Origin: Bacteroidota bacterium
GTDB lineage: Bacteria; Bacteroidota; Bacteroidia; CAIKAF01
Length of the DNA stretch: 64,000 bases
Assembly (NCBI GenBank): GCA_016866335.1
Contig: VGMT01000003.1
Span: forward strand, 62,001 to 126,000
Reading direction: 5' to 3'
Below the pieces are notes generated by a model. The model had not been told where the DNA came from, did no database searches, and saw only the letters and a program-made list of their open reading frames with translations. The first letter of the stretch is position 1; every line of letters starts with the position of its first letter. Positions 1 to 64,000 of the stretch are shown one piece after another. A program made the position numbers and the translations under genes.

Positions 1-176
1 ATAAAACATTGGACCGCGGCTTTGCGCTCAAAACCATTTGGGGCGACGACAGTTATTTCAATGCGCGAAGCATGGATGTTTACATCACCAAACTGCGCAA
101 ATACTTAAAAGAAGACACGAAAATTGAAATTTTAAACGTCCACGGCAAGGGCTTTAAAATGCTGATTTCGGAGTAG
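1..176 (+). CDS. Response regulator, OmpR/PhoB family, C-terminal fragment
   Basis: Open from the left window edge (in frame from base 3) to a TAG at 174-176, giving the last 57 residues. The text is the end of a winged-helix DNA-binding domain: RSMDVYITKLRKYL is the recognition-helix region typical of OmpR/PhoB regulators, followed by the C-terminal hairpin ending in HGKGFKMLI. Such proteins bind promoters after phosphorylation by a sensor kinase. The receiver domain lies outside the window and no kinase gene follows, so the stimulus is unknown. Family call is secure; the specific regulator is not. Confidence 0.88.
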   Translation, partial: KTLDRGFALKTIWGDDSYFNARSMDVYITKLRKYLKEDTKIEILNVHGKGFKMLISE

Positions 177-282
177 TTGTTAACGGGCTAAATTGGCGGT
201 TGCCCGGCCCCTTTTAGTTGGGAATGGGGCATCAAAACAACATGTTCATGGTTTGGCATGGCCATTCAAGGGTGAATAGGGT

Positions 283-430
283 GGGCGGCAGCCGGGCTTT
301 CAGGGGTTGTCCGCTGTCAGCGGGCTGGGCTGCAGCGGGCGGCAGGTAGCTCCCAAGGTCGCTCCTGCCGCCGCGCGCAGCCCCGCCCGCTGCCATTGCG
401 GGCAACTCCCTTCAATCCCTGCCGCAGGGC
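283..430 (-). repeat. GC-rich structured intergenic repeat, copy A
   Basis: One of six full copies of a ~150 bp element, here reading on the minus strand. It has the conserved left end GGCAGGGATTGA, the conserved right part GAAAGCCCGGCTGCCGCCC, and between them a long imperfect hairpin. This is the most divergent full copy: the apical part reads AGC-GACCTTGGGA-GCT where other copies read GGC-GACTTTAGGA-GCC, so both sides of the stem changed together. It lies between convergent genes and starts 50 bp past the stop of the deacetylase-like gene at 481. Explains the 304 bp without a gene here. Confidence 0.85.
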
Positions 431-480
431 CAACGCATAAAAAAAGGTTGATAGTGCATTCCAGGTAGGTTCTGTAGAAC

Positions 481-1815
481 CTAATTCCCAGATTTAAGTT
501 CCTGGGCCAATTCAAGGTGGCTTCGGTACAATTCTGCCCAAGACCGGTTTGGGGATTCTTGGCAAAATGAACGGTCATGCCAAACGCTAATGAACCGCCC
601 ACCGTATTTATGCACTCTGCGCATCAGCAGTTCGATTTTTGAAAGAGCCAATTCGGGCGAATCGTGGCTGTAAAATCGGAAAACGGTTTCCATTACCGCA
701 AATGGATGAATGGTTAAAGGCAGCTGTCGGTTCCGTTCTAGGTCAAAGAAAGGGTATGCAACCGATATTCCAGCTCTAAAACCTATGGCGTCTGAATATC
801 CCATGGAATGTTCATGCCTAAATCCTACTTCGTAAGCTTGGCGAAAACTATGAGGAAGGTTGAACCTCAAAAAATGCCTCCGAACATGGAGCATTCTTTG
901 GCGTTTCAATTTGCTTTGCAGGCCTGTTTTTTCCGAAATAAGACGGCCAGGTTCGTCCAAACACAGGTAGGAAGGGTGCAGCCCGACTCGGCCTACTTTC
1001 TTCACTTTTTGAAGCAGTTCGGTGTATGCGGGGTGCTGAGGTTCAACAGCATGGTCGAATTTTCCTTTTTTAGAGTGCAAAACAAAAAGGCGAACGCTTA
1101 CCTTATTTCGTTTGGCTTGACGTCGAATCCAACGGTAGTTGTCGTAGGGGTCTGGTTTATTTAAAAAGAGCAGCCGAAAGCGGTGTCGAACGGCATCGCC
1201 CCGTAATTTAATGCAGTCCAGGCAAAGGCCAATCAGGTTTCGCCACAGTGGTTTTCCCCGGTATTTGAAGCCATTGTCAATATCCATGGTACTTAGAAAA
1301 TCGAATTTTTTCTTGGGTTTTTTTAAGGAAGGGAACGTTTGAAGCAGCAATTGAAGCAGTTGGTCGGCCCAAATGTGGGCAATAGGCCAGTCTAGGAACT
1401 GGTATTGAGATGCCAACGAGTTTGCCGACCTGAATCGTCCGTGCTTGTCGGGAGCATGGTGGTTGTATTCTTCGTATCGGCTGGCTAAATAAAAGACCGC
1501 GGCGGGCAAATCATAGTTTAAATCGGCCTGCTGGTCTATTGGAAAAAGAATGGTATTTTCACCTTGACCTTTTATTTCGGGCACAAAATCCCTAAAGCTG
1601 GTTTCATCTAAAAATCCACAGTTGGGAATGAACAAGGCAGAATCGGCACCCGCTTTACCGTACGATATTTTTGGGCCTTTAAAAGCTAGAAACACCTTCC
1701 AGTTCGAAACCAAGTGAAGGCTAAATGAATCGGCAAGTAGGCAAGAAAAAATGAGTTTAAATGAATAAACAGACCTGGGACTTTTTTTGGGTACAAAGAT
1801 GTACAGGTCCTGCAT
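481..1815 (-). CDS. Polysaccharide deacetylase-like protein (probable DUF7033 type)
   Basis: A 444-residue protein resembling the Bacteroidota family with an N-terminal DUF7033-like part and a C-terminal NodB-like deacetylase fold. Residues near 175-182 contain MDIDNGF, the place of the metal-binding Asp pair in that family; GLHPSY near 280 and a late SVWHD near 420 fit later motifs. Members act on envelope or secreted polysaccharide, but substrate is not shown. It begins 8 bp after the stop of the upstream S41 protease gene on the same strand, so the two are probably co-transcribed. The N-terminus has no obvious signal peptide. Family assignment is from memory of motif layout, so moderate. 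Confidence 0.65.
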   Translation of the reverse strand: MQDLYIFVPKKSPRSVYSFKLIFSCLLADSFSLHLVSNWKVFLAFKGPKISYGKAGADSALFIPNCGFLDETSFRDFVPEIKGQGENTILFPIDQQADLNYDLPAAVFYLASRYEEYNHHAPDKHGRFRSANSLASQYQFLDWPIAHIWADQLLQLLLQTFPSLKKPKKKFDFLSTMDIDNGFKYRGKPLWRNLIGLCLDCIKLRGDAVRHRFRLLFLNKPDPYDNYRWIRRQAKRNKVSVRLFVLHSKKGKFDHAVEPQHPAYTELLQKVKKVGRVGLHPSYLCLDEPGRLISEKTGLQSKLKRQRMLHVRRHFLRFNLPHSFRQAYEVGFRHEHSMGYSDAIGFRAGISVAYPFFDLERNRQLPLTIHPFAVMETVFRFYSHDSPELALSKIELLMRRVHKYGGRFISVWHDRSFCQESPNRSWAELYRSHLELAQELKSGN

Positions 1816-1823
1816 GGTTTAGC

Positions 1824-3563
1824 TTATTCGTTTTCAGGCAACAGTTCGTCTTCCTCGGTGCTTTGGTCTGCTTCAAGGGCGTCTGGAATTTTGAAGCCAG
1901 GAGAAAGAATGGAGCGGTAGCGTTTTTCGTCTTGCAGAATTTCTATTGCCTGCAAAACGATGGGGTCGTCCAGCAGGGAGGAACGAATTCTGGCCCGGCG
2001 GTATCCGTATCGACTAACGATTTCCATGCGCAGGTAGCGTGAAATTTCATTTTGAAACATAGAAAGGTCTTTCCTTTTAACGGATTTTTTCTTGTTAAGC
2101 AATTGTTCGTATTCTTCATTGATTCGGTCAAAATAGCGTTCCCGTACTGCCGTTTCTTTAAAGGTAGCCAGGGCTTTTTCGCTTTCGGTTTCGTAGCCAT
2201 ACTCCTTGTCTTTTAAAAACTCCATGAATTGCGCGTAGGTGCTGGGCTCTATTTTAAAATTGGCGGTATCGGTCAATCGGGGATTTTGCCGATAAAACAG
2301 ATTGGCGAATTCAAAAATCAGGTCTTTTTGAACCAAAGCCACTAAGATTTTTGACATTTTTGGACTGGGTAATGGCAGGTCAGGTTGAACCCCAGCCCCG
2401 TCCTTTACCTGCCGGCCCAACTTGGTTTTAAATGCGTTTCGCAACGAATCGGGTATGGTTTTTACCTTTCCCGAGGCATCTCGGTTTGAATAATCAAGGG
2501 CCTGAATGCAGCGGCCACTGGGAATGTAGTATTTGGAGGTTGTAACCTTTAATTGGGTATTGTAAACCAAGGTTCGGGTAGATTGCACCAAACCTTTTCC
2601 AAAGGTTCTTTGTCCAATAATCACTCCGCGGTCTAAATCTTGAATGGTTCCTGAGACAATTTCAGAAGCCGATGCGGAACGTCGGTCAACAAGTACGGCC
2701 AATTTAATATCGGCGTCAAGGGCATCGCCCAAAGTTCGATAGGCTTTATTCCATTCGGTTACTTTGCCCTTGGTGGTAACCACCAACTCGCCCCTAGGTA
2801 CAAAGTTGTTTACAACCGATATGGCTTCCCGAAGCAAACCTCCAGGATTTCCCCTAAGGTCAAGCACCATTGCATTTAATTCCGGGTTTGATTTTTTAAG
2901 TTCTTGCATTGCATTTCGCACATCAACTCCGGCGTTGGGGGTAAATCCGGTTAATTTGATAAAGCCAGTTTTGGAATTCAACATGCCTGAGTAGGCCACA
3001 TTTTTCATTCTAATTTCTTGGCGTACCACATTAACAAGCACCGGCTTTTCTTCTCCAGGACGAATTAATTCAATTTGGGCAGTGGTTCCGGGAGCGCCCC
3101 GAAGCAATTTAACAACATCGTCCGTATTCAAATCAATAACCGAGGTTCCATTTACCTTAACCATTTTATCGCCGGGCTGCATTCCAGCTGTTTGTGCCGG
3201 GGTATCTTCGTAGGGTTCAACAATGGTAATGTAGCGTCCAAATTTTCGAACCACAGCACCAATACCACCATATTGACCTGTTGTGCTCATTCGGTGGTTT
3301 TCAATTTCAGATTCAGGAATGAAGGTGGTGTAGGGGTCAAGCGATTCAAGCATAGATTCAATGGCCGACTCGGTCAGGGTTCCAGGACTAATGGGATCAA
3401 CATAATAGGTGTCTAGTTCCCGCATTAGGGTTGAAAAAATTTCCAGATTCTTAGAAATTTCGAAGGATTGCCCAAATCCAAATGCCAACAAGGCCATGGT
3501 TCCTCCTGCCAGAGCAGAAACCCATGGATTTTTTAAACGAGAAAGGGGGTTGAATGGCTTCAT
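1824..3563 (-). CDS. S41 family C-terminal processing peptidase (CtpA/Prc-like)
   Basis: 579 residues: an N-terminal hydrophobic anchor (about 14-32), a PDZ domain (about 95-180) and a tail-specific protease domain. The catalytic Ser lies in RSASASEIVSG (about Ser298) and the general-base Lys in FGKG (about Lys323), 25 residues apart as in E. coli Prc. It would cut periplasmic proteins from their C-termini. A TACTTTTA sequence ends 5 nt before the ATG, a near-match to the -7 promoter box. Divergent from the S26 peptidase gene and probably co-transcribed with the deacetylase-like gene downstream. Confidence 0.95.
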   Translation of the reverse strand: MKPFNPLSRLKNPWVSALAGGTMALLAFGFGQSFEISKNLEIFSTLMRELDTYYVDPISPGTLTESAIESMLESLDPYTTFIPESEIENHRMSTTGQYGGIGAVVRKFGRYITIVEPYEDTPAQTAGMQPGDKMVKVNGTSVIDLNTDDVVKLLRGAPGTTAQIELIRPGEEKPVLVNVVRQEIRMKNVAYSGMLNSKTGFIKLTGFTPNAGVDVRNAMQELKKSNPELNAMVLDLRGNPGGLLREAISVVNNFVPRGELVVTTKGKVTEWNKAYRTLGDALDADIKLAVLVDRRSASASEIVSGTIQDLDRGVIIGQRTFGKGLVQSTRTLVYNTQLKVTTSKYYIPSGRCIQALDYSNRDASGKVKTIPDSLRNAFKTKLGRQVKDGAGVQPDLPLPSPKMSKILVALVQKDLIFEFANLFYRQNPRLTDTANFKIEPSTYAQFMEFLKDKEYGYETESEKALATFKETAVRERYFDRINEEYEQLLNKKKSVKRKDLSMFQNEISRYLRMEIVSRYGYRRARIRSSLLDDPIVLQAIEILQDEKRYRSILSPGFKIPDALEADQSTEEDELLPENE

Positions 3564-3671
3564 TTCGGTAAAAGTACAAGAGATTTTGTTATAGTAAACA
3601 TGAAACGAGAGCTTACTGGCTTTGGTATAATCAAATAGCGTGGTTTGCCCAACAATGTCTACTTTTAATCA

Positions 3672-4208
3672 ATGTTAAGATGGGTTTTGCATGTGTTCAT
3701 TTCCCTTGGTTTGGGCTTTGGTCAGTCCATTTTGGGCCAATCTGCTGAATTGTCGTTCCCAAACAGGCAAAAAGTAGCCCTGATTGGCACCTCTATGCGC
3801 GGTTGGATTGAGCCGGGCGACAGTTTGGATTTAAAGCTGGATAAAAGCGGTGAAATGCCTTTAAATTATGGGGATTTCGCCATCATTGCCAAAGGCGGGA
3901 ACCCCAAAATCCCCTTGCTTAAAATGGTGGTTGGTCTGCCGGGTGATTCCATTGGATTTTGTGCGACAGATTCAACCTGCCTAACCGTAAATGGGGCACC
4001 TGTTCTTGGTCCCCATGGCAAACCAATTCCCTTGTCTGCTAAACGGAAACACATGGTTTTTTTGATAGTTCAACGGATAAAGGGCAGGCTGCCTGAAGGA
4101 TTTTATTGGGTAACCGGAAGTGTGGCCGGCACCCACGACAGCACCCTTTTTGGCCCTGTTTTACGAAAGCAAATTTTGGGCACAGCCTGTCTTTCCTCTC
4201 GACAGTAA
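3672..4208 (+). CDS. S26 family signal peptidase-like protein (LepB/TraF fold)
   Basis: 178 residues with an N-terminal hydrophobic segment. GTSMRGWIEPGDSL (about 40-53) carries the expected catalytic Ser, and LLKMVVGLPGDSI (about 82-94) the catalytic Lys; VNG and a late FYWVTGS...DSTLFGPV box match the remaining S26 boxes. It is shorter than housekeeping Bacteroidota LepB proteins and has only one membrane segment, so it may be a specialised peptidase like TraF rather than the main signal peptidase. The N-terminus looks like a cleavable signal, which would release it to the periplasm. TACTTTTA ends 4 nt before the ATG. Confidence 0.75.
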   Translation: MLRWVLHVFISLGLGFGQSILGQSAELSFPNRQKVALIGTSMRGWIEPGDSLDLKLDKSGEMPLNYGDFAIIAKGGNPKIPLLKMVVGLPGDSIGFCATDSTCLTVNGAPVLGPHGKPIPLSAKRKHMVFLIVQRIKGRLPEGFYWVTGSVAGTHDSTLFGPVLRKQILGTACLSSRQ

Positions 4209-4385
4209 GGAACTGCATTTAAATTTCATTGTTCAAATAAAATTTTATCTTTAACCTGATTTTCAAAAAGGTACAGGTTAGATTCTTTTATGTTTTTCCT
4301 TGATTTTTTTTGTGCCGGGTTTAAGGATAGAACAAAATGTGGCTTGCTTTAATCTGGAGGTTTTATACCAAATAACCGAGTTTAG

Positions 4386-4730
4386 ATGAGGACCATTAGC
4401 TTACCTGAAATTGTCGAACTTGCCCAGCTGAGTTTGGAAAGGCCCGGTTCAACAAATTGGCTTAAGGGGCAATTGCAGGAGGTTAAGCCCCACAATTCCG
4501 TGGCAAAAGGAGCGCTTGAGTTTTTAGCCGAAAACAACTTCGATGGCCTATTGCTTCTTTCAATTTTACAGCAAACGCCAGCCAAGGCTAATTTGAACGA
4601 GAGGGGCCTGATGGAGTTTCAAGGGAAGCGCCAAGGTCTTGGGCGTAGTTTGATACTCGCACTGGGTTTAATCTGCCTAGCGCTAACCGTTTTTCTTTAT
4701 TTGCGGTTGGCTCATGGCATTTTTAGATAA
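4386..4730 (+). CDS. Hypothetical protein with C-terminal membrane anchor
   Basis: 114 residues not recognised. The first ~75 are polar and helical in character; residues about 80-107 form one hydrophobic segment (GRSLILALGLICLALTVFLY), followed by a short basic tail, so it is probably tail-anchored in the inner membrane. It stands between the S26 peptidase and the OmpA lipoprotein, all on the plus strand, but with gaps over 100 bp, so an operon is not evident. The competing minus-strand frame is shorter. Existence is likely but not certain. Confidence 0.55.
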   Translation: MRTISLPEIVELAQLSLERPGSTNWLKGQLQEVKPHNSVAKGALEFLAENNFDGLLLLSILQQTPAKANLNERGLMEFQGKRQGLGRSLILALGLICLALTVFLYLRLAHGIFR

Positions 4731-4827
4731 TAGAGCAAAGGGAAAAAACAATTTTGATTGAAGGTACATTAACTAGGGAATGTTAATAACCTTGTGGCAG
4801 ATGGCGAATTGGGGCTGGGTTAGTGGA

Positions 4828-4835
4828 TAATTTTG
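4828..4835 (+). promoter_or_regulatory. -7 promoter box TAATTTTG for OmpA lipoprotein gene
   Basis: Exact match to the Bacteroidota TAnnTTTG box, ending 18 nt before the ATG at 4854. It supports that internal ATG over one 21 nt upstream, which would lie nearly at the transcription start and would spoil the lipoprotein signal. Confidence 0.55.
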
Positions 4836-4853
4836 GGGTATAAAAGATGTAGT

Positions 4854-5804
4854 ATGCGTTTTATTAACCTGTTTGTTGTGTTAACCCTAGGGCTTGGTGG
4901 TTGTGTTTCTTCAAGGCAATTTAAAGAAATGGAAATGCAGAAACTTGCCTTGCAAAAAATGTCCGACAGTTTGTTGGCTTTGTCGGCGAACCAATCCGGT
5001 GAATTAGGGAATTTAAGGGTAAGCCATGCACAGTTAACCGAAGAAGTTGCTGTATTAAGGGCCGACACCTTAGAAACAGGCGGTCAGTTTAGGCGCTTGC
5101 AGCATGCTTTTCAGGAAGCATCAAAGCAAAATCAAATGTTGGAGGACAATTACAGAAAACTTTTGAAAGGCAGGGAATCTGAAGCCACTGAGATGATGAA
5201 TCAGCTTAGGGATGCCCGCAGCCAATTGCTGCAAAGGGAGGATTCTGTTTTGTCCCTGGAAAAGGCACTTATGGCCAAGATTGCTCGGTTGAATGAGCTG
5301 GAAGAAATTTTGGCGCGCAGAGACCGTGAAATGCAAGCGTTGAGGTCTACCGTTGCCAAAGCATTAAAATCGTACGAGGGTGCAGGATTGTCGGTGCAGT
5401 TGCGCAATGGAAAGGTCTATGTTTCTTTGTCTGAAAAATTGCTGTTTGCCTCGGGTTCAACGGCTGTAGCCGAAAACGGCAAAAAGGCATTAACTCAACT
5501 TGGGCAGGCGCTTAATGCCGATACAACCTTGCAGATTTTGGTGGAAGGCCACACCGATGATGTGCCCATGAAGCCAGCACAGAACCTACAAGACAATTGG
5601 GATTTGTCGGTGTTGCGTGCAACCTCAATTGTCCGGATTTTGGTAAAAGAGGGGGGTGTTAACCGCAGTCGGATTACCGCAAGCGGTAAGGGTGAGTTCA
5701 GCCCCTTGGCCCCCAACGATACTCCTGAAAACAAAGCCCGTAACCGCCGAACTGAAATTATTTTGTCGCCTAAATTGGACATGTTGTACGACCTTGTGAA
5801 GTGA
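4854..5804 (+). CDS. OmpA family lipoprotein with coiled coil
   Basis: 316 residues. The N-terminus MRFINLFVVLTLGLGGCVSS is a lipoprotein signal with lipobox LGGC, so Cys17 is probably acylated. Residues ~20-180 are heptad-rich and predict a long coiled coil. The C-terminal ~120 residues are an OmpA/MotB peptidoglycan-binding domain: LLFASGSTAV, EGHTDDVPM, RATSIVRILV and ARNRRTEIIL. It likely links outer membrane and peptidoglycan. The start at 4854 is chosen from the signal peptide and the promoter box. Confidence 0.93.
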   Translation: MRFINLFVVLTLGLGGCVSSRQFKEMEMQKLALQKMSDSLLALSANQSGELGNLRVSHAQLTEEVAVLRADTLETGGQFRRLQHAFQEASKQNQMLEDNYRKLLKGRESEATEMMNQLRDARSQLLQREDSVLSLEKALMAKIARLNELEEILARRDREMQALRSTVAKALKSYEGAGLSVQLRNGKVYVSLSEKLLFASGSTAVAENGKKALTQLGQALNADTTLQILVEGHTDDVPMKPAQNLQDNWDLSVLRATSIVRILVKEGGVNRSRITASGKGEFSPLAPNDTPENKARNRRTEIILSPKLDMLYDLVK

Positions 5805-5906
5805 TCCACTTGAGCCCCAACTCTGATGTGCCGTTTTTGTTGCCAATCTTCTTGGTTTAAGTTCTAAATTCAAGGGAACTCCTTTTCTACAAACGGGTTT
5901 GATTTG

Positions 5907-5914
5907 TACCTTTG
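5907..5914 (+). promoter_or_regulatory. -7 box TACCTTTG, 4 nt before ATG (leaderless type)
   Basis: The exact box is followed by CATA and then ATG at 5919. With the usual spacing the transcript would begin at or next to the A of the start codon. The in-frame TTG at 5904 lies before the box and can be excluded as a start. Confidence 0.6.
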
Positions 5915-5918
5915 CATA

Positions 5919-6278
5919 ATGAATGAGCCCCTATCCTACTTAAGTAAGGTCCAGGATGCCTTTTCGTTTTTTTTGCCCATTGTTCAGGAATCGCTAAATC
6001 TGGTGATAAAAAAGGACATCAGTAAGTATCCAATTTACGTTTTTTCTGCCCTGCCGTTTGGTTTAGGCACTTTGCTTTCGGAGTCTTCAGAAGAAAGCCA
6101 TGGGTTTAGCCTTTATGTTGCCACCACCGAAGATTTTATTCAAAAGGGAGTTATTCCAATCGAAAAAGCAAAATCGTTTATTGCCACCTATAAACCTGTT
6201 GAAACGCATTGCTGTTTATTTGTTGTGCCTGAGGATTTAGATGAAGCCCGGTTTATATTTTACCCCCTAAAATCGTAA
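5919..6278 (+). CDS. Conserved-looking hypothetical cytosolic protein
   Basis: 119 residues, not recognised. No signal peptide or membrane segment; the composition is that of a small mixed alpha/beta soluble protein (ISKYPIYVFSALPFGLG, THCCLFVVPEDLDEARFIFY). The start is set by a TACCTTTG promoter box four bases upstream. A small membrane protein gene follows 6 nt after the stop on the same strand, so the pair probably share a transcript. No function can be given. Confidence 0.65.
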   Translation: MNEPLSYLSKVQDAFSFFLPIVQESLNLVIKKDISKYPIYVFSALPFGLGTLLSESSEESHGFSLYVATTEDFIQKGVIPIEKAKSFIATYKPVETHCCLFVVPEDLDEARFIFYPLKS

Positions 6279-6284
6279 CATACA

Positions 6285-6695
6285 GTGACAAAGCAATTGG
6301 CATTAGGATTTTTGGTGAGCTACCTTTTTCTGGCTGGGGCGTATGGGTTGTTTTCGAATGCCATTGGGGGAATAGACCTTCATGGCCCGAATGTGGCGCT
6401 TTTTATGCTGTTTCACTTGGTTTTAATGTGGGTTACCTCGGTAATTGCCACCTATTTTTGGTACAAAATACCCTTGCCCCTTTTATCGGCAAAGGGCTTG
6501 GCAATTTGGGTTACCTTGCCCGTTGCCATTCTTAGTATTCAGCATCGGGATATGGGTTGGCAGGCCTTGATTTTTTGGGGGGAATCATGGCAAAATCACC
6601 AATTTTTGGTGGTTTTTAATTTGATAGTGGCTTACATTTGGAGTCGTGTCGGCCCCTGGTTTTCTCGCCGATTTTTTTACCCGGAACTGCCTTAA
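6285..6695 (+). CDS. Small multi-pass membrane protein, unknown
   Basis: 136 residues beginning at GTG, with about four hydrophobic segments (near 5-25, 38-60, 70-90, 108-125) and a basic end (SRRFF). Not recognised. The GTG lies 6 nt after the upstream stop, which suggests translation from the same transcript. Its stop codon overlaps by 4 nt the end of the convergent queG gene. Confidence 0.6.
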   Translation: MTKQLALGFLVSYLFLAGAYGLFSNAIGGIDLHGPNVALFMLFHLVLMWVTSVIATYFWYKIPLPLLSAKGLAIWVTLPVAILSIQHRDMGWQALIFWGESWQNHQFLVVFNLIVAYIWSRVGPWFSRRFFYPELP

Positions 6696-7654
6696 AGACT
6701 TCCTTTTTCCTTGTTTTTACAGGAATCCAAGAATTCAATGTTGCGCATGAGCCCTTTGTACCCTACCCGTTTGATGGCAGATTTTGAAAACACCCTTTGA
6801 AAGGTTTCTTGGGTCATTTGTTTCCATTCATTTCGACTCATCTGAATCAAATCGGGTTTAGGTAAAAAGGCCGTTTCGGTGTGAGGTTCAGAAAACCGGT
6901 TCCAGGGGCAAACCTCTTGGCAAATGTCGCAGCCAAACATCCAGTCTTTAAAAACATGGGGTTCTACGCCCTGAATGGCCTCCTTTAATTCTATTGTGAA
7001 ATAAGATATGCATTTGCTTCCATCCACGGAATAGGGTTCAATGGCTTGGGTGGGGCAGGCATCGATGCATCGAGTGCAATCGCCACAATAGTCGGGAATT
7101 GGATTGTCTGCCGCCATTTCCATATCGGTCAACCATTCAGCCAAGAAAAAATAACTTCCTTTTTTGGGAGAAATTAGGTTGCTGTTTTTTCCAACCCATC
7201 CCAGGCCGGCTTTCGCCGCCCAAGCCTTTTCAAGGACTGGAGCAGAATCCACAAAAACCCTTCCTGCACAAGGGCCTAAAGCATCTTGAACCTGTTCCGT
7301 GAATTCCAACAATTTTCGTTTAACCACAAAATGGTAATCTTCTCCCAAGGCATATCGACTTAGGTTGGGCGCATCTTCCTCGGTTGTTTTTTGGTGCCCC
7401 GGAAAATAATTGTACAGCAAAGAAACCACCGTTTTTGTTCCCGGCTCTAATTTCGTGGGGTCCAATCTAAGGTCAAAATGGTTAGCCATATAGGCCATTT
7501 TCCCATGTTTGTTTTTTAAAAGCCAATTTTCTAGCCGTGGGGCTTCTGTTTCTAAAAAGCCCGCCACAGAAATTCCGCAGCCATAAAATCCTAAATCCAT
7601 GGCGCGCTTTTTTACCACCGACGAGCGGTAGCTTAAAAGTTCAGAGCGTGTCAT
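6692..7654 (-). CDS. queG: Epoxyqueuosine reductase QueG
   Basis: 320 residues. This cobalamin-dependent iron-sulfur enzyme performs the last step of queuosine synthesis in tRNA wobble position 34, reducing epoxyqueuosine. Two 4Fe-4S binding stretches are visible: [12 protein letters not shown] (Cys190, 193, 196, 200) and CDICQEVCP (about 242-249). The catalytic Asp is in FVDSAPV (Asp136), and [10 protein letters not shown] is a family hallmark. Length is near normal. The start overlaps the end of ruvB by 14 nt, so the two are translationally linked. Confidence 0.96.
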
Positions 7655-8696
7655 GGCTGTCGAAAAGCCCAGGTAAATTCTCTCCGGGCTGATAGGGGAA
7701 TCCCAAATGCCGGTAGGCCTTTTCCATTACCACGCGACCGCGCGGGGTTCGGGCTAAAAAGCCCTCTTGAATCAAATAAGGTTCATAAACCTCTTCAATG
7801 GTGCCGGAATCTTCGCCTACGGCCGTAGCTATGGTTGTAAGCCCAATGGGTCCGCCCTTAAATTTGGTGATCATTGAACTTAAAATCCGGTTGTCCATTT
7901 CATCAAGGCCATAGGCATCCACATTAAGAGACGACAATGCGATTCTAGCAATATCATGCGTTATGCTTCCATTGCCCTTAATTTGGGCAAAATCACGTAC
8001 CCTACGTAGAAGGGCATTTGCGATTCTAGGTGTTCCTCGGCTTCTTCGTGCGATTTCTTCTGCCGCGTCGTCAAAAATAGTAAGACCCAAAATGCCGGCA
8101 GACCGTTTTATGATTCCAGATAAAATACTTGCAGAGTAATATTGAAGCCGAGCATTGATGCCAAATCGGGCCCGCAAGGGGGCTGTTAAAAGCCCGCTTC
8201 GGGTGGTGGCGCCAACTAGGGTAAAGGGGTGAAGCGCAATTTGAACCGAACGAGCGCTGGGGCCAGAGTCAATCAATATATCAATCCGAAAATCTTCCAT
8301 GGCGGAATACAAATACTCCTCTACCGTAGCATTCAACCGATGTATTTCGTCTATGAACAGCACGTCTTTCGGGGCAAGATTCGTAAGCAAACCGGCTAAA
8401 TCGCCTGGCTTTTCAAGTACCGGACCCGAGGTAATTTTAATGCCAACTCCCAAATCGTTCGCAATGATATTCGCCAAGGTTGTTTTTCCTAAGCCCGGGG
8501 GCCCATGAAGCAAAACATGGTCTAAGGCCTCTTGGCGTTCCCTTGCCGCTTGAGCAAAAATTTGAAGGTTCGAAACCACATTGTCTTGCCCTGAAAAATC
8601 TTGAAATGCCGAGGGCCTTAACGTTTGCTCTAGCTCTTTTTCATTTTGGTTTAATCGGTCTGAATTGGGGTTTAGGTGTTCGTTCATTTCCCCCAA
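7641..8696 (-). CDS. ruvB: Holliday junction branch migration helicase RuvB
   Basis: 351 residues, full length. AAA+ motor of the RuvABC resolvasome. Walker [10 protein letters not shown] (65-73), Walker B FIDEIHRL (about 114-121), sensor/arginine-finger region [18 protein letters not shown], and the C-terminal winged-helix part ending LGFPYQ. RuvA and RuvC are not adjacent. Starts one base after the stop of the oxidase subunit III-like gene and overlaps queG, so three unrelated functions share one minus-strand operon. Confidence 0.98.
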
Positions 8697-8697
8697 A

Positions 8698-9330
8698 TTA
8701 GAAGGTCAATAAGAAATAAACGAACAAGACCAACCAAACTACATCGGTAAAATGCCAGTAGGTGGCTACCAAATCAATCTTGGTTTTTTCAAAGGGATTT
8801 GTGAAAAAGATGAGTTCTTTAACCGGGTCACCAAGTACCTTTGAATGTTGATAAATCATCAACCCTAAGGCAGAAATTCCACCGATCATGTGGGCAAAAT
8901 GCAATCCACTAATTACATACACATACGAACTTGCCACATTTACAGTTGGGAAACCAAACCCTAAGGAGAAAAATTCCATCCAACCCCAAGCCTGGCAAAA
9001 CAAAAATGCAACCCCAAGAGCAAAGGCGCCAATAGAAAATAAAAGAGCCCGTTTTAAGTGTTCCTGATAAAACGCCTTTTTTCCATAACTAAGAAGCACC
9101 GAAGAGGCAACCATGCACATAGTGCTCAACACAAAGAACTTGGGAAGCTCTATGGCTAGCTTGGCGTTTGGGCCATGAAAGCGTTGTGCTGTGTACATCG
9201 ACATCATGACCAAAAAAAGCAAACCACTGGCCGCCATGCAAAAAAACAGCAGGGTTTTTAATGGATGCAATTGAAGGCGTTCTGAAGGCCGCCCAATGCT
9301 GTTGCTCGATTTAAGTTCTTTTTTTATCAT
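8698..9330 (-). CDS. Heme-copper oxidase subunit III family protein
   Basis: 210 residues with about five transmembrane helices. [16 protein letters not shown] and the end [20 protein letters not shown] are the signature helices of cytochrome c oxidase subunit [11 protein letters not shown] matches the middle helix. It would sit in the inner membrane as an accessory subunit of a proton-pumping terminal oxidase. No catalytic subunit I is present in the window, so this may be an orphan copy or a second subunit III. First gene of the operon with ruvB and queG. Confidence 0.88.
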
Positions 9331-9344
9331 GGCTTATACATCAA

Positions 9345-9352
9345 CAAAAATA
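9345..9352 (-). promoter_or_regulatory. -7 box TATTTTTG upstream of oxidase-ruvB-queG operon
   Basis: On the minus strand an exact TAnnTTTG box ends 14 nt before the ATG at 9330. Likely drives the three-gene operon. Confidence 0.5.
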
Positions 9353-9451
9353 GCAAATCCGATGTTCAGATTAAGGAAATTTTAATTTGTTTGAACCTTC
9401 ATTTCACCTTTTTTACATTTCGGGCCTTGCCGCAATCAATACCTTTATTTT

Positions 9452-10129
9452 ATGAAAAAGCCGTTTAAATCAGTTCAAGAGCAAATTCACCGATTGTTTC
9501 AGGAAAAAGAATTTCAAAGGGTGGTTGATTTGCTCGACGGCGTTACAGATGACGATTATGAAGCCTTCCTTTTTCGTGGAATGAGTTTAAGCAGGTTGAA
9601 TTGGCATAGCGAGGCCTTGACCGTTTTAAGCCGGGGCTTAGATGTGTTTCCGGAGAATCCGGATTTGTTGGCAGAGCGCGCGGTTGTTTTTCTTCATTTG
9701 GGTAAAAAGGCTCTTTGCATCTTAGACCTAGATGCTGCGGTTGAATTGGAAAAGCAAAATCCGTATCGGTATGCATCTAGGGGCTTTGTTCGTGAAAAGC
9801 TTGGCGATATTGAAGGAGCCGCCTCTGATTACGAAAAAGCTTTGGAGTTAGACCCCTCTGATGCCATTACCCACAACAACCTGGGTATGATTTTTGAAAA
9901 AAAGGGCCGAGCCCAGCAAGCCAAATCCCATTTTGATTTGGCCGATGCTTTGCAAGGATTGGAAGGGGCCGAAATGTGGAACAAATCTGCACCTGATTCA
10001 AATGAGCAAAAATCCGATCTTAGCCTCTCGGGGGCTTCCCCTTGGTACAAGGAGATGTGGAAGCCCATTTTAATCAAGGAAGAAAGGAGGGCGTTTTGGC
10101 GTTGGCTAAAGGGCGAGAATTCCAAATAA
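9452..10129 (+). CDS. Tetratricopeptide repeat protein
   Basis: 225 residues containing about four TPR units between ~20 and 170; the clearest is DYEKALELDPSDAITHNNLG (about 130-149). TPRs form helical scaffolds for protein partners; no enzymatic domain is visible. No signal peptide, so probably cytosolic. TACCTTTA (one mismatch to the promoter box) ends 4 nt before the ATG. Converges on the next gene with a 5 bp gap between stops. Confidence 0.85.
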   Translation: MKKPFKSVQEQIHRLFQEKEFQRVVDLLDGVTDDDYEAFLFRGMSLSRLNWHSEALTVLSRGLDVFPENPDLLAERAVVFLHLGKKALCILDLDAAVELEKQNPYRYASRGFVREKLGDIEGAASDYEKALELDPSDAITHNNLGMIFEKKGRAQQAKSHFDLADALQGLEGAEMWNKSAPDSNEQKSDLSLSGASPWYKEMWKPILIKEERRAFWRWLKGENSK

Positions 10130-10134
10130 TTCCC

Positions 10135-10821
10135 TTAATTCCTAAAAGCTCCTCCGCCAACTAGAATGCTTAAGGATAGCATTTGGGGCGAAGCAGAAGG
10201 GGCGCTGCTTAGGGTGTTTCCTGACACGGTCCAGTTTTTGTCGGGCCAGCCGGCCAAGTATTGCAGCCTCAGTCCCAACATCCAGCCCCCAGAACTGCTT
10301 TCTTTAGAGCGGTTCAAAACATAATCCAATCCCAAGGTGAGCGAGGCTACATAATTGGTTTGTTGAAATTGAATTTCTTGAAGGGCATAATTTGCGGTCA
10401 AGCCAGACAAATCGAGCGGAGTGGTTGGAATATGCCTAACACGAAGGTTGTTTTGCATTACCCCCAAGCCCAAGAGTGGGAATACTTTTAGGCGGGGATT
10501 GTTAACCAGCGCGTAGCCACCTTGAAGTTGAAAGGTGCCGAAAGATCGACCCATTCCCAACGTGTCCATGCGACTTTCGGCCGCCATACCCCCATTTCCT
10601 TCCAATCCAACCATCCATTTTCGAAAAAGGAAGTACCCGCTTCCGCCCACAGAAAGGTGGTTTTCTGATAGGTCAGGAGCTCCTGCAGGCAAAAAGGATG
10701 AGGACGGTATTCCTGCAATCCTTGCCCCGCCTAAATGAAAAAATCCAGCTCCGCCACCCTGTGAAAAAAGGGCAGTGTGCATGAAAAATAAGCCAATAGT
10801 TGCAAAAAGAAAGCGCTTCAT
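10135..10821 (-). CDS. Putative outer-membrane beta-barrel protein
   Basis: 228 residues. The N-terminus (MKRFLFATIGLFFMHTALFSQ) is a signal peptide, followed by Gly- and aromatic-rich alternating strands (HLSVGGSGYFLFRKWMVGLE, VASLTLGLDYVL, GGWMLGLRLQYLAG) and a C-terminal strand ending SILVGGGAF. That pattern fits a small outer-membrane barrel but no named family is recognised. It stands alone on the minus strand. Confidence 0.6.
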   Translation of the reverse strand: MKRFLFATIGLFFMHTALFSQGGGAGFFHLGGARIAGIPSSSFLPAGAPDLSENHLSVGGSGYFLFRKWMVGLEGNGGMAAESRMDTLGMGRSFGTFQLQGGYALVNNPRLKVFPLLGLGVMQNNLRVRHIPTTPLDLSGLTANYALQEIQFQQTNYVASLTLGLDYVLNRSKESSSGGWMLGLRLQYLAGWPDKNWTVSGNTLSSAPSASPQMLSLSILVGGGAFRN

Positions 10822-10888
10822 GATTCAGAGTTAATAATGATGTAAGGTCGTGTAAATGTAAAAGTAAACTTACAAAATGACATCTTAA

Positions 10889-11407
10889 TTACCCTTTCCC
10901 TTCAATTATGGGAATATTTAAATGGGGGGATGTTCTAGCCAATTCCAGCAAAAAACCTTCAACCTGTTCTGGTTTTAGAGTCCCTATAAGCAATTCGCGG
11001 CCCGATTTAAATTTCAATTGTATGCCTTTGTTCCCCGAAATATTCCAGGCATTTCCCTTTTTACCTCCCCAACTTCGGTAGCCCCAGCCCCCAAATTCTC
11101 CAATCGGATTGTATTTGCGTACATGAACCGACTCCAACTCGTCCCAAGAAAACCTTTTGAATTTAAGGTGAAAGGGATAAAATCTGACCGAAATTCCACT
11201 TGGCTCAATTCGAGTATCAAGGCGAACAAGGAGCAGAGCCAAACCAACAAGCAATAGAATCGCTAGGCCCAAAAGGGAATCGGTTGAATGGTGTGCGGTT
11301 GATTTGTGTTCAAATGCCAATCCAACCACCACCCCCACAGAAGGCATCAATAAAATAACCCAAATCCACCATTGACGGAAGCGCTGTTTTTCTTCAAAAT
11401 GGTTCAT
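10889..11407 (-). CDS. Membrane protein with PH-like domain (possible DUF6141)
   Basis: 172 residues. Two hydrophobic segments near 14-32 and 45-62 are followed by a soluble part with RIEPSGISVRFYPF, FSWDELESVHVRKYNPIGE and GIQLKFKSGRELLIGTLKPEQ, the layout of bacterial PH-like domains attached to a two-helix anchor. It resembles proteins labelled DUF6141, but I cannot confirm this. Role unknown; inner membrane with the domain probably in the cytosol. Confidence 0.6.
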   Translation of the reverse strand: MNHFEEKQRFRQWWIWVILLMPSVGVVVGLAFEHKSTAHHSTDSLLGLAILLLVGLALLLVRLDTRIEPSGISVRFYPFHLKFKRFSWDELESVHVRKYNPIGEFGGWGYRSWGGKKGNAWNISGNKGIQLKFKSGRELLIGTLKPEQVEGFLLELARTSPHLNIPIIEGKG

Positions 11408-11451
11408 AAAGTAAAGATTAGGTAAATTTTTTGCATTTTTTAATTTAAGCC

Positions 11452-11483
11452 TTTGGTTGGTATTGTTTTTTTTCTTTCCTTTG
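11452..11483 (+). promoter_or_regulatory. Probable promoter of small lipoprotein gene
   Basis: TTTG at 11452-11455 and TTCCTTTG at 11476-11483, separated by 20 nt, fit the Bacteroidota -33/-7 arrangement with one mismatch in the -7 box (TT for TA). It would give a ~30 nt leader before the ATG at 11516. Confidence 0.4.
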
Positions 11484-11515
11484 ACGCCATTAACAAACCA
11501 TTAACAATTTTAACC

Positions 11516-11704
11516 ATGAAAAAAGTTCTTTTATCTATGGCTGTAGTAGCTTTCTTAGCTGCTTGCGGCGGAGGCGCTACTGAAGAAGCTCCTGCTGTTG
11601 ATTCAACCGCTGTTGACACAACTGCTGTTGTTGAAGAGGCTCCAGTTGTTGACACTACTGCTGTTGACACTACTGCTGCTGCTGAGGTTGCTCCTGCTGC
11701 CTAA
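11516..11704 (+). CDS. Small repetitive lipoprotein (A/V/D/T/E-rich)
   Basis: 62 residues. The signal MKKVLLSMAVVAFLAAC has a clear lipobox (LAAC); the mature part after the Cys is low-complexity, built from repeats of VDTTAV and EEAP. Codons are strongly biased to GCT/GTT, unlike neighbouring genes, which suggests high expression, and it has its own terminator. Function unknown; it may be an abundant envelope lipoprotein or tether. The ATG at 11516 is chosen for the signal peptide; an upstream in-frame start at 11453 would destroy it. Confidence 0.75.
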   Translation: MKKVLLSMAVVAFLAACGGGATEEAPAVDSTAVDTTAVVEEAPVVDTTAVDTTAAAEVAPAA

Positions 11705-11727
11705 TCAACAAGCAAAAAAATTGAAAG

Positions 11728-11753
11728 GCCGACCTAGTGTCGGCTTTTTTTTT
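11728..11753 (+). terminator. Rho-independent terminator
   Basis: Stem GCCGAC / GTCGGC with a five-base loop, followed by nine Ts. It lies 24 nt past the lipoprotein stop and makes that gene a single transcription unit. The remaining stretch to 11965 shows no gene. Confidence 0.9.
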
Positions 11754-11965
11754 GACCATTTCCGTTGGTCTTGGCCCTTTTACAGATCCAGTTGCATCGA
11801 TTCCAATTTAGGTTTTTCCCTAATGTTCATGGGTTATTCGGAAAATAACCCTATCTTTGAGGCCTAAATCAGTTTTCTGCCGCCTGTTTTTCTTTTCTTT
11901 CGACGGATAGCGTTTAAGTTTGAAGCAGAGTCGATCAAATCCGGCAGGAATAAAAACAGACACAT

Positions 11966-13324
11966 ATGGTAGAAAAACGTTATTCTTCGGGAAAGTCCGG
12001 GGGATCATATTCAAAAGGGCGCGGTAATTCCGGCTCAAAAAATCGAAAAAAGAAATTTGATGACAGGGAGAACATCTCGGTAGCGATGTTAACAAAAAGC
12101 GCGGTGGCTCCAGAGGAGCGGCCCGTGATTGAAACCCGAACCTTTGAGGAAACGGGTCTTCATCACCGCTTGCTGCGCAACCTTCAGAAGCAGAACATCC
12201 ATCAAATGACCGAAATTCAGGAGAACACCTGGAATCCTGTTTTGGCGGGAGAAAATGTGATTGGCTTGGCTCGGACGGGTTCTGGAAAAACCATCGCATT
12301 TTTGCTTCCCTTGCTGCAAAGAAAAATAACCAATGAACCCCAAATCAGGGTATTGATTATTTCACCAACCCGCGAATTGGCAACTCAAATTGGAACCCAT
12401 GCCGCCGCCCTTATCAATGGAACCTCCATTAAAACGGCTTGTTTTACGGGTGGAACCGACATTATGAACGACTTGCGTCACCTAAATCGCAAACCCGAAA
12501 TTTTAATTGGTACACCCGGTCGTCTAATGGACCTTCTGGAACGAGGCTATTTGGATTTGCGTGGGTTCAATACGTTTATTCTAGATGAATTTGACCGCAT
12601 GCTTGACATGGGCTTTGTGGAAGACGTACATTTGATTTCAGATGCCATGCCAGAACGCGCTCAAACCTTGTTGTTCAGTGCCACGGTTCAAGGGAAAATC
12701 GAGCCTGAGATTCGGCGAATTCAACCCGGCGATGCCGTAAGGGTTCAGGTGAATTCGGGGAGTTCTCCCAGCGACCAGGTTGAGCAGGCTGTTGTTTTTG
12801 TAGACGAAAACATCGGGAGGCATGGAACGCTAATTCGTTTGTTAAAGGAACAGGCAGGCGAAAAGGTTTTGCTTTTTTCTGAAACCAAGAGGGGTGTGAG
12901 CCGAATCACCCAACGCTTAAAAGAGGCGGGTATCCGTGCCGATGAAATCCATGGAGATAAAAGCCAGGCTTACCGCAATCGAGCGCTGGAAAGTTTCCGA
13001 AAAGGGAAAATCAGGGTGCTGGTAGCTACCGATGTGGCCGCTCGAGGCTTGGATATTCCGTTGGTTACCGATGTGATTAATTTTGAAATCCCACGCACCT
13101 ACGACAGCTATATTCACCGAATTGGCCGTACCGGCCGTGCAGGGAATTCTGGCCGTGCCTTTACCATAACCGATAAGCCACGCGAAAGGCCGCAGGCCAC
13201 AGATCGAAAAGCCCGCCCAACAAAATCTGAATTGATAGCTGAGTTGATGAGCGAACCTTTGCCCCCACGGAAAAAGAAAAAGAAGGCTCCATTCTCAGGG
13301 AAAGACCCCGTGGGAGTAGCATAA
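11966..13324 (+). CDS. DEAD-box ATP-dependent RNA helicase
   Basis: 452 residues. A short basic Gly/Ser/Lys-rich N-terminus, then the two RecA domains: ARTGSGKT (102-109), PTRELA (~134), GTPGRL (~182), DEFD (207-210, in place of DEAD), FSAT (237-240), and in domain 2 ATDVAARGLDIP and HRIGRTGRAG. The basic Lys-rich tail suggests extra RNA contact. Remodels RNA duplexes in ribosome assembly or mRNA turnover; the exact RhlE/CshA-type role is not resolved. It has its own terminator. Confidence 0.94.
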   Translation: MVEKRYSSGKSGGSYSKGRGNSGSKNRKKKFDDRENISVAMLTKSAVAPEERPVIETRTFEETGLHHRLLRNLQKQNIHQMTEIQENTWNPVLAGENVIGLARTGSGKTIAFLLPLLQRKITNEPQIRVLIISPTRELATQIGTHAAALINGTSIKTACFTGGTDIMNDLRHLNRKPEILIGTPGRLMDLLERGYLDLRGFNTFILDEFDRMLDMGFVEDVHLISDAMPERAQTLLFSATVQGKIEPEIRRIQPGDAVRVQVNSGSSPSDQVEQAVVFVDENIGRHGTLIRLLKEQAGEKVLLFSETKRGVSRITQRLKEAGIRADEIHGDKSQAYRNRALESFRKGKIRVLVATDVAARGLDIPLVTDVINFEIPRTYDSYIHRIGRTGRAGNSGRAFTITDKPRERPQATDRKARPTKSELIAELMSEPLPPRKKKKKAPFSGKDPVGVA

Positions 13325-13345
13325 CTGCCAAGAAGTATTGTTTTG

Positions 13346-13372
13346 ATGCCGACGTATGTCGGCATTTTTTTT
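13346..13372 (+). terminator. Rho-independent terminator after helicase gene
   Basis: Perfect 8 bp stem ATGCCGAC / GTCGGCAT with loop GTAT, followed by T-run. It reads only on the plus strand; no T-run exists for the convergent dnaE gene. Confidence 0.92.
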
Positions 13373-13415
13373 GCCGTTATTCACGCATGCAGTTCTGTCT
13401 TTGTTTTTGGTCATT

Positions 13416-16337
13416 TTATAGGGTATGCCAACCGGCCTTTACCATGTAGGTGATTTCCAATTGTGGCACAGCAAAGTCTTCGGAAACTTTTCCCTGAAGC
13501 ACATATATTCCTGAACCGCGAAATGGATATCGAGCCGCAACTTGAGGAAAATGAACCGTATCAATAATCTCGCCTTCTCGATCAATAAAAGTTCCAAAGA
13601 ACATGCGGTCGCCCTGTGTTGTTCGGGTTGGTTTAACGGTAACCAAATAGCCCTCGGTTTGAATTTCATGGCCCAGATGGCTTGCAAAAAAGCGCGCGGG
13701 CAAAGGGTTGAAGGAGGTTGGTGGGGCTAAAGCAAACAGCGAATCGACCGTGAACCCAAACAGTTCGATGTCTTGTAGGGCACGGTCTTTCGACCCGTAA
13801 TGCAAATCGGGCATGACCTCGGGGCAGCCGGGGGGCTCAAAGAGCAAAGGCTGGGCCCCTTTGCATTGCCTGGGCAATGCGACCGATTGCCAAAGCAAGG
13901 CCTTCCAGCCTAGGCTCCAATGCCGAAGAGCATCGGAGCGAATCAACAAATCCAGCTGCTCGGAGCTTATGCCTGTGCGGGATTGAAGGTCTGCTAAGTT
14001 CTGAAAATCACCTCTGTGGTTCCGTTCTTCCATAAGTCGGTAAACGACCTGTTCTTCTATGCCTTTGATGTGTATAAAGCCAAGCCAAATGGTTGTTCCG
14101 TCGAGTCGGGTTAGCCAATGGCTGTTTTTTAAGCAAGGTCTTTCAATGCGAGCTCCAGCCATACGGGCTTCGTGTAGGTAAATCTCGGTGCGGTAGAATC
14201 CACCGAAATTGTTGATTACAGCAACAATAAATTCAATCGGAAAGTGGGCTTTCAAATAAAGACTTTGAATGCTTTCGGCAGCATACGAAGCGGAGTGAGC
14301 TTTAGAAAATGAATATCCGGCAAAACTTTCCATTTGGGCCCATACGGTTTGTGCAATTTCGCTGGGATGGCCCTTTTCTGCACAGCATTCAAAAAAGCGG
14401 TCTCGGATGCGCGCAAACTCTTCTCGGCTTCGAAATTTTCCCGACATCCCTCGCCTAAGTACGTCGGCCTCGGCAAGGCTTAACCCCGCAAAGTGGTGGG
14501 CAACCTTGATGACGTCTTCTTGGTATACCATAATTCCGAAGGTTTCTTTCAAAAGGGTTTCCATTAGGGGGTGAATGTATTCCACGGAATCGGGCTGGTG
14601 AAATCGTTCGATGTAGGCCCGCATCATGCCAGACCTTGCTACACCTGGGCGAATGATTGAGCTTGCCGCCACTAGGTCGGTATACGTTTTGGCCTTAAGC
14701 TTTTGAAGCAACATGCGCATGGCTGGTGATTCTACGTAAAAGCAGCCAAGGGTATTGCCGGTTTCAATCAGGGTTTGCACTTTAGGGTCGGCCTTTAGCT
14801 GTTCTAAATTGCGAATGGGAACAAGGCTATCCTGTTTATTCCGAATCATTTCAATGCAGTCGCGGATATGCCCCAAGCCCCGCTGACTTAAAACATCGAA
14901 CTTATACAGTCCTAGGTCTTCGGCTTCAAGCATGCTAAATTGAACCATAGGATAGCCTTTAGGCGGACGTTGAAGGGCCGAGAAATAGCTCAGGGGTTTT
15001 TCTGAAATTAAAACTCCACCAGCATGGATGCTAAGGTGGGAGGGCATGTCCTTAAGTCGAGCCGCAAAATGCCGAATAGCACGGTGAATCGGGTCCTGAT
15101 TTTCAGTATTTAATGCACTTTCCCATTCCGACTCAGGTAAGCCAAACACTTTGGCCAATTCCCGAAGGGCTCTACGTTCCTGAAAGGTTTGGTAGGTGGC
15201 AATCAATGCCGTATGTCCGGGGGGGTATTTTTGGAATAGATAGTCTAAAACAGTGTCGCGGTCTTTCCACGAAAAATCCAAGTCAAAGTCAGGAGGATTG
15301 GCACGGTATGGGTTGATAAAACGCTCAAAATACAGGTCCAATTCAATGGGGTCAACATCGGTAATGCCTAGGCAGTACGCTGCTAGGCTGTTGGCTCCAC
15401 TGCCTCGGCCCACATGGAAAAAGCCTTGTTCTTTTGCAAACCGTATCATGTCCCAGGCAATCAAGAAGTAACAAGTGAAGCCTAGGTTTTCAATCATGTG
15501 GAGCTCTTTTTCTAACCGCTCAACGCTGACTTTGTTGGCTGGGCTATAGCGTTCATGCAGCCCTGCATAGCTTTGGCTGTAGAGCAGTCGGAAGTCTTCT
15601 CGGGGATTTTTTCCAAAGCGTTTTCGGTTTTTATTTTTTCCGAATTCCAAGTCAACCTGACAACTTTCCAGCAGTTCTCGGGTATTTAAAATAAGTTCAG
15701 GATGGTGCCGAAAGGCATGGCAGATTTCGCTCTGGGACTGAAGCCTTTCTTCTGGGTCTGCAAGGCAATCTGCGGGCAGGCGGCTATGCAGTTCGTTGGT
15801 GTCAATGGCTCGCAACAAACGGTGTAGGTGGTGGTCTTCGCGGCAGCGAAAATCGCCCCCAGCAAGAATGACCAATTTTGGACTGTCTCTCCACACAGAA
15901 TGGGTTAGCATACCTAGGTCTTTTTCCCGAACGCCTATCCATTCGTTTTCGGCCAGAACTATGTGTTCGGGCATTTCGCGAAAAGGGTACACAATGTGCG
16001 CCTGGTCTAGGTTTGTGGGCCGGTTTAACATGGCTTTTCCTTGGCAAAGGTGTTCGCTGAGTAAGGCGTTGATTTGCGATAGCCCTTCGTTGTTTTTTGC
16101 TAAGGCCAGATAGAGCTGACGCCTGTAGAGGCCTTTGTTTTCGCGAAAATCGATACCTACAGCAGCATGAATATTAAATTGAGGTGCTAGACGCAACCAG
16201 TCGGCCATACCCGAACTGCTGTTGATGTCGGTCAGGGCGGCTTGAGATATTCCACGCCCAGCCAGGCCTTGAAGCATAGCTTCAGGGCTATGTACGCCGT
16301 ACAACAAACTAAAATGGGAATGTAAATTTAGATGCAC
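13416..16337 (-). CDS. DNA polymerase III alpha subunit, short form (DnaE2-like)
   Basis: 973 residues starting at GTG. N-terminal PHP domain (HSHFSLLYG at 6-14), polymerase palm with GRGSGANS and PPDFDLDF (catalytic Asp pair, about 355-362), helix-hairpin-helix region, and a C-terminal OB fold ending ITYMVKAGWH. It is about 150-200 residues shorter than replicative DnaE, which fits the second, error-prone type of DnaE (DnaE2/ImuC-like) used in translesion synthesis. ImuA/ImuB partners are not adjacent. If the organism lacks a longer DnaE elsewhere this reading would be wrong. Confidence 0.85.
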   Translation of the reverse strand: MHLNLHSHFSLLYGVHSPEAMLQGLAGRGISQAALTDINSSSGMADWLRLAPQFNIHAAVGIDFRENKGLYRRQLYLALAKNNEGLSQINALLSEHLCQGKAMLNRPTNLDQAHIVYPFREMPEHIVLAENEWIGVREKDLGMLTHSVWRDSPKLVILAGGDFRCREDHHLHRLLRAIDTNELHSRLPADCLADPEERLQSQSEICHAFRHHPELILNTRELLESCQVDLEFGKNKNRKRFGKNPREDFRLLYSQSYAGLHERYSPANKVSVERLEKELHMIENLGFTCYFLIAWDMIRFAKEQGFFHVGRGSGANSLAAYCLGITDVDPIELDLYFERFINPYRANPPDFDLDFSWKDRDTVLDYLFQKYPPGHTALIATYQTFQERRALRELAKVFGLPESEWESALNTENQDPIHRAIRHFAARLKDMPSHLSIHAGGVLISEKPLSYFSALQRPPKGYPMVQFSMLEAEDLGLYKFDVLSQRGLGHIRDCIEMIRNKQDSLVPIRNLEQLKADPKVQTLIETGNTLGCFYVESPAMRMLLQKLKAKTYTDLVAASSIIRPGVARSGMMRAYIERFHQPDSVEYIHPLMETLLKETFGIMVYQEDVIKVAHHFAGLSLAEADVLRRGMSGKFRSREEFARIRDRFFECCAEKGHPSEIAQTVWAQMESFAGYSFSKAHSASYAAESIQSLYLKAHFPIEFIVAVINNFGGFYRTEIYLHEARMAGARIERPCLKNSHWLTRLDGTTIWLGFIHIKGIEEQVVYRLMEERNHRGDFQNLADLQSRTGISSEQLDLLIRSDALRHWSLGWKALLWQSVALPRQCKGAQPLLFEPPGCPEVMPDLHYGSKDRALQDIELFGFTVDSLFALAPPTSFNPLPARFFASHLGHEIQTEGYLVTVKPTRTTQGDRMFFGTFIDREGEIIDTVHFPQVAARYPFRGSGIYVLQGKVSEDFAVPQLEITYMVKAGWHTL

Positions 16338-16423
16338 AAAAAAGACAAAAAAAATGGCAAAAAAGGGCCACTTAATTTGTCTATTGTTTCTGATTAAACC
16401 AAGTTTTCTTGCAAAAAAAATCT

Positions 16424-17452
16424 TTACTTAGCGCAAACCCGAAGCAGAACGGGTTCGTGGTCTGAAAATGCAAAAGTCTGGTTCATTCCTTTCACCTCAA
16501 CCGCTTTAAGGTTGGGCGAGAGAAGGAAAAAATCTATGGTTTGTTCTCGGGTAATTCCAGGCTGGTATCCGGTAGAAAGATCTCGGTTTGTCGATGCTGC
16601 AGCGGCAGCCCAGTTCCATCCAGCATCTGGAAAGGGAACCGGAACCGGAATGCCCAACTCCTGCTCCTGAGACCCAGGTGCCAGCTGATTCCAATCTCCA
16701 CCAGCTACAATCCGATTCCCAAGCGCATATTCGGCTCGAAGGTATGCTGCCAAACTGTCCATTTGTTGCTTTTTAACTGTGCCGTCGTCGTAGGCCGACA
16801 GGTGGAGATTAATCAAAACCAAGTCTTTTCCATCCGAAAAATAAGCGGGATACCGCCAGCTAATAAAACAACGGTCCAACATAAACAAGCCAATGGGCCA
16901 GTCGGCGTCGGGGGCCAAGGCATGCCGACGGGCTTCGGCTGGCGCCACTCGACCTAAGGTCATAAGTCCCGCCATGCATTTTCCATACGGCTCGCGCAAG
17001 GGTTCAGGAACAAACAGCGTTTTGTAATTGTATGCGAAAGACGATGCGTATCCTGGCAATGCTTTTAGAATCTCGGCTTCTTGGTCGGTATAATAACTGC
17101 GTCGGGAATCTTTATCTACCTCTTGCAGCATAAGCACATCAACGCCTCTTTGCGAGGCCAAAAAGCCCAAAATGCCATTCAAATAGTAGGCCGACATTTC
17201 GGCGTTGGGCCGAACGTCGAGCCCCCCATCAAAAAAGAAATCTTGTTCTGCTCCAAGCCCCCCGTAGCCAATATTCCAAGTGAGTATGGATAGGGTGTCG
17301 GCGTACAATTTGGTTGAGGCATTGCCGTTCAATTTGAGCTCTTCCTGTGCATCGGGTCGATAATCTAGCAGGGTAAAAGCAAGCAAGAAAAGGGCAAAGG
17401 CAAGAATAGGAGCCAAGAGTATGCCTAAAAGAATCCGTAGCAATCGTTTCAT
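16424..17452 (-). CDS. Endonuclease/exonuclease/phosphatase family protein
   Basis: 342 residues. The N-terminal hydrophobic segment (about 5-27) is an uncleaved anchor or signal, so the domain lies outside the cytosol. EEP-fold landmarks: LTWNIGYGG (~57), LMLQEVDK (~110), INLHLSAYD (~225), GGDWNQ (~257) and a final SDHEPV. This fold covers nucleases, phosphodiesterases and lipid phosphatases; the substrate is unknown. TATTTTTA, one mismatch from the promoter box, ends 4 nt before the ATG. Confidence 0.87.
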   Translation of the reverse strand: MKRLLRILLGILLAPILAFALFLLAFTLLDYRPDAQEELKLNGNASTKLYADTLSILTWNIGYGGLGAEQDFFFDGGLDVRPNAEMSAYYLNGILGFLASQRGVDVLMLQEVDKDSRRSYYTDQEAEILKALPGYASSFAYNYKTLFVPEPLREPYGKCMAGLMTLGRVAPAEARRHALAPDADWPIGLFMLDRCFISWRYPAYFSDGKDLVLINLHLSAYDDGTVKKQQMDSLAAYLRAEYALGNRIVAGGDWNQLAPGSQEQELGIPVPVPFPDAGWNWAAAAASTNRDLSTGYQPGITREQTIDFFLLSPNLKAVEVKGMNQTFAFSDHEPVLLRVCAK

Positions 17453-17623
17453 GTCTTAAAAATACAGAGTTTTTTTGTGGGACGTGCATTAACTTTTTAA
17501 GCATGATTTTAACCCAACAAAAATGCGCGTTTTTGAAATGGATTTTTCAAGGACAGGTTCTTTTTTCTTTGGTGTTTTCGCTTGCCGCATAGGAGTTTGT
17601 TCGGCAAATTGGTGTGGCGTAAA

Positions 17624-18598
17624 TCAAGCCTTAGGATTGCGAAAAAAATCTAGCGTATCTTTTAGCGTCTCCTTTAATTCGCGGCAATGGTAGTCAAGTT
17701 CGTTTTGGGCTTTCATGCTGCATACCTGCCGCGGGCCATATTTTAAAATGTCCAGAGCCTCGGCCGTAAATTCTGTTTTTTGACCCGATGTTTTCGCCCA
17801 TATTTTACTGGCGGGAATCAAGATTTTGCCTAACCAGAATGGAAGTTCAGGCAACCGTATGGATTTGCCGCTGACCTCTCCAATGCAGGCTCCAAAATCC
17901 CTCATGCTATACCACTTCCCTCCCAGCAAATATGCCTGACCGCCTCGCCCCATTTCTACCGCATTTGCTACGGCTTTGGCAACGTCGCGGACATCGCAAA
18001 AATCAAACCCTCCAGGAAATACAGCAGGAATTTTACCTAAAGCTATATCCATTATTGCTTGGCCCAATAAAGACGGCCTAAGATCTGGAGGGCCAATCAT
18101 TGATGTAGGACATAAGGCCAAGGTTTCGAATTCAGGACCGTTTTGGCTAAGTACCAATTGCTGAGCCTGAGACTTGCTTTTGTCGTATGCGCCGCCCTGT
18201 TTTACCATCGGCCGCATCTCGTTTAAGGGCAGAAGATGTGGGCGATTCTGGTAGGCGTGAACCGAACCAATATAAATGAACCGACGAACCCCTGATTGTT
18301 TCGCTGCCCTCATTGCATTTTCACTGCCTACCACATTTGTTTTGTGAACAAGCCCAAACGGATCTCCAGATACAGAGATTAAGGCAGCAGAATGGATAAA
18401 GACCGTCATCCCTTCAGCCAATTTTTGTAAGGCCGAAGTGTCGTCCAAATCCCCTTCAATCTGTTCCACCATACCAGGGAAATCAGGCTGTTTCTTCCGT
18501 ACCAAGACCTTTACCCGATACCCCCTTTTCAACAAAAGGGGCATCAGAACGAACCCTAAATGTCCGGTAGCACCCGTCAACGCAATTCCAATTGGCAT
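17624..18598 (-). CDS. NAD(P)-dependent epimerase/dehydratase-like protein
   Basis: 324 residues of the extended short-chain dehydrogenase fold: GATGHLG (9-15) binds the dinucleotide, and YDKSKSQAQQ (near 140) is the catalytic Tyr-x-x-x-Lys. Upstream landmark IHSAALISV. Family includes nucleotide-sugar epimerases, dihydroflavonol-reductase-like and 3-beta-hydroxysteroid-dehydrogenase-like enzymes; the substrate is not evident and no pathway partners adjoin. Divergent from the M23 peptidase gene. Confidence 0.88.
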   Translation of the reverse strand: MPIGIALTGATGHLGFVLMPLLLKRGYRVKVLVRKKQPDFPGMVEQIEGDLDDTSALQKLAEGMTVFIHSAALISVSGDPFGLVHKTNVVGSENAMRAAKQSGVRRFIYIGSVHAYQNRPHLLPLNEMRPMVKQGGAYDKSKSQAQQLVLSQNGPEFETLALCPTSMIGPPDLRPSLLGQAIMDIALGKIPAVFPGGFDFCDVRDVAKAVANAVEMGRGGQAYLLGGKWYSMRDFGACIGEVSGKSIRLPELPFWLGKILIPASKIWAKTSGQKTEFTAEALDILKYGPRQVCSMKAQNELDYHCRELKETLKDTLDFFRNPKA

Positions 18599-18644
18599 GT
18601 TTATAACTTTAAGAATACGAAAAGAGAAGGAAGCTTCGTTCTTG

Positions 18645-18652
18645 TATTTTTG
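18645..18652 (+). promoter_or_regulatory. -7 box TATTTTTG for M23 peptidase gene
   Basis: Exact TAnnTTTG, ending 24 nt before the ATG at 18677. Excludes the longer reading that would begin at 18560, upstream of the promoter and inside the divergent gene. Confidence 0.5.
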
Positions 18653-18676
18653 AAAAACAAATTTCTATATTTAATC

Positions 18677-19687
18677 ATGGCTTTTCAAACTTCTCACCAA
18701 AGTTCTTGCCCCGTTTCTGTCTTTATTTGGCAAATTATGCTTCTGTTTTGCTTGGTAAACTCTTCGGCTTATGCCCAAGATTCTGAACAAGCTTTGGCGC
18801 AAACAGAAAATGAAATGGGTTGGTACTGGGGGACGGAACCCATTGATTTTGAAGGCTTAGCCAACCTGTCTGAATCGGCATTGCGCCGCCGATTAGCGGC
18901 ACTAATTCCTGAATTGCAGCCCAGCGCTCGACGCAACCTGTGCTCCCAGTTGCAGGTTTGGCGGCCCGATTGGTTTCTACATTGGGATGATGTAGAGCTT
19001 TTTCCAGATTCCACTAGGTTAGATACGATGCCGCAACGCCTTCATTTTGTCCTTTTGGAAGAAGGCGAAAACCTGATTTACCCATGGCACGGAGAGGATC
19101 TAACCTATGGCTTCGGCCCTAGAAATGGGCATATGCACAAGGGCTGGGATACCCATTTGGAGGTTGGGGACACCGTAGTGAGCCTTATGAACGGGGTGGT
19201 TCGATATGCAAAATTCAACCACAGTGGATACGGCAATTGTGTTATGGTTAGGCATTTTAATGGTCTAGAAACGCTTTATGGCCACTTAGACCGCATTGAC
19301 GTTCAGCAAGGCGATGTTGTTTTGGCCGGAGAGCCCCTAGGCCTTGGCGGAAGTACAGGAAAAAGCTCCGGGCCCCATTTGCATTTTGAGGTGCGTTATG
19401 GCGGGTTTGCATTGGATCCAGCTCTTTTAATGGATTGGTCAGATGAGGGGCCCAAAGCTAAATCCAATGAATTGAATTTTGATAAATCATTGTTGTCAAA
19501 GGAAAAGGGGGGGGAGGCATACCACGTAGCCCATGTCGTTAAAACCAAAACACACAGGGTCCGCTCAGGCGAAACCCTTTCCTCAATTGCCCGAAAATAC
19601 CGGACCACCATCTCGAAACTCAAAAAAATGAACCGGCTAAGAAATGCCGATTTTATTCGCGAAGGCCAACGAATTAGGGTTAAGTAG
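18677..19687 (+). CDS. M23 metallopeptidase with C-terminal LysM domain
   Basis: 336 residues. Signal peptide over the first ~35 (ending SSAYAQ), unfamiliar middle, then a lysostaphin-type M23 domain: HMHKGWDTHLEVGD supplies His and Asp zinc ligands, YGHLD the active-site His and HLHFE the last ligand. A LysM peptidoglycan-binding repeat ends the protein (HRVRSGETLSSIARKYRTT). It acts on, or regulates hydrolysis of, peptidoglycan cross-links in the periplasm. All zinc ligands look intact, so an active enzyme is expected. Confidence 0.95.
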   Translation: MAFQTSHQSSCPVSVFIWQIMLLFCLVNSSAYAQDSEQALAQTENEMGWYWGTEPIDFEGLANLSESALRRRLAALIPELQPSARRNLCSQLQVWRPDWFLHWDDVELFPDSTRLDTMPQRLHFVLLEEGENLIYPWHGEDLTYGFGPRNGHMHKGWDTHLEVGDTVVSLMNGVVRYAKFNHSGYGNCVMVRHFNGLETLYGHLDRIDVQQGDVVLAGEPLGLGGSTGKSSGPHLHFEVRYGGFALDPALLMDWSDEGPKAKSNELNFDKSLLSKEKGGEAYHVAHVVKTKTHRVRSGETLSSIARKYRTTISKLKKMNRLRNADFIREGQRIRVK

Positions 19688-19807
19688 CTCCCGTTCTCCA
19701 ACCTTGCCAAATTTACAACCCCCATATAATCTGCAAGAAAGAATCTAAATTGGGTTAAAAGCCGATTTTAAGCAAACATTTTCTTGGCTGTCCCAACAAT
19801 AATCTCC

Positions 19808-19815
19808 TATATTTG
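19808..19815 (+). promoter_or_regulatory. -7 box TATATTTG for branched-chain aminotransferase gene
   Basis: Exact TAnnTTTG ending 26 nt before the ATG at 19842. Confidence 0.5.
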
Positions 19816-19841
19816 GGCACCCAATAAAACGCTTTTCTAAC

Positions 19842-20912
19842 ATGGTTCTTACTGCTGCCGACATATCCATTCTTCCGCGACCAACCTCCAAATTAAGTTC
19901 GGTAAACTGGGACCAACTGATGTTTGGACGCACGTTTACCGACCATATGTTCTGTGCAGACTTTGAGGATGGGAAATGGATCGGTTTTCGAATAGAACCT
20001 TACGGAAACATTTCCATAGAACCCTCTTTATCAGCTTTTCATTATGGGCAAAGCATATTCGAAGGTCTAAAAGCATTTCGAGGCAGCGACGGTCAGGTTA
20101 GGGTTTTTAGGCCCGAAATGAATGCCAAACGCTTAAATGCCTCTGCTCGAAGAATGTGCATGGCCGAGGTGCCTGAATCCCTTTTTTTAGAAGGAATTAG
20201 AGCTTTACTAAGCATTGATTCCGATTGGGTGCATGGAAAGGCAGGCTATTCGCTTTATTTGCGTCCATTTTTGTTCGCGACGGAAACGTATTTAGGCATT
20301 AAGGCATCGGATTCCTATCGATTTATGATTATTGCCTCCCCCGTTGGTTCCTATTACGATGGCAGAATTCGTGTTCGAATTGAACAACATTATTCCAGGG
20401 CTTCTGCTGGAGGAACAGGAACTGCCAAGGCGGCAGGAAACTATGGAGCCTCTCTTTTCCCTGCTATGTTAGGCCAGAAAGAAGGCTACAGGCAATTGGT
20501 TTGGACAGATTCTGCCACCCATACCTACATTGAAGAGTCGGGAACAATGAATCTTTTTATTGTGCACAACGGAACCCTAATTACTCCTCCCTTAGACAGC
20601 AATACCATTTTGGCTGGGGTAACACGCGACTCCATTCTGGCCTTGTCGCGACGCCGTGGTTGGGAAACCCGAGAAGAGCCCATCTCTGTGGATTTTTTGA
20701 AAACAGGATTGGCCGATGGCTCAATTAAAGAAGTTTTTGGAACCGGAACTGCGGCAACCATCGCATCAATAGAATGCATTGGAATCAATGGAGTAGATTA
20801 TTCTCTGCCCGATCTTGGTCTTGAATCACAGGCAAATCAGTTGGCTACCGAATTAAGCGCAATTAAAATGGGTGAAATCCCCGATTCGCTCGGTTGGAAC
20901 TGGAATCTGTGA
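19842..20912 (+). CDS. ilvE: Branched-chain amino acid aminotransferase
   Basis: 356 residues, class IV PLP fold, full length. FEGLKAFRG (~74-82) and YLRPFLFA are type-II BCAT landmarks; the PLP Lys is about Lys196 in GTGTAKAAGNYGAS. Later motifs EESGTMNLF and GVTRDSIL are present. Interconverts Leu/Ile/Val with their 2-oxo acids, final step of synthesis and first of breakdown. It stands alone with its own promoter. Confidence 0.96.
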   Translation: MVLTAADISILPRPTSKLSSVNWDQLMFGRTFTDHMFCADFEDGKWIGFRIEPYGNISIEPSLSAFHYGQSIFEGLKAFRGSDGQVRVFRPEMNAKRLNASARRMCMAEVPESLFLEGIRALLSIDSDWVHGKAGYSLYLRPFLFATETYLGIKASDSYRFMIIASPVGSYYDGRIRVRIEQHYSRASAGGTGTAKAAGNYGASLFPAMLGQKEGYRQLVWTDSATHTYIEESGTMNLFIVHNGTLITPPLDSNTILAGVTRDSILALSRRRGWETREEPISVDFLKTGLADGSIKEVFGTGTAATIASIECIGINGVDYSLPDLGLESQANQLATELSAIKMGEIPDSLGWNWNL

Positions 20913-20952
20913 CCTATCCCAATGCAGCAGGTTGCATCAACCATCGCGCTGC

Positions 20953-21795
20953 CTAGTTTAAAAATTCAGCCAGTTCATGGGCTGTTTCATTAAATAACCG
21001 TTCTGCATCTACCGCATTTTTTGCCTGAGCTGAAGGCTGGGTAACCCTCCGTTTATGAAAATAACTTCCCGAAGCTGGCAAATCATTAGGCATGATTGTG
21101 GCCAACCAGACTGAATTGTCAGCGCCCCTTTGTACAGAAACGCCTTTAAGGTACGTAATCAGGTGCCAAATTGCCCCTATCCAGCCGGCGCTGTTCTTAC
21201 TGCCAATCTCCGTTTTAACTACACCCGGATGAACAGCGTAAATCTTCGGGTCTTCAGGCCGATTCCAACGGGTTCTCAAATGCCGGGTGTGCATAATTTG
21301 AGCCAGCTTAGACTGAGCATAGGCCCTTAAAATGAAATAGCCTTTAGCGCCATGAAGGTCATTCCAGTCAATTCTTCCATGGTAATGTGCTGTGCTTGCC
21401 AAGTGAATAATCCGTGCAGAAGGGCTTTTGATTAGCTTGGATTCCAGCAATTGGGTTAACAAATATGGACTTAGGTAATTAACCACCCAAGTAAGTTCCT
21501 GCCCCTGAACCCCTAATTTCCGGGAACCATTTGCTCCTCCAGCATTGTGCACCAAAACATCCAGTTTCTCAAACGGGAACTCAAGGGCCAGACGCTTCAC
21601 CTGATTCAGGTCGCTAAAATCGGCTTGAAAGGTATGCAGTTGTTCTGGAAAGGCGTTCTTCAATTCCTCTAAAGCCTCCGATCGTCGGCCAACAGCCAAC
21701 ACCTGAAACCCTTTATTGATAAGCCCCAGAGTTATTTCTCGGCCTATTCCAGCCGTTGCCCCAGTTACTAATGCGATTTGCCTTGATTCAGCCAC
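20953..21795 (-). CDS. Short-chain dehydrogenase/reductase
   Basis: 281 residues from a GTG. TGATAGIG binds the cofactor, HNAGG follows, and YAQSKLAQ carries the catalytic Tyr and Lys. It resembles retinol-dehydrogenase/WW-domain-oxidoreductase-like SDRs, but the substrate cannot be read. A reading frame extends upstream to 21858, but an exact TACCTTTG promoter box lies inside that extension and the GTG at 21795 puts the Rossmann motif at the normal distance from the N-terminus, so the shorter form is preferred. Confidence 0.85.
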   Translation of the reverse strand: MAESRQIALVTGATAGIGREITLGLINKGFQVLAVGRRSEALEELKNAFPEQLHTFQADFSDLNQVKRLALEFPFEKLDVLVHNAGGANGSRKLGVQGQELTWVVNYLSPYLLTQLLESKLIKSPSARIIHLASTAHYHGRIDWNDLHGAKGYFILRAYAQSKLAQIMHTRHLRTRWNRPEDPKIYAVHPGVVKTEIGSKNSAGWIGAIWHLITYLKGVSVQRGADNSVWLATIMPNDLPASGSYFHKRRVTQPSAQAKNAVDAERLFNETAHELAEFLN

Positions 21796-21812
21796 TTTGT
21801 CTGATTTGATTT

Positions 21813-21820
21813 CAAAGGTA
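21813..21820 (-). promoter_or_regulatory. -7 box TACCTTTG deciding the SDR start
   Basis: Exact box on the minus strand, ending 17 nt before the GTG at 21795. It lies inside the longer open frame, so the upstream start candidate would precede the promoter. Confidence 0.5.
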
Positions 21821-21902
21821 CTTGTTTTTGCTTTGATGATAGGGTATCCCCAAACCACAATGCCCCCGCCGCCCCAATTATTTTTACCTTTACCTTAAAA
21901 AT

Positions 21903-22415
21903 ATGTTCAAAAATCTTTTTCTTAAATCTGTCCTAAAAAATGACCCAAAATCATTTTGGTTCTTTTTGCTTTTTATTCTTTTGCAAACCTTCTTTACGTT
22001 TAAGGGAATTGAAAATTACCCCTTTTTTAATTTTGGAATGTTTTCAGGTGAATTGCAAACCGAGTTCACCACATATGAAATTTACTCAGACGGAGAATCT
22101 ATTGTTCATTGTTTTTCAGATGAATCCTATTCAATCTTAAAAAGGAACATTGATGAATACCTTCGGATTAAAAAACAATTATTGACCACGAACGACATTA
22201 CTATTACGATAAAACGCAGAGTCCCGGAAAGTTGGGTTCCCTTTTTTGAAAAACAACTTACGAATAAATACATTGAGGATGTTCGTTTTAAAAAGTGGGT
22301 TGTTCACTTTACTAAATACCAAACCAAACGAACATTTGAACATTATACCATTTACAAAACAACCTTTGACCCGAAAACAAAGTATGAAACAAGGGAATTA
22401 ATTTTTAAAGAATGA
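21903..22415 (+). CDS. Hypothetical protein of AT-rich islet, single N-terminal membrane segment
   Basis: 170 residues, not recognised. Residues ~18-36 (WFFLLFILLQTFFTFKG) form one membrane segment; the rest is a charged soluble domain rich in Lys, Thr and aromatic residues. Base composition is strikingly low in GC (sampled lines 20-30%) against roughly 45-50% in nearby genes. The stop overlaps the start of the next gene by ATGA, so the two form one translational unit. Confidence 0.7.
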   Translation: MFKNLFLKSVLKNDPKSFWFFLLFILLQTFFTFKGIENYPFFNFGMFSGELQTEFTTYEIYSDGESIVHCFSDESYSILKRNIDEYLRIKKQLLTTNDITITIKRRVPESWVPFFEKQLTNKYIEDVRFKKWVVHFTKYQTKRTFEHYTIYKTTFDPKTKYETRELIFKE

Positions 22416-23254
22416 CACTCTTATTTGAAAATCTAATCTTCACCAAACGATTGATTTTGTTCTCTTGTTTGTTGTTCATCTTTCAAAGGTTTCTTATTGG
22501 TTTATCGTTGTTTGGGTTATCTGAACCTGAACAAATTTATGTTGGTTCAGACAACACCTATTGGATTTTACATCTTTTGAATATTCCTCAAATATTATTG
22601 AAAACTCCGTTTAATTGGATTATTGATATCTGTTTTGTTATCACAATTTTATCACAAATTATCTGGGTTAAAAATAAATACCTTACCATTATTTCAATTT
22701 GTTTGACAACACTTCATTCAATTAGTTTCTTTTCTTGTTTGGGTAATCAGAATCACACCTATCTTGGAATCCTTTTCATTCAATTTCCACTTATTTTCAT
22801 TGATAACCGAGAACGATTTTTAATCTGGTTCGCTGGTTTAAGGTATTATACCCTGTTTCTGTATGTATCTTCAGGATTTTGGAAATTGTTTAGAGGGAAC
22901 CTAGAAGAACCTGATAGGTTTATGAATGTATTTATCTCTCAGAATATTGATTATTTGGTGTCTTTTGACGGAAGTTTAATTCAAAACATCCTTTATTGGA
23001 TGTTTCAATTTTCATTTGATACTTTTTCGTTCTTTTGGATAGTGGTAACCTTTTTTCAATTGTCTTTAAGTATCGGGTTTTTCACTCGGAGGTTTGATTC
23101 TGTTTTAATGGTTTTGATTTTTTTGTTCCATTTGGTCTCTGCTTTCTTTTTTCAGATTTGGAGCTTTTTACCCGTAACTATTCTTTTGTTTTCGTTCCTC
23201 ATAAAACCTTCTCAAAAGTTTAAAAGAGGGTGTGCTGGGTTTCAAATCTCTTAA
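22412..23254 (+). CDS. Multi-pass membrane protein of AT-rich islet (HTTM-like?)
   Basis: 280 residues with about seven hydrophobic segments. WFAGLRYYTLFLYVSSGFWKL and the late helices recall the HTTM / vitamin-K carboxylase-like membrane fold, but the match is by eye and weak. Shares the very low GC of the gene it overlaps. The two genes look like a mobile pair acquired together: one anchored soluble protein and one integral membrane protein. No function is assigned. Confidence 0.65.
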   Translation: MTLLFENLIFTKRLILFSCLLFIFQRFLIGLSLFGLSEPEQIYVGSDNTYWILHLLNIPQILLKTPFNWIIDICFVITILSQIIWVKNKYLTIISICLTTLHSISFFSCLGNQNHTYLGILFIQFPLIFIDNRERFLIWFAGLRYYTLFLYVSSGFWKLFRGNLEEPDRFMNVFISQNIDYLVSFDGSLIQNILYWMFQFSFDTFSFFWIVVTFFQLSLSIGFFTRRFDSVLMVLIFLFHLVSAFFFQIWSFLPVTILLFSFLIKPSQKFKRGCAGFQIS

Positions 23255-23339
23255 TTCAACGAATGAGGTTTGCCAATGAAAATTCTGCTTATGGGTTTGT
23301 ACGGAGGTTGTTTATGGATAAGGTTAAAATGCAACTACA

Positions 23340-23471
23340 ATGTATTTAATAGACAAAGAAAAAAACAGGATTTCCAAACTTAAACAAATGACCTTTTGGG
23401 TGAAAAAGGACATCAAATTTGACACATATTTGTATCATTTTTCCCAAGTGCTTGATATTCAAGATGCGTAA
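23340..23471 (+). pseudogene. Possible remnant of a DUF91/DUF4268-type nuclease-like gene
   Basis: A 43-residue open frame starting MYLIDKEKNRISKLKQMTF. Those first residues resemble the N-terminus of a widespread family of NucS-like (DUF91/DUF4268) proteins; the remainder does not continue that family and stops at TAA. It is AT-rich like the two genes before it and looks like the stub left by a deletion at the right edge of the islet. The similarity is short, so this is tentative. Confidence 0.3.
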
Positions 23472-25146
23472 ATTTTACCTTATGAAAACGGGTTTGTATA
23501 GATACGCCGCCTTTTTTGGCCTCATCCTTCCCTTTCTTCCCTTTTTAATTTGGCAGCAAGATGCTTATGTGCGCCTTCACGATACCCTTGAAGGCGAATT
23601 GGTTTGGTTAGAAGTGCTGCGGCAAAGCGGCCTTGCTTTTGATTATTCTGCCGATGCCACCTTGCCCAATATCCTTGGCGGTTTGCCGCGAAATACCTAC
23701 CCGCCCGGGCATAGCCTACCTTATTTGTTTGTGCATGCCTTCGGTATGTTCTGGGGCTATGTTTTTATGTCCTTCTGTCTTTCCCTAATCGGCTTCCTGG
23801 GCATGCGCAGCTGGGTAAAACAAACCTACCCACAAGCCGCTCCAGAATTGGCTTGGGCCGCTGCCCTTCTTTTCTCATGGATTCCATTTTTCCCCACCTT
23901 CGGAGCCGCTGTCATGGGCCTGCCATGGCTTTGGATTTCTTTTCGCCGATTGCATCGACAGCAAGCTAAACCCCTAGATCTGGCAATCTGGTTTTTGTTT
24001 CCCTTTACCGCTTCTTTTATTTGGACGGCCATTCTGTTGAGTGTGGCATGGGGATTCCTTCTGCTTGCTCAATTTCGAAAATCTCTGAATTTCCAGCCCC
24101 TACTTTGGGGCTCTGCTTTCGCTTGGGGCCTAGGTGTTCTGCTGGCCCATTACCCTTCCTTTGCTTTAATGTTTAGCGGATTTGAATCGCACCGTCAAGA
24201 ATACCTGCCTTATCCAGACGGGGCGCCCGATGTTATCTCGCAGTTTCATTCTTTTTTTCAAATGGCTTTTTTTAGCCACTATCACGTGGGCACCTTGGTT
24301 ACCCTGCCAATCTTGCTGCTGCTTTTACTTGCTTGGCCTTATTTTCATAAGCGAAGCAAATTCACAGCCTTAATTCTGCTCTTGGTTTTGCTTTTTCAAG
24401 GTTTTTATCCCAGCCTGGAATATTTGTTTTTTCAGCACATCGATGTGATTCGCAGTATGCGACTGGATCGGATTTCTACCTTGTTTCCTTTGCTTTGGCT
24501 AATCTTATTGGTCGACAGCAGCGTAGCCATCTGGAATCAGATTGCCTACCGCCGGCTAGCCATTCTGGTTTGGGCCAGCTTGTTTTTGGTAACGGGTTTA
24601 GGCAACGACCAAAATCTGCAGAACCTACGCATAGCCTTGCACAAAGACATTATGCCCAGCTACCGAAGCTACGTGGCGGCCGACCAAATGAAGAAAATCC
24701 AATGGTTTATCGGTAAGCCGCTTGATTCTTACAGGGTGGCCTCACTGGGGCTTTCGCCCAGCATAGCCCAATACAATAGATTTTACACTATTGACGGGCT
24801 TCAATCTCAATATCCACTGAAGCAAAAACACCGCTTAGGCAACATTAGTGTGGCCGAATTCAAAAAATCAGAGCCCTGCCGCCGCTATTTCCAAAACTGG
24901 GGGAACAGGGCCTATCTTTTCAGTGCCGAATTGGGCTGTGGCTTCCAAGCCATTCACCAAGGCAAAGGAAAGCGGGGGCAAGTTCAAAATCTGGAATGGA
25001 ACCATGCCGCGATGCACGAAGCCGGTTTAAATTACCTGCTGTCTGCGGTCCTTTTGCCCCCCTCTAATTCCTATCGGCACCTGCGGAGTTTTCACAACGG
25101 TGATTCTTGGTGGACCATTCACCTGTACGAAATTCAACCTTTATGA
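23464..25146 (+). CDS. Large multi-pass membrane protein (DUF6044-like)
   Basis: 560 residues with about eleven hydrophobic segments and a soluble C-terminal part. DAYVRLHDTLEGELVW near the N-terminus resembles the 'HDNLDSE' box of DUF6044 (YkoS-like) proteins, which have a GT-C-like topology of polyprenyl-linked sugar transferases; Asp and Glu there would be the putative catalytic residues. Starts considered are ATG 23464 and ATG 23482; the second gives a more usual N-terminus, so the first 6 residues are uncertain. GC returns to the genome norm here. The stop overlaps the next gene's start. Confidence 0.7.
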   Translation: MRKFYLMKTGLYRYAAFFGLILPFLPFLIWQQDAYVRLHDTLEGELVWLEVLRQSGLAFDYSADATLPNILGGLPRNTYPPGHSLPYLFVHAFGMFWGYVFMSFCLSLIGFLGMRSWVKQTYPQAAPELAWAAALLFSWIPFFPTFGAAVMGLPWLWISFRRLHRQQAKPLDLAIWFLFPFTASFIWTAILLSVAWGFLLLAQFRKSLNFQPLLWGSAFAWGLGVLLAHYPSFALMFSGFESHRQEYLPYPDGAPDVISQFHSFFQMAFFSHYHVGTLVTLPILLLLLLAWPYFHKRSKFTALILLLVLLFQGFYPSLEYLFFQHIDVIRSMRLDRISTLFPLLWLILLVDSSVAIWNQIAYRRLAILVWASLFLVTGLGNDQNLQNLRIALHKDIMPSYRSYVAADQMKKIQWFIGKPLDSYRVASLGLSPSIAQYNRFYTIDGLQSQYPLKQKHRLGNISVAEFKKSEPCRRYFQNWGNRAYLFSAELGCGFQAIHQGKGKRGQVQNLEWNHAAMHEAGLNYLLSAVLLPPSNSYRHLRSFHNGDSWWTIHLYEIQPL

Positions 25147-25343
25147 AGCGGTGGAAATGGATCTGTTGCTTGCTGTTTCCCCCGCTGTTCTGGGGCTGGA
25201 ATCGCTTTTCCGAAAAAAACTGGACACAGGTCGGCCTGGCTCTTTTTGCAACCCTTTTAACCGGTGTGGTCCTTTTGGCTTTGCTTGTGTTTTGGCATGG
25301 TGGCCGCTGGCTTTCCGTCCTTTCTGGATTTTACGGGGGCTAA
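25143..25343 (+). CDS. Small two-helix membrane protein coupled to the upstream gene
   Basis: 66 residues; start ATG overlaps the TGA of the DUF6044-like gene (ATGA), which indicates translational coupling. Residues ~5-17 and ~28-50 are hydrophobic. Not recognised; it may be a partner subunit of the large membrane protein. Confidence 0.55.
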   Translation: MKRWKWICCLLFPPLFWGWNRFSEKNWTQVGLALFATLLTGVVLLALLVFWHGGRWLSVLSGFYGG

Positions 25344-25533
25344 GTCAAGGGCAATCAAAAGAAAAAGGCCGCTGCATCTTTTTAGATTCCATTGGTAAAT
25401 GTTGGTTTTAGTGGGAATTAGGGTATAATCTTATTCGCCCATACTTTTTACCCTGTAATTTCGTTTTTCCTTAACTACCTAAAAATGGAGTCCAGAAACC
25501 ATTTTAAAAACGGCTGTCAAAACGGATATCCTT

Positions 25534-25710
25534 ATGAAAATTGTACTTTTTGCCTCAGGATCCTTTTCTTTTTCAACCCTAGGCCTTGGTTTTTTATCCA
25601 AAATCTTACATTGGCCAGGAGCCAATATTTTACTGGTTCTTGGGTTTAGTGTCTTCTCTCTGGTATTTGTTCCAAGCCTGGCCAAATACCTTTACGACAA
25701 AAGCGAATAA
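25534..25710 (+). CDS. Small two-helix membrane protein resembling GldL N-terminus
   Basis: 58 residues with two membrane helices (about 5-22 and 29-47). SKILHWPGANILLVLGF matches the conserved helix-turn (K-x-x-HWPGA) of Bacteroidota GldL-like proteins, the motor component of gliding and type IX secretion. It lacks the rest of GldL, so it is a free-standing microprotein of that superfamily and cannot replace GldL. Converges on the transketolase gene. Confidence 0.7.
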   Translation: MKIVLFASGSFSFSTLGLGFLSKILHWPGANILLVLGFSVFSLVFVPSLAKYLYDKSE

Positions 25711-25745
25711 AAGAAACCGTCCTAAATCTGCTCTAGCCTTTGGGT

Positions 25746-26603
25746 CTAGCGCACCGTCAAGGTCTCGCTGGTCAGCGATGCATCGGCCTCGCCATGCAAT
25801 TCGCGAAGCAATTGCTGAACTTCTTCCGAACTGAAATTGCAAAACCAACGGTCGGCGCGTTCTTGTATGCTTGGTAGGCCTTTTCCCCGAAGCGTATCTG
25901 CAATTATGGCCGTAGGTTTTCCTGAGGCCAAAGGAATGCTTGAAAAGGCATCTTCAAGCGCAGCAAAGTCATGCCCGTTTACGCGCTTCACTTCAAATCC
26001 AAAGGCCCTGAATTTGTCGTCCAGAGGTTCGAGTGGGATAAGTTCTTCGGTGCGTATGTTGGCCTGGAATTGGTTGCGGTCAACCAAAAACACCAAATTG
26101 TCTAATTTGTATGCTTGAGCCACCAGGGCCGCCTCCCAACAGGTTCCTTCGTTCAATTCTCCATCGCCAGTTACCACCACAACCCGGTTCTTGCCTCCGC
26201 GCAGTTTAATGTCCATGGCAATGCCAACACCCACGCTTGGCAAGTGCCCCAGGGAACCGCTATGAAATTCAATTCCAGGAATATTCCGGTTCGGGTGCCA
26301 ATAGATATGGTCGTTGCTCTTCAAGTGGTTTTTCAACCGTTCGGCAGGCATCCAACCCAGTTCAACCATGGTTCCGTACAGGGCGGGCACATCGTGGCCT
26401 TTCGACAGCAATAAATAATCGCGGTTGGGGTCTGAAAGCCGGTCGGGGTGCACATTCAACCATTCGTTGTACAGGTACACGAACAAATCGGCACACGAAA
26501 GCGAGGCCCCAATAAAGCAGCCACCATCGGTTGACATACGTACAATATGCTCTCTGACCTTCAAGGCCATGGCTTCCAATTCCTGTTTACGCTCAAGATT
26601 CAT
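25746..26603 (-). CDS. Transketolase N-terminal half (TPP-binding subunit)
   Basis: 285 residues that cover only the pyrophosphate-binding half of transketolase: GGCFIGASLSCADLFVYLY, LSKGHDVPALYG, FHSGSLGHLPSVGVGIA and the TPP motif GDGELNEGTCWEA...DRNQFQ. Split transketolases need a second subunit for the pyrimidine half; none is encoded next to it. It overlaps the SpsF-like gene by 11 nt at the end of a four-gene minus-strand operon, so a job in making an unusual sugar for surface glycans is more likely than the pentose phosphate pathway. Confidence 0.9.
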   Translation of the reverse strand: MNLERKQELEAMALKVREHIVRMSTDGGCFIGASLSCADLFVYLYNEWLNVHPDRLSDPNRDYLLLSKGHDVPALYGTMVELGWMPAERLKNHLKSNDHIYWHPNRNIPGIEFHSGSLGHLPSVGVGIAMDIKLRGGKNRVVVVTGDGELNEGTCWEAALVAQAYKLDNLVFLVDRNQFQANIRTEELIPLEPLDDKFRAFGFEVKRVNGHDFAALEDAFSSIPLASGKPTAIIADTLRGKGLPSIQERADRWFCNFSSEEVQQLLRELHGEADASLTSETLTVR

Positions 26604-27405
26604 GGGTTGGTTTTTTTGTTTGCTGAACCGAAATGGTTTTTAATTCATTCAAATGATTTCTATACCAGTTTACACCCGCATAATGCTGGTTTATCTGGAA
26701 TATTTCTGGGTTGTTTTGAAGCAAATCCAAAATGTCTTGCAGTCCAAAGGTCGGGTTTTGTGGCCACAATGCCTCGTAAACTGCTTTAATAAAGGCATAG
26801 TCTTCGGGGTAATCGATGGTAAATCGATGCGACATGCTGTAGTCTAAGCCCAAAGGCCAAACCACATTTTTCAGCACAAACCGTTCTGGACGTTCCCAAA
26901 TAAATGGGGTAGTGTGTTCCCGTTCCATGGGCAGGCGGGCTTCCGTCCAGGCCGCCTTCAGCACCTCGATGGGCATCACTTCCACATCGTTTCCGTCGGG
27001 CCAGGTTCCAGGGTGCAGGTTGCTGATGTAGTCCCATTTTTCGGTTTGATTTAATGCGTGTTCCAGCACTAAGTCAATAACGGCAGGATCAATCAGGGGT
27101 ACGTCCGAGGGAATTTTAACCACCAAATCGGCCCCATAAAGCAGGGCTGCTTGATAATGCCGGTCCAACAGGTCGGTTGGGTGTCCCCGATAGCAGTTCC
27201 AGCCGCGTTGCTCGCACAGGGTTTGTATTAAATCGTCTTGAGGGTCGGTGGTGGTAGCCACCACAACGGTTCCTACGTGTTTCGCCATCAATACCCGTTC
27301 TACCATGCGTTCCAGCAAGGTGCCGCCACATAGGTCCATACACACTTTGTCGGGTAGGCGGCTAGAGCCACGCCGGGCTTGAACCACCGTTGCTACCTGC
27401 CTCAT
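26593..27405 (-). CDS. SpsF/CMP-KDO-synthetase-like cytidylyltransferase
   Basis: 270 residues. VVQARRGSSRLPDKV is the nucleotide-binding signature of the SpsF / acylneuraminate cytidylyltransferase family; VVKIPSDVPLIDP carries the metal-binding Asp. These enzymes activate an acidic or modified sugar as a CMP or CDP derivative. Overlaps its neighbours by 4 and 11 nt in the operon with the GT-B-like protein and the half transketolase. Confidence 0.88.
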   Translation of the reverse strand: MRQVATVVQARRGSSRLPDKVCMDLCGGTLLERMVERVLMAKHVGTVVVATTTDPQDDLIQTLCEQRGWNCYRGHPTDLLDRHYQAALLYGADLVVKIPSDVPLIDPAVIDLVLEHALNQTEKWDYISNLHPGTWPDGNDVEVMPIEVLKAAWTEARLPMEREHTTPFIWERPERFVLKNVVWPLGLDYSMSHRFTIDYPEDYAFIKAVYEALWPQNPTFGLQDILDLLQNNPEIFQINQHYAGVNWYRNHLNELKTISVQQTKKPTHES

Positions 27406-28439
27406 GAATTGGCGATAGAACGGGGTTGATATTGGCGCAAAAATTCGGGGCCGCTGCCTTTAAAATCAGCAAATTGCCGACCCAATTCGGCAATACGGGC
27501 AGCAGATTGACCCCCATTTTGAATGGGTTGCAGGCGTTTCAGTTCTTCCAAATCAAAATAGGAATGAACGGGTTTGCCCAAGGCCAACCCTACATACACC
27601 ACAGTTGAATACTGGGTAATAAGTTCCGCGCAGTTCGCAATCATGTGGTTGGTGTCGCCCGACTGAAAAACTAAGGTGTTTTCGGGGCAAAGAGCCACAA
27701 TTTCATTGTAGGCCCGGTCCCAAATTTCGTTGGGGTGCAGTTTGAAAATCATGGGCCTTCCCGCCGCGATTTTTACGCATTGTTTAATGAACTCAGGTCG
27801 GTTTTCGCGCCGGAACGTTTCCCGCATATCGGTGGTGCATACCAACACGTAATCTTGAAATGGAAAGGAATTGTTTAAAAATGCCTGACAATTGTCAAAG
27901 TTGGGTATGCCGGTTACAATAATCTTGTCGGCCTCGGTTCCAAGGGAAGAATAATGCTGTTTGTAACCTTCGCTGGCAACGCAATAAACATCTGGGCCGT
28001 TCATGCTGCCGTTCAAGCTGGTGGTTCCTGTAAAATAGGCGGGGAGTCCCATTTTTTTAACCCATTTGCTCCAGGTATCTAAGGGGTCAACCATACCTTC
28101 TTGAACAAAAATAGACTTAGAACGCCGTGCCACCTCTGGATAAATCGCATCGGTACACATAAATACCAAATCGTATTTTCCCATGTTTTTGAACCCGCCA
28201 TAATCGTAATTCAAGTTGTGTTCGCGCACAAAATCTTCCGATTTTTTGCGAAACCTCCCATCAATAATGGTGTTTTCAAGCAAACCTATGCGCACCGCAA
28301 ATTTTTCCAATCGGGAATGTGGAAAAAACTGAGTAAAATACCCTTCAAAATCGCCTTTCAGTTCCTGGTAAATTTGGAACATCTGCGAAGTTTGGTTTGG
28401 CGAACCCAAAATAAACAAAGCCTTTCTGCGCGGGGTCAT
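27402..28439 (-). CDS. GT-B-like protein, CDP-glycerol glycerophosphotransferase / capsule type
   Basis: 345 residues with a two-Rossmann layout. DLVFMCTDAIYP, FVQEGMVDPL, VTGIPNFDN and FKLHPNE...YNEI are landmarks seen in glycerophosphotransferase and UDP-sugar 2-epimerase/GT-B proteins; a final ITQYSTVVYVGLALGKPV box fits nucleotide-sugar binding. It probably transfers or processes the sugar activated by the adjacent SpsF-like enzyme. The donor is unknown. Overlaps the genes on both sides by 4 nt. Confidence 0.7.
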   Translation of the reverse strand: MTPRRKALFILGSPNQTSQMFQIYQELKGDFEGYFTQFFPHSRLEKFAVRIGLLENTIIDGRFRKKSEDFVREHNLNYDYGGFKNMGKYDLVFMCTDAIYPEVARRSKSIFVQEGMVDPLDTWSKWVKKMGLPAYFTGTTSLNGSMNGPDVYCVASEGYKQHYSSLGTEADKIIVTGIPNFDNCQAFLNNSFPFQDYVLVCTTDMRETFRRENRPEFIKQCVKIAAGRPMIFKLHPNEIWDRAYNEIVALCPENTLVFQSGDTNHMIANCAELITQYSTVVYVGLALGKPVHSYFDLEELKRLQPIQNGGQSAARIAELGRQFADFKGSGPEFLRQYQPRSIANS

Positions 28440-28915
28440 GGCTCTACACGGTTAAAAAACAAGGACTTTCCAATCCAAGGGAATCCAATGTATGCGCGGA
28501 TTTCGGCCCTATTTCGACTAACCAAGGTGATTCGGCAATCGTAGGTTTTACCGCTTTCTGGGTCGTAAATCTTGCCGTCGTTCCAGGTGTCGTCTCCATC
28601 GTATTTTAAACCCAAAACCACTGGAATTCCAATGTAGGAGCGCGATCTAAGTTTGGGGTCGGGATTCAGGTGGTCTTTTTTCGGACTCCCATCGGCCCAA
28701 TGGTTGCGTTCCAGCCAAATAATTTTCCCATAAAACCGCTCGCTCTGCTTATCAATCCGAACTTTAAACGCTTTGTCGTCTTTCAACCAAGTGCCAACAA
28801 GGGCAACCTGACCAAATTTTTCGGCATCTCTGCTTTTTACGCTTCCCGGAGCAAAGCTCGATAGGCAAAGCAAAGCACATATTGACCACAATGCTATTTG
28901 GTGTGCAGTTCGCAT
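28436..28915 (-). CDS. DUF2147 domain exported protein
   Basis: 159 residues from the ATG at 28915. Signal peptide MRTAHQIALWSICALLCLSS, then the DUF2147 beta-barrel-like domain: GTWLKDDKAFKVRI, YGKIIWLERNH, GIPVVLGLKYDGDDTWNDGKIYDP and YDCRITL. These are small periplasmic or secreted proteins of unknown role. The start is fixed by a TATTTTTG promoter box ten bases upstream; a longer frame to 28972 would begin before it. First gene of the operon, overlapping the GT-B-like gene. Confidence 0.87.
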   Translation of the reverse strand: MRTAHQIALWSICALLCLSSFAPGSVKSRDAEKFGQVALVGTWLKDDKAFKVRIDKQSERFYGKIIWLERNHWADGSPKKDHLNPDPKLRSRSYIGIPVVLGLKYDGDDTWNDGKIYDPESGKTYDCRITLVSRNRAEIRAYIGFPWIGKSLFFNRVEP

Positions 28916-28925
28916 AATTCGAGTG

Positions 28926-28933
28926 CAAAAATA
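28926..28933 (-). promoter_or_regulatory. -7 box TATTTTTG for DUF2147-glycan operon
   Basis: Exact TAnnTTTG on the minus strand, ending 10 nt before the ATG at 28915. Likely the only promoter for all four overlapping genes. Confidence 0.5.
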
Positions 28934-29048
28934 CGGCTTTGTAACAGCAGGCACAAGGAAAAAGTTCAACAAAAGCCCAAAGAATTGTTAAGTATTCTTT
29001 GTTAATAGATTTAAACCATTGAATATAAGCGGTTTGTGTTTTTTTTCA

Positions 29049-29197
29049 GGGCGGCGAACGGGCTTTCAGGCTTAGTCCGCGGTTGCCGAAAGGCTGGCCC
29101 AGCTGGTTTGCGGGGGCTCCTAAAGTCGCCTCCGCACCTAGCGGGCCAGGCTTCGGCAGCCTTGCGGGCTAAGCACTTCAATCCCTGCCGCAGCCGC
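29049..29197 (-). repeat. GC-rich structured intergenic repeat, copy B
   Basis: Full copy on the minus strand, starting 22 bp past the stop of the gene ending at 29220. The second stem is GCTTAG / CTAAGC, fully paired yet different from the GGTAG / CTACC of copies C, D and F. The long central arm pairs TGCCGAA near its base and GCGG-GGC under the apical loop GACTTTAGGA. Nearly identical in the arm to copy E. Confidence 0.88.
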
Positions 29198-29219
29198 ATC
29201 AAGGATAAACAACCTGCAT

Positions 29220-30044
29220 TTATTTTTGGCTGTCTAAAATAATGGGAAAGTTAAAGACCTGCCGCTGATTGGGCTCAATGCCATCAAGCCAGCGCTGTAA
29301 ATCTTGCCTTAAATCAATGGGTGGAGCGGGCATGGGTTTTTTGAAAAACAACAACATCACCGATTTTGCCGCTTTTGGCTGGGTGTTTTCTAAAAAGTAT
29401 TCTCGCTGTGATTTGGGACTGGGAAAAAGATACTCCACCCCGGCTTCCAGTTTTTCTTGACGTTCCGCATCGTTTGGGTAAAAGCAAAAGGCAGAATCTC
29501 CTTCTAAAAAGTAGGCCAGCATGTAACTTCCAGCAGGCTTAACCCGGAATGTTAGCAGGGTTTCGTATGGGTATGCGGGCAAAATTCCTTTAATCTCATG
29601 GGTGAAAGCCGGATCGGGGTCGGTTTTGTATTGAATTACGCTGGCACGAATGCAGCGTTCCACTTCCATTAAATTGAATTCATTGATTTTTTTCTTGGGT
29701 TCTTCCAGCTCTTTCCATTCCGTTATGCCTCCTTTGTATCGAGTTTGAACCACCTTTGAAAAGGCTTCGGAGTACACATTCCCTCCTTCAGACTGCTGCA
29801 TTTGGGTACTTGAATTCAGCTCGAGGGGAATTCCAGCGCGGTTTAGGGCCTCTTCCATGGCTTTCTCAAGGGCACAGCGCTGAACATCTTGCATTGTTTG
29901 GTTGCTTTCCATAACGCATCGGCCACAGGCATCTACTTTTTGGGCATGTAGCCGATTCGGTAAATTGAAAGCAAAAAACAGGCACATGGCCAGCAGGGCA
30001 AAGCGCCCATGAAAACCGGCGGAATTAGGAAGCAGAACAGGCAT
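29220..30044 (-). CDS. Exported protein with DUF4384-like domain, caspase partner
   Basis: 274 residues. A signal-like hydrophobic stretch (about 15-33) is followed by an LPP20/FlgO-like helical part (ALEKAMEEALNRAG) and, near 170-205, SYMLAYFLEGDSAFCFYPND...AGVEYLFP, the layout of DUF4384, a domain often paired with caspase-fold or kinase proteins. Starts 3 nt after the stop of the caspase gene on the same strand, so the two are co-expressed. Several Cys near the mature N-terminus could be structural. The start codon is not certain. Confidence 0.65.
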   Translation of the reverse strand: MPVLLPNSAGFHGRFALLAMCLFFAFNLPNRLHAQKVDACGRCVMESNQTMQDVQRCALEKAMEEALNRAGIPLELNSSTQMQQSEGGNVYSEAFSKVVQTRYKGGITEWKELEEPKKKINEFNLMEVERCIRASVIQYKTDPDPAFTHEIKGILPAYPYETLLTFRVKPAGSYMLAYFLEGDSAFCFYPNDAERQEKLEAGVEYLFPSPKSQREYFLENTQPKAAKSVMLLFFKKPMPAPPIDLRQDLQRWLDGIEPNQRQVFNFPIILDSQK

Positions 30045-30047
30045 TGC

Positions 30048-31724
30048 TTATTCTACAGTCCAAGATTCCCAGCGGTTTTCTAAAGCTGGAGGAGTAAGAA
30101 TTTGGGGTTCCTGAATTTTACCCTGTCTTGCTGTTTCTTTATCAACTTGGGTTTTGGCATAACCAAACAGATCGCCATATTTGGCTGAACTTCCCATGTT
30201 TTGAATGCCTTTTAACAAGAAATACGTTAAAAATCCATGTTTTTTATCTTGATAAACGGCGCTGCTTTGACTTCCACTGGAAGAGGTCAACACCACCATA
30301 TTTTCAGGGATAGCTCCCTCTTTTGGGCGCACGCGCACCCCTTTTTTAGCTACCAACTCTTCGTTCCGAGCTCCACCCGAGAAGCAGGCATCCAACACAA
30401 CCGTTATTTTTTGGGCAGGGAATTTTATAAGCTGTTCGTAAACCTCTTTCAAAGCAATGCCCATTTCGGGGCGGTCTCCTGAAATATCGACCGGAATTAA
30501 ATAGGGCGTTTGGTCTGCGTCCGAGGGCAGTCCATGACCGCTGTAAAAGAAATACAATTCAGACTCGTTACCTGTAGCTCGGGCAAGGTTGGATAGCCAG
30601 TCTAAACCGCCGCGCATTTCGCCCGAAGTGGCGTTGCGCAGCAATTTAATGTGTCCAGCTTCAACCCCAAAACTATGCTCCAAATATTGGGCGAAAACCA
30701 TAGCATCGTTTTCAGCATAATCTACGTTTACTGCAACACTTAAGCCTGAACGACGGCTGGCATAATCTTCATTTCCAATGATTAAGGCCAAACGGTTTGG
30801 GTTTGACTTTGAGGTTTTAGGGATGTTGCGGTCCACATCGCTTTTCAATGAGGCCGCTTCGATGTTCACCTTTTCTTGGGCTTGGGCTTCTACCACCAAT
30901 TTTCGAGGGGCGGCCATTTGTTGGTTCATAGCGAAACTTTGATTCCAAGATTCGGCATACTTGCCGTAGGATTCACGGATCGACATCGAAATAGGAACGG
31001 TGGACAAACTGTATTTTGAATTTATAATCACCGAGTAGGTTAAATTCCGGGTTTCTCCAGGCATCAATTGAGAAATTCGCTGCATTTCTTCGCCATCAAG
31101 AAGCATTACGTTTTCGGGAAGTTTTAGCCCGGTTGATATGTCCTTTGCTATGCCCTGACCTGTATTTTGAACCAACACCTGCAAGTCGAATTTGGCTAAA
31201 GGCTTCAAAATACCGTCGCCCGACAAACTAAAGTCGGCCACTTTTACCATAGGCGATTGAAAGGCCCTGGTTTCAATGTCGAGCGCAAATTCAGGTGGAT
31301 TAAAACCGTTGGGCTCTTCAATGCTGACCTTCAAACCTAAATTACCTTGAACCGTGGTCATATCGGCTTGAATGGGAATTCGAAAATTTATGGTTCCAGA
31401 TTTAGGAACCCGGGCTAAATTCACTCGATTGTCGATGCGAATTCCTTGGGTACTGCCAGAAGATTGAATTCCTGCCACCAAATTTAATCCATCACCGAAT
31501 CCGGTATTTTTAAGGGCAAATTCCAAATGGCACACTTCATTGGCATCAATAGCGGAGTTGCCGTCGGCATCTACAAACCTAAGTGAACCTTCAACCACCG
31601 ATAAAATAGGCGGTTCAATTTTGGGCTTAATGTTCAGGGAGGCCGGGGCGCTAACGGCTTTTTTTTGCCCGTTTGCCATTCCTACAAAAAGAAAGGCGAC
31701 AGAAAATAGAATTAATTTACGCAT
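30048..31724 (-). CDS. Exported caspase-fold (peptidase C14-like) protein
   Basis: 558 residues. Signal peptide (first ~19, ending ANGQ), then two CARF-free Ig-like segments (about 40-260) typical of surface proteins, and a C-terminal caspase domain from ~310: RLALIIGNEDY, catalytic His in FFYSGHG (His397) and Cys in LDACFSGG (Cys447). Both catalytic residues are present, so an active peptidase is expected in the periplasm or at the surface. The ATG at 31724 is chosen for the signal peptide and lies 21 nt after a promoter box. Confidence 0.9.
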   Translation of the reverse strand: MRKLILFSVAFLFVGMANGQKKAVSAPASLNIKPKIEPPILSVVEGSLRFVDADGNSAIDANEVCHLEFALKNTGFGDGLNLVAGIQSSGSTQGIRIDNRVNLARVPKSGTINFRIPIQADMTTVQGNLGLKVSIEEPNGFNPPEFALDIETRAFQSPMVKVADFSLSGDGILKPLAKFDLQVLVQNTGQGIAKDISTGLKLPENVMLLDGEEMQRISQLMPGETRNLTYSVIINSKYSLSTVPISMSIRESYGKYAESWNQSFAMNQQMAAPRKLVVEAQAQEKVNIEAASLKSDVDRNIPKTSKSNPNRLALIIGNEDYASRRSGLSVAVNVDYAENDAMVFAQYLEHSFGVEAGHIKLLRNATSGEMRGGLDWLSNLARATGNESELYFFYSGHGLPSDADQTPYLIPVDISGDRPEMGIALKEVYEQLIKFPAQKITVVLDACFSGGARNEELVAKKGVRVRPKEGAIPENMVVLTSSSGSQSSAVYQDKKHGFLTYFLLKGIQNMGSSAKYGDLFGYAKTQVDKETARQGKIQEPQILTPPALENRWESWTVE

Positions 31725-31745
31725 AGAATGAACAACATCTAGCCT

Positions 31746-31753
31746 CAAAGTTA
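31746..31753 (-). promoter_or_regulatory. -7 box TAACTTTG for caspase operon
   Basis: Exact TAnnTTTG on the minus strand, 21 nt before the ATG at 31724, within the 89 bp divergent gap. The plus-strand gene has only an imperfect box (TTAATTTG). Confidence 0.5.
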
Positions 31754-31813
31754 AGAACTTCTGCTAAAAGGTTCGTTCATTTTTATGTTAATTTGCAATC
31801 TAAATTTCAAATA

Positions 31814-32719
31814 ATGAGGCGATTTCTTCCCCTGTTTCTGTTGTTGATAAGCTGCCTCTTTTCTGGTCTTTCTGCTCAACGGGTGCGCGATGTGGAGATG
31901 AGCCAAAGCGGGAAAAATGTGATCATTGAATATACCCTTGAGGCCAACAGCCCCCAAGAGATTAAGTTGTACGTGAGTAAAGACGCTGGCCGTAGCTATT
32001 CAGACCCCTTGCGCAAGGTTTCGGGCGATGTAGGAAAGGGCATCAAAGCTGGCCGCAAACGGATTGAGTGGAGGGTTTTGGAAGAGGTAGATGAATTGGT
32101 GGGTGACCGGATTGTTTTTATGGTTGAAATTGTGGAAGAGGCACCCGTTGTAAAGTACACCAAGCCAAAACCATACATCGATTACGATGACCTGGAACCC
32201 GAGGGGGGCAATGTGCGCATTGGAGCCCTGTTTGAAGTCATGGAATCGGGCAACGCCCAAAGCATTGGCTATGGATTTCGATTTGAATGGTTTGTCAGCC
32301 CTGGGTTTAGTATGGATTGGCAGTTTTTATTTGGGAACAATTATCAGGGTAATTTTTACACTCAAGTGCCCGGTGCGGCCGTGGCTTTTAGCGAACAAAC
32401 AGGCGACCCATGGTTGGCTGCCGAAATGGGCGAGGGAGCCCTTTCGCTCTTTCTTCTGGGCCTTATGCTTCCCGAAGGTTTTACCATCCACATGTTTCCC
32501 CATCCTAGGATTGAACTCGCACCCTCTCTAACCCTATTAAGGGCCGATTACAACAATCGGAACAATCAAAAAACCACGCTGGGAGGAGCCATTACCCTTC
32601 GCATGAATTATCAACCTTTTCGAAGATTTACGCTTTCGCCGGCCTTGGGAGTTCGGTTGGATTACGAAACAGGCGACCCATCTTTGCTGTACGGTTTGGG
32701 CTTGGGCTTGCGTTTGTAA
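31814..32719 (+). CDS. Exported protein, Ig-like N-terminus and beta-barrel-like C-terminus
   Basis: 301 residues. Signal peptide MRRFLPLFLLLISCLFSGLSAQ. The next ~90 residues (EIKLYVSKDAGRSYSDPL, GKGIKAGRKRIEWRVLEE, GDRIVFMVEI) match a beta-sandwich seen in Bacteroidota surface proteins that accompany caspase and formylglycine-type domains. After ~125 the protein has alternating aromatic strands ending LLYGLGLGLRL, a likely outer-membrane barrel. Divergent from the caspase operon, suggesting one system. Confidence 0.7.
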   Translation: MRRFLPLFLLLISCLFSGLSAQRVRDVEMSQSGKNVIIEYTLEANSPQEIKLYVSKDAGRSYSDPLRKVSGDVGKGIKAGRKRIEWRVLEEVDELVGDRIVFMVEIVEEAPVVKYTKPKPYIDYDDLEPEGGNVRIGALFEVMESGNAQSIGYGFRFEWFVSPGFSMDWQFLFGNNYQGNFYTQVPGAAVAFSEQTGDPWLAAEMGEGALSLFLLGLMLPEGFTIHMFPHPRIELAPSLTLLRADYNNRNNQKTTLGGAITLRMNYQPFRRFTLSPALGVRLDYETGDPSLLYGLGLGLRL

Positions 32720-32763
32720 ATGAGTTGGCTGTTTTTTCTCATGGCTTGGCTGTAGTGTTTGTT

Positions 32764-32912
32764 GCGCCCGCGGGCGGGATTGAACACGGTAGCACGCACA
32801 GGTGCTGGGCTCTGCCCCGCGAGGCGCGGAGGCGACTTTAGGAGCCACCGCAAGCCCGCTGGGGCAGTGCCCAGCAACGGCGGACTACCGGAGAAAGCCC
32901 GATACCCGCCCC
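32764..32912 (+). repeat. GC-rich structured intergenic repeat, copy C
   Basis: Full copy on the plus strand between convergent genes, 44 bp past one stop and 9 bp before the other. Second stem CGGTAG / CTACCG is perfectly paired. The apical arm is GCGG-A-GGC / GCC-A-CCGC closing loop GACTTTAGGA. The left end reads GCGGGATTGA, one change from the consensus. Confidence 0.88.
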
Positions 32913-32921
32913 CAAAACCAC

Positions 32922-33662
32922 CTACAAAATAAATGGGAAAATGGCCTTGCGCTCGCCCGGATATTCTGGGAAACGTTGCCTATACCAGCGGTGATGCGCC
33001 AATGCTCGGGGCAGCAAGTTGGCCAAGGTCCAAATCCAAAAGCTGAGGCCTGCCAGGCTGCCGCACATGAGTGCAAAGCCGCCCCATTCCATGATTTCGC
33101 CCAACAAATTGGGGCAAGAAATGAAGCGGAACAAGGGCCCATCTGGAATTTTATAGCCTGTTTCGCCGGGCTTGCGAAGGGCAATTAAGCGTGAATCGGC
33201 GGCGTAATTCAGGGCGAAGCCCAGCACAAAAAGCAGGAATCCCAGACCGAAGCTCCAAGTGCTTGCCGTTTCCCGGTTGGTTTGCGACAAATCCCAGCCC
33301 AACACGCTGCCGTTCACCAAATTAAACAGCATGGCCGAGCCCATAATGAGCAGCGGCATGGTTTTGCCTTGGGTGCGCAAACGAAATGGGAAAACGAAGC
33401 TGCGGTGCAGATAATGCAAGGAAAAAAGGCCACACAGAATCAGAATTTGGGGCTCTTGAGGCAAGCCCAAATGCCAAAACCAGGCCCAAAACACCAGCAA
33501 AACAAAGCCTTCCATGATAATCCAACCCATGCGGTTGGGAATGGTGGGGCCCCAGCCCGGACTTTGGTGCCGGCCGTAGGGGGCATTTTTTCTAAGCAAA
33601 TACAGGAAGGTGATTAGGGCTAGGCCTATCCAGGCGAACAGCAGGTTTTCGGTGGAAATCAT
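32922..33662 (-). CDS. Steroid 5-alpha-reductase / enoyl-reductase family membrane protein
   Basis: 246 residues with about six hydrophobic segments. The C-terminal half fits the 3-oxo-5-alpha-steroid 4-dehydrogenase family closely: GYKIPDGPLFRFISCPNLLGEIMEWGGF split over two boxes, then RALAHHRWYRQRFPEYPGERKAIFPF. Relatives include steroid 5-alpha-reductase, trans-2-enoyl-CoA reductase (TECR) and polyprenol reductase, all NADPH double-bond reductases. Its neighbours (MaoC dehydratase 10 nt upstream, HAD phosphatase) favour an acyl or isoprenoid substrate over a steroid. Last gene of the operon. Confidence 0.85.
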   Translation of the reverse strand: MISTENLLFAWIGLALITFLYLLRKNAPYGRHQSPGWGPTIPNRMGWIIMEGFVLLVFWAWFWHLGLPQEPQILILCGLFSLHYLHRSFVFPFRLRTQGKTMPLLIMGSAMLFNLVNGSVLGWDLSQTNRETASTWSFGLGFLLFVLGFALNYAADSRLIALRKPGETGYKIPDGPLFRFISCPNLLGEIMEWGGFALMCGSLAGLSFWIWTLANLLPRALAHHRWYRQRFPEYPGERKAIFPFIL

Positions 33663-33672
33663 GGTTCGGAAA

Positions 33673-34131
33673 TTAGGTTGGGGTTTGTGCCACAGGAATT
33701 AACATGTGCAGAACCACCATGGTTAATTCCTGAACCAAGGTTTGGTCGGTCAAGTAAAAAGAAAAATACCACTCTACTTTGCCATAGGCTTTTTCGGGTC
33801 GGGCCGAGCAGGATAGGACTTTGGCTTTGCAATGCAACATTTGGTCGGGACGTAGGGGCAACAGCATGTTCCAGTTTGAAATGCCCTTGCCGGCCAAAAC
33901 CGAATGGGCAAACCGGGGAATCCATTCCCTTAAATAAATGGCATGGAAAGGGTGTGGGCCTGAAGCAATCAGACCGCCGAAGGGGCCTTGGGCTGCGGCC
34001 TCGGCCGAGGTATGCCAAGGAATGGGGTCGTAGGTCTTGGCAAATTCCATGATTTCATGGGCGGTGAACGAAAGGCTACCAAAGTCAAATTCTTGGCCTG
34101 CTTTCAGGTCGGCGAAGTGGAGTGCTTTCAT
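33673..34131 (-). CDS. MaoC-like hot-dog dehydratase
   Basis: 152 residues, one hot-dog domain. FAKTYDPIPWH (about 30-40) supplies the catalytic Asp and His of R-specific enoyl hydratases, and FGGLIASGPHPF the second half of the signature. It would interconvert 3-hydroxyacyl and trans-2-enoyl thioesters. Its ATG overlaps the TGA of the HAD gene (ATGA). Placed directly before a possible enoyl reductase, it may supply that enzyme's substrate. Confidence 0.87.
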   Translation of the reverse strand: MKALHFADLKAGQEFDFGSLSFTAHEIMEFAKTYDPIPWHTSAEAAAQGPFGGLIASGPHPFHAIYLREWIPRFAHSVLAGKGISNWNMLLPLRPDQMLHCKAKVLSCSARPEKAYGKVEWYFSFYLTDQTLVQELTMVVLHMLIPVAQTPT

Positions 34132-34784
34132 GGTTTGAAGGGGCGAAAGTGAGGGTGGGTAGCCAAAGCCAGCATTTCTCGGTCGCCCCGGGAATCGCCG
34201 TAGGCATAAATTTTGGAAAACGAGTTCAGGTTAAAGGTTTCTTGAATGCGCCTTGCTTTTTCGGGGCCGTAGCAGTTTTGGCCCATAAATTCACCGCTGA
34301 ATAGGCCATTTTGGAATTTTAGTTGGGTGCACAACACGGTAGCGATGTTGAGTCGGTGTCCAAATTCCTGCATCCAGATTTGGGGGCTGGCTGAAACCAG
34401 GGCCAAGGTGGCTCCGGCCTGTCGGTGGGCTTCAATGGCACTTAGGGCTTGGGGGTACAGGCGTGGCCAGATTCGATCCAGCATGCGTTGGCCTTGTTCG
34501 CGCAGGTACGATTCCGACTTGCCTTTGTAGAATTCAGCAAGCAGGCGTTCTTTGGCTTGGCTGTTGCTTATTTTTCCCAATTTCCATTGAACGATGGGCC
34601 ATCGGCAGGCCCAGATTGGAGCCCAGCGGCCTAGGTTTCCGTGGGTTTGGGCAAAAAAATCCCAAAGGGTGTCGCCCGGAAGCAGGGTTCCGTCCACATC
34701 GAACAGGGCAAGGTCTTGGCCTTTATCTTCGAATGCAGCGGACACGGCCAGAATATCCAGTTTTGTTTTGGTTGCTGCCGGCAT
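34128..34784 (-). CDS. HAD-IB family phosphatase (SerB-like)
   Basis: About 218 residues. Motif I LALFDVDGTL with the nucleophilic Asp, motif II ALVSASPQIW, and motif IV YGDSRGDREML, as in the phosphoserine-phosphatase-like HAD-IB group. The start is uncertain: candidates are ATG 34784 (used) or GTG 34745, both inside the end of the upstream DUF1566 gene, because no start lies between that gene's stop and motif I. The genes thus overlap by 23-62 nt. Substrate unknown. Confidence 0.85.
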   Translation of the reverse strand: MPAATKTKLDILAVSAAFEDKGQDLALFDVDGTLLPGDTLWDFFAQTHGNLGRWAPIWACRWPIVQWKLGKISNSQAKERLLAEFYKGKSESYLREQGQRMLDRIWPRLYPQALSAIEAHRQAGATLALVSASPQIWMQEFGHRLNIATVLCTQLKFQNGLFSGEFMGQNCYGPEKARRIQETFNLNSFSKIYAYGDSRGDREMLALATHPHFRPFKP

Positions 34785-35868
34785 CGCAGCAAACGGATTG
34801 AAATTGATGGGTTTGGGCCAGCGATGTTGCCAGCCCGCCACCTCCGGCGTATTCGTTGCTGCTCCAGTAGTCGCCCGAATTCAAAGTCATGTTGAAGGTG
34901 ATTTTGTTACCATTGAGCACCAGCAGTTCGTTGAACGAAGGGAGGTACCAATCGGAGTATCCGTAGGCCACCAAATCGCTGCACACTTTGGCTGCGTAGT
35001 TTCCATTTCCTTGGTTTGCCACAATGGCGGCGGTGTTTATGGCTCCGTCGTTGCCGCTTTGCACTCCGATAAAGGTTTGGGTATTTGCCCAGGGACCGCT
35101 AAAGTTGTCGGTAGGGTGAACGGTAACGATTTGATTGTTGTTGTTGATGTAGGAGGGCAGGGGTGTAAAGCTAACTTGATTTCCGTAGGAGGTACCTGCG
35201 GCGTTGGTAGCGTAAGCCCGCACGTAGTAGAGGGTTCCGGGGGTAAGACCGGTTAAGTTGGCTGAAAAGTTACCGGTTCCTGAGCCGGCGGAGGCGACGG
35301 AATTGGCCAGTGTGGGTTGCTGAACGGTGGCATAGCAGAGACCGCGGGCTGTAACGGGGCTTCCGCCTGCGTTGGTTACGGAGCCGCTACCGGTTCGGCT
35401 GCTGCCTGAATTGGAACCCGAAATGCTAAAAACCGAATCGGTGCTTACCAAGGGGGGGCAACCACCCCAGGTTAGAATTCCGTTGCAGATGTTCAGGGTT
35501 TGGCCATAGGATCCGGGGGCCAAGAGTTGCCACTGGCTGCCATCCCAGTACAAAATTTCTCCGGGGTTGTTGCCGTTGGGAAGGGCGTTGCTTTGCAGCG
35601 AGTCGCCGCAGAGTTCGAGCCAAGCCAGTCCGTTGTAAAAATTCGCGCAGTTGGTGCTGGTATTAAAAATGTGCAGGCCTTTGGCGGGAGCTTGAATGGA
35701 ATCGCGTTGGGCTGTGCTTAGGCGTGGGGGCAAGAAGCCTTGTTGGGTGGCCGACAATTCCAAAACAGCGGTGGCATGGGGGGGGCCTGAAGGCAAGCCG
35801 ATTTTGGCTTGGGAGAACAGGGCCGGAGAAATGGCCAAAAAGGCAAAAAAGGCAAACAGTCGGATCAT
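34723..35868 (-). CDS. Secreted protein with fibronectin-like and DUF1566-like domains
   Basis: 381 residues. Signal peptide MIRLFAFFAFLAISPALFSQ, an N-terminal collar typical of Bacteroidota tail-fibre-like surface proteins (LELSATQQGFLPPRLS), a Ser/Gly/Thr-rich stretch, a type III fibronectin-like unit (ANLTGLTPGTLYYVRAYATN) and a C-terminal Lcl/DUF1566-type domain (YSDWYLPSFNELLVL, YWSSNEY, final VRCIRR). Probably surface-exposed adhesin-like. No T9SS tail is evident. First gene of the minus-strand run with HAD, MaoC and reductase genes. Confidence 0.75.
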   Translation of the reverse strand: MIRLFAFFAFLAISPALFSQAKIGLPSGPPHATAVLELSATQQGFLPPRLSTAQRDSIQAPAKGLHIFNTSTNCANFYNGLAWLELCGDSLQSNALPNGNNPGEILYWDGSQWQLLAPGSYGQTLNICNGILTWGGCPPLVSTDSVFSISGSNSGSSRTGSGSVTNAGGSPVTARGLCYATVQQPTLANSVASAGSGTGNFSANLTGLTPGTLYYVRAYATNAAGTSYGNQVSFTPLPSYINNNNQIVTVHPTDNFSGPWANTQTFIGVQSGNDGAINTAAIVANQGNGNYAAKVCSDLVAYGYSDWYLPSFNELLVLNGNKITFNMTLNSGDYWSSNEYAGGGGLATSLAQTHQFQSVCCDAGSNQNKTGYSGRVRCIRR

Positions 35869-36398
35869 GCTGTTGAAGTGCTGGTTCAGGGCTTAAAAGT
35901 AGGAATAATTGAGGCATGGATAGAGGGGGAAGCAATGGAATTTAGAGCCATTGGAAGCCTTCGGTCTATGTTGCAGATATGCTCAAAATTAAAATGCTGT
36001 GTTGAATTTGTTTGCAATGGGTTAGCCTCCAAATTTGGTGCGGTATAGGGTTTCTGTAATGCGGACAATAGGGTTCAGCGTTTTAAGCTACTGCGGAATA
36101 ACTCCCTAGCCAAAGTTAGTCGCCTTGATTTTTTGGTTTTCCTTGGATAGATTTAATAAACAACAATTTTGGTTTTTAGGGAGAAATGGGCAATAAACAG
36201 GTTGAAATTTATATGCAATTGCCATGTTTACATTGCCGTTAGTATACAATCTTCGCAAACTGCCAAATTAACGGCGTAAATCCCGAAAAATGGCTCAATA
36301 AAGTTCTAGCGCGCCGGCCTTGAATTTTTGACCTTTAGCTGGGCTAGTTTAATCGGCAATTCCAAGCTCTTTTGAATTTGGATGGCCTAAACCCCCGA
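35869..36398. other. Intergenic stretch without a supported gene
   Basis: 530 bp between the start of the DUF1566 gene and repeat copy D. Both strands hold only short overlapping frames without homology. Composition is AT-richer than the genes. No terminator or exact promoter box was found; a TACTTTTA lies upstream of the DUF1566 gene on the minus strand. Confidence 0.5.
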
Positions 36399-36546
36399 GC
36401 CGCCCGCGGCAGGGATTGAACAAGGTAGCACGCAGCGGTGGCGGGGCCTGGCCCGCGTGGCGCGGAGGCGACTTTAGGAGCCACCGCAAGCCCGCTGGGC
36501 CAGCCCCCGGCAACGGCGGACTACCTGTGAAAGCCCGCAGCCGCCC
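36399..36546 (+). repeat. GC-rich structured intergenic repeat, copy D
   Basis: Full copy on the plus strand, ending 25 bp from the stop of the M12B protease gene. Base stem GCGGC (36406-36410) with GCCGC at the right end; second stem AGGTAG (36423-36428) with CTACCT (36521-36526); apical stem GCGG-A-GGC / GCC-A-CCGC around loop GACTTTAGGA (36470-36479). The only copy whose consensus orientation is opposite to its nearest upstream gene. Confidence 0.88.
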
Positions 36547-36571
36547 AAAAGAAATAAACTGAAAAATGAAA

Positions 36572-38746
36572 TTATGGAACGATTACCCAGCGGAAGCTAC
36601 GAAGGATTCCGGCCGTCTCAATTTGAACCACATACAAGCCCGGCTTGGGGTCTTGAATGCGAATGCTGTTGCCTTCAAGGTTGGCGGCAACTTGCCTGCC
36701 GTCGCTGAAAAACACCCTGAATTTTTCCGGATTTAAGGCTGTGGCTAAAATGGTGCCGAGCCCCATCGAAGAAGGGTTGGGAAGAATTTCAAGGTTTTGT
36801 TTCCAGCTGCTTAAACCAGACGAAGGTGTGTTGTTGATGACAAAATCGGCGTTTGAAATGTCGTAAAAGATGTTGCCAACGCTTTCAACCATAACCCGCG
36901 CCTGGGTAATGAGCGTGGGTTCGTTCGGGAAAAACGGCAATATCAGGGTTTCTTGTCCGTCGTTGGCGGTAGCCGAAACCAGCGTGTAGGGGTAGGTGTA
37001 GCCACCGTCGGTTGACAGCAACAGGTTTACTTGACTGCAGTTCACCGGAGTTTGGTTCGTGTTTGCTACGTCCCAGCTTATGCTAACCAAAGAATCGGTT
37101 GACCATTGAATTTGGTTCGTGTTGGGGTTGCTTACCAAAAAGGGCCCTGCAAGAGCCGTGGCGTCGTAATCAACCTGGTGGTAACTCACTCCGCCACCGT
37201 TGGGCTGGTTGTCGCGTACGGTTACCCTGAAATCCATGGCTCGGGTATAGGTGGGTAGCTTTTCAAGGGCCGAGCTGGCGTTGCTTACCACAAAGCTAAG
37301 GCGGGGAAACCACCGGGTAGGGCTGTTGGTGGGCGGCAAGGAAACGAAAAGAGGAGGGGTGCCGGTGGTGGGGGTGTTGGCCAAGGCAATAGAAGCGCCC
37401 CGGTTGTATTGTTCCCAGCAATAGGTCAGGGTGTCGCCGTCGGCGTCGGTGCCAGCGGCGGTGAGTTTAAAGGGCGTTCCAATGGGGAAGAACGTTTGGG
37501 GAGTTGGTTGCCCGTTTACGGTAGGCGGGGTGTTGCCTGTTGGGGAGTTCGCGGAGCAGCCTCCGCCGGTTCCTTGCAAAAAAGTAAGCATGGTTTGGTA
37601 GCTGCGAACATGGAAATAGTCGTCGGAGTTGTTGCTGACGTTGTCGGCTTCGCAAATTCCAGCGTAGGCCATAATGGTGCTTCCGCTTCCCGGCTCGTAG
37701 GCGTTTTGACTTGAACGGTTTCCGCTGCAGGATCCAAGTCCCGAATTGAAGGTGTGGCTACCGTTAAACTGATGCCCAATTTCATGGGCCACATAATCAA
37801 CGTAAAAGGGGTCTCCAATGGGGTTGTTCAGCCCCGTTACTCCTTGAGCCTTAGAATTGGTGCATACCGAGGCCAGCGAGGCAATTCCACCACCGCCTGT
37901 ACTAAAAACATGGCCTATGTCGTAGTTGGCTGAACCAATAACTGCGTTGATGTTTGACTGGTTTTCACTTAGCATGGTAAACCCATCGTTGTTGGTGTAG
38001 GGGTCGCTAACCGAACTGGTGTAAATCAACAAATCGGTATTTGGTATTAGCACCATGCGCACCGCCAATTCTCGTTCATAAATTCCATTGACCCGATTCA
38101 TAGCGGTAACCATGGCCGCTAAGGCTCCGGTGGAACCGCCGTGGTAGTTGGTGTATTCGGCCGTAGCGGCTAAGGCTAGGCGATAGGTGCGCAAGGTTCC
38201 TCCGTTTGGATTTGTAGAAAAAGGGTCGAAAGGAGGGTCGTTAACGATGGCTTCTTTGTCGTCAAGGCCGCATTGAAAGGAATGGGGGTTTGGTAAATCA
38301 GCCTTAAAGTAGGCAAGGTGCCATTTGGCGTTGTTTGGACTAAGGGGGTCAATGTACCAATCGCCATTCGGGCTTAGCACTTGAACGTGGAATCCTTGTT
38401 GGGTTTGGTCGGCCCTTACAACCGCACTGGCATCTCCTTCAATTCGTCCAAACCAGGTTGAAATTTGAAGTTCAGCTTGTTTTCGGGCATCAGAAAGAAC
38501 GGCGTAGGGGGTTAATTGAGCCCAAACCCAGGAGCCGGAAGGGTGGGGTAGGGCAATGCGTACGGATGCAGCCTGCGTAAATTCATTGGACAGTCTTGTG
38601 TGCTCAAGGAAGGTGGCATTGAGGGGCTGAAAAAGGCTTGCTTGCCTATGTTCTTTGGGGACATCGAGTTTGGAAGCCGATTGGAAGGGGGATTGGGCTG
38701 AAACGGCTAGAGCAGTGCAAAAGGCAATGAAGACGATGTTTTTCAT
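36572..38746 (-). CDS. Secreted reprolysin-like (M12B) metalloprotease with T9SS sorting domain
   Basis: 724 residues. Signal peptide (first ~17), a propeptide region, and a zinc metalloprotease domain with VAHEIGHQFNGSHTF (HExxHxxxxxH-type) and a downstream Met-turn STIMAYAGIC. An Ig-like region follows and the last ~75 residues (LEILPNPSS ... GLYVVQIETAG ... RWVIVP) are a type A T9SS C-terminal sorting domain, so it is exported and anchored or released by type IX secretion. Its ATG overlaps the TGA of ribE, an odd coupling of unrelated functions. Confidence 0.93.
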   Translation of the reverse strand: MKNIVFIAFCTALAVSAQSPFQSASKLDVPKEHRQASLFQPLNATFLEHTRLSNEFTQAASVRIALPHPSGSWVWAQLTPYAVLSDARKQAELQISTWFGRIEGDASAVVRADQTQQGFHVQVLSPNGDWYIDPLSPNNAKWHLAYFKADLPNPHSFQCGLDDKEAIVNDPPFDPFSTNPNGGTLRTYRLALAATAEYTNYHGGSTGALAAMVTAMNRVNGIYERELAVRMVLIPNTDLLIYTSSVSDPYTNNDGFTMLSENQSNINAVIGSANYDIGHVFSTGGGGIASLASVCTNSKAQGVTGLNNPIGDPFYVDYVAHEIGHQFNGSHTFNSGLGSCSGNRSSQNAYEPGSGSTIMAYAGICEADNVSNNSDDYFHVRSYQTMLTFLQGTGGGCSANSPTGNTPPTVNGQPTPQTFFPIGTPFKLTAAGTDADGDTLTYCWEQYNRGASIALANTPTTGTPPLFVSLPPTNSPTRWFPRLSFVVSNASSALEKLPTYTRAMDFRVTVRDNQPNGGGVSYHQVDYDATALAGPFLVSNPNTNQIQWSTDSLVSISWDVANTNQTPVNCSQVNLLLSTDGGYTYPYTLVSATANDGQETLILPFFPNEPTLITQARVMVESVGNIFYDISNADFVINNTPSSGLSSWKQNLEILPNPSSMGLGTILATALNPEKFRVFFSDGRQVAANLEGNSIRIQDPKPGLYVVQIETAGILRSFRWVIVP

Positions 38747-39344
38747 GCGTTTGATTTAAAAGATGAGTGGTTCATCCAGGCTTGAATGTATTTGCCAAGG
38801 ATATCGAATTCAAGGTTTACGGTGTCGCCGATGTGAACAAGGTGTAAATTGGTGTGGTTCCAGGTGTAGGGAATTATGGCCACAGAAAAATATCCCGGCA
38901 GGCTGTCAACAACGGTTAAACTGATTCCGTTAATGGCAATGGAACCTTTGGGAACCGTAAGGTGGCTGGGCAAAGAATAGTGAACGCCCAATAAAAAACT
39001 ACCTTCTTGATTTTCTATAGAGCGAATGAGTCCTGTGCCATCGATATGTCCTTGAACAATATGCCCGTCAAACCTACCATGGGCGGGCAACACCGTTCAA
39101 TATTTACCTTGTCGCCCTTTTTTTTGTTCCCCAAATTCGTTCGGGTTAGGGTTTCGTGAATGGCAGTAACGGTGTAGCTGTTCTCTTGAATTCCATCTAC
39201 GGTAAGGCAAACACCATCATGGCATATACTTTGGTCAATTTTGAATTCGCTCAGGAGTGGGCAGGCAAGTCGAAATGTTGCATTGTTTTGAAAATGTACG
39301 ATTTCCAGTATTTCAGCTTGACTTTCTATGATTCCTGTAAACAT
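38743..39344 (-). pseudogene. ribE: Riboflavin synthase alpha chain, interrupted by a -1 frameshift
   Basis: Riboflavin synthase converts two 6,7-dimethyl-8-ribityllumazines to riboflavin. The first part starts MFTGIIESQ and runs to VNIER in one frame; the second, in another frame, continues VLPAHGRFDGHIVQGHIDGTG... to the end. Adding one G at about 39093-39094 (GG to GGG on the coding strand) joins them as ER-VLPAHGRFDGH, the exact length of the family. Everything else, including the second lumazine-binding repeat and the ATGA junction with the protease gene, is intact. Either a very recent mutation or an assembly error in an essential gene. Confidence 0.85.
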
Positions 39345-39439
39345 AAAAAACGACAGAATAAACAAATTCGATAAGCGGGGGCAGTAGTTTAAAGGAAGAA
39401 CAAGAGAGGACCAATTTGGTTGTTCAAAGAAACAAAAAA

Positions 39440-39464
39440 GGCCGAGAAAACTCGGCCTTTTTTT
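39440..39464. terminator. Bidirectional Rho-independent terminator
   Basis: Stem GGCCGAG / CTCGGCC with loop AAAA, flanked by a run of As on the left and Ts on the right, so it works for either strand. It ends the Omp28-like gene transcript on the minus strand, before ribE. Confidence 0.85.
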
Positions 39465-39482
39465 GTTTTCAAAGCATTAAAA

Positions 39483-41414
39483 TTAATGGCGAACCACCAA
39501 ACGGGTGCTCATTTCCATGTTTCCAGAAACAAGACGCACTAGGTAAAGGCCGTCGGCCCATTGAGCTGTGGATAGGTTCAATTGTTGGTCGCCTTTGATA
39601 AAGGTTTGCTCCTTGCTGGCATAAACCGTAGACCCAAGTGCATTCACAACTTCAACACGGCCAGCAAAATCCGCACTTAGGTTAAAGCGAAGGGTTGCCT
39701 GTTGGTTGGAAGGGTTGGGGTAGGTTGCCATTGAGTTTTGGGTTACTGGAATAACCTCTTCAAGACCCATGCTTTTCTCTTGAATAAAGATGTTGTCAAT
39801 AAACAGGTTGTCGCCATAATCAGAAACACCACGGAAGCGAATTAGAACGTCGCTTAAGCCACCGGCCCCTGCCATAGCGGCAAGTTCGGTTCTCCAATCA
39901 GCAGCAGCAGGAACAAATTGCTGTTGTGGGTTGCTAAGTGGGGTTGCTGTTTGCAAGGCTGTTCCAGCTTTGTTATAGAATTCAACCCAAGTGGAACCGC
40001 AGTTGGTAGAATACGACACAATCAAACGGTCGTTTTCGGGTGTTGCAACGGTATAATAGGTATAAGCTTCGTCGAATTTAAGTTCTGGGTTGGTAAAACC
40101 AGAGAGGTCGTAACGGGCTGTATATAGGTTGGCAACGGTTCCAGAAGACATATTATAGAAGAAACAACGCATAAATTTAGAGGCTCCATTGTTGATGGAA
40201 ACCCAGCCCCAACCATTGGCGCCTGGGGTGTTTTCGATGATGTAGCTGCTTGGGAATACGTTGCCTTCGAAATTAACCACACTGGTTAGGACACTTGGAG
40301 TTCCAGACATTTGAAAGACAGCCGACCCTTGGCCGATGGCGTTTGTTGAACCGCTGTTGTTGATGTTGGTCAACCAAACGTTCAGGGAGTGCGCACCACC
40401 GCTAACTCCTGAAATAGCAGGGATAGAAACGTTGGCGGTTCCATTTGGGGCAATGTTTCCATTGAAAGGAACGGTAGAAGGGCTTCCGTTGTCAACTTGG
40501 TAATTCACGGTAGCCGAGGTAATGGCATTGTTGCCTGTATTGCTAAGGGTTGCGGTTGCGTTGTTTAGGTCGCCGGTGCAATTGATGGCGGGGCTATTGG
40601 TGGTAACCGCGCTCACAGTAGCGTAGTTTGAAACAGGAACGGGGGCGCTGTAGCCAGCCTGATACACCTCTTTGGTAGCGTTGTTTTGGATAAAAGCAAC
40701 CACGGCCACTTCAGGTAATTTGTACAGGAACGAAGGCAATGCCACAGTCCAAGAATAGGCGTCTTGTTGCCCGGGTAGCCAGTTGCTGTTCAGGGTGGTT
40801 CCGTTTCCGTCGGGATACATTTTACGAACTACTCCTTTGAATGAAGTTTCGCCGTTTGATCCAGGGGCAGAGGCAAAGGTGATGGTTTTTTCGGTAAGCG
40901 CGACGTGCAACTTAACTAGGCCAGAGCCAAGCAACAGCGAGTCGGTGCAGTTGATTGAAACCGAAATGGTTACGCTGTCTAGGTTGGGGTGAATGGTGTG
41001 GTAAACGGTTAAGTCGAACGGAGAAGTAACCGCATGGCGCGAATTGATGGCATTTTGGGTGAGGTTTGCCAAGGCGCCTGAATAATTGCTGCCTGCAAAA
41101 GCGGTTCCATCTAAGGTTCCCCAGGGCACGCCGGTAACTCCATAATAAGAAACCCGTGTAGCGATGTCGGCTGGACTTTGAGCATTCATAGGGTCGGTAC
41201 CAGGCCAATTGGTTTGGTACTTAATGGCCACCATTTTAGCTGGGTTGTTTGGGTAGCTGTTGGTAGCAGTTAAGGTATTGTAATTGGGGTTTTGACTGGC
41301 GCAAGGACCGCAGCTTGCGTTTGAAAAACCTTCGGCCAAAACCATGCGCTGGCTTTGAGCAATAACCATTGAACCTATGCAAAGGGCCAAGGCAGTTGTA
41401 GCTAATAATCTCAT
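39483..41414 (-). CDS. Omp28-related secreted protein with T9SS sorting domain
   Basis: 643 residues from the ATG at 41414. Signal peptide MRLLATTALALCIGSMVIAQ; the next domain (EGFSNASCGPCASQNP, then KMVAIKYQTNWPG and GVTGVPWGTLDG) is the Omp28 family, which has a thioredoxin-like fold with a CGPC motif. A CARDB-like region and a MAM/jelly-roll-like region follow; the last ~75 residues (TYPNPSNQQATLRFNLS ... GLYLVRLVSG) are a type A T9SS sorting domain. The start at 41444 would add ten residues before the signal peptide. Confidence 0.87.
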   Translation of the reverse strand: MRLLATTALALCIGSMVIAQSQRMVLAEGFSNASCGPCASQNPNYNTLTATNSYPNNPAKMVAIKYQTNWPGTDPMNAQSPADIATRVSYYGVTGVPWGTLDGTAFAGSNYSGALANLTQNAINSRHAVTSPFDLTVYHTIHPNLDSVTISVSINCTDSLLLGSGLVKLHVALTEKTITFASAPGSNGETSFKGVVRKMYPDGNGTTLNSNWLPGQQDAYSWTVALPSFLYKLPEVAVVAFIQNNATKEVYQAGYSAPVPVSNYATVSAVTTNSPAINCTGDLNNATATLSNTGNNAITSATVNYQVDNGSPSTVPFNGNIAPNGTANVSIPAISGVSGGAHSLNVWLTNINNSGSTNAIGQGSAVFQMSGTPSVLTSVVNFEGNVFPSSYIIENTPGANGWGWVSINNGASKFMRCFFYNMSSGTVANLYTARYDLSGFTNPELKFDEAYTYYTVATPENDRLIVSYSTNCGSTWVEFYNKAGTALQTATPLSNPQQQFVPAAADWRTELAAMAGAGGLSDVLIRFRGVSDYGDNLFIDNIFIQEKSMGLEEVIPVTQNSMATYPNPSNQQATLRFNLSADFAGRVEVVNALGSTVYASKEQTFIKGDQQLNLSTAQWADGLYLVRLVSGNMEMSTRLVVRH

Positions 41415-41505
41415 AGGTTTTAAGATGTTGTGATTTAACCTCAATGTTACGGAAAAATAAAATGAAATGGGTGAGAATCGGTCAAATTTTTTGCTGTCGC
41501 TGATT

Positions 41506-42252
41506 TTACTTGAACATTTTTTTCATGAGTGGGGTTGCGAACACAAAATCGCGAACCTCAGGCACTTGGGCTTTGATAATGCTGTTAGAGTCGCCCGTCC
41601 AAACAACGTTTCCTTTGAAAATAAAGGCAATATGGTCGCCAATTTCAAGGACAGAATTCATATCGTGGGTATTCACGATGGTTACGGTTTTGTATTCTTG
41701 GGTGATTTCTTGAATTAGGGCATCAATAACCAAAGATGTTCTTGGGTCAAGGCCTGAGTTGGGTTCGTCGAAGAACAGGTATTTGGGATTTAGGGCAATG
41801 GCACGGGCAATGGCCACGCGTTTTTTCATGCCGCCGCTGATTTCGGCAGGGTATTTAGAATGGGCTTGGTTAAGATTTACCCGATTCAAGCAAAAATTCA
41901 CCCGGTCCTCCAGTTCTGACTTTGCCATATCGGTGAACATTCGAAGCGGGAAGGCAACGTTTTCTTCTACCGTCATGGAATCGAACAATGCCCCCCCCTG
42001 AAAAACCATCCCAATTTCTTTTCGAATGGCCATTTTTTCTTCTAGGCTGGCATGTGTAAAGGCTCTGCCGGAATATAGGATTTCACCTTGGCTTGGAATT
42101 TCTAATCCCACTGCACACTTCATCAATACTGTTTTTCCACTGCCTGATTGACCAATGATTAAATTGGTTTTTCCTTCTTCAAAAGTAAGGTTTACGTCGG
42201 TCAGAATGTCCTTGTCTGCGAAACGCTTGTACAACCCTTTAATTTCAATCAT
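41506..42252 (-). CDS. MlaF-like ABC transporter ATP-binding protein
   Basis: 248 residues. Walker A GQSGSGKT (about 34-41), Q-loop VFQGGALFDS, signature ISGGMKKR, Walker B YLFFDEPNSGLD and the switch His in NTHDM. The GGALFDSMTV box is typical of ATPases that drive phospholipid transport across the envelope (Mla/TGD type). Its ATG overlaps the stop of the MlaE-like permease gene. A periplasmic MCE-domain partner is not seen here. Confidence 0.93.
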   Translation of the reverse strand: MIEIKGLYKRFADKDILTDVNLTFEEGKTNLIIGQSGSGKTVLMKCAVGLEIPSQGEILYSGRAFTHASLEEKMAIRKEIGMVFQGGALFDSMTVEENVAFPLRMFTDMAKSELEDRVNFCLNRVNLNQAHSKYPAEISGGMKKRVAIARAIALNPKYLFFDEPNSGLDPRTSLVIDALIQEITQEYKTVTIVNTHDMNSVLEIGDHIAFIFKGNVVWTGDSNSIIKAQVPEVRDFVFATPLMKKMFK

Positions 42253-42989
42253 AGCAGCAGTATTCGGGTAAGGATTAAATTCCAGAATAAGATGGCTATG
42301 CTGGCTTTGACTACCGCCTTTGTGCTGTTTTCTCCCACCTCTCGGCTTCCCCCCTCTACGTAATAACCTCGGTAGGCGCTAATGGATGTAATGATGAAGG
42401 CAAATACGATGCTTTTAATGATGGAGTACACCACATTAAAGGGGCGAAACTCAAACAGCAATCCGGTTAGGTAACTGGGCGCATCAAGCATACCGGTCAA
42501 CAAGCAGGCTAGGTATCCTCCGAAAATTCCTAAGAACATGCTCATTAGCGTTAAAACCGGATTTATAACAAGGGAGGCAGTAATTTTCGGTAAAATCAAA
42601 TAGCTTGCCGAGTTGACCCCCATAATCTCTAAGGCATCAATTTGTTCGGTTACCCGCATGGTTCCAATTTCCGAGGCAATACTTGAACCCACTTTGCCGG
42701 CAAGAATTAGGGCCACAACGGTGGATGAGAATTCTAAAAAAACCGATTCGCGCGTGGCATAGCCTATCGTTTCTCTTGGTATCAAAGGGTTATCGATGTT
42801 TGCAGCCATTTGAATGGCAATTACCGCTCCCATAAACAGCGATATAATGGCAATAATACCTATGGAGCCCAGGCCCAGAGCCTCCAGCTCTCTAAAAAAT
42901 TGTTCCCTGAAAAATTTGTTCCTGCCAGGTTGCTTGAACGTCCTGAAAACCAACAGGCAATATTTTCCGAAATTTTCAAAAAAACTCAA
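42249..42989 (-). CDS. MlaE-like permease of lipid ABC transporter
   Basis: 246 residues from a TTG start. Multi-helix MlaE family: LFMGAVIAIQ, ALILAGKVGSSIASEIGTMRVTEQIDALEIMGV is the coupling-helix region, split here over several motifs, and the end RGYYVEGGSREVG...ILT is typical. Moves phospholipids between inner and outer membrane with the MlaF-like ATPase. A frame opens upstream to 43052, but a TACCTTTG box lies inside that part and the family normally starts near SFFENFGKY, so TTG 42989 is preferred. Confidence 0.9.
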   Translation of the reverse strand: MSFFENFGKYCLLVFRTFKQPGRNKFFREQFFRELEALGLGSIGIIAIISLFMGAVIAIQMAANIDNPLIPRETIGYATRESVFLEFSSTVVALILAGKVGSSIASEIGTMRVTEQIDALEIMGVNSASYLILPKITASLVINPVLTLMSMFLGIFGGYLACLLTGMLDAPSYLTGLLFEFRPFNVVYSIIKSIVFAFIITSISAYRGYYVEGGSREVGENSTKAVVKASIAILFWNLILTRILLL

Positions 42990-43002
42990 ACCGCTTTTTT
43001 TG

Positions 43003-43010
43003 CAAAGGTA
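43003..43010 (-). promoter_or_regulatory. -7 box TACCTTTG deciding the mlaE start
   Basis: Exact box on the minus strand, 13 nt before the TTG at 42989, and within the longer open frame. It marks the start of the permease-ATPase operon. Confidence 0.55.
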
Positions 43011-43058
43011 ATGAATGCAAGGACTCCTACCTAATGGCACTAAAAACCGCAAGGGGTT

Positions 43059-43934
43059 TTAAGCCAATTGCAAGGTTGATTTGCAGTAATACGAGGGCAG
43101 CATGCCATGGTATTCAGAAAACATCTTTGAAAATTTGCTGACGCTGTTGTACCCAATTCGGTAGGCTACCTCTGATACATTGTATTTGTTTGAACTTAAT
43201 AGTGTTTTTGCAAGGTCCAGCCTAAGGTTCAGGTAATGTCGGTAAACGGAGACGCCCATTTCGCGGCGAAACACAATCTTTAATTTTGACACACTTATGC
43301 CAAGGGTTTGTGCAATCATTTCTAAGGTCAATGGCTGCCCTTCCAAATGCTGCTCCATCAAGTGTTTGGTTTGCGAAACCAGCCACTTATCCCTGCCCAA
43401 TTCTACCTGGCTCAATAATTCTTGTACGCTTTCCCACTCCCTCAGCAATAATACCACAAATCCATGCAGGTCCATTGTTTTTGGCTGATTCAGCCGTTCC
43501 TGCATAATAAGTTCGGTTTGCCAAACCAGCATTGCTTTTGAAATTTGTGCCTCGCTGTATTGAAAACTACCCATCTCACTTGGCCATTTCTTGCTCTTGC
43601 CTTGGTTTATTCTGCGAAGGGTGTACGTTAACCAGGCCGATTTCCCTATTAAAATAAGGTGCTTTCCAACATTTAAATGACAGGCTTTCCCTGCATGTTC
43701 ATTGTGCTTTGCGAAGCAAAACTGGCTTTTAAAAGAGGGGGTCGATTCCGTTTGATAACACGAAATCAAAAAGGTGTCTGCGGGCAAAACAAATTCAACG
43801 GGGCCGCCCTCTTGCTTAAAAACCTCTACGTGCACACAAAAAAGAAGGTCAACTTCCAATTCTGAGAAGGATACAACATGCAATCCGAAGCCATCAAACA
43901 AATTGTACATTTTTTTTTCAAACCTTTGAGTCAT
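43059..43934 (-). CDS. AraC family transcriptional regulator
   Basis: 291 residues. The C-terminal ~100 contain two helix-turn-helix units: LTLEMIAQTLGISVSKLKIVF and NVSEVAYRIGYNSVSKFSKMF, followed by the usual PSYY end. The N-terminal part is not recognisable as a known ligand domain. It ends 49 bp before the mlaE promoter box; whether it controls that operon is not shown. The signal is unknown. Confidence 0.92.
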   Translation of the reverse strand: MTQRFEKKMYNLFDGFGLHVVSFSELEVDLLFCVHVEVFKQEGGPVEFVLPADTFLISCYQTESTPSFKSQFCFAKHNEHAGKACHLNVGKHLILIGKSAWLTYTLRRINQGKSKKWPSEMGSFQYSEAQISKAMLVWQTELIMQERLNQPKTMDLHGFVVLLLREWESVQELLSQVELGRDKWLVSQTKHLMEQHLEGQPLTLEMIAQTLGISVSKLKIVFRREMGVSVYRHYLNLRLDLAKTLLSSNKYNVSEVAYRIGYNSVSKFSKMFSEYHGMLPSYYCKSTLQLA

Positions 43935-44074
43935 GTTTCAGGTCGCATTGAGTCTTTTTATTACGCTAAATCTAGAACCTTCTAACTGGAGGTGTTTTTT
44001 TATTTTTGATTTAACCGGCGTTTTGAGGCCGTTTAACCAAATCCTTCCTTTTTCGGGAAAATAAATTCCAAATT

Positions 44075-45070
44075 ATGGAAAAAGCGAGCGTTTTTGGGGC
44101 AGATTTTCTAGGGGACGATTCCTTTAAACAGGCGTGGATTCGAACCGATGCAGACCGAAATATCGGGTTTGGTCATATGGTCCGTTGCCAAGCCCTTGCT
44201 GCTTTTTTGCCAAAGTTTACCTTTTTGGTTTCTGAACCCTCAGTGCCTTTCGTTCCCGATGGAATTCCGTTTATGGTTGTTGCGTCTGATTTTTCGGTCA
44301 TAGAGGCAGAAAAGCAATCCCTGATGTTTGAATCTGGAGATCTGCTCATTATAGACTCTTATTTGGCCACCGCCGACTATGTTCGGGCTCTTCGGCAGCG
44401 TGGAATAAAAACCATTCAAATAAACGACCTTCCACAAGATGCCTTGCCTGCCAATGTGGTTATAAACCACTGTCCGGGCCTAAGCCTTTCTGATTTTCCG
44501 GCCCTACCCGAAACCGAATTTTGGCTTGGCTTGGAATACAGGTTGCTGCGCCCTGATTTTCAACAGCCGGCATCAATTGACCCATTAAAAAAGGCCCCCC
44601 ATTTGTTTATGTGCTTCGGTGGTACCGATGGGGGAGGACTGGCTCAGAACGCCTTAGGTTGGGCTGCTCAACTTAGCCCTGCTTGCCGAGTCTCTGCCGT
44701 TGTTTCAAATACCCAATCCTATATTGGCTCGCTTTTTCCAGGCTTAACCCTGCATTCCAACCTGAGCGCCAGCGAAATGAGGTCGCTCATGGCAGAATGT
44801 TCGCTGGCTTGGGTCCCTGCAAGCACGCTTTCGCTTGAGTGCTTGGTTTCGGGGTTGCCAATGATTATTGGAATTACCGCCGAAAATCAGCGTTTTCTAC
44901 ATCGGGGCCTAATGGAATTCCCCTCGGTGGCCTCTATTGGACAATGGGATACGATGAACCCAAACGATTTATTGACTTTGTCTAATGCTATGTTAAATCA
45001 GCCTGCCATGGAACGGCACATTCCCTCTTCAACGAAGCTTTCAAATCGAATCCTGAAACTGCTGTCATAA
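44075..45070 (+). CDS. pseG: PseG-like UDP-sugar hydrolase (pseudaminic acid pathway type)
   Basis: 331 residues. RTDADRNIGFGHMVRCQALA (about 23-42) is the signature of UDP-2,4-diacetamido-2,4,6-trideoxy-beta-L-altropyranose hydrolase, and LFMCFGGTDGGGLAQNAL the GT-B nucleotide-sugar part. In the usual pathway it releases UDP before PseI condensation to pseudaminic acid. The catalytic DHY-type box appears as DSYL, so activity may differ. No other pse genes are in the window; an SpsF-like gene lies 17 kb away. Confidence 0.82.
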   Translation: MEKASVFGADFLGDDSFKQAWIRTDADRNIGFGHMVRCQALAAFLPKFTFLVSEPSVPFVPDGIPFMVVASDFSVIEAEKQSLMFESGDLLIIDSYLATADYVRALRQRGIKTIQINDLPQDALPANVVINHCPGLSLSDFPALPETEFWLGLEYRLLRPDFQQPASIDPLKKAPHLFMCFGGTDGGGLAQNALGWAAQLSPACRVSAVVSNTQSYIGSLFPGLTLHSNLSASEMRSLMAECSLAWVPASTLSLECLVSGLPMIIGITAENQRFLHRGLMEFPSVASIGQWDTMNPNDLLTLSNAMLNQPAMERHIPSSTKLSNRILKLLS

Positions 45071-45115
45071 ACTTGAACTTTTCAATTCAAGCCCAACACC
45101 CTCATTGGTTTATAA

Positions 45116-45634
45116 TTACAGGAAATCCTTAAACAATAAACTGGGTTGCACCCCTTTGTTGTTTTGATATTTTCCGCTGGAATAGGTTTGATATCTACCT
45201 TCAATGCTGTGGTAGAATATTTGGCAAATTTGCACACCCGCATAAATGCGAATGGGTTGAACACAAAACATTTCTAAGGTCCAAAAACCCTTGAATCCAA
45301 CATCGCCAAAACCGGCAGTTATATGCACAAACAACCCCAAGCGGCCAATGCTGCTTCGGCCCTCAAGCATGGGAACCAGCCCCTGTGTCTCGGTGTACTC
45401 CATCGTTCTGCCCAAGTACAGTTTGCCGGTTTCCAATACCAATCCTTCTTCGGGTATCGACAGGGGACTCGCTGTATTTTCTTTCTTCATATCCAATACA
45501 TGCTGGTCGTACACCAGCAAATCTTTGTGCAAGGACAGGTTGTAAGAATTGGGATTTATACGTCCCGAGTCAAAGGGCTCAATGATAATATCTTTGCCCA
45601 TTCGGGCCTCAATTTCGTTGCCTGAGAGAATCAT
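45116..45634 (-). CDS. dcd: dCTP deaminase
   Basis: 172 residues. Converts dCTP to dUTP for thymidylate synthesis. RINPNSYNLSL (about 25-35), EGRSSIGRLGLFVH, TAGFGDVGFKGFWTLE with the catalytic Glu, and the C-terminal GKYQNNKGVQPS phosphate-binding loop are all present. Slightly shorter than most Dcd proteins but complete. Divergent from the TonB-dependent receptor gene, 47 bp between ATGs. Confidence 0.95.
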   Translation of the reverse strand: MILSGNEIEARMGKDIIIEPFDSGRINPNSYNLSLHKDLLVYDQHVLDMKKENTASPLSIPEEGLVLETGKLYLGRTMEYTETQGLVPMLEGRSSIGRLGLFVHITAGFGDVGFKGFWTLEMFCVQPIRIYAGVQICQIFYHSIEGRYQTYSSGKYQNNKGVQPSLLFKDFL

Positions 45635-45669
45635 GCATCCATTTTGGTTCGAAGGTAGGAATTCCCTGC

Positions 45670-45677
45670 TATATTTG
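45670..45677 (+). promoter_or_regulatory. -7 box TATATTTG, 4 nt before ATG (leaderless type)
   Basis: Exact box followed by CCGT and the ATG at 45682 of the TonB-dependent receptor. A TACCTTCG near-match for dcd lies a few bases away on the other strand. Confidence 0.6.
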
Positions 45678-45681
45678 CCGT

Positions 45682-48126
45682 ATGAAAGGCTTCCGTTTCC
45701 TTTTGTTTTTTGGGGTTGTGTTTTTTTGTGTGGCAGCCCAAGCCCAATTGCCTCACAACATTAAATTTATGCCCGAAGAATCGGCCCAAAACGGATTGCG
45801 GGTTCTTCAAGTGGACTCAATCAATCAACCTGAATTCAAGCTTGCTCCCAAATCCAATTTGGTCCCTGTTGCCCAGCTTACCCCTGAACGGACGCTCTTG
45901 GTGCGTGCAATGGGTTTTGAAGAACTTATAATCCCCTGGGTTCAACTGGAATTGGGCGACAGTGTTTTCTTTCTGCGTCCTCTGGGCGTTTATCTTACCG
46001 ATTTTCCTGTTATTGGCCTGCGTCTGCCCCAGTTTTCCAGCGGCCGAGAGGTACTAAGGGTAGAACGTCAAGCCATCGAAGAGGCCCAAGCACCCACCAC
46101 GGCCGATTTATTGGAACGAAATGGGGTTTTTGTGCAACGCAGTCAGTTGGGGGGCGGAAGCCCCGTTCTGCGAGGCTTCGAAGCCAGCCGAATCCTGCTG
46201 GTGGTGGACGGCATTCGCTTAAACCATGCCGCCTTTCGGTCGGGCCACCTTCAGCAGATTATTCGCAACGATGCTTTGGCCATGGAATCCATTGACTTGG
46301 TGTACGGAAGCGGTACGGTGGCTTTCGGTAGCGATGCCCTTGGTGGCCTGATTCAAATGAATACCCTTCCCTTGATTTTTAAAAGCGAAGGCGACATCAG
46401 CGGGCATGTTCAAGCCCGATTTAGCACGGCGACCCTAGAACGAACCCTGCACACCGATGTAGCGTATTCACGAAAAAAATGGGCAGGCTTAACTTCGTTT
46501 ACCTTTAGCGATTTTAGTGATTTAAGGCAGGGGGCGCTCACCGACCCCCGCGACCCCGGTCGATGGGATGCCCGGTTTACCGTGCGTCGGGTGAACGGCA
46601 ACGACACCATTTTTTCGCTCGCCAATCCCAATGTTCAAACCAACAGCAGATATGGGCAGCTAAACCTGATGCAAAAAGTGGGGCACCAAGGCAAAATCCT
46701 GCGCCATTACCTGAATGTTCAATATGCATCTACCCTGCTGGTTCCCCGCTACGATCGCTTGTCTGATACCACCTCTGCCGGATTGCCTCGGTTTGCCCGC
46801 TGGGATTATGGTCCCGAAGAACAATTCCTAGTGTCTTTGCATACCGAAAAGGTGAAACAGGGCCGGTTTCAATGGAGTTCAGCGGTTTCTTGGCAGCAGT
46901 TTCGCGAAAGCCGCATTGTTCGACGCTTTCAATCGCCTTGGCAACATACTCAAAACGAGTTGATTCAGGTTTGGGGCTACAGCTGGCAAGGAAGCTTGGC
47001 TCCTTCTGAATCCCAACTCCGCAGTAAGGGCAAAACAACCTCGACCGAGAACATTCAACCCTGGTTAAGGTTTGGTTTTGATGCCCAATTCAATCGGGTC
47101 GGCTCCTCTGCACAGGCTTTTCATGTGGACGACTCAACCACTCAAAACGCCGAAACCCGTTATCCCGACGGAGGTTCCACTCAATTTCAGGCCGGATTTT
47201 GGTCTGAAGCCCAACTTTTTTCTACCCGGCAATCATTGCTTCAGTTTGGAGCGCGCTTTCAGGTGAATACCCTGAATTCCCTGTTCAAGGATACCCTGTT
47301 TTTTTCCTTTCCTTTTTCTACAATTTCCTACCTGCTTCCTTCTGGGAATGGCAGCCTGACCTATACCTGGCAAGTTCGTGGCCACCGCATTCGCAGTTCC
47401 TTAAGCTCTGGATTTCGTGCGCCCAACGTAGACGACATTGCCAAAGTGTTTGATTCTCAGCCTGGTTTGTTGGTGGTGCCCAACCCCAGCCTTGGCCCTG
47501 AATACCTGCTAAGTTACGAGGCCGAATACCGAATTAGTTCCAAGGGCCAACAGCTGATGCTCTTGGGCTATCTAAGCCACGCCCCAGGCTTGCTAAGCCT
47601 GCAACCCAGCACCTTTAACGGGGAAGACAGCTTGGTTTATCAAGGTCAGAACAGCGCTGTTGCTAGCCTGCAAAATGCAGCATCTGCTTGGATTTGCGGG
47701 GCTCAACTTCGGTACAAAGGCAGCCTTAGTCCAAGGCTGCATGCCTCTGCTCAACTAACGTACACCTACGGTCGGCAATTTTTGGCTTCGGCTTGGCAGC
47801 CGGTTGACCACATTCCGCCGTTTTACGGGCAGCTGGGTCTGGAATGGAGCCACAAGCGCATTGATTTGGGGCTTAGGGCCGATTTCAGCGATTGGAAACG
47901 ATTGGAAGATTACGGGTTGTTGGGTGAAGACAACCTGCGCTATGCAACTCCGAACGGCATGCCGGCATGGTGGACCTTAAACAGCCATTTAAACTGGAGG
48001 TTGCGCGAAGGAGTTGTACTTCGGCTTCAGCTTAACAACCTGCTGGACCTTCGATACCGCACATTTAGCAGTGGAATCAGCGCCCCTGGCCGAAACTTCA
48101 TGGTGTCGCTCAACGGCACCTTTTAA
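45682..48126 (+). CDS. TonB-dependent outer-membrane receptor
   Basis: 814 residues. Signal peptide (first ~22), a short N-terminal part, then the plug domain: TTADLLERNGVFVQRSQLGGGSPVLRG split over two motifs, LLVVDGIRLN and GSGTVAFGSDALGG (near 145-225). The rest is a large beta-barrel ending FMVSLNGTF with terminal Phe, as needed for outer-membrane insertion. It imports a siderophore, cobalamin or other bulky substrate using TonB energy. It has no SusD partner, so polysaccharide uptake is unlikely. Confidence 0.95.
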   Translation: MKGFRFLLFFGVVFFCVAAQAQLPHNIKFMPEESAQNGLRVLQVDSINQPEFKLAPKSNLVPVAQLTPERTLLVRAMGFEELIIPWVQLELGDSVFFLRPLGVYLTDFPVIGLRLPQFSSGREVLRVERQAIEEAQAPTTADLLERNGVFVQRSQLGGGSPVLRGFEASRILLVVDGIRLNHAAFRSGHLQQIIRNDALAMESIDLVYGSGTVAFGSDALGGLIQMNTLPLIFKSEGDISGHVQARFSTATLERTLHTDVAYSRKKWAGLTSFTFSDFSDLRQGALTDPRDPGRWDARFTVRRVNGNDTIFSLANPNVQTNSRYGQLNLMQKVGHQGKILRHYLNVQYASTLLVPRYDRLSDTTSAGLPRFARWDYGPEEQFLVSLHTEKVKQGRFQWSSAVSWQQFRESRIVRRFQSPWQHTQNELIQVWGYSWQGSLAPSESQLRSKGKTTSTENIQPWLRFGFDAQFNRVGSSAQAFHVDDSTTQNAETRYPDGGSTQFQAGFWSEAQLFSTRQSLLQFGARFQVNTLNSLFKDTLFFSFPFSTISYLLPSGNGSLTYTWQVRGHRIRSSLSSGFRAPNVDDIAKVFDSQPGLLVVPNPSLGPEYLLSYEAEYRISSKGQQLMLLGYLSHAPGLLSLQPSTFNGEDSLVYQGQNSAVASLQNAASAWICGAQLRYKGSLSPRLHASAQLTYTYGRQFLASAWQPVDHIPPFYGQLGLEWSHKRIDLGLRADFSDWKRLEDYGLLGEDNLRYATPNGMPAWWTLNSHLNWRLREGVVLRLQLNNLLDLRYRTFSSGISAPGRNFMVSLNGTF

Positions 48127-48171
48127 AGGTTTTGTATTTTCAGTTGAATTTAAAGGATTGGTTTTTATATT

Positions 48172-48251
48172 GGGGGGCGTGCCGGCCTGCTGCCGGCACC
48201 GGGCTTTCCGCTTCAATGCCCTGCGGGCATTTCCACTGCAATCCCTCGCCC
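48172..48251 (-). repeat. Shortened form of the GC-rich structured repeat, copy G
   Basis: On the minus strand it begins GCGAGGGATTG and contains GAAAGCCCGG, the two end motifs of the full repeat, but the ~90 bp central arm is replaced by a small perfect hairpin ATGCCCGCAGGGCAT. It lies between convergent genes, 45 bp past the receptor stop and 32 bp before the UpxY-like stop. It shows the ends can exist without the arm. Confidence 0.65.
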
Positions 48252-48283
48252 AATCCTCGTGAATTAAATCGGGGGAATTTCGA

Positions 48284-48787
48284 TCAGCTTTTTTCGGCCC
48301 GAAGAATCTCTTTCTTAACCTTCACCCGAATGCGGTGGTTTATTGACTCAACCTCTATAAAAAAATAGTCTTGCCCCGCTTCAGCCAACCATTGCCCTCT
48401 CATTCCTTTTAAAGGCCCGCCCATAACTTCCACCATGGTTCCAGGGCTAAATTCGCCCTGAACCACCTCAACCGTTAAGCCGGTTTCCAAAAACCGTTCA
48501 ATAGCCTCAATGTCGCGATCGCTAATACTGGCGAATTCTCCCGCCAATTTCACCGGAGCAACCACGCCCGGATATCCAGCCACCGTAAACAGTTGGTGCG
48601 GCTGGCAATACACAAAAAGGTATCCATTGAACAGCGGAAATTCAACCCATTTTTTGCGGTCACTCCATTGCCTCAGTTCTTTGGCAATAGGCAAAAACAC
48701 CTTATATCCATCTAATTCAAGCCGAAGTTTGGCTTTTTTTTCTGCCCTTGATCGGCAATAAAAAACAAAACACAGATCCGCACTCAT
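48284..48787 (-). CDS. UpxY/NusG-like transcription antitermination factor
   Basis: 167 residues. N-terminal NGN domain: FVFYCRSRAEKKAKLRLELDG split, LRQWSDRKKWVEFPLFNGYLFVY is the strongly conserved NusG/UpxY core, in two motifs. C-terminal KOW domain FSPGTMVEVMGGPLKGMRG. Specialised NusG paralogs of this kind in Bacteroidota ride with RNA polymerase through long polysaccharide operons. Here no such operon follows; instead it is the last gene after ompH-like and beta-barrel genes, 23 nt downstream. Confidence 0.88.
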   Translation of the reverse strand: MSADLCFVFYCRSRAEKKAKLRLELDGYKVFLPIAKELRQWSDRKKWVEFPLFNGYLFVYCQPHQLFTVAGYPGVVAPVKLAGEFASISDRDIEAIERFLETGLTVEVVQGEFSPGTMVEVMGGPLKGMRGQWLAEAGQDYFFIEVESINHRIRVKVKKEILRAEKS

Positions 48788-48810
48788 ATGCCACCCACCC
48801 TAAGAGCAGT

Positions 48811-49563
48811 TTAGAAAGGCATAAAACTGAACCCGGCTTGTATGGGAATTACGTTGTCTGCATCTCTGCCCGATTCAAAGAAGGGCTGCAAACCATACTG
48901 AAAATTCAAGGCAAAACGGCCATAGCCAATGCGCCCATACACCGAGTACCTAAGTCTGTTTATTCCAAATAAATCTTCCGTTTTCATCGATAAGGTCTGG
49001 TCTAAATTGGATTGCAGACCATCTTTATCGTACAAGTAATTCGGCCCCACATATTTTTCTTTTGAATGCACCACATATCCCAACTTAAACCCTGCTGTAA
49101 CTTTGAATGTATTTCTTTTTTTAGGATTCAATCTAAAGCGTACTTCCAAAGGCAATTCCAATAGGGTGGTACCCAATTTATACCTATCCCATTCTCGGTT
49201 TGTGTTGTCTGGGTTAATCGTTTTGTCAATCGACACCCAATCTACAGAATCATTCCTCGATCTCAAAAGGGCATTTGTAAAAATGTTTTCTGTGCTTAAG
49301 CCTAATCCAAAACCTAGGGCAAAAGGACTTTTTCCCAAGGGTTGATCGTACATTAAAGCCACCTCAAAACCACGCGAAAAGGGACTTACATCAACCTTGT
49401 CGCCTCCATTCAACCAGCCATTCCAGTTGAAATTGAGAATAATGTAGTCCTGCTTGGCGATTTTATCTTTGGTTTTGGAACTGTCCTTGGGCAGGTCAAT
49501 TATTTGTGCGGCAAGGCTTGTTGACAAAAACAAGAATGAAAGTAAAAAAGCGGTATTTCTCAT
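48811..49563 (-). CDS. Outer-membrane beta-barrel protein (PorT-like)
   Basis: 250 residues from the ATG at 49563. Signal peptide MRNTAFLLSFLFLSTSLAAQ, then alternating amphipathic strands (YIILNFNWNGWLNGG, LLELPLEVRFRL, FKVTAGFKLGYVV, YSVYGRIGYGRFALNFQYGL) ending IQAGFSFMPF, as in Bacteroidota PorT-type barrels. The exact family is uncertain. Start at 49623 would put 20 residues before the signal. Lies 25 nt after the OmpH-like chaperone gene, which could assist its folding. Confidence 0.75.
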   Translation of the reverse strand: MRNTAFLLSFLFLSTSLAAQIIDLPKDSSKTKDKIAKQDYIILNFNWNGWLNGGDKVDVSPFSRGFEVALMYDQPLGKSPFALGFGLGLSTENIFTNALLRSRNDSVDWVSIDKTINPDNTNREWDRYKLGTTLLELPLEVRFRLNPKKRNTFKVTAGFKLGYVVHSKEKYVGPNYLYDKDGLQSNLDQTLSMKTEDLFGINRLRYSVYGRIGYGRFALNFQYGLQPFFESGRDADNVIPIQAGFSFMPF

Positions 49564-49588
49564 ATGGATAAAGATGGTATTCCTGGAA

Positions 49589-50116
49589 TTATTCCATGCC
49601 CTGAGGTTTGGCATTGGGGTCAATGCCCAACTTCATTTTCACAAATTTGCTGATGTCTCCACCCTCCTCGGCAAAAAGCAGTGCATTTTTTGACGTGTCG
49701 AAAACATACTGCAGGTTTTTTTCTTTTGCTACCAGTTTAATAACACTGTCGGCTTTCATCAAAAGGGGTTCAAGCAACAGCTGCTGTTTTTCTGATAAAT
49801 CCTGCTGAAAGGCTTCTTGAGAACGTTGTATTTTTTGTTGCTCTTGCAGCAGTTCGTCTTCTTTCAATTGCCGAATGGTTTCAGACCACTTTGCAGCATT
49901 GGCTTTGTAGTCGGCCTCTAGCTTACGATAGCCCTCTGTCATTTTTTTAAATTCTTCGTCTAACTCAGCCGAATAATCGGTTAATTTCTTTTGAACGTCC
50001 TTCATTTCAGGCATCACGTAGATGATTTCCATGGAGTTCAAATAACCCAAGTTATTTTGGGCATGCAGTGCAACAGGGCCAATCAGGCAGGTCATTAAAG
50101 CAAGGTGAAAACGCAT
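49589..50116 (-). CDS. OmpH/Skp family periplasmic chaperone
   Basis: 175 residues. Signal peptide ending LHAQ, then LGYLNSMEIIYVMPEMK, a typical Skp opening, and a long charged coiled coil (about 40-120) followed by the C-terminal strand region (NLQYVFDTS). Skp trimers hold unfolded outer-membrane proteins in the periplasm. Co-transcribed with the beta-barrel gene downstream. Confidence 0.9.
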   Translation of the reverse strand: MRFHLALMTCLIGPVALHAQNNLGYLNSMEIIYVMPEMKDVQKKLTDYSAELDEEFKKMTEGYRKLEADYKANAAKWSETIRQLKEDELLQEQQKIQRSQEAFQQDLSEKQQLLLEPLLMKADSVIKLVAKEKNLQYVFDTSKNALLFAEEGGDISKFVKMKLGIDPNAKPQGME

Positions 50117-50154
50117 AGTTATTCGAGTTTCAAGTCGTAATACAATAATAGGGC

Positions 50155-50162
50155 CAAAGGTA
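50155..50162 (-). promoter_or_regulatory. -7 box TACCTTTG for ompH-barrel-upxY operon
   Basis: Exact box on the minus strand directly after the rluA-like stop, ending 38 nt before the ATG at 50116. It separates this operon from panB-rluA. Confidence 0.5.
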
Positions 50163-50168
50163 CACTTT

Positions 50169-50864
50169 TTATTGGGCCTGTGTAAAGATATTCCAGGTTG
50201 GCGATGCTGGGTAAGGGGCTTTAATGAGCAATGTGGTTTTTGCGACGGGATGGATTAGTTCAAGGCTAAACGCATGCAAACCAATGCTTTTGTCTTTTAA
50301 ACCACGCCGGGCTCCATATTTCACATCCCCAACAATAGGGCAACCGATGGCCGATAATTGCGCCCGAATTTGATGATGCCGCCCTGTTTTTAATTCAACC
50401 TCAACCAAAGACAAGGTTCGCCCCCTTTCCAAAACTCGGCACCTTAATTCTGCTTTCTGCCCCTCCGCACTTTCTTTGGTTTGAACCTTGCTAACATTGG
50501 TTTTTCCATTTCGAACCAACCAATGAACCAGGTGTTCTTCATCCGCCTGGGGCCCGCCCTCAACCACAGCATGGTAAATTTTTTTTGGTTCCCTATTTTT
50601 AAACTGTTCATTTAAGCGAACCAAGGCTTTTGATGTTCTAGCCATGATTACCACCCCGCTAACCGGCCGGTCTATCCTGTGGCAAATTCCCAAAAAAACG
50701 GCCCCGGGTTTATTGTATTTTTCAGCCAAATAGACCTTGCCCCAGGTTTCCAGCGAAAATAACTCTTCTCCATCGGGTTGAACCAACACCCCCGCCGGCT
50801 TATTTATGGCCAGCAAATGGTTGTCTTCAAACAAGACTTGCAAATCAATACTGCTCTTTGTCAT
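50169..50864 (-). CDS. RluA family pseudouridine synthase
   Basis: 231 residues. [17 protein letters not shown] opens the domain; the catalytic Asp is in [15 protein letters not shown], and [11 protein letters not shown] and the late [12 protein letters not shown] box complete the family. No S4 domain. Isomerises uridine in rRNA or tRNA; the target position cannot be read. It overlaps the end of panB by 20 nt. Confidence 0.94.
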
Positions 50865-51660
50865 TCGGAAAGGAGCGAGCCTTTACATCCGCAATATATT
50901 TGCCGGTAGCCTGGACAATTTCTTCGGCCAAATTTTGATATCTGCGCAAAAACCTAGGACTAAATTCTTCGGTTAATCCCAACATGTCATGTGTTACTAA
51001 AACCTGACCGTCAACGCCCCCCCCTGCCCCAATGCCAATAACAGGGATTTTGAGCGTTTTAGCGGTTTTACCAGCCAAATGTGCGGGCACCTTTTCTAAG
51101 ACTAGGGCAAAGCAGCCAAGCTGCTCCAACAATACGGCATCTTCAATCAGTTTCTGAGCTTCGGCCTGCTCCTTTGCCCTCACGCTGTACGTGCCAAATT
51201 TGTAAATGGACTGGGGGGTTAAGCCCAAATGCCCCATCACAGGAATTCCAGCTGCCAAAATGCGCGAAATGGATTCTGCCACCTCACTTCCGCCTTCCAT
51301 TTTTACGGCATGCGCACCTGTTTCTTTCATTATTCGAATGGCGGAACGTAAGGCTTCCGATGAGTTTGCTTGATACGATCCAAAGGGTAAATCAACCACC
51401 ACCAGGGCACGTGTAGCTCCTCGAACCACCGATGCCGCATGGTAAATCATTTGGTCCAGTGTAATTGGCAAGGTTGTTTCGTGTCCTGCCATAACGTTTG
51501 AGGCTGAGTCTCCAACCAACATCACATCAATGCCTGCACGGTCTAACAATTTAGCCATGGTGAAATCATAGGCCGTTAACATGCTGATAGGCTGCCCCTC
51601 ATTCTTCCATTGTTGTAGGGTATGAGTGGTGATGCGTTTTATAGAACTATGCACTGACAT
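50845..51660 (-). CDS. panB: 3-methyl-2-oxobutanoate hydroxymethyltransferase
   Basis: 271 residues, full length. First committed step of pantothenate (coenzyme A) synthesis, adding a methylene from tetrahydrofolate to 2-oxoisovalerate. [24 protein letters not shown] (metal-binding Asp), DLPFGSY, KMEGG and [14 protein letters not shown] are the family's motifs. ATG is preceded four bases upstream by a TACCTTTG box. Confidence 0.97.
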
Positions 51661-51664
51661 AGGG

Positions 51665-51672
51665 CAAAGGTA
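51665..51672 (-). promoter_or_regulatory. -7 box TACCTTTG, 4 nt before panB ATG (leaderless type)
   Basis: On the minus strand the exact box is followed by CCCT and the ATG at 51660. Confidence 0.6.
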
Positions 51673-52279
51673 GAGGAAAATTGCGGGAGCAAAAATCGGG
51701 ATGTGTTTTGGTCCCTTGGCATTATTCTAGGGTAGGGTTCTTGAGGAGTTTTTGGAAGAGAAATTCAAGTAAAAAAACAGCCCGGTTTGGGTCAACAAGG
51801 ATAGTGCCAAAACCTGACCAAATTTGGCAGGCTGGACTCCCTTGGGCAAGTCCATTTTTTTCTCCGACTTTGGATGCTATTTTAAAATTCAGTTTCCGTT
51901 TCTTCTTCACCATTCCACCTCACTGAACTTCTTCAATAACCTCCTACCTGTTGGGGTGACCTGCCGCTCCACCCCGTCTCATACCCGGTATTCCCGCCTC
52001 CCGATTTTAACACAGCGAACTGTACTTCAATCTGAAAGCACCTCTGAGACCCCCATTGTGATAAAAAAACGTCTTTCAACGTCTTTTCACCACACAAACT
52101 TCACGCTTAAAAAACCCGAAGTGTCCTTCGCCACCCCTTTAAGTGACGAAGCAAAATACATTTGTTTCACCAGTGAAATTCAAAAATACGAATCCCGATT
52201 TGAACTGTCAAGTCGAAAGTGCCATTTTCAGCAAATCGGTTTACTTTTTTTGCTTACCTTCCTTGCTAAATTGCTACCC
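51673..52279. other. Intergenic stretch without a supported gene
   Basis: 607 bp between panB and the esterase. A plus-strand frame is open upstream of the esterase start from 51824, but its residues are unlike protein (many Ser/Thr/Phe, no homology) and precede a clear lipoprotein signal. No terminator, repeat or RNA gene was seen. Confidence 0.5.
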
Positions 52280-53155
52280 ATGAACGTGTTCTTTCGAAAT
52301 TGCCTGGCAGGTTTAAGCATTTTATTTGCTGTCTTTTTTGGTTCTTCTTGTCAGCCCGATGCTTCAAATGGGCAGCCGTTGGCCGATACCACCATGTTGA
52401 ATGTTTCCTACGGAAACCATCCGCGCCAAGTGTACGATTTGTACCTGCCAGCCGCCCGTTCATCTTCAACCCCAACGGTGGTTTTAATTCACGGCGGAGC
52501 CTGGCAGGCCGGACAAAAAGAGGAAATGAACAACTGGGTGGGGCTGATTAAGAATCAATGGCCTCAAGCGGCTATTTTAAATGTAAACTACCGATTAGCG
52601 AACGCGCAAAAGGGAATTCACCACGCTGAAATTACAAACGACATTTCGCAAGCCTTAAGTCAGTACCATGTTCGGCGGAATGAGTATAGGGTGTCAGGAA
52701 AAGTGGGTTTAATGGGAGCAAGCGCCGGAGGACATTTGGCCATGCTTCAGGCCTACACCCAAAATCAGCAAGGTCAAATTCAATGCGTTTCAAATTTGTT
52801 TGGCCCAAGTATCTTGAACGATTGGTCTTGGTACAACAGCAACAATCCTTGGTTGGGTGGGTATGTAGGTGATGTTATTGCATTGTATGCTGGGGCCACC
52901 TGGGACACAACCTTGTATAAATCCATTAGCCCCTATTCCCGGGTTGCTGTAGGTTCGGTTCCAACCATCCTTTTTCATGGCAGTTTAGATCCAATTGTCC
53001 CTTTGTATCAATCCCAATGGATGCATGGTCGATTAAATCAAATGGGCATACCTACAGCCTTTCATGAATATCCTGCTTTTCACAGTTTTGACGCCAATCA
53101 ATCGGCCGATGTCTGCCAAAAAACGGTGGCTTTTTTCAAGGCCCATTTTAACTAA
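52280..53155 (+). CDS. Alpha/beta hydrolase lipoprotein (BD-FAE/esterase type)
   Basis: 291 residues. Lipoprotein signal MNVFFRNCLAGLSILFAVFF with lipobox SSC. The hydrolase domain shows HGGAW (oxyanion hole), the nucleophile in GASAGG, Asp in HGSLDPIVP and His in AFHSFD, the carboxylesterase/ferulic esterase-like group. It is probably tethered to a membrane facing the periplasm and cuts an ester. The substrate is unknown. Start chosen for the signal. Confidence 0.9.
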   Translation: MNVFFRNCLAGLSILFAVFFGSSCQPDASNGQPLADTTMLNVSYGNHPRQVYDLYLPAARSSSTPTVVLIHGGAWQAGQKEEMNNWVGLIKNQWPQAAILNVNYRLANAQKGIHHAEITNDISQALSQYHVRRNEYRVSGKVGLMGASAGGHLAMLQAYTQNQQGQIQCVSNLFGPSILNDWSWYNSNNPWLGGYVGDVIALYAGATWDTTLYKSISPYSRVAVGSVPTILFHGSLDPIVPLYQSQWMHGRLNQMGIPTAFHEYPAFHSFDANQSADVCQKTVAFFKAHFN

Positions 53156-53201
53156 AGCGTTCCGCTTTGGTTGATGGATGAGAATCCTGAATCCAAATTT
53201 T

Positions 53202-53209
53202 TACTTTTG
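53202..53209 (+). promoter_or_regulatory. -7 box TACTTTTG, 3 nt before ATG (leaderless type)
   Basis: Exact box followed by AGC and the ATG at 53213. The alternative starts at 53171 and 53174 lie upstream of the box and can be set aside. Confidence 0.6.
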
Positions 53210-53212
53210 AGC

Positions 53213-53644
53213 ATGGATGAATTTATGAGAATGGCCATTGAGCAGGCCCAAAAAGGCGCTTCGGAAGGTGGAATCCCGATTGGGTCGGTCTTGGTTCGAG
53301 ACGGAATATGTTTGGGCAAGGGGCACAACAAAAGGGTTCAAGAGAACAATCCTATTCTTCACGGAGAAATGGATTGCTTGAACCAAGTAGGACGGTTGGG
53401 TTCCTATAAAAATACAACCATTTATTCTACCCTAATGCCTTGCTACATGTGTGCAGGAACCATTGTGCAATTTAAAATTCCGAAGGTTATTGTCGGCGAG
53501 TCAAGGACCTTTTCGGGTGCCAAAGCTTTTATGGAAGAGCATGGTGTTGAGGTTGTTGATTTAGACCTACCTGAATGCGTGGATATGATGAGCCGGTTTA
53601 TTGAAGAAAATCCCGATTTGTGGAACGAAGACATTGGCGATTAA
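53213..53644 (+). CDS. Nucleoside/cytosine deaminase, yeast Fcy1-like
   Basis: 143 residues. Zinc ligands His50 and catalytic Glu52 in LHGEMDCL, and Cys77/Cys80 in MPCYMC. Beyond the general CDA fold, the order HGEM-x-CLNQVGRLG, TIYSTLMPC, IPKVIVGES and the end PDLWNEDIG closely follow yeast cytosine deaminase Fcy1, not the bacterial amidohydrolase CodA. It likely converts cytosine to uracil for salvage. The start is set by the promoter box. The acs gene begins 10 nt after its stop. Confidence 0.88.
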   Translation: MDEFMRMAIEQAQKGASEGGIPIGSVLVRDGICLGKGHNKRVQENNPILHGEMDCLNQVGRLGSYKNTTIYSTLMPCYMCAGTIVQFKIPKVIVGESRTFSGAKAFMEEHGVEVVDLDLPECVDMMSRFIEENPDLWNEDIGD

Positions 53645-53654
53645 TTTAGGGAAG

Positions 53655-55583
53655 ATGAATGCCTATCCCTTTCAAATTAGTTCAATGGCCGAATACAATG
53701 AGGCCTACCAAAAAGCCAAAGAAAATCCCGAGGCTTTTTGGGCCGATGTGGCAGCCCATTTTCAGTGGATAAAGCCTTGGGAATCTGTAGTAGAATCTGA
53801 CTTTGCCTCGGCAAGGTTTGCATGGTTTAATGGAGGACAACTAAACATTACCATCAATGCACTTGACAGGCATGCGCATACCAAGCCCGATGCGCTTGCC
53901 TTGGTGTGGGAGGCAAACGATCCAAAGGAAGCCAGCCGCCGATTTAATTATGCGGAACTGCTTCAACATGTGGAACGAACCGCGGGAATGCTTCGCAGGT
54001 TGGGAGTTAAAAAAGGAGATACCGTGGGTATTTACTTGCCTATGGTTCCTGAATTGGTGTTTTCGGTGCTTGCTTGTGCCCGAATAGGTGCGATTCATTC
54101 CGTTGTTTTTGGAGGGTTCTCGGCTCAGGCATTGGCCGATCGGCTCAACGATGCATCTTGTAAGCTTGTTGTAACGGCCGATGAAGCATTTAGAGGCAGT
54201 AAAACCATTCCCCTTAAAGATATTGTTGACCAAGCCCTGCTGCTTTGCCCTAGTGTAGAAAGGGTTTTGGTTTTTCCCCGCACGGGGGCCGAGGTGCCTA
54301 TGGCGAAAGGCCGAGATCTGAATTGGGTTGAAGCCTGGTCAAACAAAGGGAATGAAACATTGGGCTACCCAGAAACCATGGAGGCCGAAGATCCTTTGTT
54401 TAGTTTATACACTTCGGGTTCGACGGGAAAACCCAAGGGGGTGGTTCATACAACCGCAGGTTATATGGTCTGGACAACCTATACTTTTGTGAATGCCTTT
54501 CAATATCAACCAGGTGATGTGTATTTTTGTACAGCAGACATTGGTTGGATAACGGGGCACTCTTATATTGTGTATGGGCCTTTATTGGCTGGGGCCACAA
54601 CCCTTATGTTTGAAGGTCTTCCCAATTGGCCCGATTCAAACAGGTGGTGGGAACTGATTGAAAAACATGGAGTCAACATTTTTTATACGGCTCCAACGGC
54701 ATTGCGGTCGCTTATGGCCGAAAACAAACAAGGCCCTGAGGCGTTTGCTTTGAACTCCCTTAAGACATTGGGGTCGGTGGGCGAGCCAATCAACTCCGAA
54801 GCTTGGCACTGGTTTAAAGATGCGGTTGGAAAAGGGCGATGTGCGTTAACCGATACCTGGTGGCAAACCGAAACCGGCGGCATCATGATAGCGGCTTTGG
54901 CTGGCATTAGTCCCGAATTTCCAACCTACGCTGGTTTGCCAATGCCAGGAATTGTACCGGTTCTAATGGATTCAGAGGGTAATCTTTTGGCAGCTGCCGA
55001 GGCAGAAGGGAATTTGTGCCTTGAAAAACCCTGGCCTGGAATGTTACGCACCGTCTTTGGGGACCATGAACGGCTTAGGCAAACGTATTTTTCTGCTTAC
55101 CCTGGTTATTATTTTACCGGAGATGGTTGCCTAAGGTCCAAGGAAGGAATGCATCGAATTACCGGGCGGGTCGATGATGTTTTAAATGTTTCTGGACATA
55201 GATTGGGAACTGCAGAACTTGAAAATGCATTGAACTTTCACCCATCTGTTAGCGAGAGCGCCGTGGTTGGATTTCCTCACCCAATTAAAGGACAGGGAAT
55301 CTGTGCGTATGTGGTTGCCGATTTGGCAGGCCAAACCCGTTTTGAAACAAAAAGGGAATTGCTCGATTTGGTTTCCAAAATAATTGGACCCATTGCTCGG
55401 CCTGATTTATTGGTTTTTGTTCCGGGCTTACCTAAAACCCGCAGCGGAAAAATTATGCGCCGAATTTTGCGCAAAATTGCCGAAGAGCAATCCGAGGCTT
55501 TGGGTGATGTGAGTACCTTGCTGGACCCCGAGGTGGTAAAAGCCATTCAAAAGGCCTTTGTTCAAGCAAAGGAAGACCGTTAA
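53655..55583 (+). CDS. acs: Acetyl-CoA synthetase (AMP-forming)
   Basis: 642 residues, usual length. Makes acetyl-CoA from acetate, ATP and CoA via acetyl-AMP. SLYTSGSTGKPKGVVH (P-loop), TDTWWQTETGG and YFTGDGC are adenylation motifs; the regulatory Lys is in RSGKIMRR near the C-terminus. Small departures: WFNGGQLNITINALDRH fits family position. Probably transcribed with the deaminase gene. Its stop overlaps the convergent phosphoesterase by 4 nt. Confidence 0.95.
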   Translation: MNAYPFQISSMAEYNEAYQKAKENPEAFWADVAAHFQWIKPWESVVESDFASARFAWFNGGQLNITINALDRHAHTKPDALALVWEANDPKEASRRFNYAELLQHVERTAGMLRRLGVKKGDTVGIYLPMVPELVFSVLACARIGAIHSVVFGGFSAQALADRLNDASCKLVVTADEAFRGSKTIPLKDIVDQALLLCPSVERVLVFPRTGAEVPMAKGRDLNWVEAWSNKGNETLGYPETMEAEDPLFSLYTSGSTGKPKGVVHTTAGYMVWTTYTFVNAFQYQPGDVYFCTADIGWITGHSYIVYGPLLAGATTLMFEGLPNWPDSNRWWELIEKHGVNIFYTAPTALRSLMAENKQGPEAFALNSLKTLGSVGEPINSEAWHWFKDAVGKGRCALTDTWWQTETGGIMIAALAGISPEFPTYAGLPMPGIVPVLMDSEGNLLAAAEAEGNLCLEKPWPGMLRTVFGDHERLRQTYFSAYPGYYFTGDGCLRSKEGMHRITGRVDDVLNVSGHRLGTAELENALNFHPSVSESAVVGFPHPIKGQGICAYVVADLAGQTRFETKRELLDLVSKIIGPIARPDLLVFVPGLPKTRSGKIMRRILRKIAEEQSEALGDVSTLLDPEVVKAIQKAFVQAKEDR

Positions 55584-56344
55584 ATGGCAGGTAAATGAAA
55601 TGTTCGGAGCAGGTCAAACCGCTTTTGCTCCCCATGGCGCAGGTAACCAAGTTGGTTCGTTTCTAGCTGTGTTTGTCCCAGCTTAAAGGGACCTGGATTG
55701 TAGTGGGTGTGCCCAAAAAGCCAAAATGCAGGTTCGTGTTCTAAAATAAAATCCGAAAGCTCGGTCCCAAAGGCCTGATTCACTGGGTCGTTTTGAAAGG
55801 AAGGGTTGTAGTGGTGAAAGGTTGGAGCGTGGTGGGTAATTATACCTATGGGCGATGATTTTTTCTGCAATTCATCGTGTAAAAAGCCCAAATCTGACCT
55901 GTGTAAGGCAGTGAATTGCTCGGGAGTTAAACCTTCTCTTCCGTATCGGATTACATGAAAATCACTCAATCTATGTTGAATAAGCAGTCTGTGTTTGGGT
56001 TGAATGTTTGACCACAAGGTGCAAAGCAGCATGCGGAATCCATTAAGGTCAAAGCTGAATTGGTTGCACAACAGTATGGTTGGCCTAATGTACTCTTCAA
56101 ATTTCCCGCTGCGCTTATTTGCATCGTCAAAATAGTATTCGTGGTTGCCGGGTATCCAATAAACCTGTTCAAACTCAGATTCAATGGCGTCCCAAAACCA
56201 ATCAAAATGTCGAATTTGGGGAAAGGGAAGTATGTCACCCCCAAGAATTAGAATGGGGCAACGGGCCTGAATGGGGTTTTGCCGAAGGAATGCCGCGTTT
56301 TCCGGAAATTCCAAGTGCAAATCTGAATAGAATTGAAACCCCAT
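55580..56344 (-). CDS. Calcineurin-like metallophosphoesterase
   Basis: 254 residues. All five metal-binding blocks are present: SDLHLEF, GGDI, GNHEYY, THHAP and GHTHYN. No signal peptide, so it is cytosolic. Substrates in this family range from nucleotides to lipids; none is indicated here. The ATG at 56344 lies 3 nt after a TACCTTTG box; an in-frame TTG two codons earlier is part of the box and is not the start. Divergent from the K+ channel gene. Confidence 0.92.
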   Translation of the reverse strand: MGFQFYSDLHLEFPENAAFLRQNPIQARCPILILGGDILPFPQIRHFDWFWDAIESEFEQVYWIPGNHEYYFDDANKRSGKFEEYIRPTILLCNQFSFDLNGFRMLLCTLWSNIQPKHRLLIQHRLSDFHVIRYGREGLTPEQFTALHRSDLGFLHDELQKKSSPIGIITHHAPTFHHYNPSFQNDPVNQAFGTELSDFILEHEPAFWLFGHTHYNPGPFKLGQTQLETNQLGYLRHGEQKRFDLLRTFHLPAI

Positions 56345-56347
56345 TCC

Positions 56348-56355
56348 CAAAGGTA
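56348..56355 (-). promoter_or_regulatory. -7 box TACCTTTG, 3 nt before ATG (leaderless type)
   Basis: On the minus strand the box is followed by GGA and the ATG at 56344. It forms a divergent pair with the plus-strand box at 56392. Confidence 0.6.
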
Positions 56356-56391
56356 ATCAGATCTGGCATAGGTACCTTTCGTTTCGGATTG

Positions 56392-56399
56392 TACTTTTG
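56392..56399 (+). promoter_or_regulatory. -7 box TACTTTTG, 4 nt before ATG (leaderless type)
   Basis: Exact box followed by TGCA and the ATG at 56404. It decides the channel start over a long upstream frame that overlaps the divergent phosphoesterase gene. Confidence 0.6.
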
Positions 56400-56403
56400 T
56401 GCA

Positions 56404-56736
56404 ATGAGAAATTTATTTCGGCCCATTAAAGTTTTTTTTACCCCATTTGTTCACGATGCTGAGTTGACTATTCTAACGTTTAGTCTCCTGTTCTTTGTCT
56501 CGGGCGGCACTCTTTTTTATCATATTCAAGAAGGCTGCTCATGGTTAGATAGTTTTTATTTCTGCACCATGACAATGACCACAGTTGGGTATGGAGATTT
56601 TTCGCCAACCACAGATATAAGTAAACTTTTTACCATTGTTTATGCCGTAAGTAGCATAGGATTGTTCATTGCCTTTGCCTCTAAAATAGCCGGCATTCAT
56701 ATTCGTGAAACCTTACGCCATAAAAGGCGAAAGTGA
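56404..56736 (+). CDS. Two-helix potassium channel protein
   Basis: 110 residues: two membrane segments (about 20-38 and 75-95) flank a pore loop with the selectivity filter TMTTVGYGDF. It is the minimal KcsA-like Ion_trans_2 unit with a short basic C-tail and no regulatory domain; four would form a pore. An upstream open frame is rejected by the promoter box. Confidence 0.92.
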   Translation: MRNLFRPIKVFFTPFVHDAELTILTFSLLFFVSGGTLFYHIQEGCSWLDSFYFCTMTMTTVGYGDFSPTTDISKLFTIVYAVSSIGLFIAFASKIAGIHIRETLRHKRRK

Positions 56737-56829
56737 TTGTTTGGTTAAATTAAATGTTAAATAACCTACCCTTTAGCCATTAAAAATGTTAAAACTTGGG
56801 AAACAATAGGTTGAACCTTGTGCATTATT

Positions 56830-56837
56830 TACTTTTG
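56830..56837 (+). promoter_or_regulatory. -7 box TACTTTTG for broken lipoprotein gene
   Basis: Exact box, 20 nt before the TTG at 56858. The promoter and terminator of this unit are intact although the reading frame is not. The rest of the 56737-57221 gap holds the unit itself and the next promoter. Confidence 0.5.
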
Positions 56838-56857
56838 ACCAACTTAAAACCATTATT

Positions 56858-57072
56858 TTGAAAAAGTTTTTCATCCTGGGGGCATCGCCTCTATGTTTGT
56901 TTTGGCCTCTTGTGGCAAATCTGAAAAGTGTTTGACTTGCACTGGCGTTGCTAGCCAATTGAATGCTTGTGAAAACGACACCATTGTAACCAACAACGGC
57001 ACTTGGGAACAATATATTGCTGCTGCCAATTTCGGCGCGCAATTTTTGGGCGAAACCTGCTCTGAAAATTAA
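56858..57072 (+). pseudogene. Small lipoprotein gene, apparent -1 frameshift
   Basis: TTG at 56858 opens KKFFILG, and after the run of five Gs at 56878-56882 the sense continues in another frame as GIASMFVLASCGKSEKC... to TAA at 57072. One more G would give a normal lipoprotein signal with lipobox LASC and about 70 residues. The mature part has four further Cys-rich positions (CLTCTG, NACEN, ETC). The TTG replaces the ATG of its neighbour. It has its own promoter and terminator, so either decay has begun or the assembly lost a base. A short internal ATG at 56893 would give a poor signal. Confidence 0.6.
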
Positions 57073-57087
57073 TTTTTATCTCGAAAA

Positions 57088-57109
57088 GGGGGCATCAGCC
57101 CCCTTTTTT
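57088..57109 (+). terminator. Rho-independent terminator
   Basis: Stem GGGGGC / GCCCCC with loop ATCA and six Ts, 15 nt after the broken lipoprotein frame. Confidence 0.9.
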
Positions 57110-57187
57110 ATGCCTTTTTGAAATATATCTTGAGGTTTCTCAGCGGTTAGCATTTTTTAAGGTTTTTCCGCGCAGCAAAAAAATTGT

Positions 57188-57195
57188 TACATTTG
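57188..57195 (+). promoter_or_regulatory. -7 box TACATTTG for lipoprotein gene
   Basis: Exact box ending 26 nt before the ATG at 57222. The leader resembles that of the broken unit upstream (AACTTAAAAC then CATTTTATG or CATTATTTTG). Confidence 0.5.
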
Positions 57196-57221
57196 CCCTC
57201 AAACAACTTAAAACCCATTTT

Positions 57222-57494
57222 ATGAAAAAGTTCCTTGTTTTATCTGCCATTGTTGGTGCTTTCGCTTTGACTTCTTGCGCTTCTTGCGACGAAACCAAAG
57301 CTGCTGAAGACTTTACTGCTGCTACTTCAGCCTATTCTGATGCGATAATGTCATCGGATTGTGCTGCTATCAACACTGCATGGGGCAACTATTCTGACGC
57401 TTACAACAATTTGTGCGACAGCCAAAAAAGCAACACCGATTGGGCTGCTTTTGAGGCTTCACACAACTCGATCAAAACGTCTTTGGGTTGCTAA
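57222..57494 (+). CDS. Small Cys-containing lipoprotein
   Basis: 90 residues. Signal MKKFLVLSAIVGAFALTSC with lipobox LTSC. The mature part (CDETKAAEDFTAATSAYSDA ...) is helical with Cys residues at about 23, 47, 65 and 90. Not recognised. GCT-rich codons, own promoter and own terminator suggest strong single-gene expression. It looks like a tandem relative of the broken unit before it, though the mature parts differ. Confidence 0.75.
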   Translation: MKKFLVLSAIVGAFALTSCASCDETKAAEDFTAATSAYSDAIMSSDCAAINTAWGNYSDAYNNLCDSQKSNTDWAAFEASHNSIKTSLGC

Positions 57495-57511
57495 TTTTCA
57501 ATTTTGTTTTA

Positions 57512-57534
57512 AAGGGGCTTCGGCCCCTTTTTTT
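57512..57534 (+). terminator. Rho-independent terminator
   Basis: Stem AAGGGGC / GCCCCTT with TTCG tetraloop and a T-run, 18 nt past the lipoprotein stop. Like the previous terminator it is followed by ATGCCTTTT. Confidence 0.92.
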
Positions 57535-57636
57535 ATGCCTTTTCTAAACGGGAGCTTGCCTTAACCCAACATTAAATTGGTCCAAGGCTTTATCATTACC
57601 CATGTTTTTCAAGTACCTTTCCAAAAATAACATCCA

Positions 57637-58893
57637 ATGAGAAAGGCGACCTTTAATCTGTTTTTGCTCTTCGTTTTTTTGATGCCTTTGTGCCTGTTGG
57701 CTCAGGCTCCCCAACCCTCCGACAGCATTTGCCCCATACCGCTGTACACCGGTAGTTTTTACAGCTCTGGAATACCCGAAGGCCAGCAAGCTCCTGATTT
57801 TACCGTTTTCAATTCCAATGGGCAGTCTTTTAACTTGGCCTCGACTTTGCAATTGGGAAAGCCGGTCTTACTTATTAACGGTTCCCTTACCTGTCCGGTT
57901 TTTCGGAATAAGATTGCCACAATCAATCAGATTCAAGCCCAATACGGCAGCGCCATTAGCACCGTGGTTGTTTTGACGGTGGAGGCTCACCCCACGAGCA
58001 TTTCGCCCTATTTTGGCTATGTCAACATTACCGGTCAAAACCAGCAGGAGGGGATTTTGTTTCCCCAACCCCAAACTTATGGGCAGCGGCTTCGATTATC
58101 GGACACCTTGCATCAGCGGTATTCCATTTCTGTGCCGGTTTTTGTTGATTTGCCCTGCAATGCGTGGTGGAGCACCTATGGCCCTGCCCCCAACAACGCC
58201 TATTTAATTAAGCCCAACGGAGAAGTATTTAGCAAACACGGTTGGTTTGACCGAGCTCCCGACCGGATTTTTTGCGACATAGATAGCCTGTTGGGCAGTA
58301 CTTCTGGCCTTTGCCAACCCGCTCAAGGTCCTGGTGTTTTTCAAGCAAACGTCTTGAATTCCAACAGCTATGGTTTGCTGGGCTCCACCCTGTTCAATTA
58401 TGTGGATTTGATCAATACGGGGTTTGTTCCGGTTGAGATTCTCATAATGACCTTAGAAGAGCAGTTGCCCGACACCAGTTGGCAAACGGCGTACTGCGCT
58501 GATATTTGCTACAGTCCGGGCGTAGATTCTATTGTGGTGTGGTTGGCCGCCAACGACACCCTGCATTTTAGCTTGGATTTTTTCACTGGGTCAAGTCCTG
58601 CTATGGGAAAAAGCAAAATAGGTTTCCGAAACCAGCAGGACGTTCAAAATAAATTTTCTTTTTGGCTCGAGGCATCTACCTTTTCCAGCGGTTTTTCTGC
58701 TTGGAGTACTACCGAAACCACCATGCAAATAAAGGCGGGAAGTGCTTGGCCGTTGAAAGCAAACGAGCAGGTTAGGGGCGTCTTTGATTTGCAAGGCCGT
58801 TGCTTGCCCAAGCAGGGGTACTCGCCCGAAATTCCGGGGTTTTATGTTTTGCATACCAATTTTGGAAGGCAACGAATTTGGGTAAAAGAATAG
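57637..58893 (+). CDS. Secreted deiodinase-like thioredoxin-fold protein with C-terminal extension
   Basis: 418 residues. Signal peptide ending LLAQ. Residues ~48-215 follow iodothyronine deiodinase: PVLLINGSLTCPVFRNK has Cys86 where the animal enzymes hold selenocysteine, then VLTVEAHP (about 112-119), QRLRLSDTLHQRY, VPVFVDLPCN and AYLIKPNGEVFSKHG. The codon is TGT, so no selenocysteine. After ~220 comes a beta-rich region and an end (GVFDLQGRC ... GFYVLHTNFGRQRIWVKE) like a short T9SS sorting domain. Probably an exported redox or peroxiredoxin-like enzyme; true deiodinase activity is not implied. Confidence 0.75.
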   Translation: MRKATFNLFLLFVFLMPLCLLAQAPQPSDSICPIPLYTGSFYSSGIPEGQQAPDFTVFNSNGQSFNLASTLQLGKPVLLINGSLTCPVFRNKIATINQIQAQYGSAISTVVVLTVEAHPTSISPYFGYVNITGQNQQEGILFPQPQTYGQRLRLSDTLHQRYSISVPVFVDLPCNAWWSTYGPAPNNAYLIKPNGEVFSKHGWFDRAPDRIFCDIDSLLGSTSGLCQPAQGPGVFQANVLNSNSYGLLGSTLFNYVDLINTGFVPVEILIMTLEEQLPDTSWQTAYCADICYSPGVDSIVVWLAANDTLHFSLDFFTGSSPAMGKSKIGFRNQQDVQNKFSFWLEASTFSSGFSAWSTTETTMQIKAGSAWPLKANEQVRGVFDLQGRCLPKQGYSPEIPGFYVLHTNFGRQRIWVKE

Positions 58894-58977
58894 GATTTTT
58901 TCTTCGTTTTGGCTGCGCCTAAAGGCAGGTTCAAAAGCCAACACCTACTCATAAATTTGAAAGGCCAACTCAACCAA

Positions 58978-59127
58978 GCCGCCCGCGGCAGGGATTGATG
59001 GGGCTACCCCGCAAGGGTGCCGAAGCCTGGCCCGCTAGGTGCGGAGGCGACTTTAGGAGCCACCGCAAACCAGCTGGGCCAGCCTTTCGGCAACCGCGGA
59101 GTTGCCCAGAAAGCCCGGCTGCCGCCC
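58978..59127 (+). repeat. GC-rich structured intergenic repeat, copy E
   Basis: Full copy on the plus strand between convergent genes, 84 bp past the deiodinase-like stop. Second stem GGCTAC / GTTGCC has five of six pairs with different bases from other copies. The long arm pairs TGCCGAAGCCTGGCCC with its counterpart and carries loop GACTTTAGGA. It occupies most of the 311 bp gap. Confidence 0.88.
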
Positions 59128-59204
59128 AAAATCAAAAACCAATACATCCGCTTTTTAAGGGCCTACCAAAGGAGCGCCCCGGCACCATTCGCTGGAATCG
59201 ATGC

Positions 59205-60794
59205 TTATGACTGCCGGCCCAGCTTTTGCCGCACCAGAAATGCCGCTAACAGCAATCCCGAAATCCAGACCGAAAACCGGCCCAGCCAATCGCCATACAC
59301 CACATAAGGCGTGATGTGGTCGTTCAAGCGAATTTCACCGTAAATCGCTCCACGGGTTTCGTAGGCCAAAGGCTGCTCTACATCTCCACGCTGGTTAATA
59401 AAACAGGAAATCCCTGTGTTGGCCGAGCGGGCCACAGCCCGCCTCGTTTCAATGGCCCGCAACCGCGCATAGGCCAGCAACTGCCTGTGCCCGGCGGTAT
59501 TTCCCCACCAAGCGTCGTTGGTAATGATTCCCAAGTGTGTCGCTCCATTTCGCACAAACTCTGTGCAAAACTCGCCAAAAACCGATTCATAGCATACGAT
59601 GGGCGCTGTTCTCAGCTCCTTTCGCGCCGAGTGTGCCAAGACTGTCCGCTCCCGCTGCGTGCCCATGTCGCCCATTAAGCCCTGAATGCTGCTGAATAGC
59701 TTGTCTTGCAGCGGTTTTAAGACCGAGGCAAAGGGCAGTTTTTCCACACCAGGAACCAGTTTTGATTTGTGGTACAAGGCATAGCTTTGGTCGGGATTCA
59801 ACAAAATGGCGCTATTGTGGTCGTCAATCCAGCTGCCATTTGGTCCGGGGCTAGCGCTGCTGGGCACCGATTTTAGGTTGGCGGGCAGCCAGTCAACGCA
59901 ATAAATTCCGGTAAGAACCGCCGTTTTTCCGTTTTTGGTTAAAGCGCGGAAGGGCGTTAAGGGGCCTTCGGCCTCTATTTTGTCAGACCAAATAGGCTGG
60001 GGGATCGCTGTCTCGGGGAACAAGATTAAATCTGCCTCGGCCAAGGGTTCGACTAAATCGATCATGGTTTTAATTTGTTGGGCCGATGAGCCTCTAAATT
60101 TCTCGGTATAGGGATCAAAATTGGGCTGCACACATCCCATGCGGGCTTTGCTTCCCTGTTCTTCGTACGATGCATAGCGCAACAGCGAGGCGCTGCTGGG
60201 CAGCAGCAGCCACAACACAGGAAAGGCCAGGGCTTTAACCTGCATTTGCCGCCCATTTCTCCACCATTCCCACAGGGCTAAATTCCCCACCAACACCCAC
60301 AAGGTTCCGCCCAAAACGCCGGTAATTTCGTACCATTGCACCAGCAGGTACCAGCCGGCAAAGCCATTTCCCAGTTGCAACCAAGGCCAAGTCAGGTCCC
60401 AGTTCAAATGCAGGTACTCAAAGGCCAGCCAAAAAAGAAGCAGGGCCAGGTAGCCGCGTTGCCGCCCAAATTTTTGTCCCACTTGCTCGGCCAGCCACCA
60501 AACCAGGGCCATAAACAAGGCATTGCACAGAATGGCCATCAGGGCTCCGCCGGCGGTAGAATTCCATATCCACCAAGTAGTCAGAGCGTTAAAGCTTAGA
60601 AATCCAGCCCAGGCATGCAAAAAAATCCGCATTCCTTTTTTAGGTTGGCCGTCGTTGCGCACCGATTCGTTCAGCCAAAGCAGCGGAATTAGGCCCAAGA
60701 ACAGCAGCAGAGGCAGCCCGCGTTCCGGCCAAGCGGCGCCCAGTAAAATGCCTGAGAGCAAAGGCATCAGAGCGACAACCAAGGGTTTTTTCAT
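59205..60794 (-). CDS. lnt: Apolipoprotein N-acyltransferase
   Basis: 529 residues. Adds the third acyl chain to lipoproteins at the inner membrane. N-terminal ~200 residues hold six or more membrane helices; the nitrilase-like domain has the triad Glu in LFPETAIPQ, Lys in YHKSKLVPGVEKLP and Cys in PIVCYESVFG. NDAWWGNTAGHRQL is a further signature. Complete. It would mature the several lipoproteins encoded in this window. Confidence 0.96.
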   Translation of the reverse strand: MKKPLVVALMPLLSGILLGAAWPERGLPLLLFLGLIPLLWLNESVRNDGQPKKGMRIFLHAWAGFLSFNALTTWWIWNSTAGGALMAILCNALFMALVWWLAEQVGQKFGRQRGYLALLLFWLAFEYLHLNWDLTWPWLQLGNGFAGWYLLVQWYEITGVLGGTLWVLVGNLALWEWWRNGRQMQVKALAFPVLWLLLPSSASLLRYASYEEQGSKARMGCVQPNFDPYTEKFRGSSAQQIKTMIDLVEPLAEADLILFPETAIPQPIWSDKIEAEGPLTPFRALTKNGKTAVLTGIYCVDWLPANLKSVPSSASPGPNGSWIDDHNSAILLNPDQSYALYHKSKLVPGVEKLPFASVLKPLQDKLFSSIQGLMGDMGTQRERTVLAHSARKELRTAPIVCYESVFGEFCTEFVRNGATHLGIITNDAWWGNTAGHRQLLAYARLRAIETRRAVARSANTGISCFINQRGDVEQPLAYETRGAIYGEIRLNDHITPYVVYGDWLGRFSVWISGLLLAAFLVRQKLGRQS

Positions 60795-60886
60795 GGCTTA
60801 AAGGTAAAAAATTGCCCTCAGCAGCCCTAAAATTGTCGGTTAACAAATTGGGAATGCGGAGGTGTTTTGGATTGCTGGATTTTTAG

Positions 60887-61033
60887 GGGCGGCAGCCGGG
60901 CTTTCGGCGGTAGTCCGCGGTCCTAAGCCGGGGGCCCAGCGGCTTTGCGGGGGCTCCTGAAGTCGCCTCCGCAGCTCGCGGGCCCTAGGCTAAGGCCCTT
61001 TCGTGCTACCTGCCTCAATCCCTGCCGCGGGCC
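60887..61033 (-). repeat. GC-rich structured intergenic repeat, copy F
   Basis: Full copy on the minus strand, starting 18 bp past the stop of the carboxylase gene. Second stem GGTAG / CTACC. Apical loop GACTTCAGGA, one base from other copies. Central arm differs from the other copies on both sides (GGGCCTTAGCC with GGCTTAGGACC-type partner) yet still pairs. Confidence 0.88.
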
Positions 61034-61051
61034 AACTCAAAAGCAAAACGG

Positions 61052-62680
61052 CTAGGTTTGAATAACTCCTGGATTGAATTCCCGAAGTCGAGGAGCCTGA
61101 TTTGCGGCCTGCAAACCTGCCGAGATGTAGTTTCTGGTTTGGGCAGGGTCAATGATTTCGTCCACCCACAACCGAGCCGCCGCATAGTAAGGGCTTGTTT
61201 GGGCATCGTATTTCTGGGTGATTTTGTTCAGCAACTCTGCTTCGGCCTCGGCGCTGGGTTCTTCGCCCCGGGCCTTCATGGTAGTGGTTTGAATTTGCAG
61301 CAAGGTTTTGGCGGCTTGTGCCCCTCCCATCACGGCGATGCGAGCCGATGGCCAGGCAAAAATGAAACGGGGGTCGTAGGCCTTGCCGCACATGGCATAG
61401 TTTCCTGCCCCGTATGAATTTCCAATCACCACGGTGATTTTTGGCACCACCGAGTTTGAAACGGCATTCACCATTTTGGCCCCATCTTTAATAATTCCGC
61501 CCTGCTCTGAACGGCTGCCCACCATAAAGCCGGTTACGTCGTGCAAAAACACCAGAGGAATGTGTTTTTGGTTGCAGTTCATAATAAATCGGGCGGCTTT
61601 ATCGGCGCTGTCGGAGTAAATAACGCCCCCAAACTGCATTTCTCCTTTTTTGTTTTTTACCACCAAGCGCTGGTTGGCAACAATGCCCACAGCCCAGCCG
61701 TCAATGCGGGCATAGGCGCAAACCAAGGTTTTTCCGTACCCAGCCTTGTATTCCTGAAATTCGCCTTCGTCGCACAAGCACTGCAACAGGTTGCGCATGT
61801 CGTAGGGTTGGTCGCGGTTTTCGGGAAGCAATCCAAATACATCGGTGCTGGGGCGAGCGGGGGGCTTAGGAGCCACTCGGTCGTAGCCTGCATCTTGGGT
61901 TTTTCCGAGTTTATCAACGATGTATCGAATCCGTTTCAAGCAATCGGCATCGTCTTCGCAGGCATAATCGGTTACGCCCGAAATTTCAGAGTGGGTAAGG
62001 GCTCCGCCCAGGGTTTCATTGTCCACATCTTCACCAATGGCGGCCTTTACCAAATATGAACCGGCCAAAAAGATTGAGCCGGTTTTTTTAACAATAAGGG
62101 CTTCGTCGCTTAAGATGGGCAAATAGGCGCCACCGGCAACACAAGGTCCCATAACGGCGGCAATTTGGGTAATTCCCATCGAGGACATAATGGAATTGTT
62201 CCGGAAAATGCGGCCAAAATGCTCTTTGTCAGCAAATACTTCGTCTTGTCGGGGCAAATACACCCCGGCGCTGTCCACCAAATAAATGATGGGCAATCGG
62301 TTTTCCATAGCAATTTCTTGGGCCCTTAGGTTTTTTTTGGCGGTTATCGGAAACCAAGCTCCCGCCTTTACGGTAGCGTCGTTGGCCACCACCAAGCATT
62401 GCCTTCCGCTAACCGTTGCCAGCCCCATAACTACTCCGCCGGCAGGGCAGCCCCCTTCTTCAGGATACATGTCTTCTCCGGCAAACAAGCCCAACTCTAA
62501 AAAGTCTGTTCCTTTGTCTTTCAAAAAATCAATCCGCTCGCGCGCCGTCATTTTTCCTTGACCCCGGTGTTTTTCTTGTTTGGCTTTTCCTCCCCCCAAA
62601 TGGAGTTTTTCTGCTTTGGTTTTAAGCTCAGACAACTGCAGACGGTGTGCGTCTTCGTTTTTATTAAACTTTAAGTCCAT
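61052..62680 (-). CDS. Acyl-CoA carboxylase beta subunit (methylcrotonyl-CoA type)
   Basis: 542 residues, full length carboxyltransferase. GKMTARERIDFL, ATVKAGAWFPITAKKNLRAQ split, YLVDSAGVYLPRQDEVFADK and FGRIFRNNSIMS match methylcrotonyl-CoA carboxylase beta more than propionyl-CoA carboxylase; GNSYGAGNYAMCGKAYDP is the second oxyanion motif. It takes the carboxyl group from biotin on an alpha subunit, which is not in the window. Likely role is leucine breakdown, consistent with but not linked to the aminotransferase gene. Confidence 0.92.
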   Translation of the reverse strand: MDLKFNKNEDAHRLQLSELKTKAEKLHLGGGKAKQEKHRGQGKMTARERIDFLKDKGTDFLELGLFAGEDMYPEEGGCPAGGVVMGLATVSGRQCLVVANDATVKAGAWFPITAKKNLRAQEIAMENRLPIIYLVDSAGVYLPRQDEVFADKEHFGRIFRNNSIMSSMGITQIAAVMGPCVAGGAYLPILSDEALIVKKTGSIFLAGSYLVKAAIGEDVDNETLGGALTHSEISGVTDYACEDDADCLKRIRYIVDKLGKTQDAGYDRVAPKPPARPSTDVFGLLPENRDQPYDMRNLLQCLCDEGEFQEYKAGYGKTLVCAYARIDGWAVGIVANQRLVVKNKKGEMQFGGVIYSDSADKAARFIMNCNQKHIPLVFLHDVTGFMVGSRSEQGGIIKDGAKMVNAVSNSVVPKITVVIGNSYGAGNYAMCGKAYDPRFIFAWPSARIAVMGGAQAAKTLLQIQTTTMKARGEEPSAEAEAELLNKITQKYDAQTSPYYAAARLWVDEIIDPAQTRNYISAGLQAANQAPRLREFNPGVIQT

Positions 62681-62831
62681 TTCCTAAAAATTCTAGGGTA
62701 AAGATAGCGGTTGGGTTTTGTTTTTGGGTTTGAAATTTGGCCAATCTGGAATTTCAGTTCTAATTTTCAGGCTGAACTCTGGGGGCATTTTCTTTGCCTT
62801 GTACTTACCACTAAATTATGCCATAGACTTC

Positions 62832-62839
62832 TACCTTTG
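62832..62839 (+). promoter_or_regulatory. -7 box TACCTTTG, 4 nt before metG ATG (leaderless type)
   Basis: Exact box followed by TGGT and the ATG at 62844. Confidence 0.6.
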
Positions 62840-62843
62840 TGGT

Positions 62844-64000
62844 ATGTCTAAACCCATCACCATCACGGCCGCCTTGCCTTATGCAAATGGCCCTTTGCAC
62901 ATCGGGCATTTGGCCGGCGCTTATTTGCCCGCCGATATTTTTGCTCGATACCAACGCCTGCATAACCAAGATGTTGCCTTTATTTGCGGTTCTGACGAAC
63001 ACGGTGCCGCCATAACCCTGCGCGCCCGAAAGGAGGGCATTAGCCCCAAAGAAATTATTGATACCTACCATGAATTAAACCGGAAGGCCTTTGAGGATTT
63101 CGGTATTTCATTTGACATCTACCACCGCACCTCTGATTCCCTACACCAAGCAACAGCTCAGGCCTTTTTTTTGAATTTGTTGGAAAAGGAAGCCTTAGAA
63201 TTGCGTGAGTCGGAACAGTTTTACGACGAACAATTTCAACAGTTTTTGGCAGACCGCTACATTACAGGGACTTGCCCAAAATGCCAAAAAGCAGGAGCCT
63301 ACGGCGACCAATGCGAAAAGTGCGGAAGTTCATTGAATCCCGATGAGCTAATCGAGCCCAAATCGACCTTGTCGGGAAGTACTCCTGTAAAACGAAAAAC
63401 CAGCCATTGGTATTTGCCCATGCAGAACCACCAACACTGGCTGCAACAATGGCTTAGTTCGGGGCGTTTTGATGAAATGGCTTTCCCCATTACCGAGCAT
63501 CAGCCAAGTTCATGGAAGTCAAACGTAATGGGGCAGTGTACATCTTGGCTTCAAGATGGACTAAAACCCCGGGCCATGACACGCGATTTAGATTGGGGCG
63601 TGCCTGTTCCCCTGCCCAATTCGGAAGGCAAGGTGTTGTATGTGTGGCTTGATGCGCCGATTGGGTACATTTCGGCCACCAAAGCGTGGGCCGAACAAAC
63701 AGGAAAAAACTGGCAAAGGTATTGGACTGAACCCGATGCACGCCTGATTCATTTTATTGGGAAAGACAACATTGTTTTCCACTGCCTGATTTTCCCCATA
63801 TTGCTCAAGAGCCACGGAGGCTTTGTGTTGCCCGAAAATGTGCCGGCCAACGAATTTTTAAACTTGGAGGGCCAAAAAATTTCCACCAGCCGAAACCATG
63901 CCGTTTGGCTGCACGAATACCTGCAGGATTTTCCCGGAAAACGCGACGAACTGCGCTATGTACTGTGTTCCATTGCCCCAGAAACCGGCGACAGTGAATT
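62844..64000 (+). CDS. metG: Methionyl-tRNA synthetase, 5' part
   Basis: Open from ATG 62844 to the window edge (385 codons), so the end is missing. Charges tRNA-Met with methionine. HIGH motif PLHIGH (17-22), zinc knuckle CPKC...CEKC (near 146-160), [10 protein letters not shown], and KISTS (KMSKS variant) in [11 protein letters not shown]. The missing part should hold the anticodon-binding domain and possibly the C-terminal dimer domain. Confidence 0.97.

Follow-up and report, generated by a model that had tools for sequence, protein, structure and literature searches.

The ten bases GACTTTAGGA at 36470-36479 (+) of the window, by which we mean the whole 64,000-nucleotide stretch analyzed here, lie at the tip of a hairpin repeat of ∼145 nt that is present in about 170 copies in the 2.45-Mb genome. 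Judged by sequence comparison, the window copies are a long-armed, previously unrecognized relative of Flavo-1 that Rfam misses. Our leading explanation, for which we consider the chances evenly balanced, is a REP-like dispersed hairpin related to Flavo-1 that acts on DNA and would be read by a protein.

The ten bases belong to a capped apical hairpin

The window contains six long copies, at 275-430 (−), which is the most divergent, and at 29041-29196 (−), 32765-32919 (+), 36401-36554 (+), 58980-59135 (+), and 60879-61033 (−). All were found with covariance model R1, which detects at least 150 copies in the genome. Their loops are as an earlier note on this DNA had listed them: GACTTTAGGA at 29118 (−), 32834 (+), 36470 (+), and 59049 (+), GACTTCAGGA at 60955 (−), and GACCTTGGGA at 351 (−). 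We read 168 distinct copies from about 0.7 Mb of genome stretches and aligned 148. The same note had called the loop invariant, which does not hold genome-wide: the ten bases are exact in 72 of the 148 aligned copies, with GACCTTGGGA in 30, GACTTCAGGA in 19, and other sequences in 27. By itself, the 10-mer occurs in the window at chance level (44 matches with up to 2 mismatches versus 48.7 expected); the 21-mer around it has 165 matches in the genome with up to 3 mismatches, and its reversed control has 0. An element also lies at a contig break of the assembly (contig ends C6, 1-91, and the start of C9), which indicates that the repeats fragment the assembly and that the copy numbers given here are minimum values.

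Six of the ten bases are paired. Because the fixed irregularities of the helix include an apical tandem G·A, the ten-base "loop" reads GA-C-NNNN-G-GA: a tandem G·A (36470-36471 with 36478-36479), a C-G pair (C36472 with G36477), and an unpaired loop of four bases only, the tetraloop TTTA at 36473-36476. What had been described as an apical loop is thus a tetraloop on a short paired cap, closing an apical hairpin at 36463-36486 (+) (CGGAGGC-GACTTTAGGA-GCCACCG). The apical tandem G·A/A·G (GA/GA) is kept in 147 of 148 copies. Among the tetraloops, TTTA (72 copies), CTTG (32), TTCA (19), GTTA (12), and CTTA (8) are the most frequent; tetraloops typical of RNA are nearly absent (GNRA, 2 of 148; UNCG, 0 of 148). 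The first and fourth bases (columns 84 and 87) covary, with TA in 92 copies, CG in 32, GA in 15, and CA in 8, which is the strongest covariation among the loop columns. The joint change from TTTA to CTTG, first noticed in the window, is therefore real across the genome.

Across the 148 copies, conservation averages 1.66 bits per column in the ten-base loop, 1.69 in the apical stem (columns 75-80 and 91-96), 1.93 to 1.95 in the base, and 0.65 in the middle arms. The arms had been said to vary freely, which is correct only for their middle parts. The earlier note had also proposed that a loop as variable as its stem would speak against a conserved site; the loop is clearly more constant than the middle arms, but it is as variable as the apical stem. 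Recognition of the apex, suggested there as a protein or RNA contact, is plausible in view of the nearly constant tandem G·A and the paired substitutions in the tetraloop, but a second tandem G·A motif and a fixed C·A mismatch, both in the base, are about as conserved, and the loop thus shares the role of candidate contact site with other parts of the helix.

The repeat is one long covarying helix

The structure of the 148 aligned distinct copies is one long interrupted helix of 51 pairs, 43 of which show compensatory double changes. Paired cells make up 95.9% of this structure, versus 78.7% in shuffled and 35 to 49% in slid controls, and the covariation score is 0.415, versus 0.110 and 0.03 to 0.06, respectively. 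Within the helix, G·U combinations outnumber A·C combinations by 108 to 34, and therefore it is the strand as written that folds, as RNA or as single-stranded DNA.

In the element at 36401-36554 (+), as bounded by the model (R1, 156.3 bits; R2, described below, E of 6.7e-7), the core hairpin spans 36406-36545. Its 5′ base, GCGGCAGGGATTGA (36406-36419), pairs with its 3′ base, GAAAGCCCGCAGCCGCC (36529-36545), in a basal A·G / U-A / U-A / tandem G·A motif, and an A-rich flank follows (64 to 73% A at +3 to +7). The basal tandem G·A and the A·G are each present in 146 of 148 copies. Other fixed irregularities are the C·A mismatch (136 of 148), a bulged U (142 of 148), and an AA bulge (139 of 148). 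At three loci of this genome (L002, L004, and L017, on contigs C1, C2, and C13), we observed another subfamily, which has CCC/GGG in place of the basal GGG/CCC and keeps the G·A motif as it is.

Relationship to Flavo-1

Rfam returned no match in the window at the gathering threshold: the gathering score of RF01705 (Flavo-1), 42 bits, was not reached, and positions 36300-36600 gave no Rfam match even up to an E value of 10. Likewise, there were no Flavo-1 matches in this genome or in G001 and G003. The genus relatives G001, G003, and G004 carry the same type of repeat in at least 148 copies each (at least 150 in G001), G002 and G005 carry a divergent type in at least 110 copies, and other genera have short forms of ∼90 nt with the same base. 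Covariance model R2 was built from eight short forms of other genera and includes no sequence of this genus. It recovers all six window copies (E of 1e-10 to 6e-5) and matches 99 of 247 Bacteroidia genomes, ∼40% of the sample. It also marks a probable seventh copy in the window, at 48182-48256 (−) (GGGATTGCAGTGG...GAAGCGGAAAGCCC; E of 0.0019, 20.3 bits). This element is short-armed and Flavo-1-like, whereas the long form predominates in the genome, and both size classes thus coexist.

Among 25 loci with R2- or R1-related elements, 14 match RF01705 over its full length and on the same strand, with E values of 8.6e-6 to 0.03 that fall just under the Flavo-1 cutoff. In the reverse direction, R2 detects 16 of 20 loci of accepted (above-cutoff) Flavo-1. 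The Flavo-1 model matches 99 of the 247 Bacteroidia genomes, with at least 18 copies in several, and has 0 matches in 14 control genomes. Both models flag the same genomes (79 in common of 119; odds ratio [OR], 25), so that R2 and genome co-occurrence provide statistical continuity with accepted Flavo-1 members. The basal helix of Flavo-1, with its GAU[U/A]G / GgAaAGC motif, is present in the window copies (R2 alignments) and in the related short forms (Rfam alignments); its 5′ motif is common to the Flavo-1 consensus GAUuGaAGcG...uAgCGgAaAGC, and the basal motif is kept across the class Bacteroidia. Flavo-1 is a widely scattered, many-copy hairpin element of Bacteroidia. As the window copies stay below the curated threshold, we name them relatives of Flavo-1 and not members by the Rfam rule.

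Placement, orientation, and inheritance

The copies are extragenic (151 between genes and 6 inside long open reading frames) and favor convergent junctions (51 of 96, versus 81 of 482 other junctions; OR, 5.6). No orientation bias was found relative to codirectional genes (33 versus 39) or, by GC skew, relative to the replication strand (52 versus 45). Of 16 close pairs, 15 are head to head, an arrangement also seen in other species. The median distance to a stop codon is 95 nt on the 5′ side of the element and 17 nt on its 3′ side; the larger 5′ distance could hide a promoter. In most copies, the 5′ flank (−36 to −10) is AT-rich in two blocks and shows weak TTTG peaks at −33, −28/−27, and −12; these features may be a promoter, a terminator, or a target remnant. 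Flanks of different copies are similar upstream in 170 pairs, versus 5 downstream; a large share of the upstream similarity is the head-to-head partner, and part of it resembles promoters of divergent genes. An intrinsic terminator was rejected as an identity for the repeat, as no U-run follows the hairpin on either strand and the flanks are A-rich on the 3′ side and T-rich on the 5′ side.

All eight distinct junctions comparable with G001 carry the element, and the copy at 32765-32919 has a counterpart at its orthologous site in G001; at one junction in G003, the element is absent. The copy at 29041-29196 and its G001 counterpart (L183, 9636-9791) share the base and have wholly different apical domains, and at L117 the copy of the relative likewise has the shared site-specific base and an unrelated apical domain. 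Such combinations point to exchange between copies. The flanks show no excess of shared 5- to 8-mers, and thus no target-site duplication of the kind that would assign the repeat to a MITE of a DDE transposase.

Candidate explanations

The earlier note proposed the loop as the target of a RAYT-type transposase, which would make the repeat a REP/BIME spread by a Y1 HUH enzyme. High-copy extragenic palindromes in inverted pairs would fit this proposal, as would the higher frequency of Y1 genes in element-bearing genomes (OR, 3.6, a raw value that ignores kinship and genome size) and the report that RAYT subclass 2.6 of Bacteroidetes is flanked by "atypical" structures (PMC6006769). However, our search for a RAYT/TnpA_REP gene found no Y1_Tnp in this genome, nor in G001, G009, G013, or G014; G001 has at least 150 copies. 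In relatives, 60 of 64 Y1 loci are without the element and the other 4 carry one, always on one side; the Y1 genes that we read are mostly adjoined by other short palindromes. The GTAG/GTGG tag is absent, positions 26-29 being variable (G88/C52 and A98/T46), and 145 nt is long for such an element. We regard RAYT-driven spread as most improbable. The Bacteroidia Y1 genes at L203, L204, L280, L283, and L293 have their own flanking short palindromes, for example GCTCCGTAGGAGCGGCATC and GAGCGAGACGCTCGCGC. A neutral relic, the arms of which are kept paired by quasi-palindrome templated repair and not by selection, is also very unlikely. Close species can indeed differ at a given site by several simultaneous pair changes (G001 L193 versus L107), as such repair would predict, but mismatches and bulges would not survive templated correction, and the tandem G·A, C·A, U bulge, and AA bulge are kept in 136 to 147 of 148 copies, with a basal motif that is class-wide. 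The G·U/A·C polarity of 108:34 also argues against a relic.

An RNA-level role is the more serious alternative. The written strand would be transcribed, from its own promoter or by read-through, and the hairpin would bind an RNA-binding protein or protect 3′ ends. CUUG is a good, stable RNA tetraloop, and tandem G·A is common in RNA. The covariation, the placement near gene 3′ ends, and the AT-rich upstream blocks with their TTTG peaks are consistent with this role, and the excess of G·U over A·C fits RNA at least as well as DNA; Flavo-1 itself was catalogued as an RNA motif by Weinberg et al. in 2010 (PMC2864571). Against it stand the unbiased codirectional orientation, the missing terminator-like U-run, and the scarcity of GNRA and UNCG loops. 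In addition, published transcriptome sequencing of Flavobacterium psychrophilum, which is equivocal on transcription of Flavo-1, found its matches in sense or antisense and many untranscribed (PMC9723704). We judge the RNA-level role a real possibility, though not a probable one.

Action at the DNA level, with a protein partner that we infer, is the explanation that we somewhat favor. The element would work as a folded DNA single strand or an extruded hairpin, like REP/BIME, and a protein that binds it, spreads it, or tolerates it would make contact with its fixed non-Watson-Crick features (basal tandem G·A, C·A, bulges, and capped apex). The sequence of the arms would matter only for staying paired. 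Spread would be rare, most copies would be inherited in place, and apical domains would be swapped between copies by recombination. Orientation-blind placement supports such a role, and the head-to-head pairs give a REP-like layout. In the tetraloop, the first and fourth bases pair as they do in DNA type II loops (PMC5661647), with T-A, C-G, and G·A combinations; that article attributes a G·A pair in a GTTA DNA hairpin to van Dongen 1997. Counting against the DNA-level explanation are the nil direct Rfam score of the window copies and the fact that neither a mobilizing gene nor a target-site duplication was found. The lack of GC-skew bias also counts against it, because an IS200/REP-type single-strand element might show such bias, and so does the larger distance to genes on the 5′ side, behind which a promoter could lie. 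The evidence for DNA over RNA is not decisive, because CUUG is also stable as an RNA loop. Strong covariation by itself is no proof of RNA. A broader proposal, which we put forward tentatively and consider rather unlikely as a whole, is that Flavo-1 and its long-armed relatives are not RNAs but form a class-wide family of DNA elements that fold and do not depend on RAYT, that their protein partner differs from known REP transposases, and that their apex is a DNA type II tetraloop on tandem G·A.

Comparison with known elements

Like REP, BIME, and REPIN sequences, the window repeat is extragenic, high copy, and imperfectly palindromic, and it occurs in inverted pairs. It differs from the REP/RAYT system in being several times longer (145 nt versus a 20- to 65-nt hairpin), in lacking the GTAG/GTGG tag and a cognate Y1 gene, and in its complex internal motifs. 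Like the window repeat, BOX elements of Streptococcus pneumoniae consist of a variable middle enclosed by conserved, mutually paired base modules, but they are unrelated in sequence and phylum.

The closest likeness is to Flavo-1, an orphan motif since 2010 that is here placed in a high-copy, orientation-blind, paired, and covarying hairpin family. The family occurs in about 40% of the sampled Bacteroidia, with an expanded form invisible to Rfam, and the question shifts from what an RNA regulates to whether the element acts at the RNA or the DNA level and by what it is recognized. The window copies and Flavo-1 have in common the basal helix and, in the same strand orientation, its motif GAU[U/A]GaAGc...GCGgAaAGC, as well as a distribution in Bacteroidia and many copies per genome; the window copies are distinguished by an extra GC-rich arm with a tandem-G·A/tetraloop cap, at about 145 nt versus the 76 positions of the Flavo-1 model.
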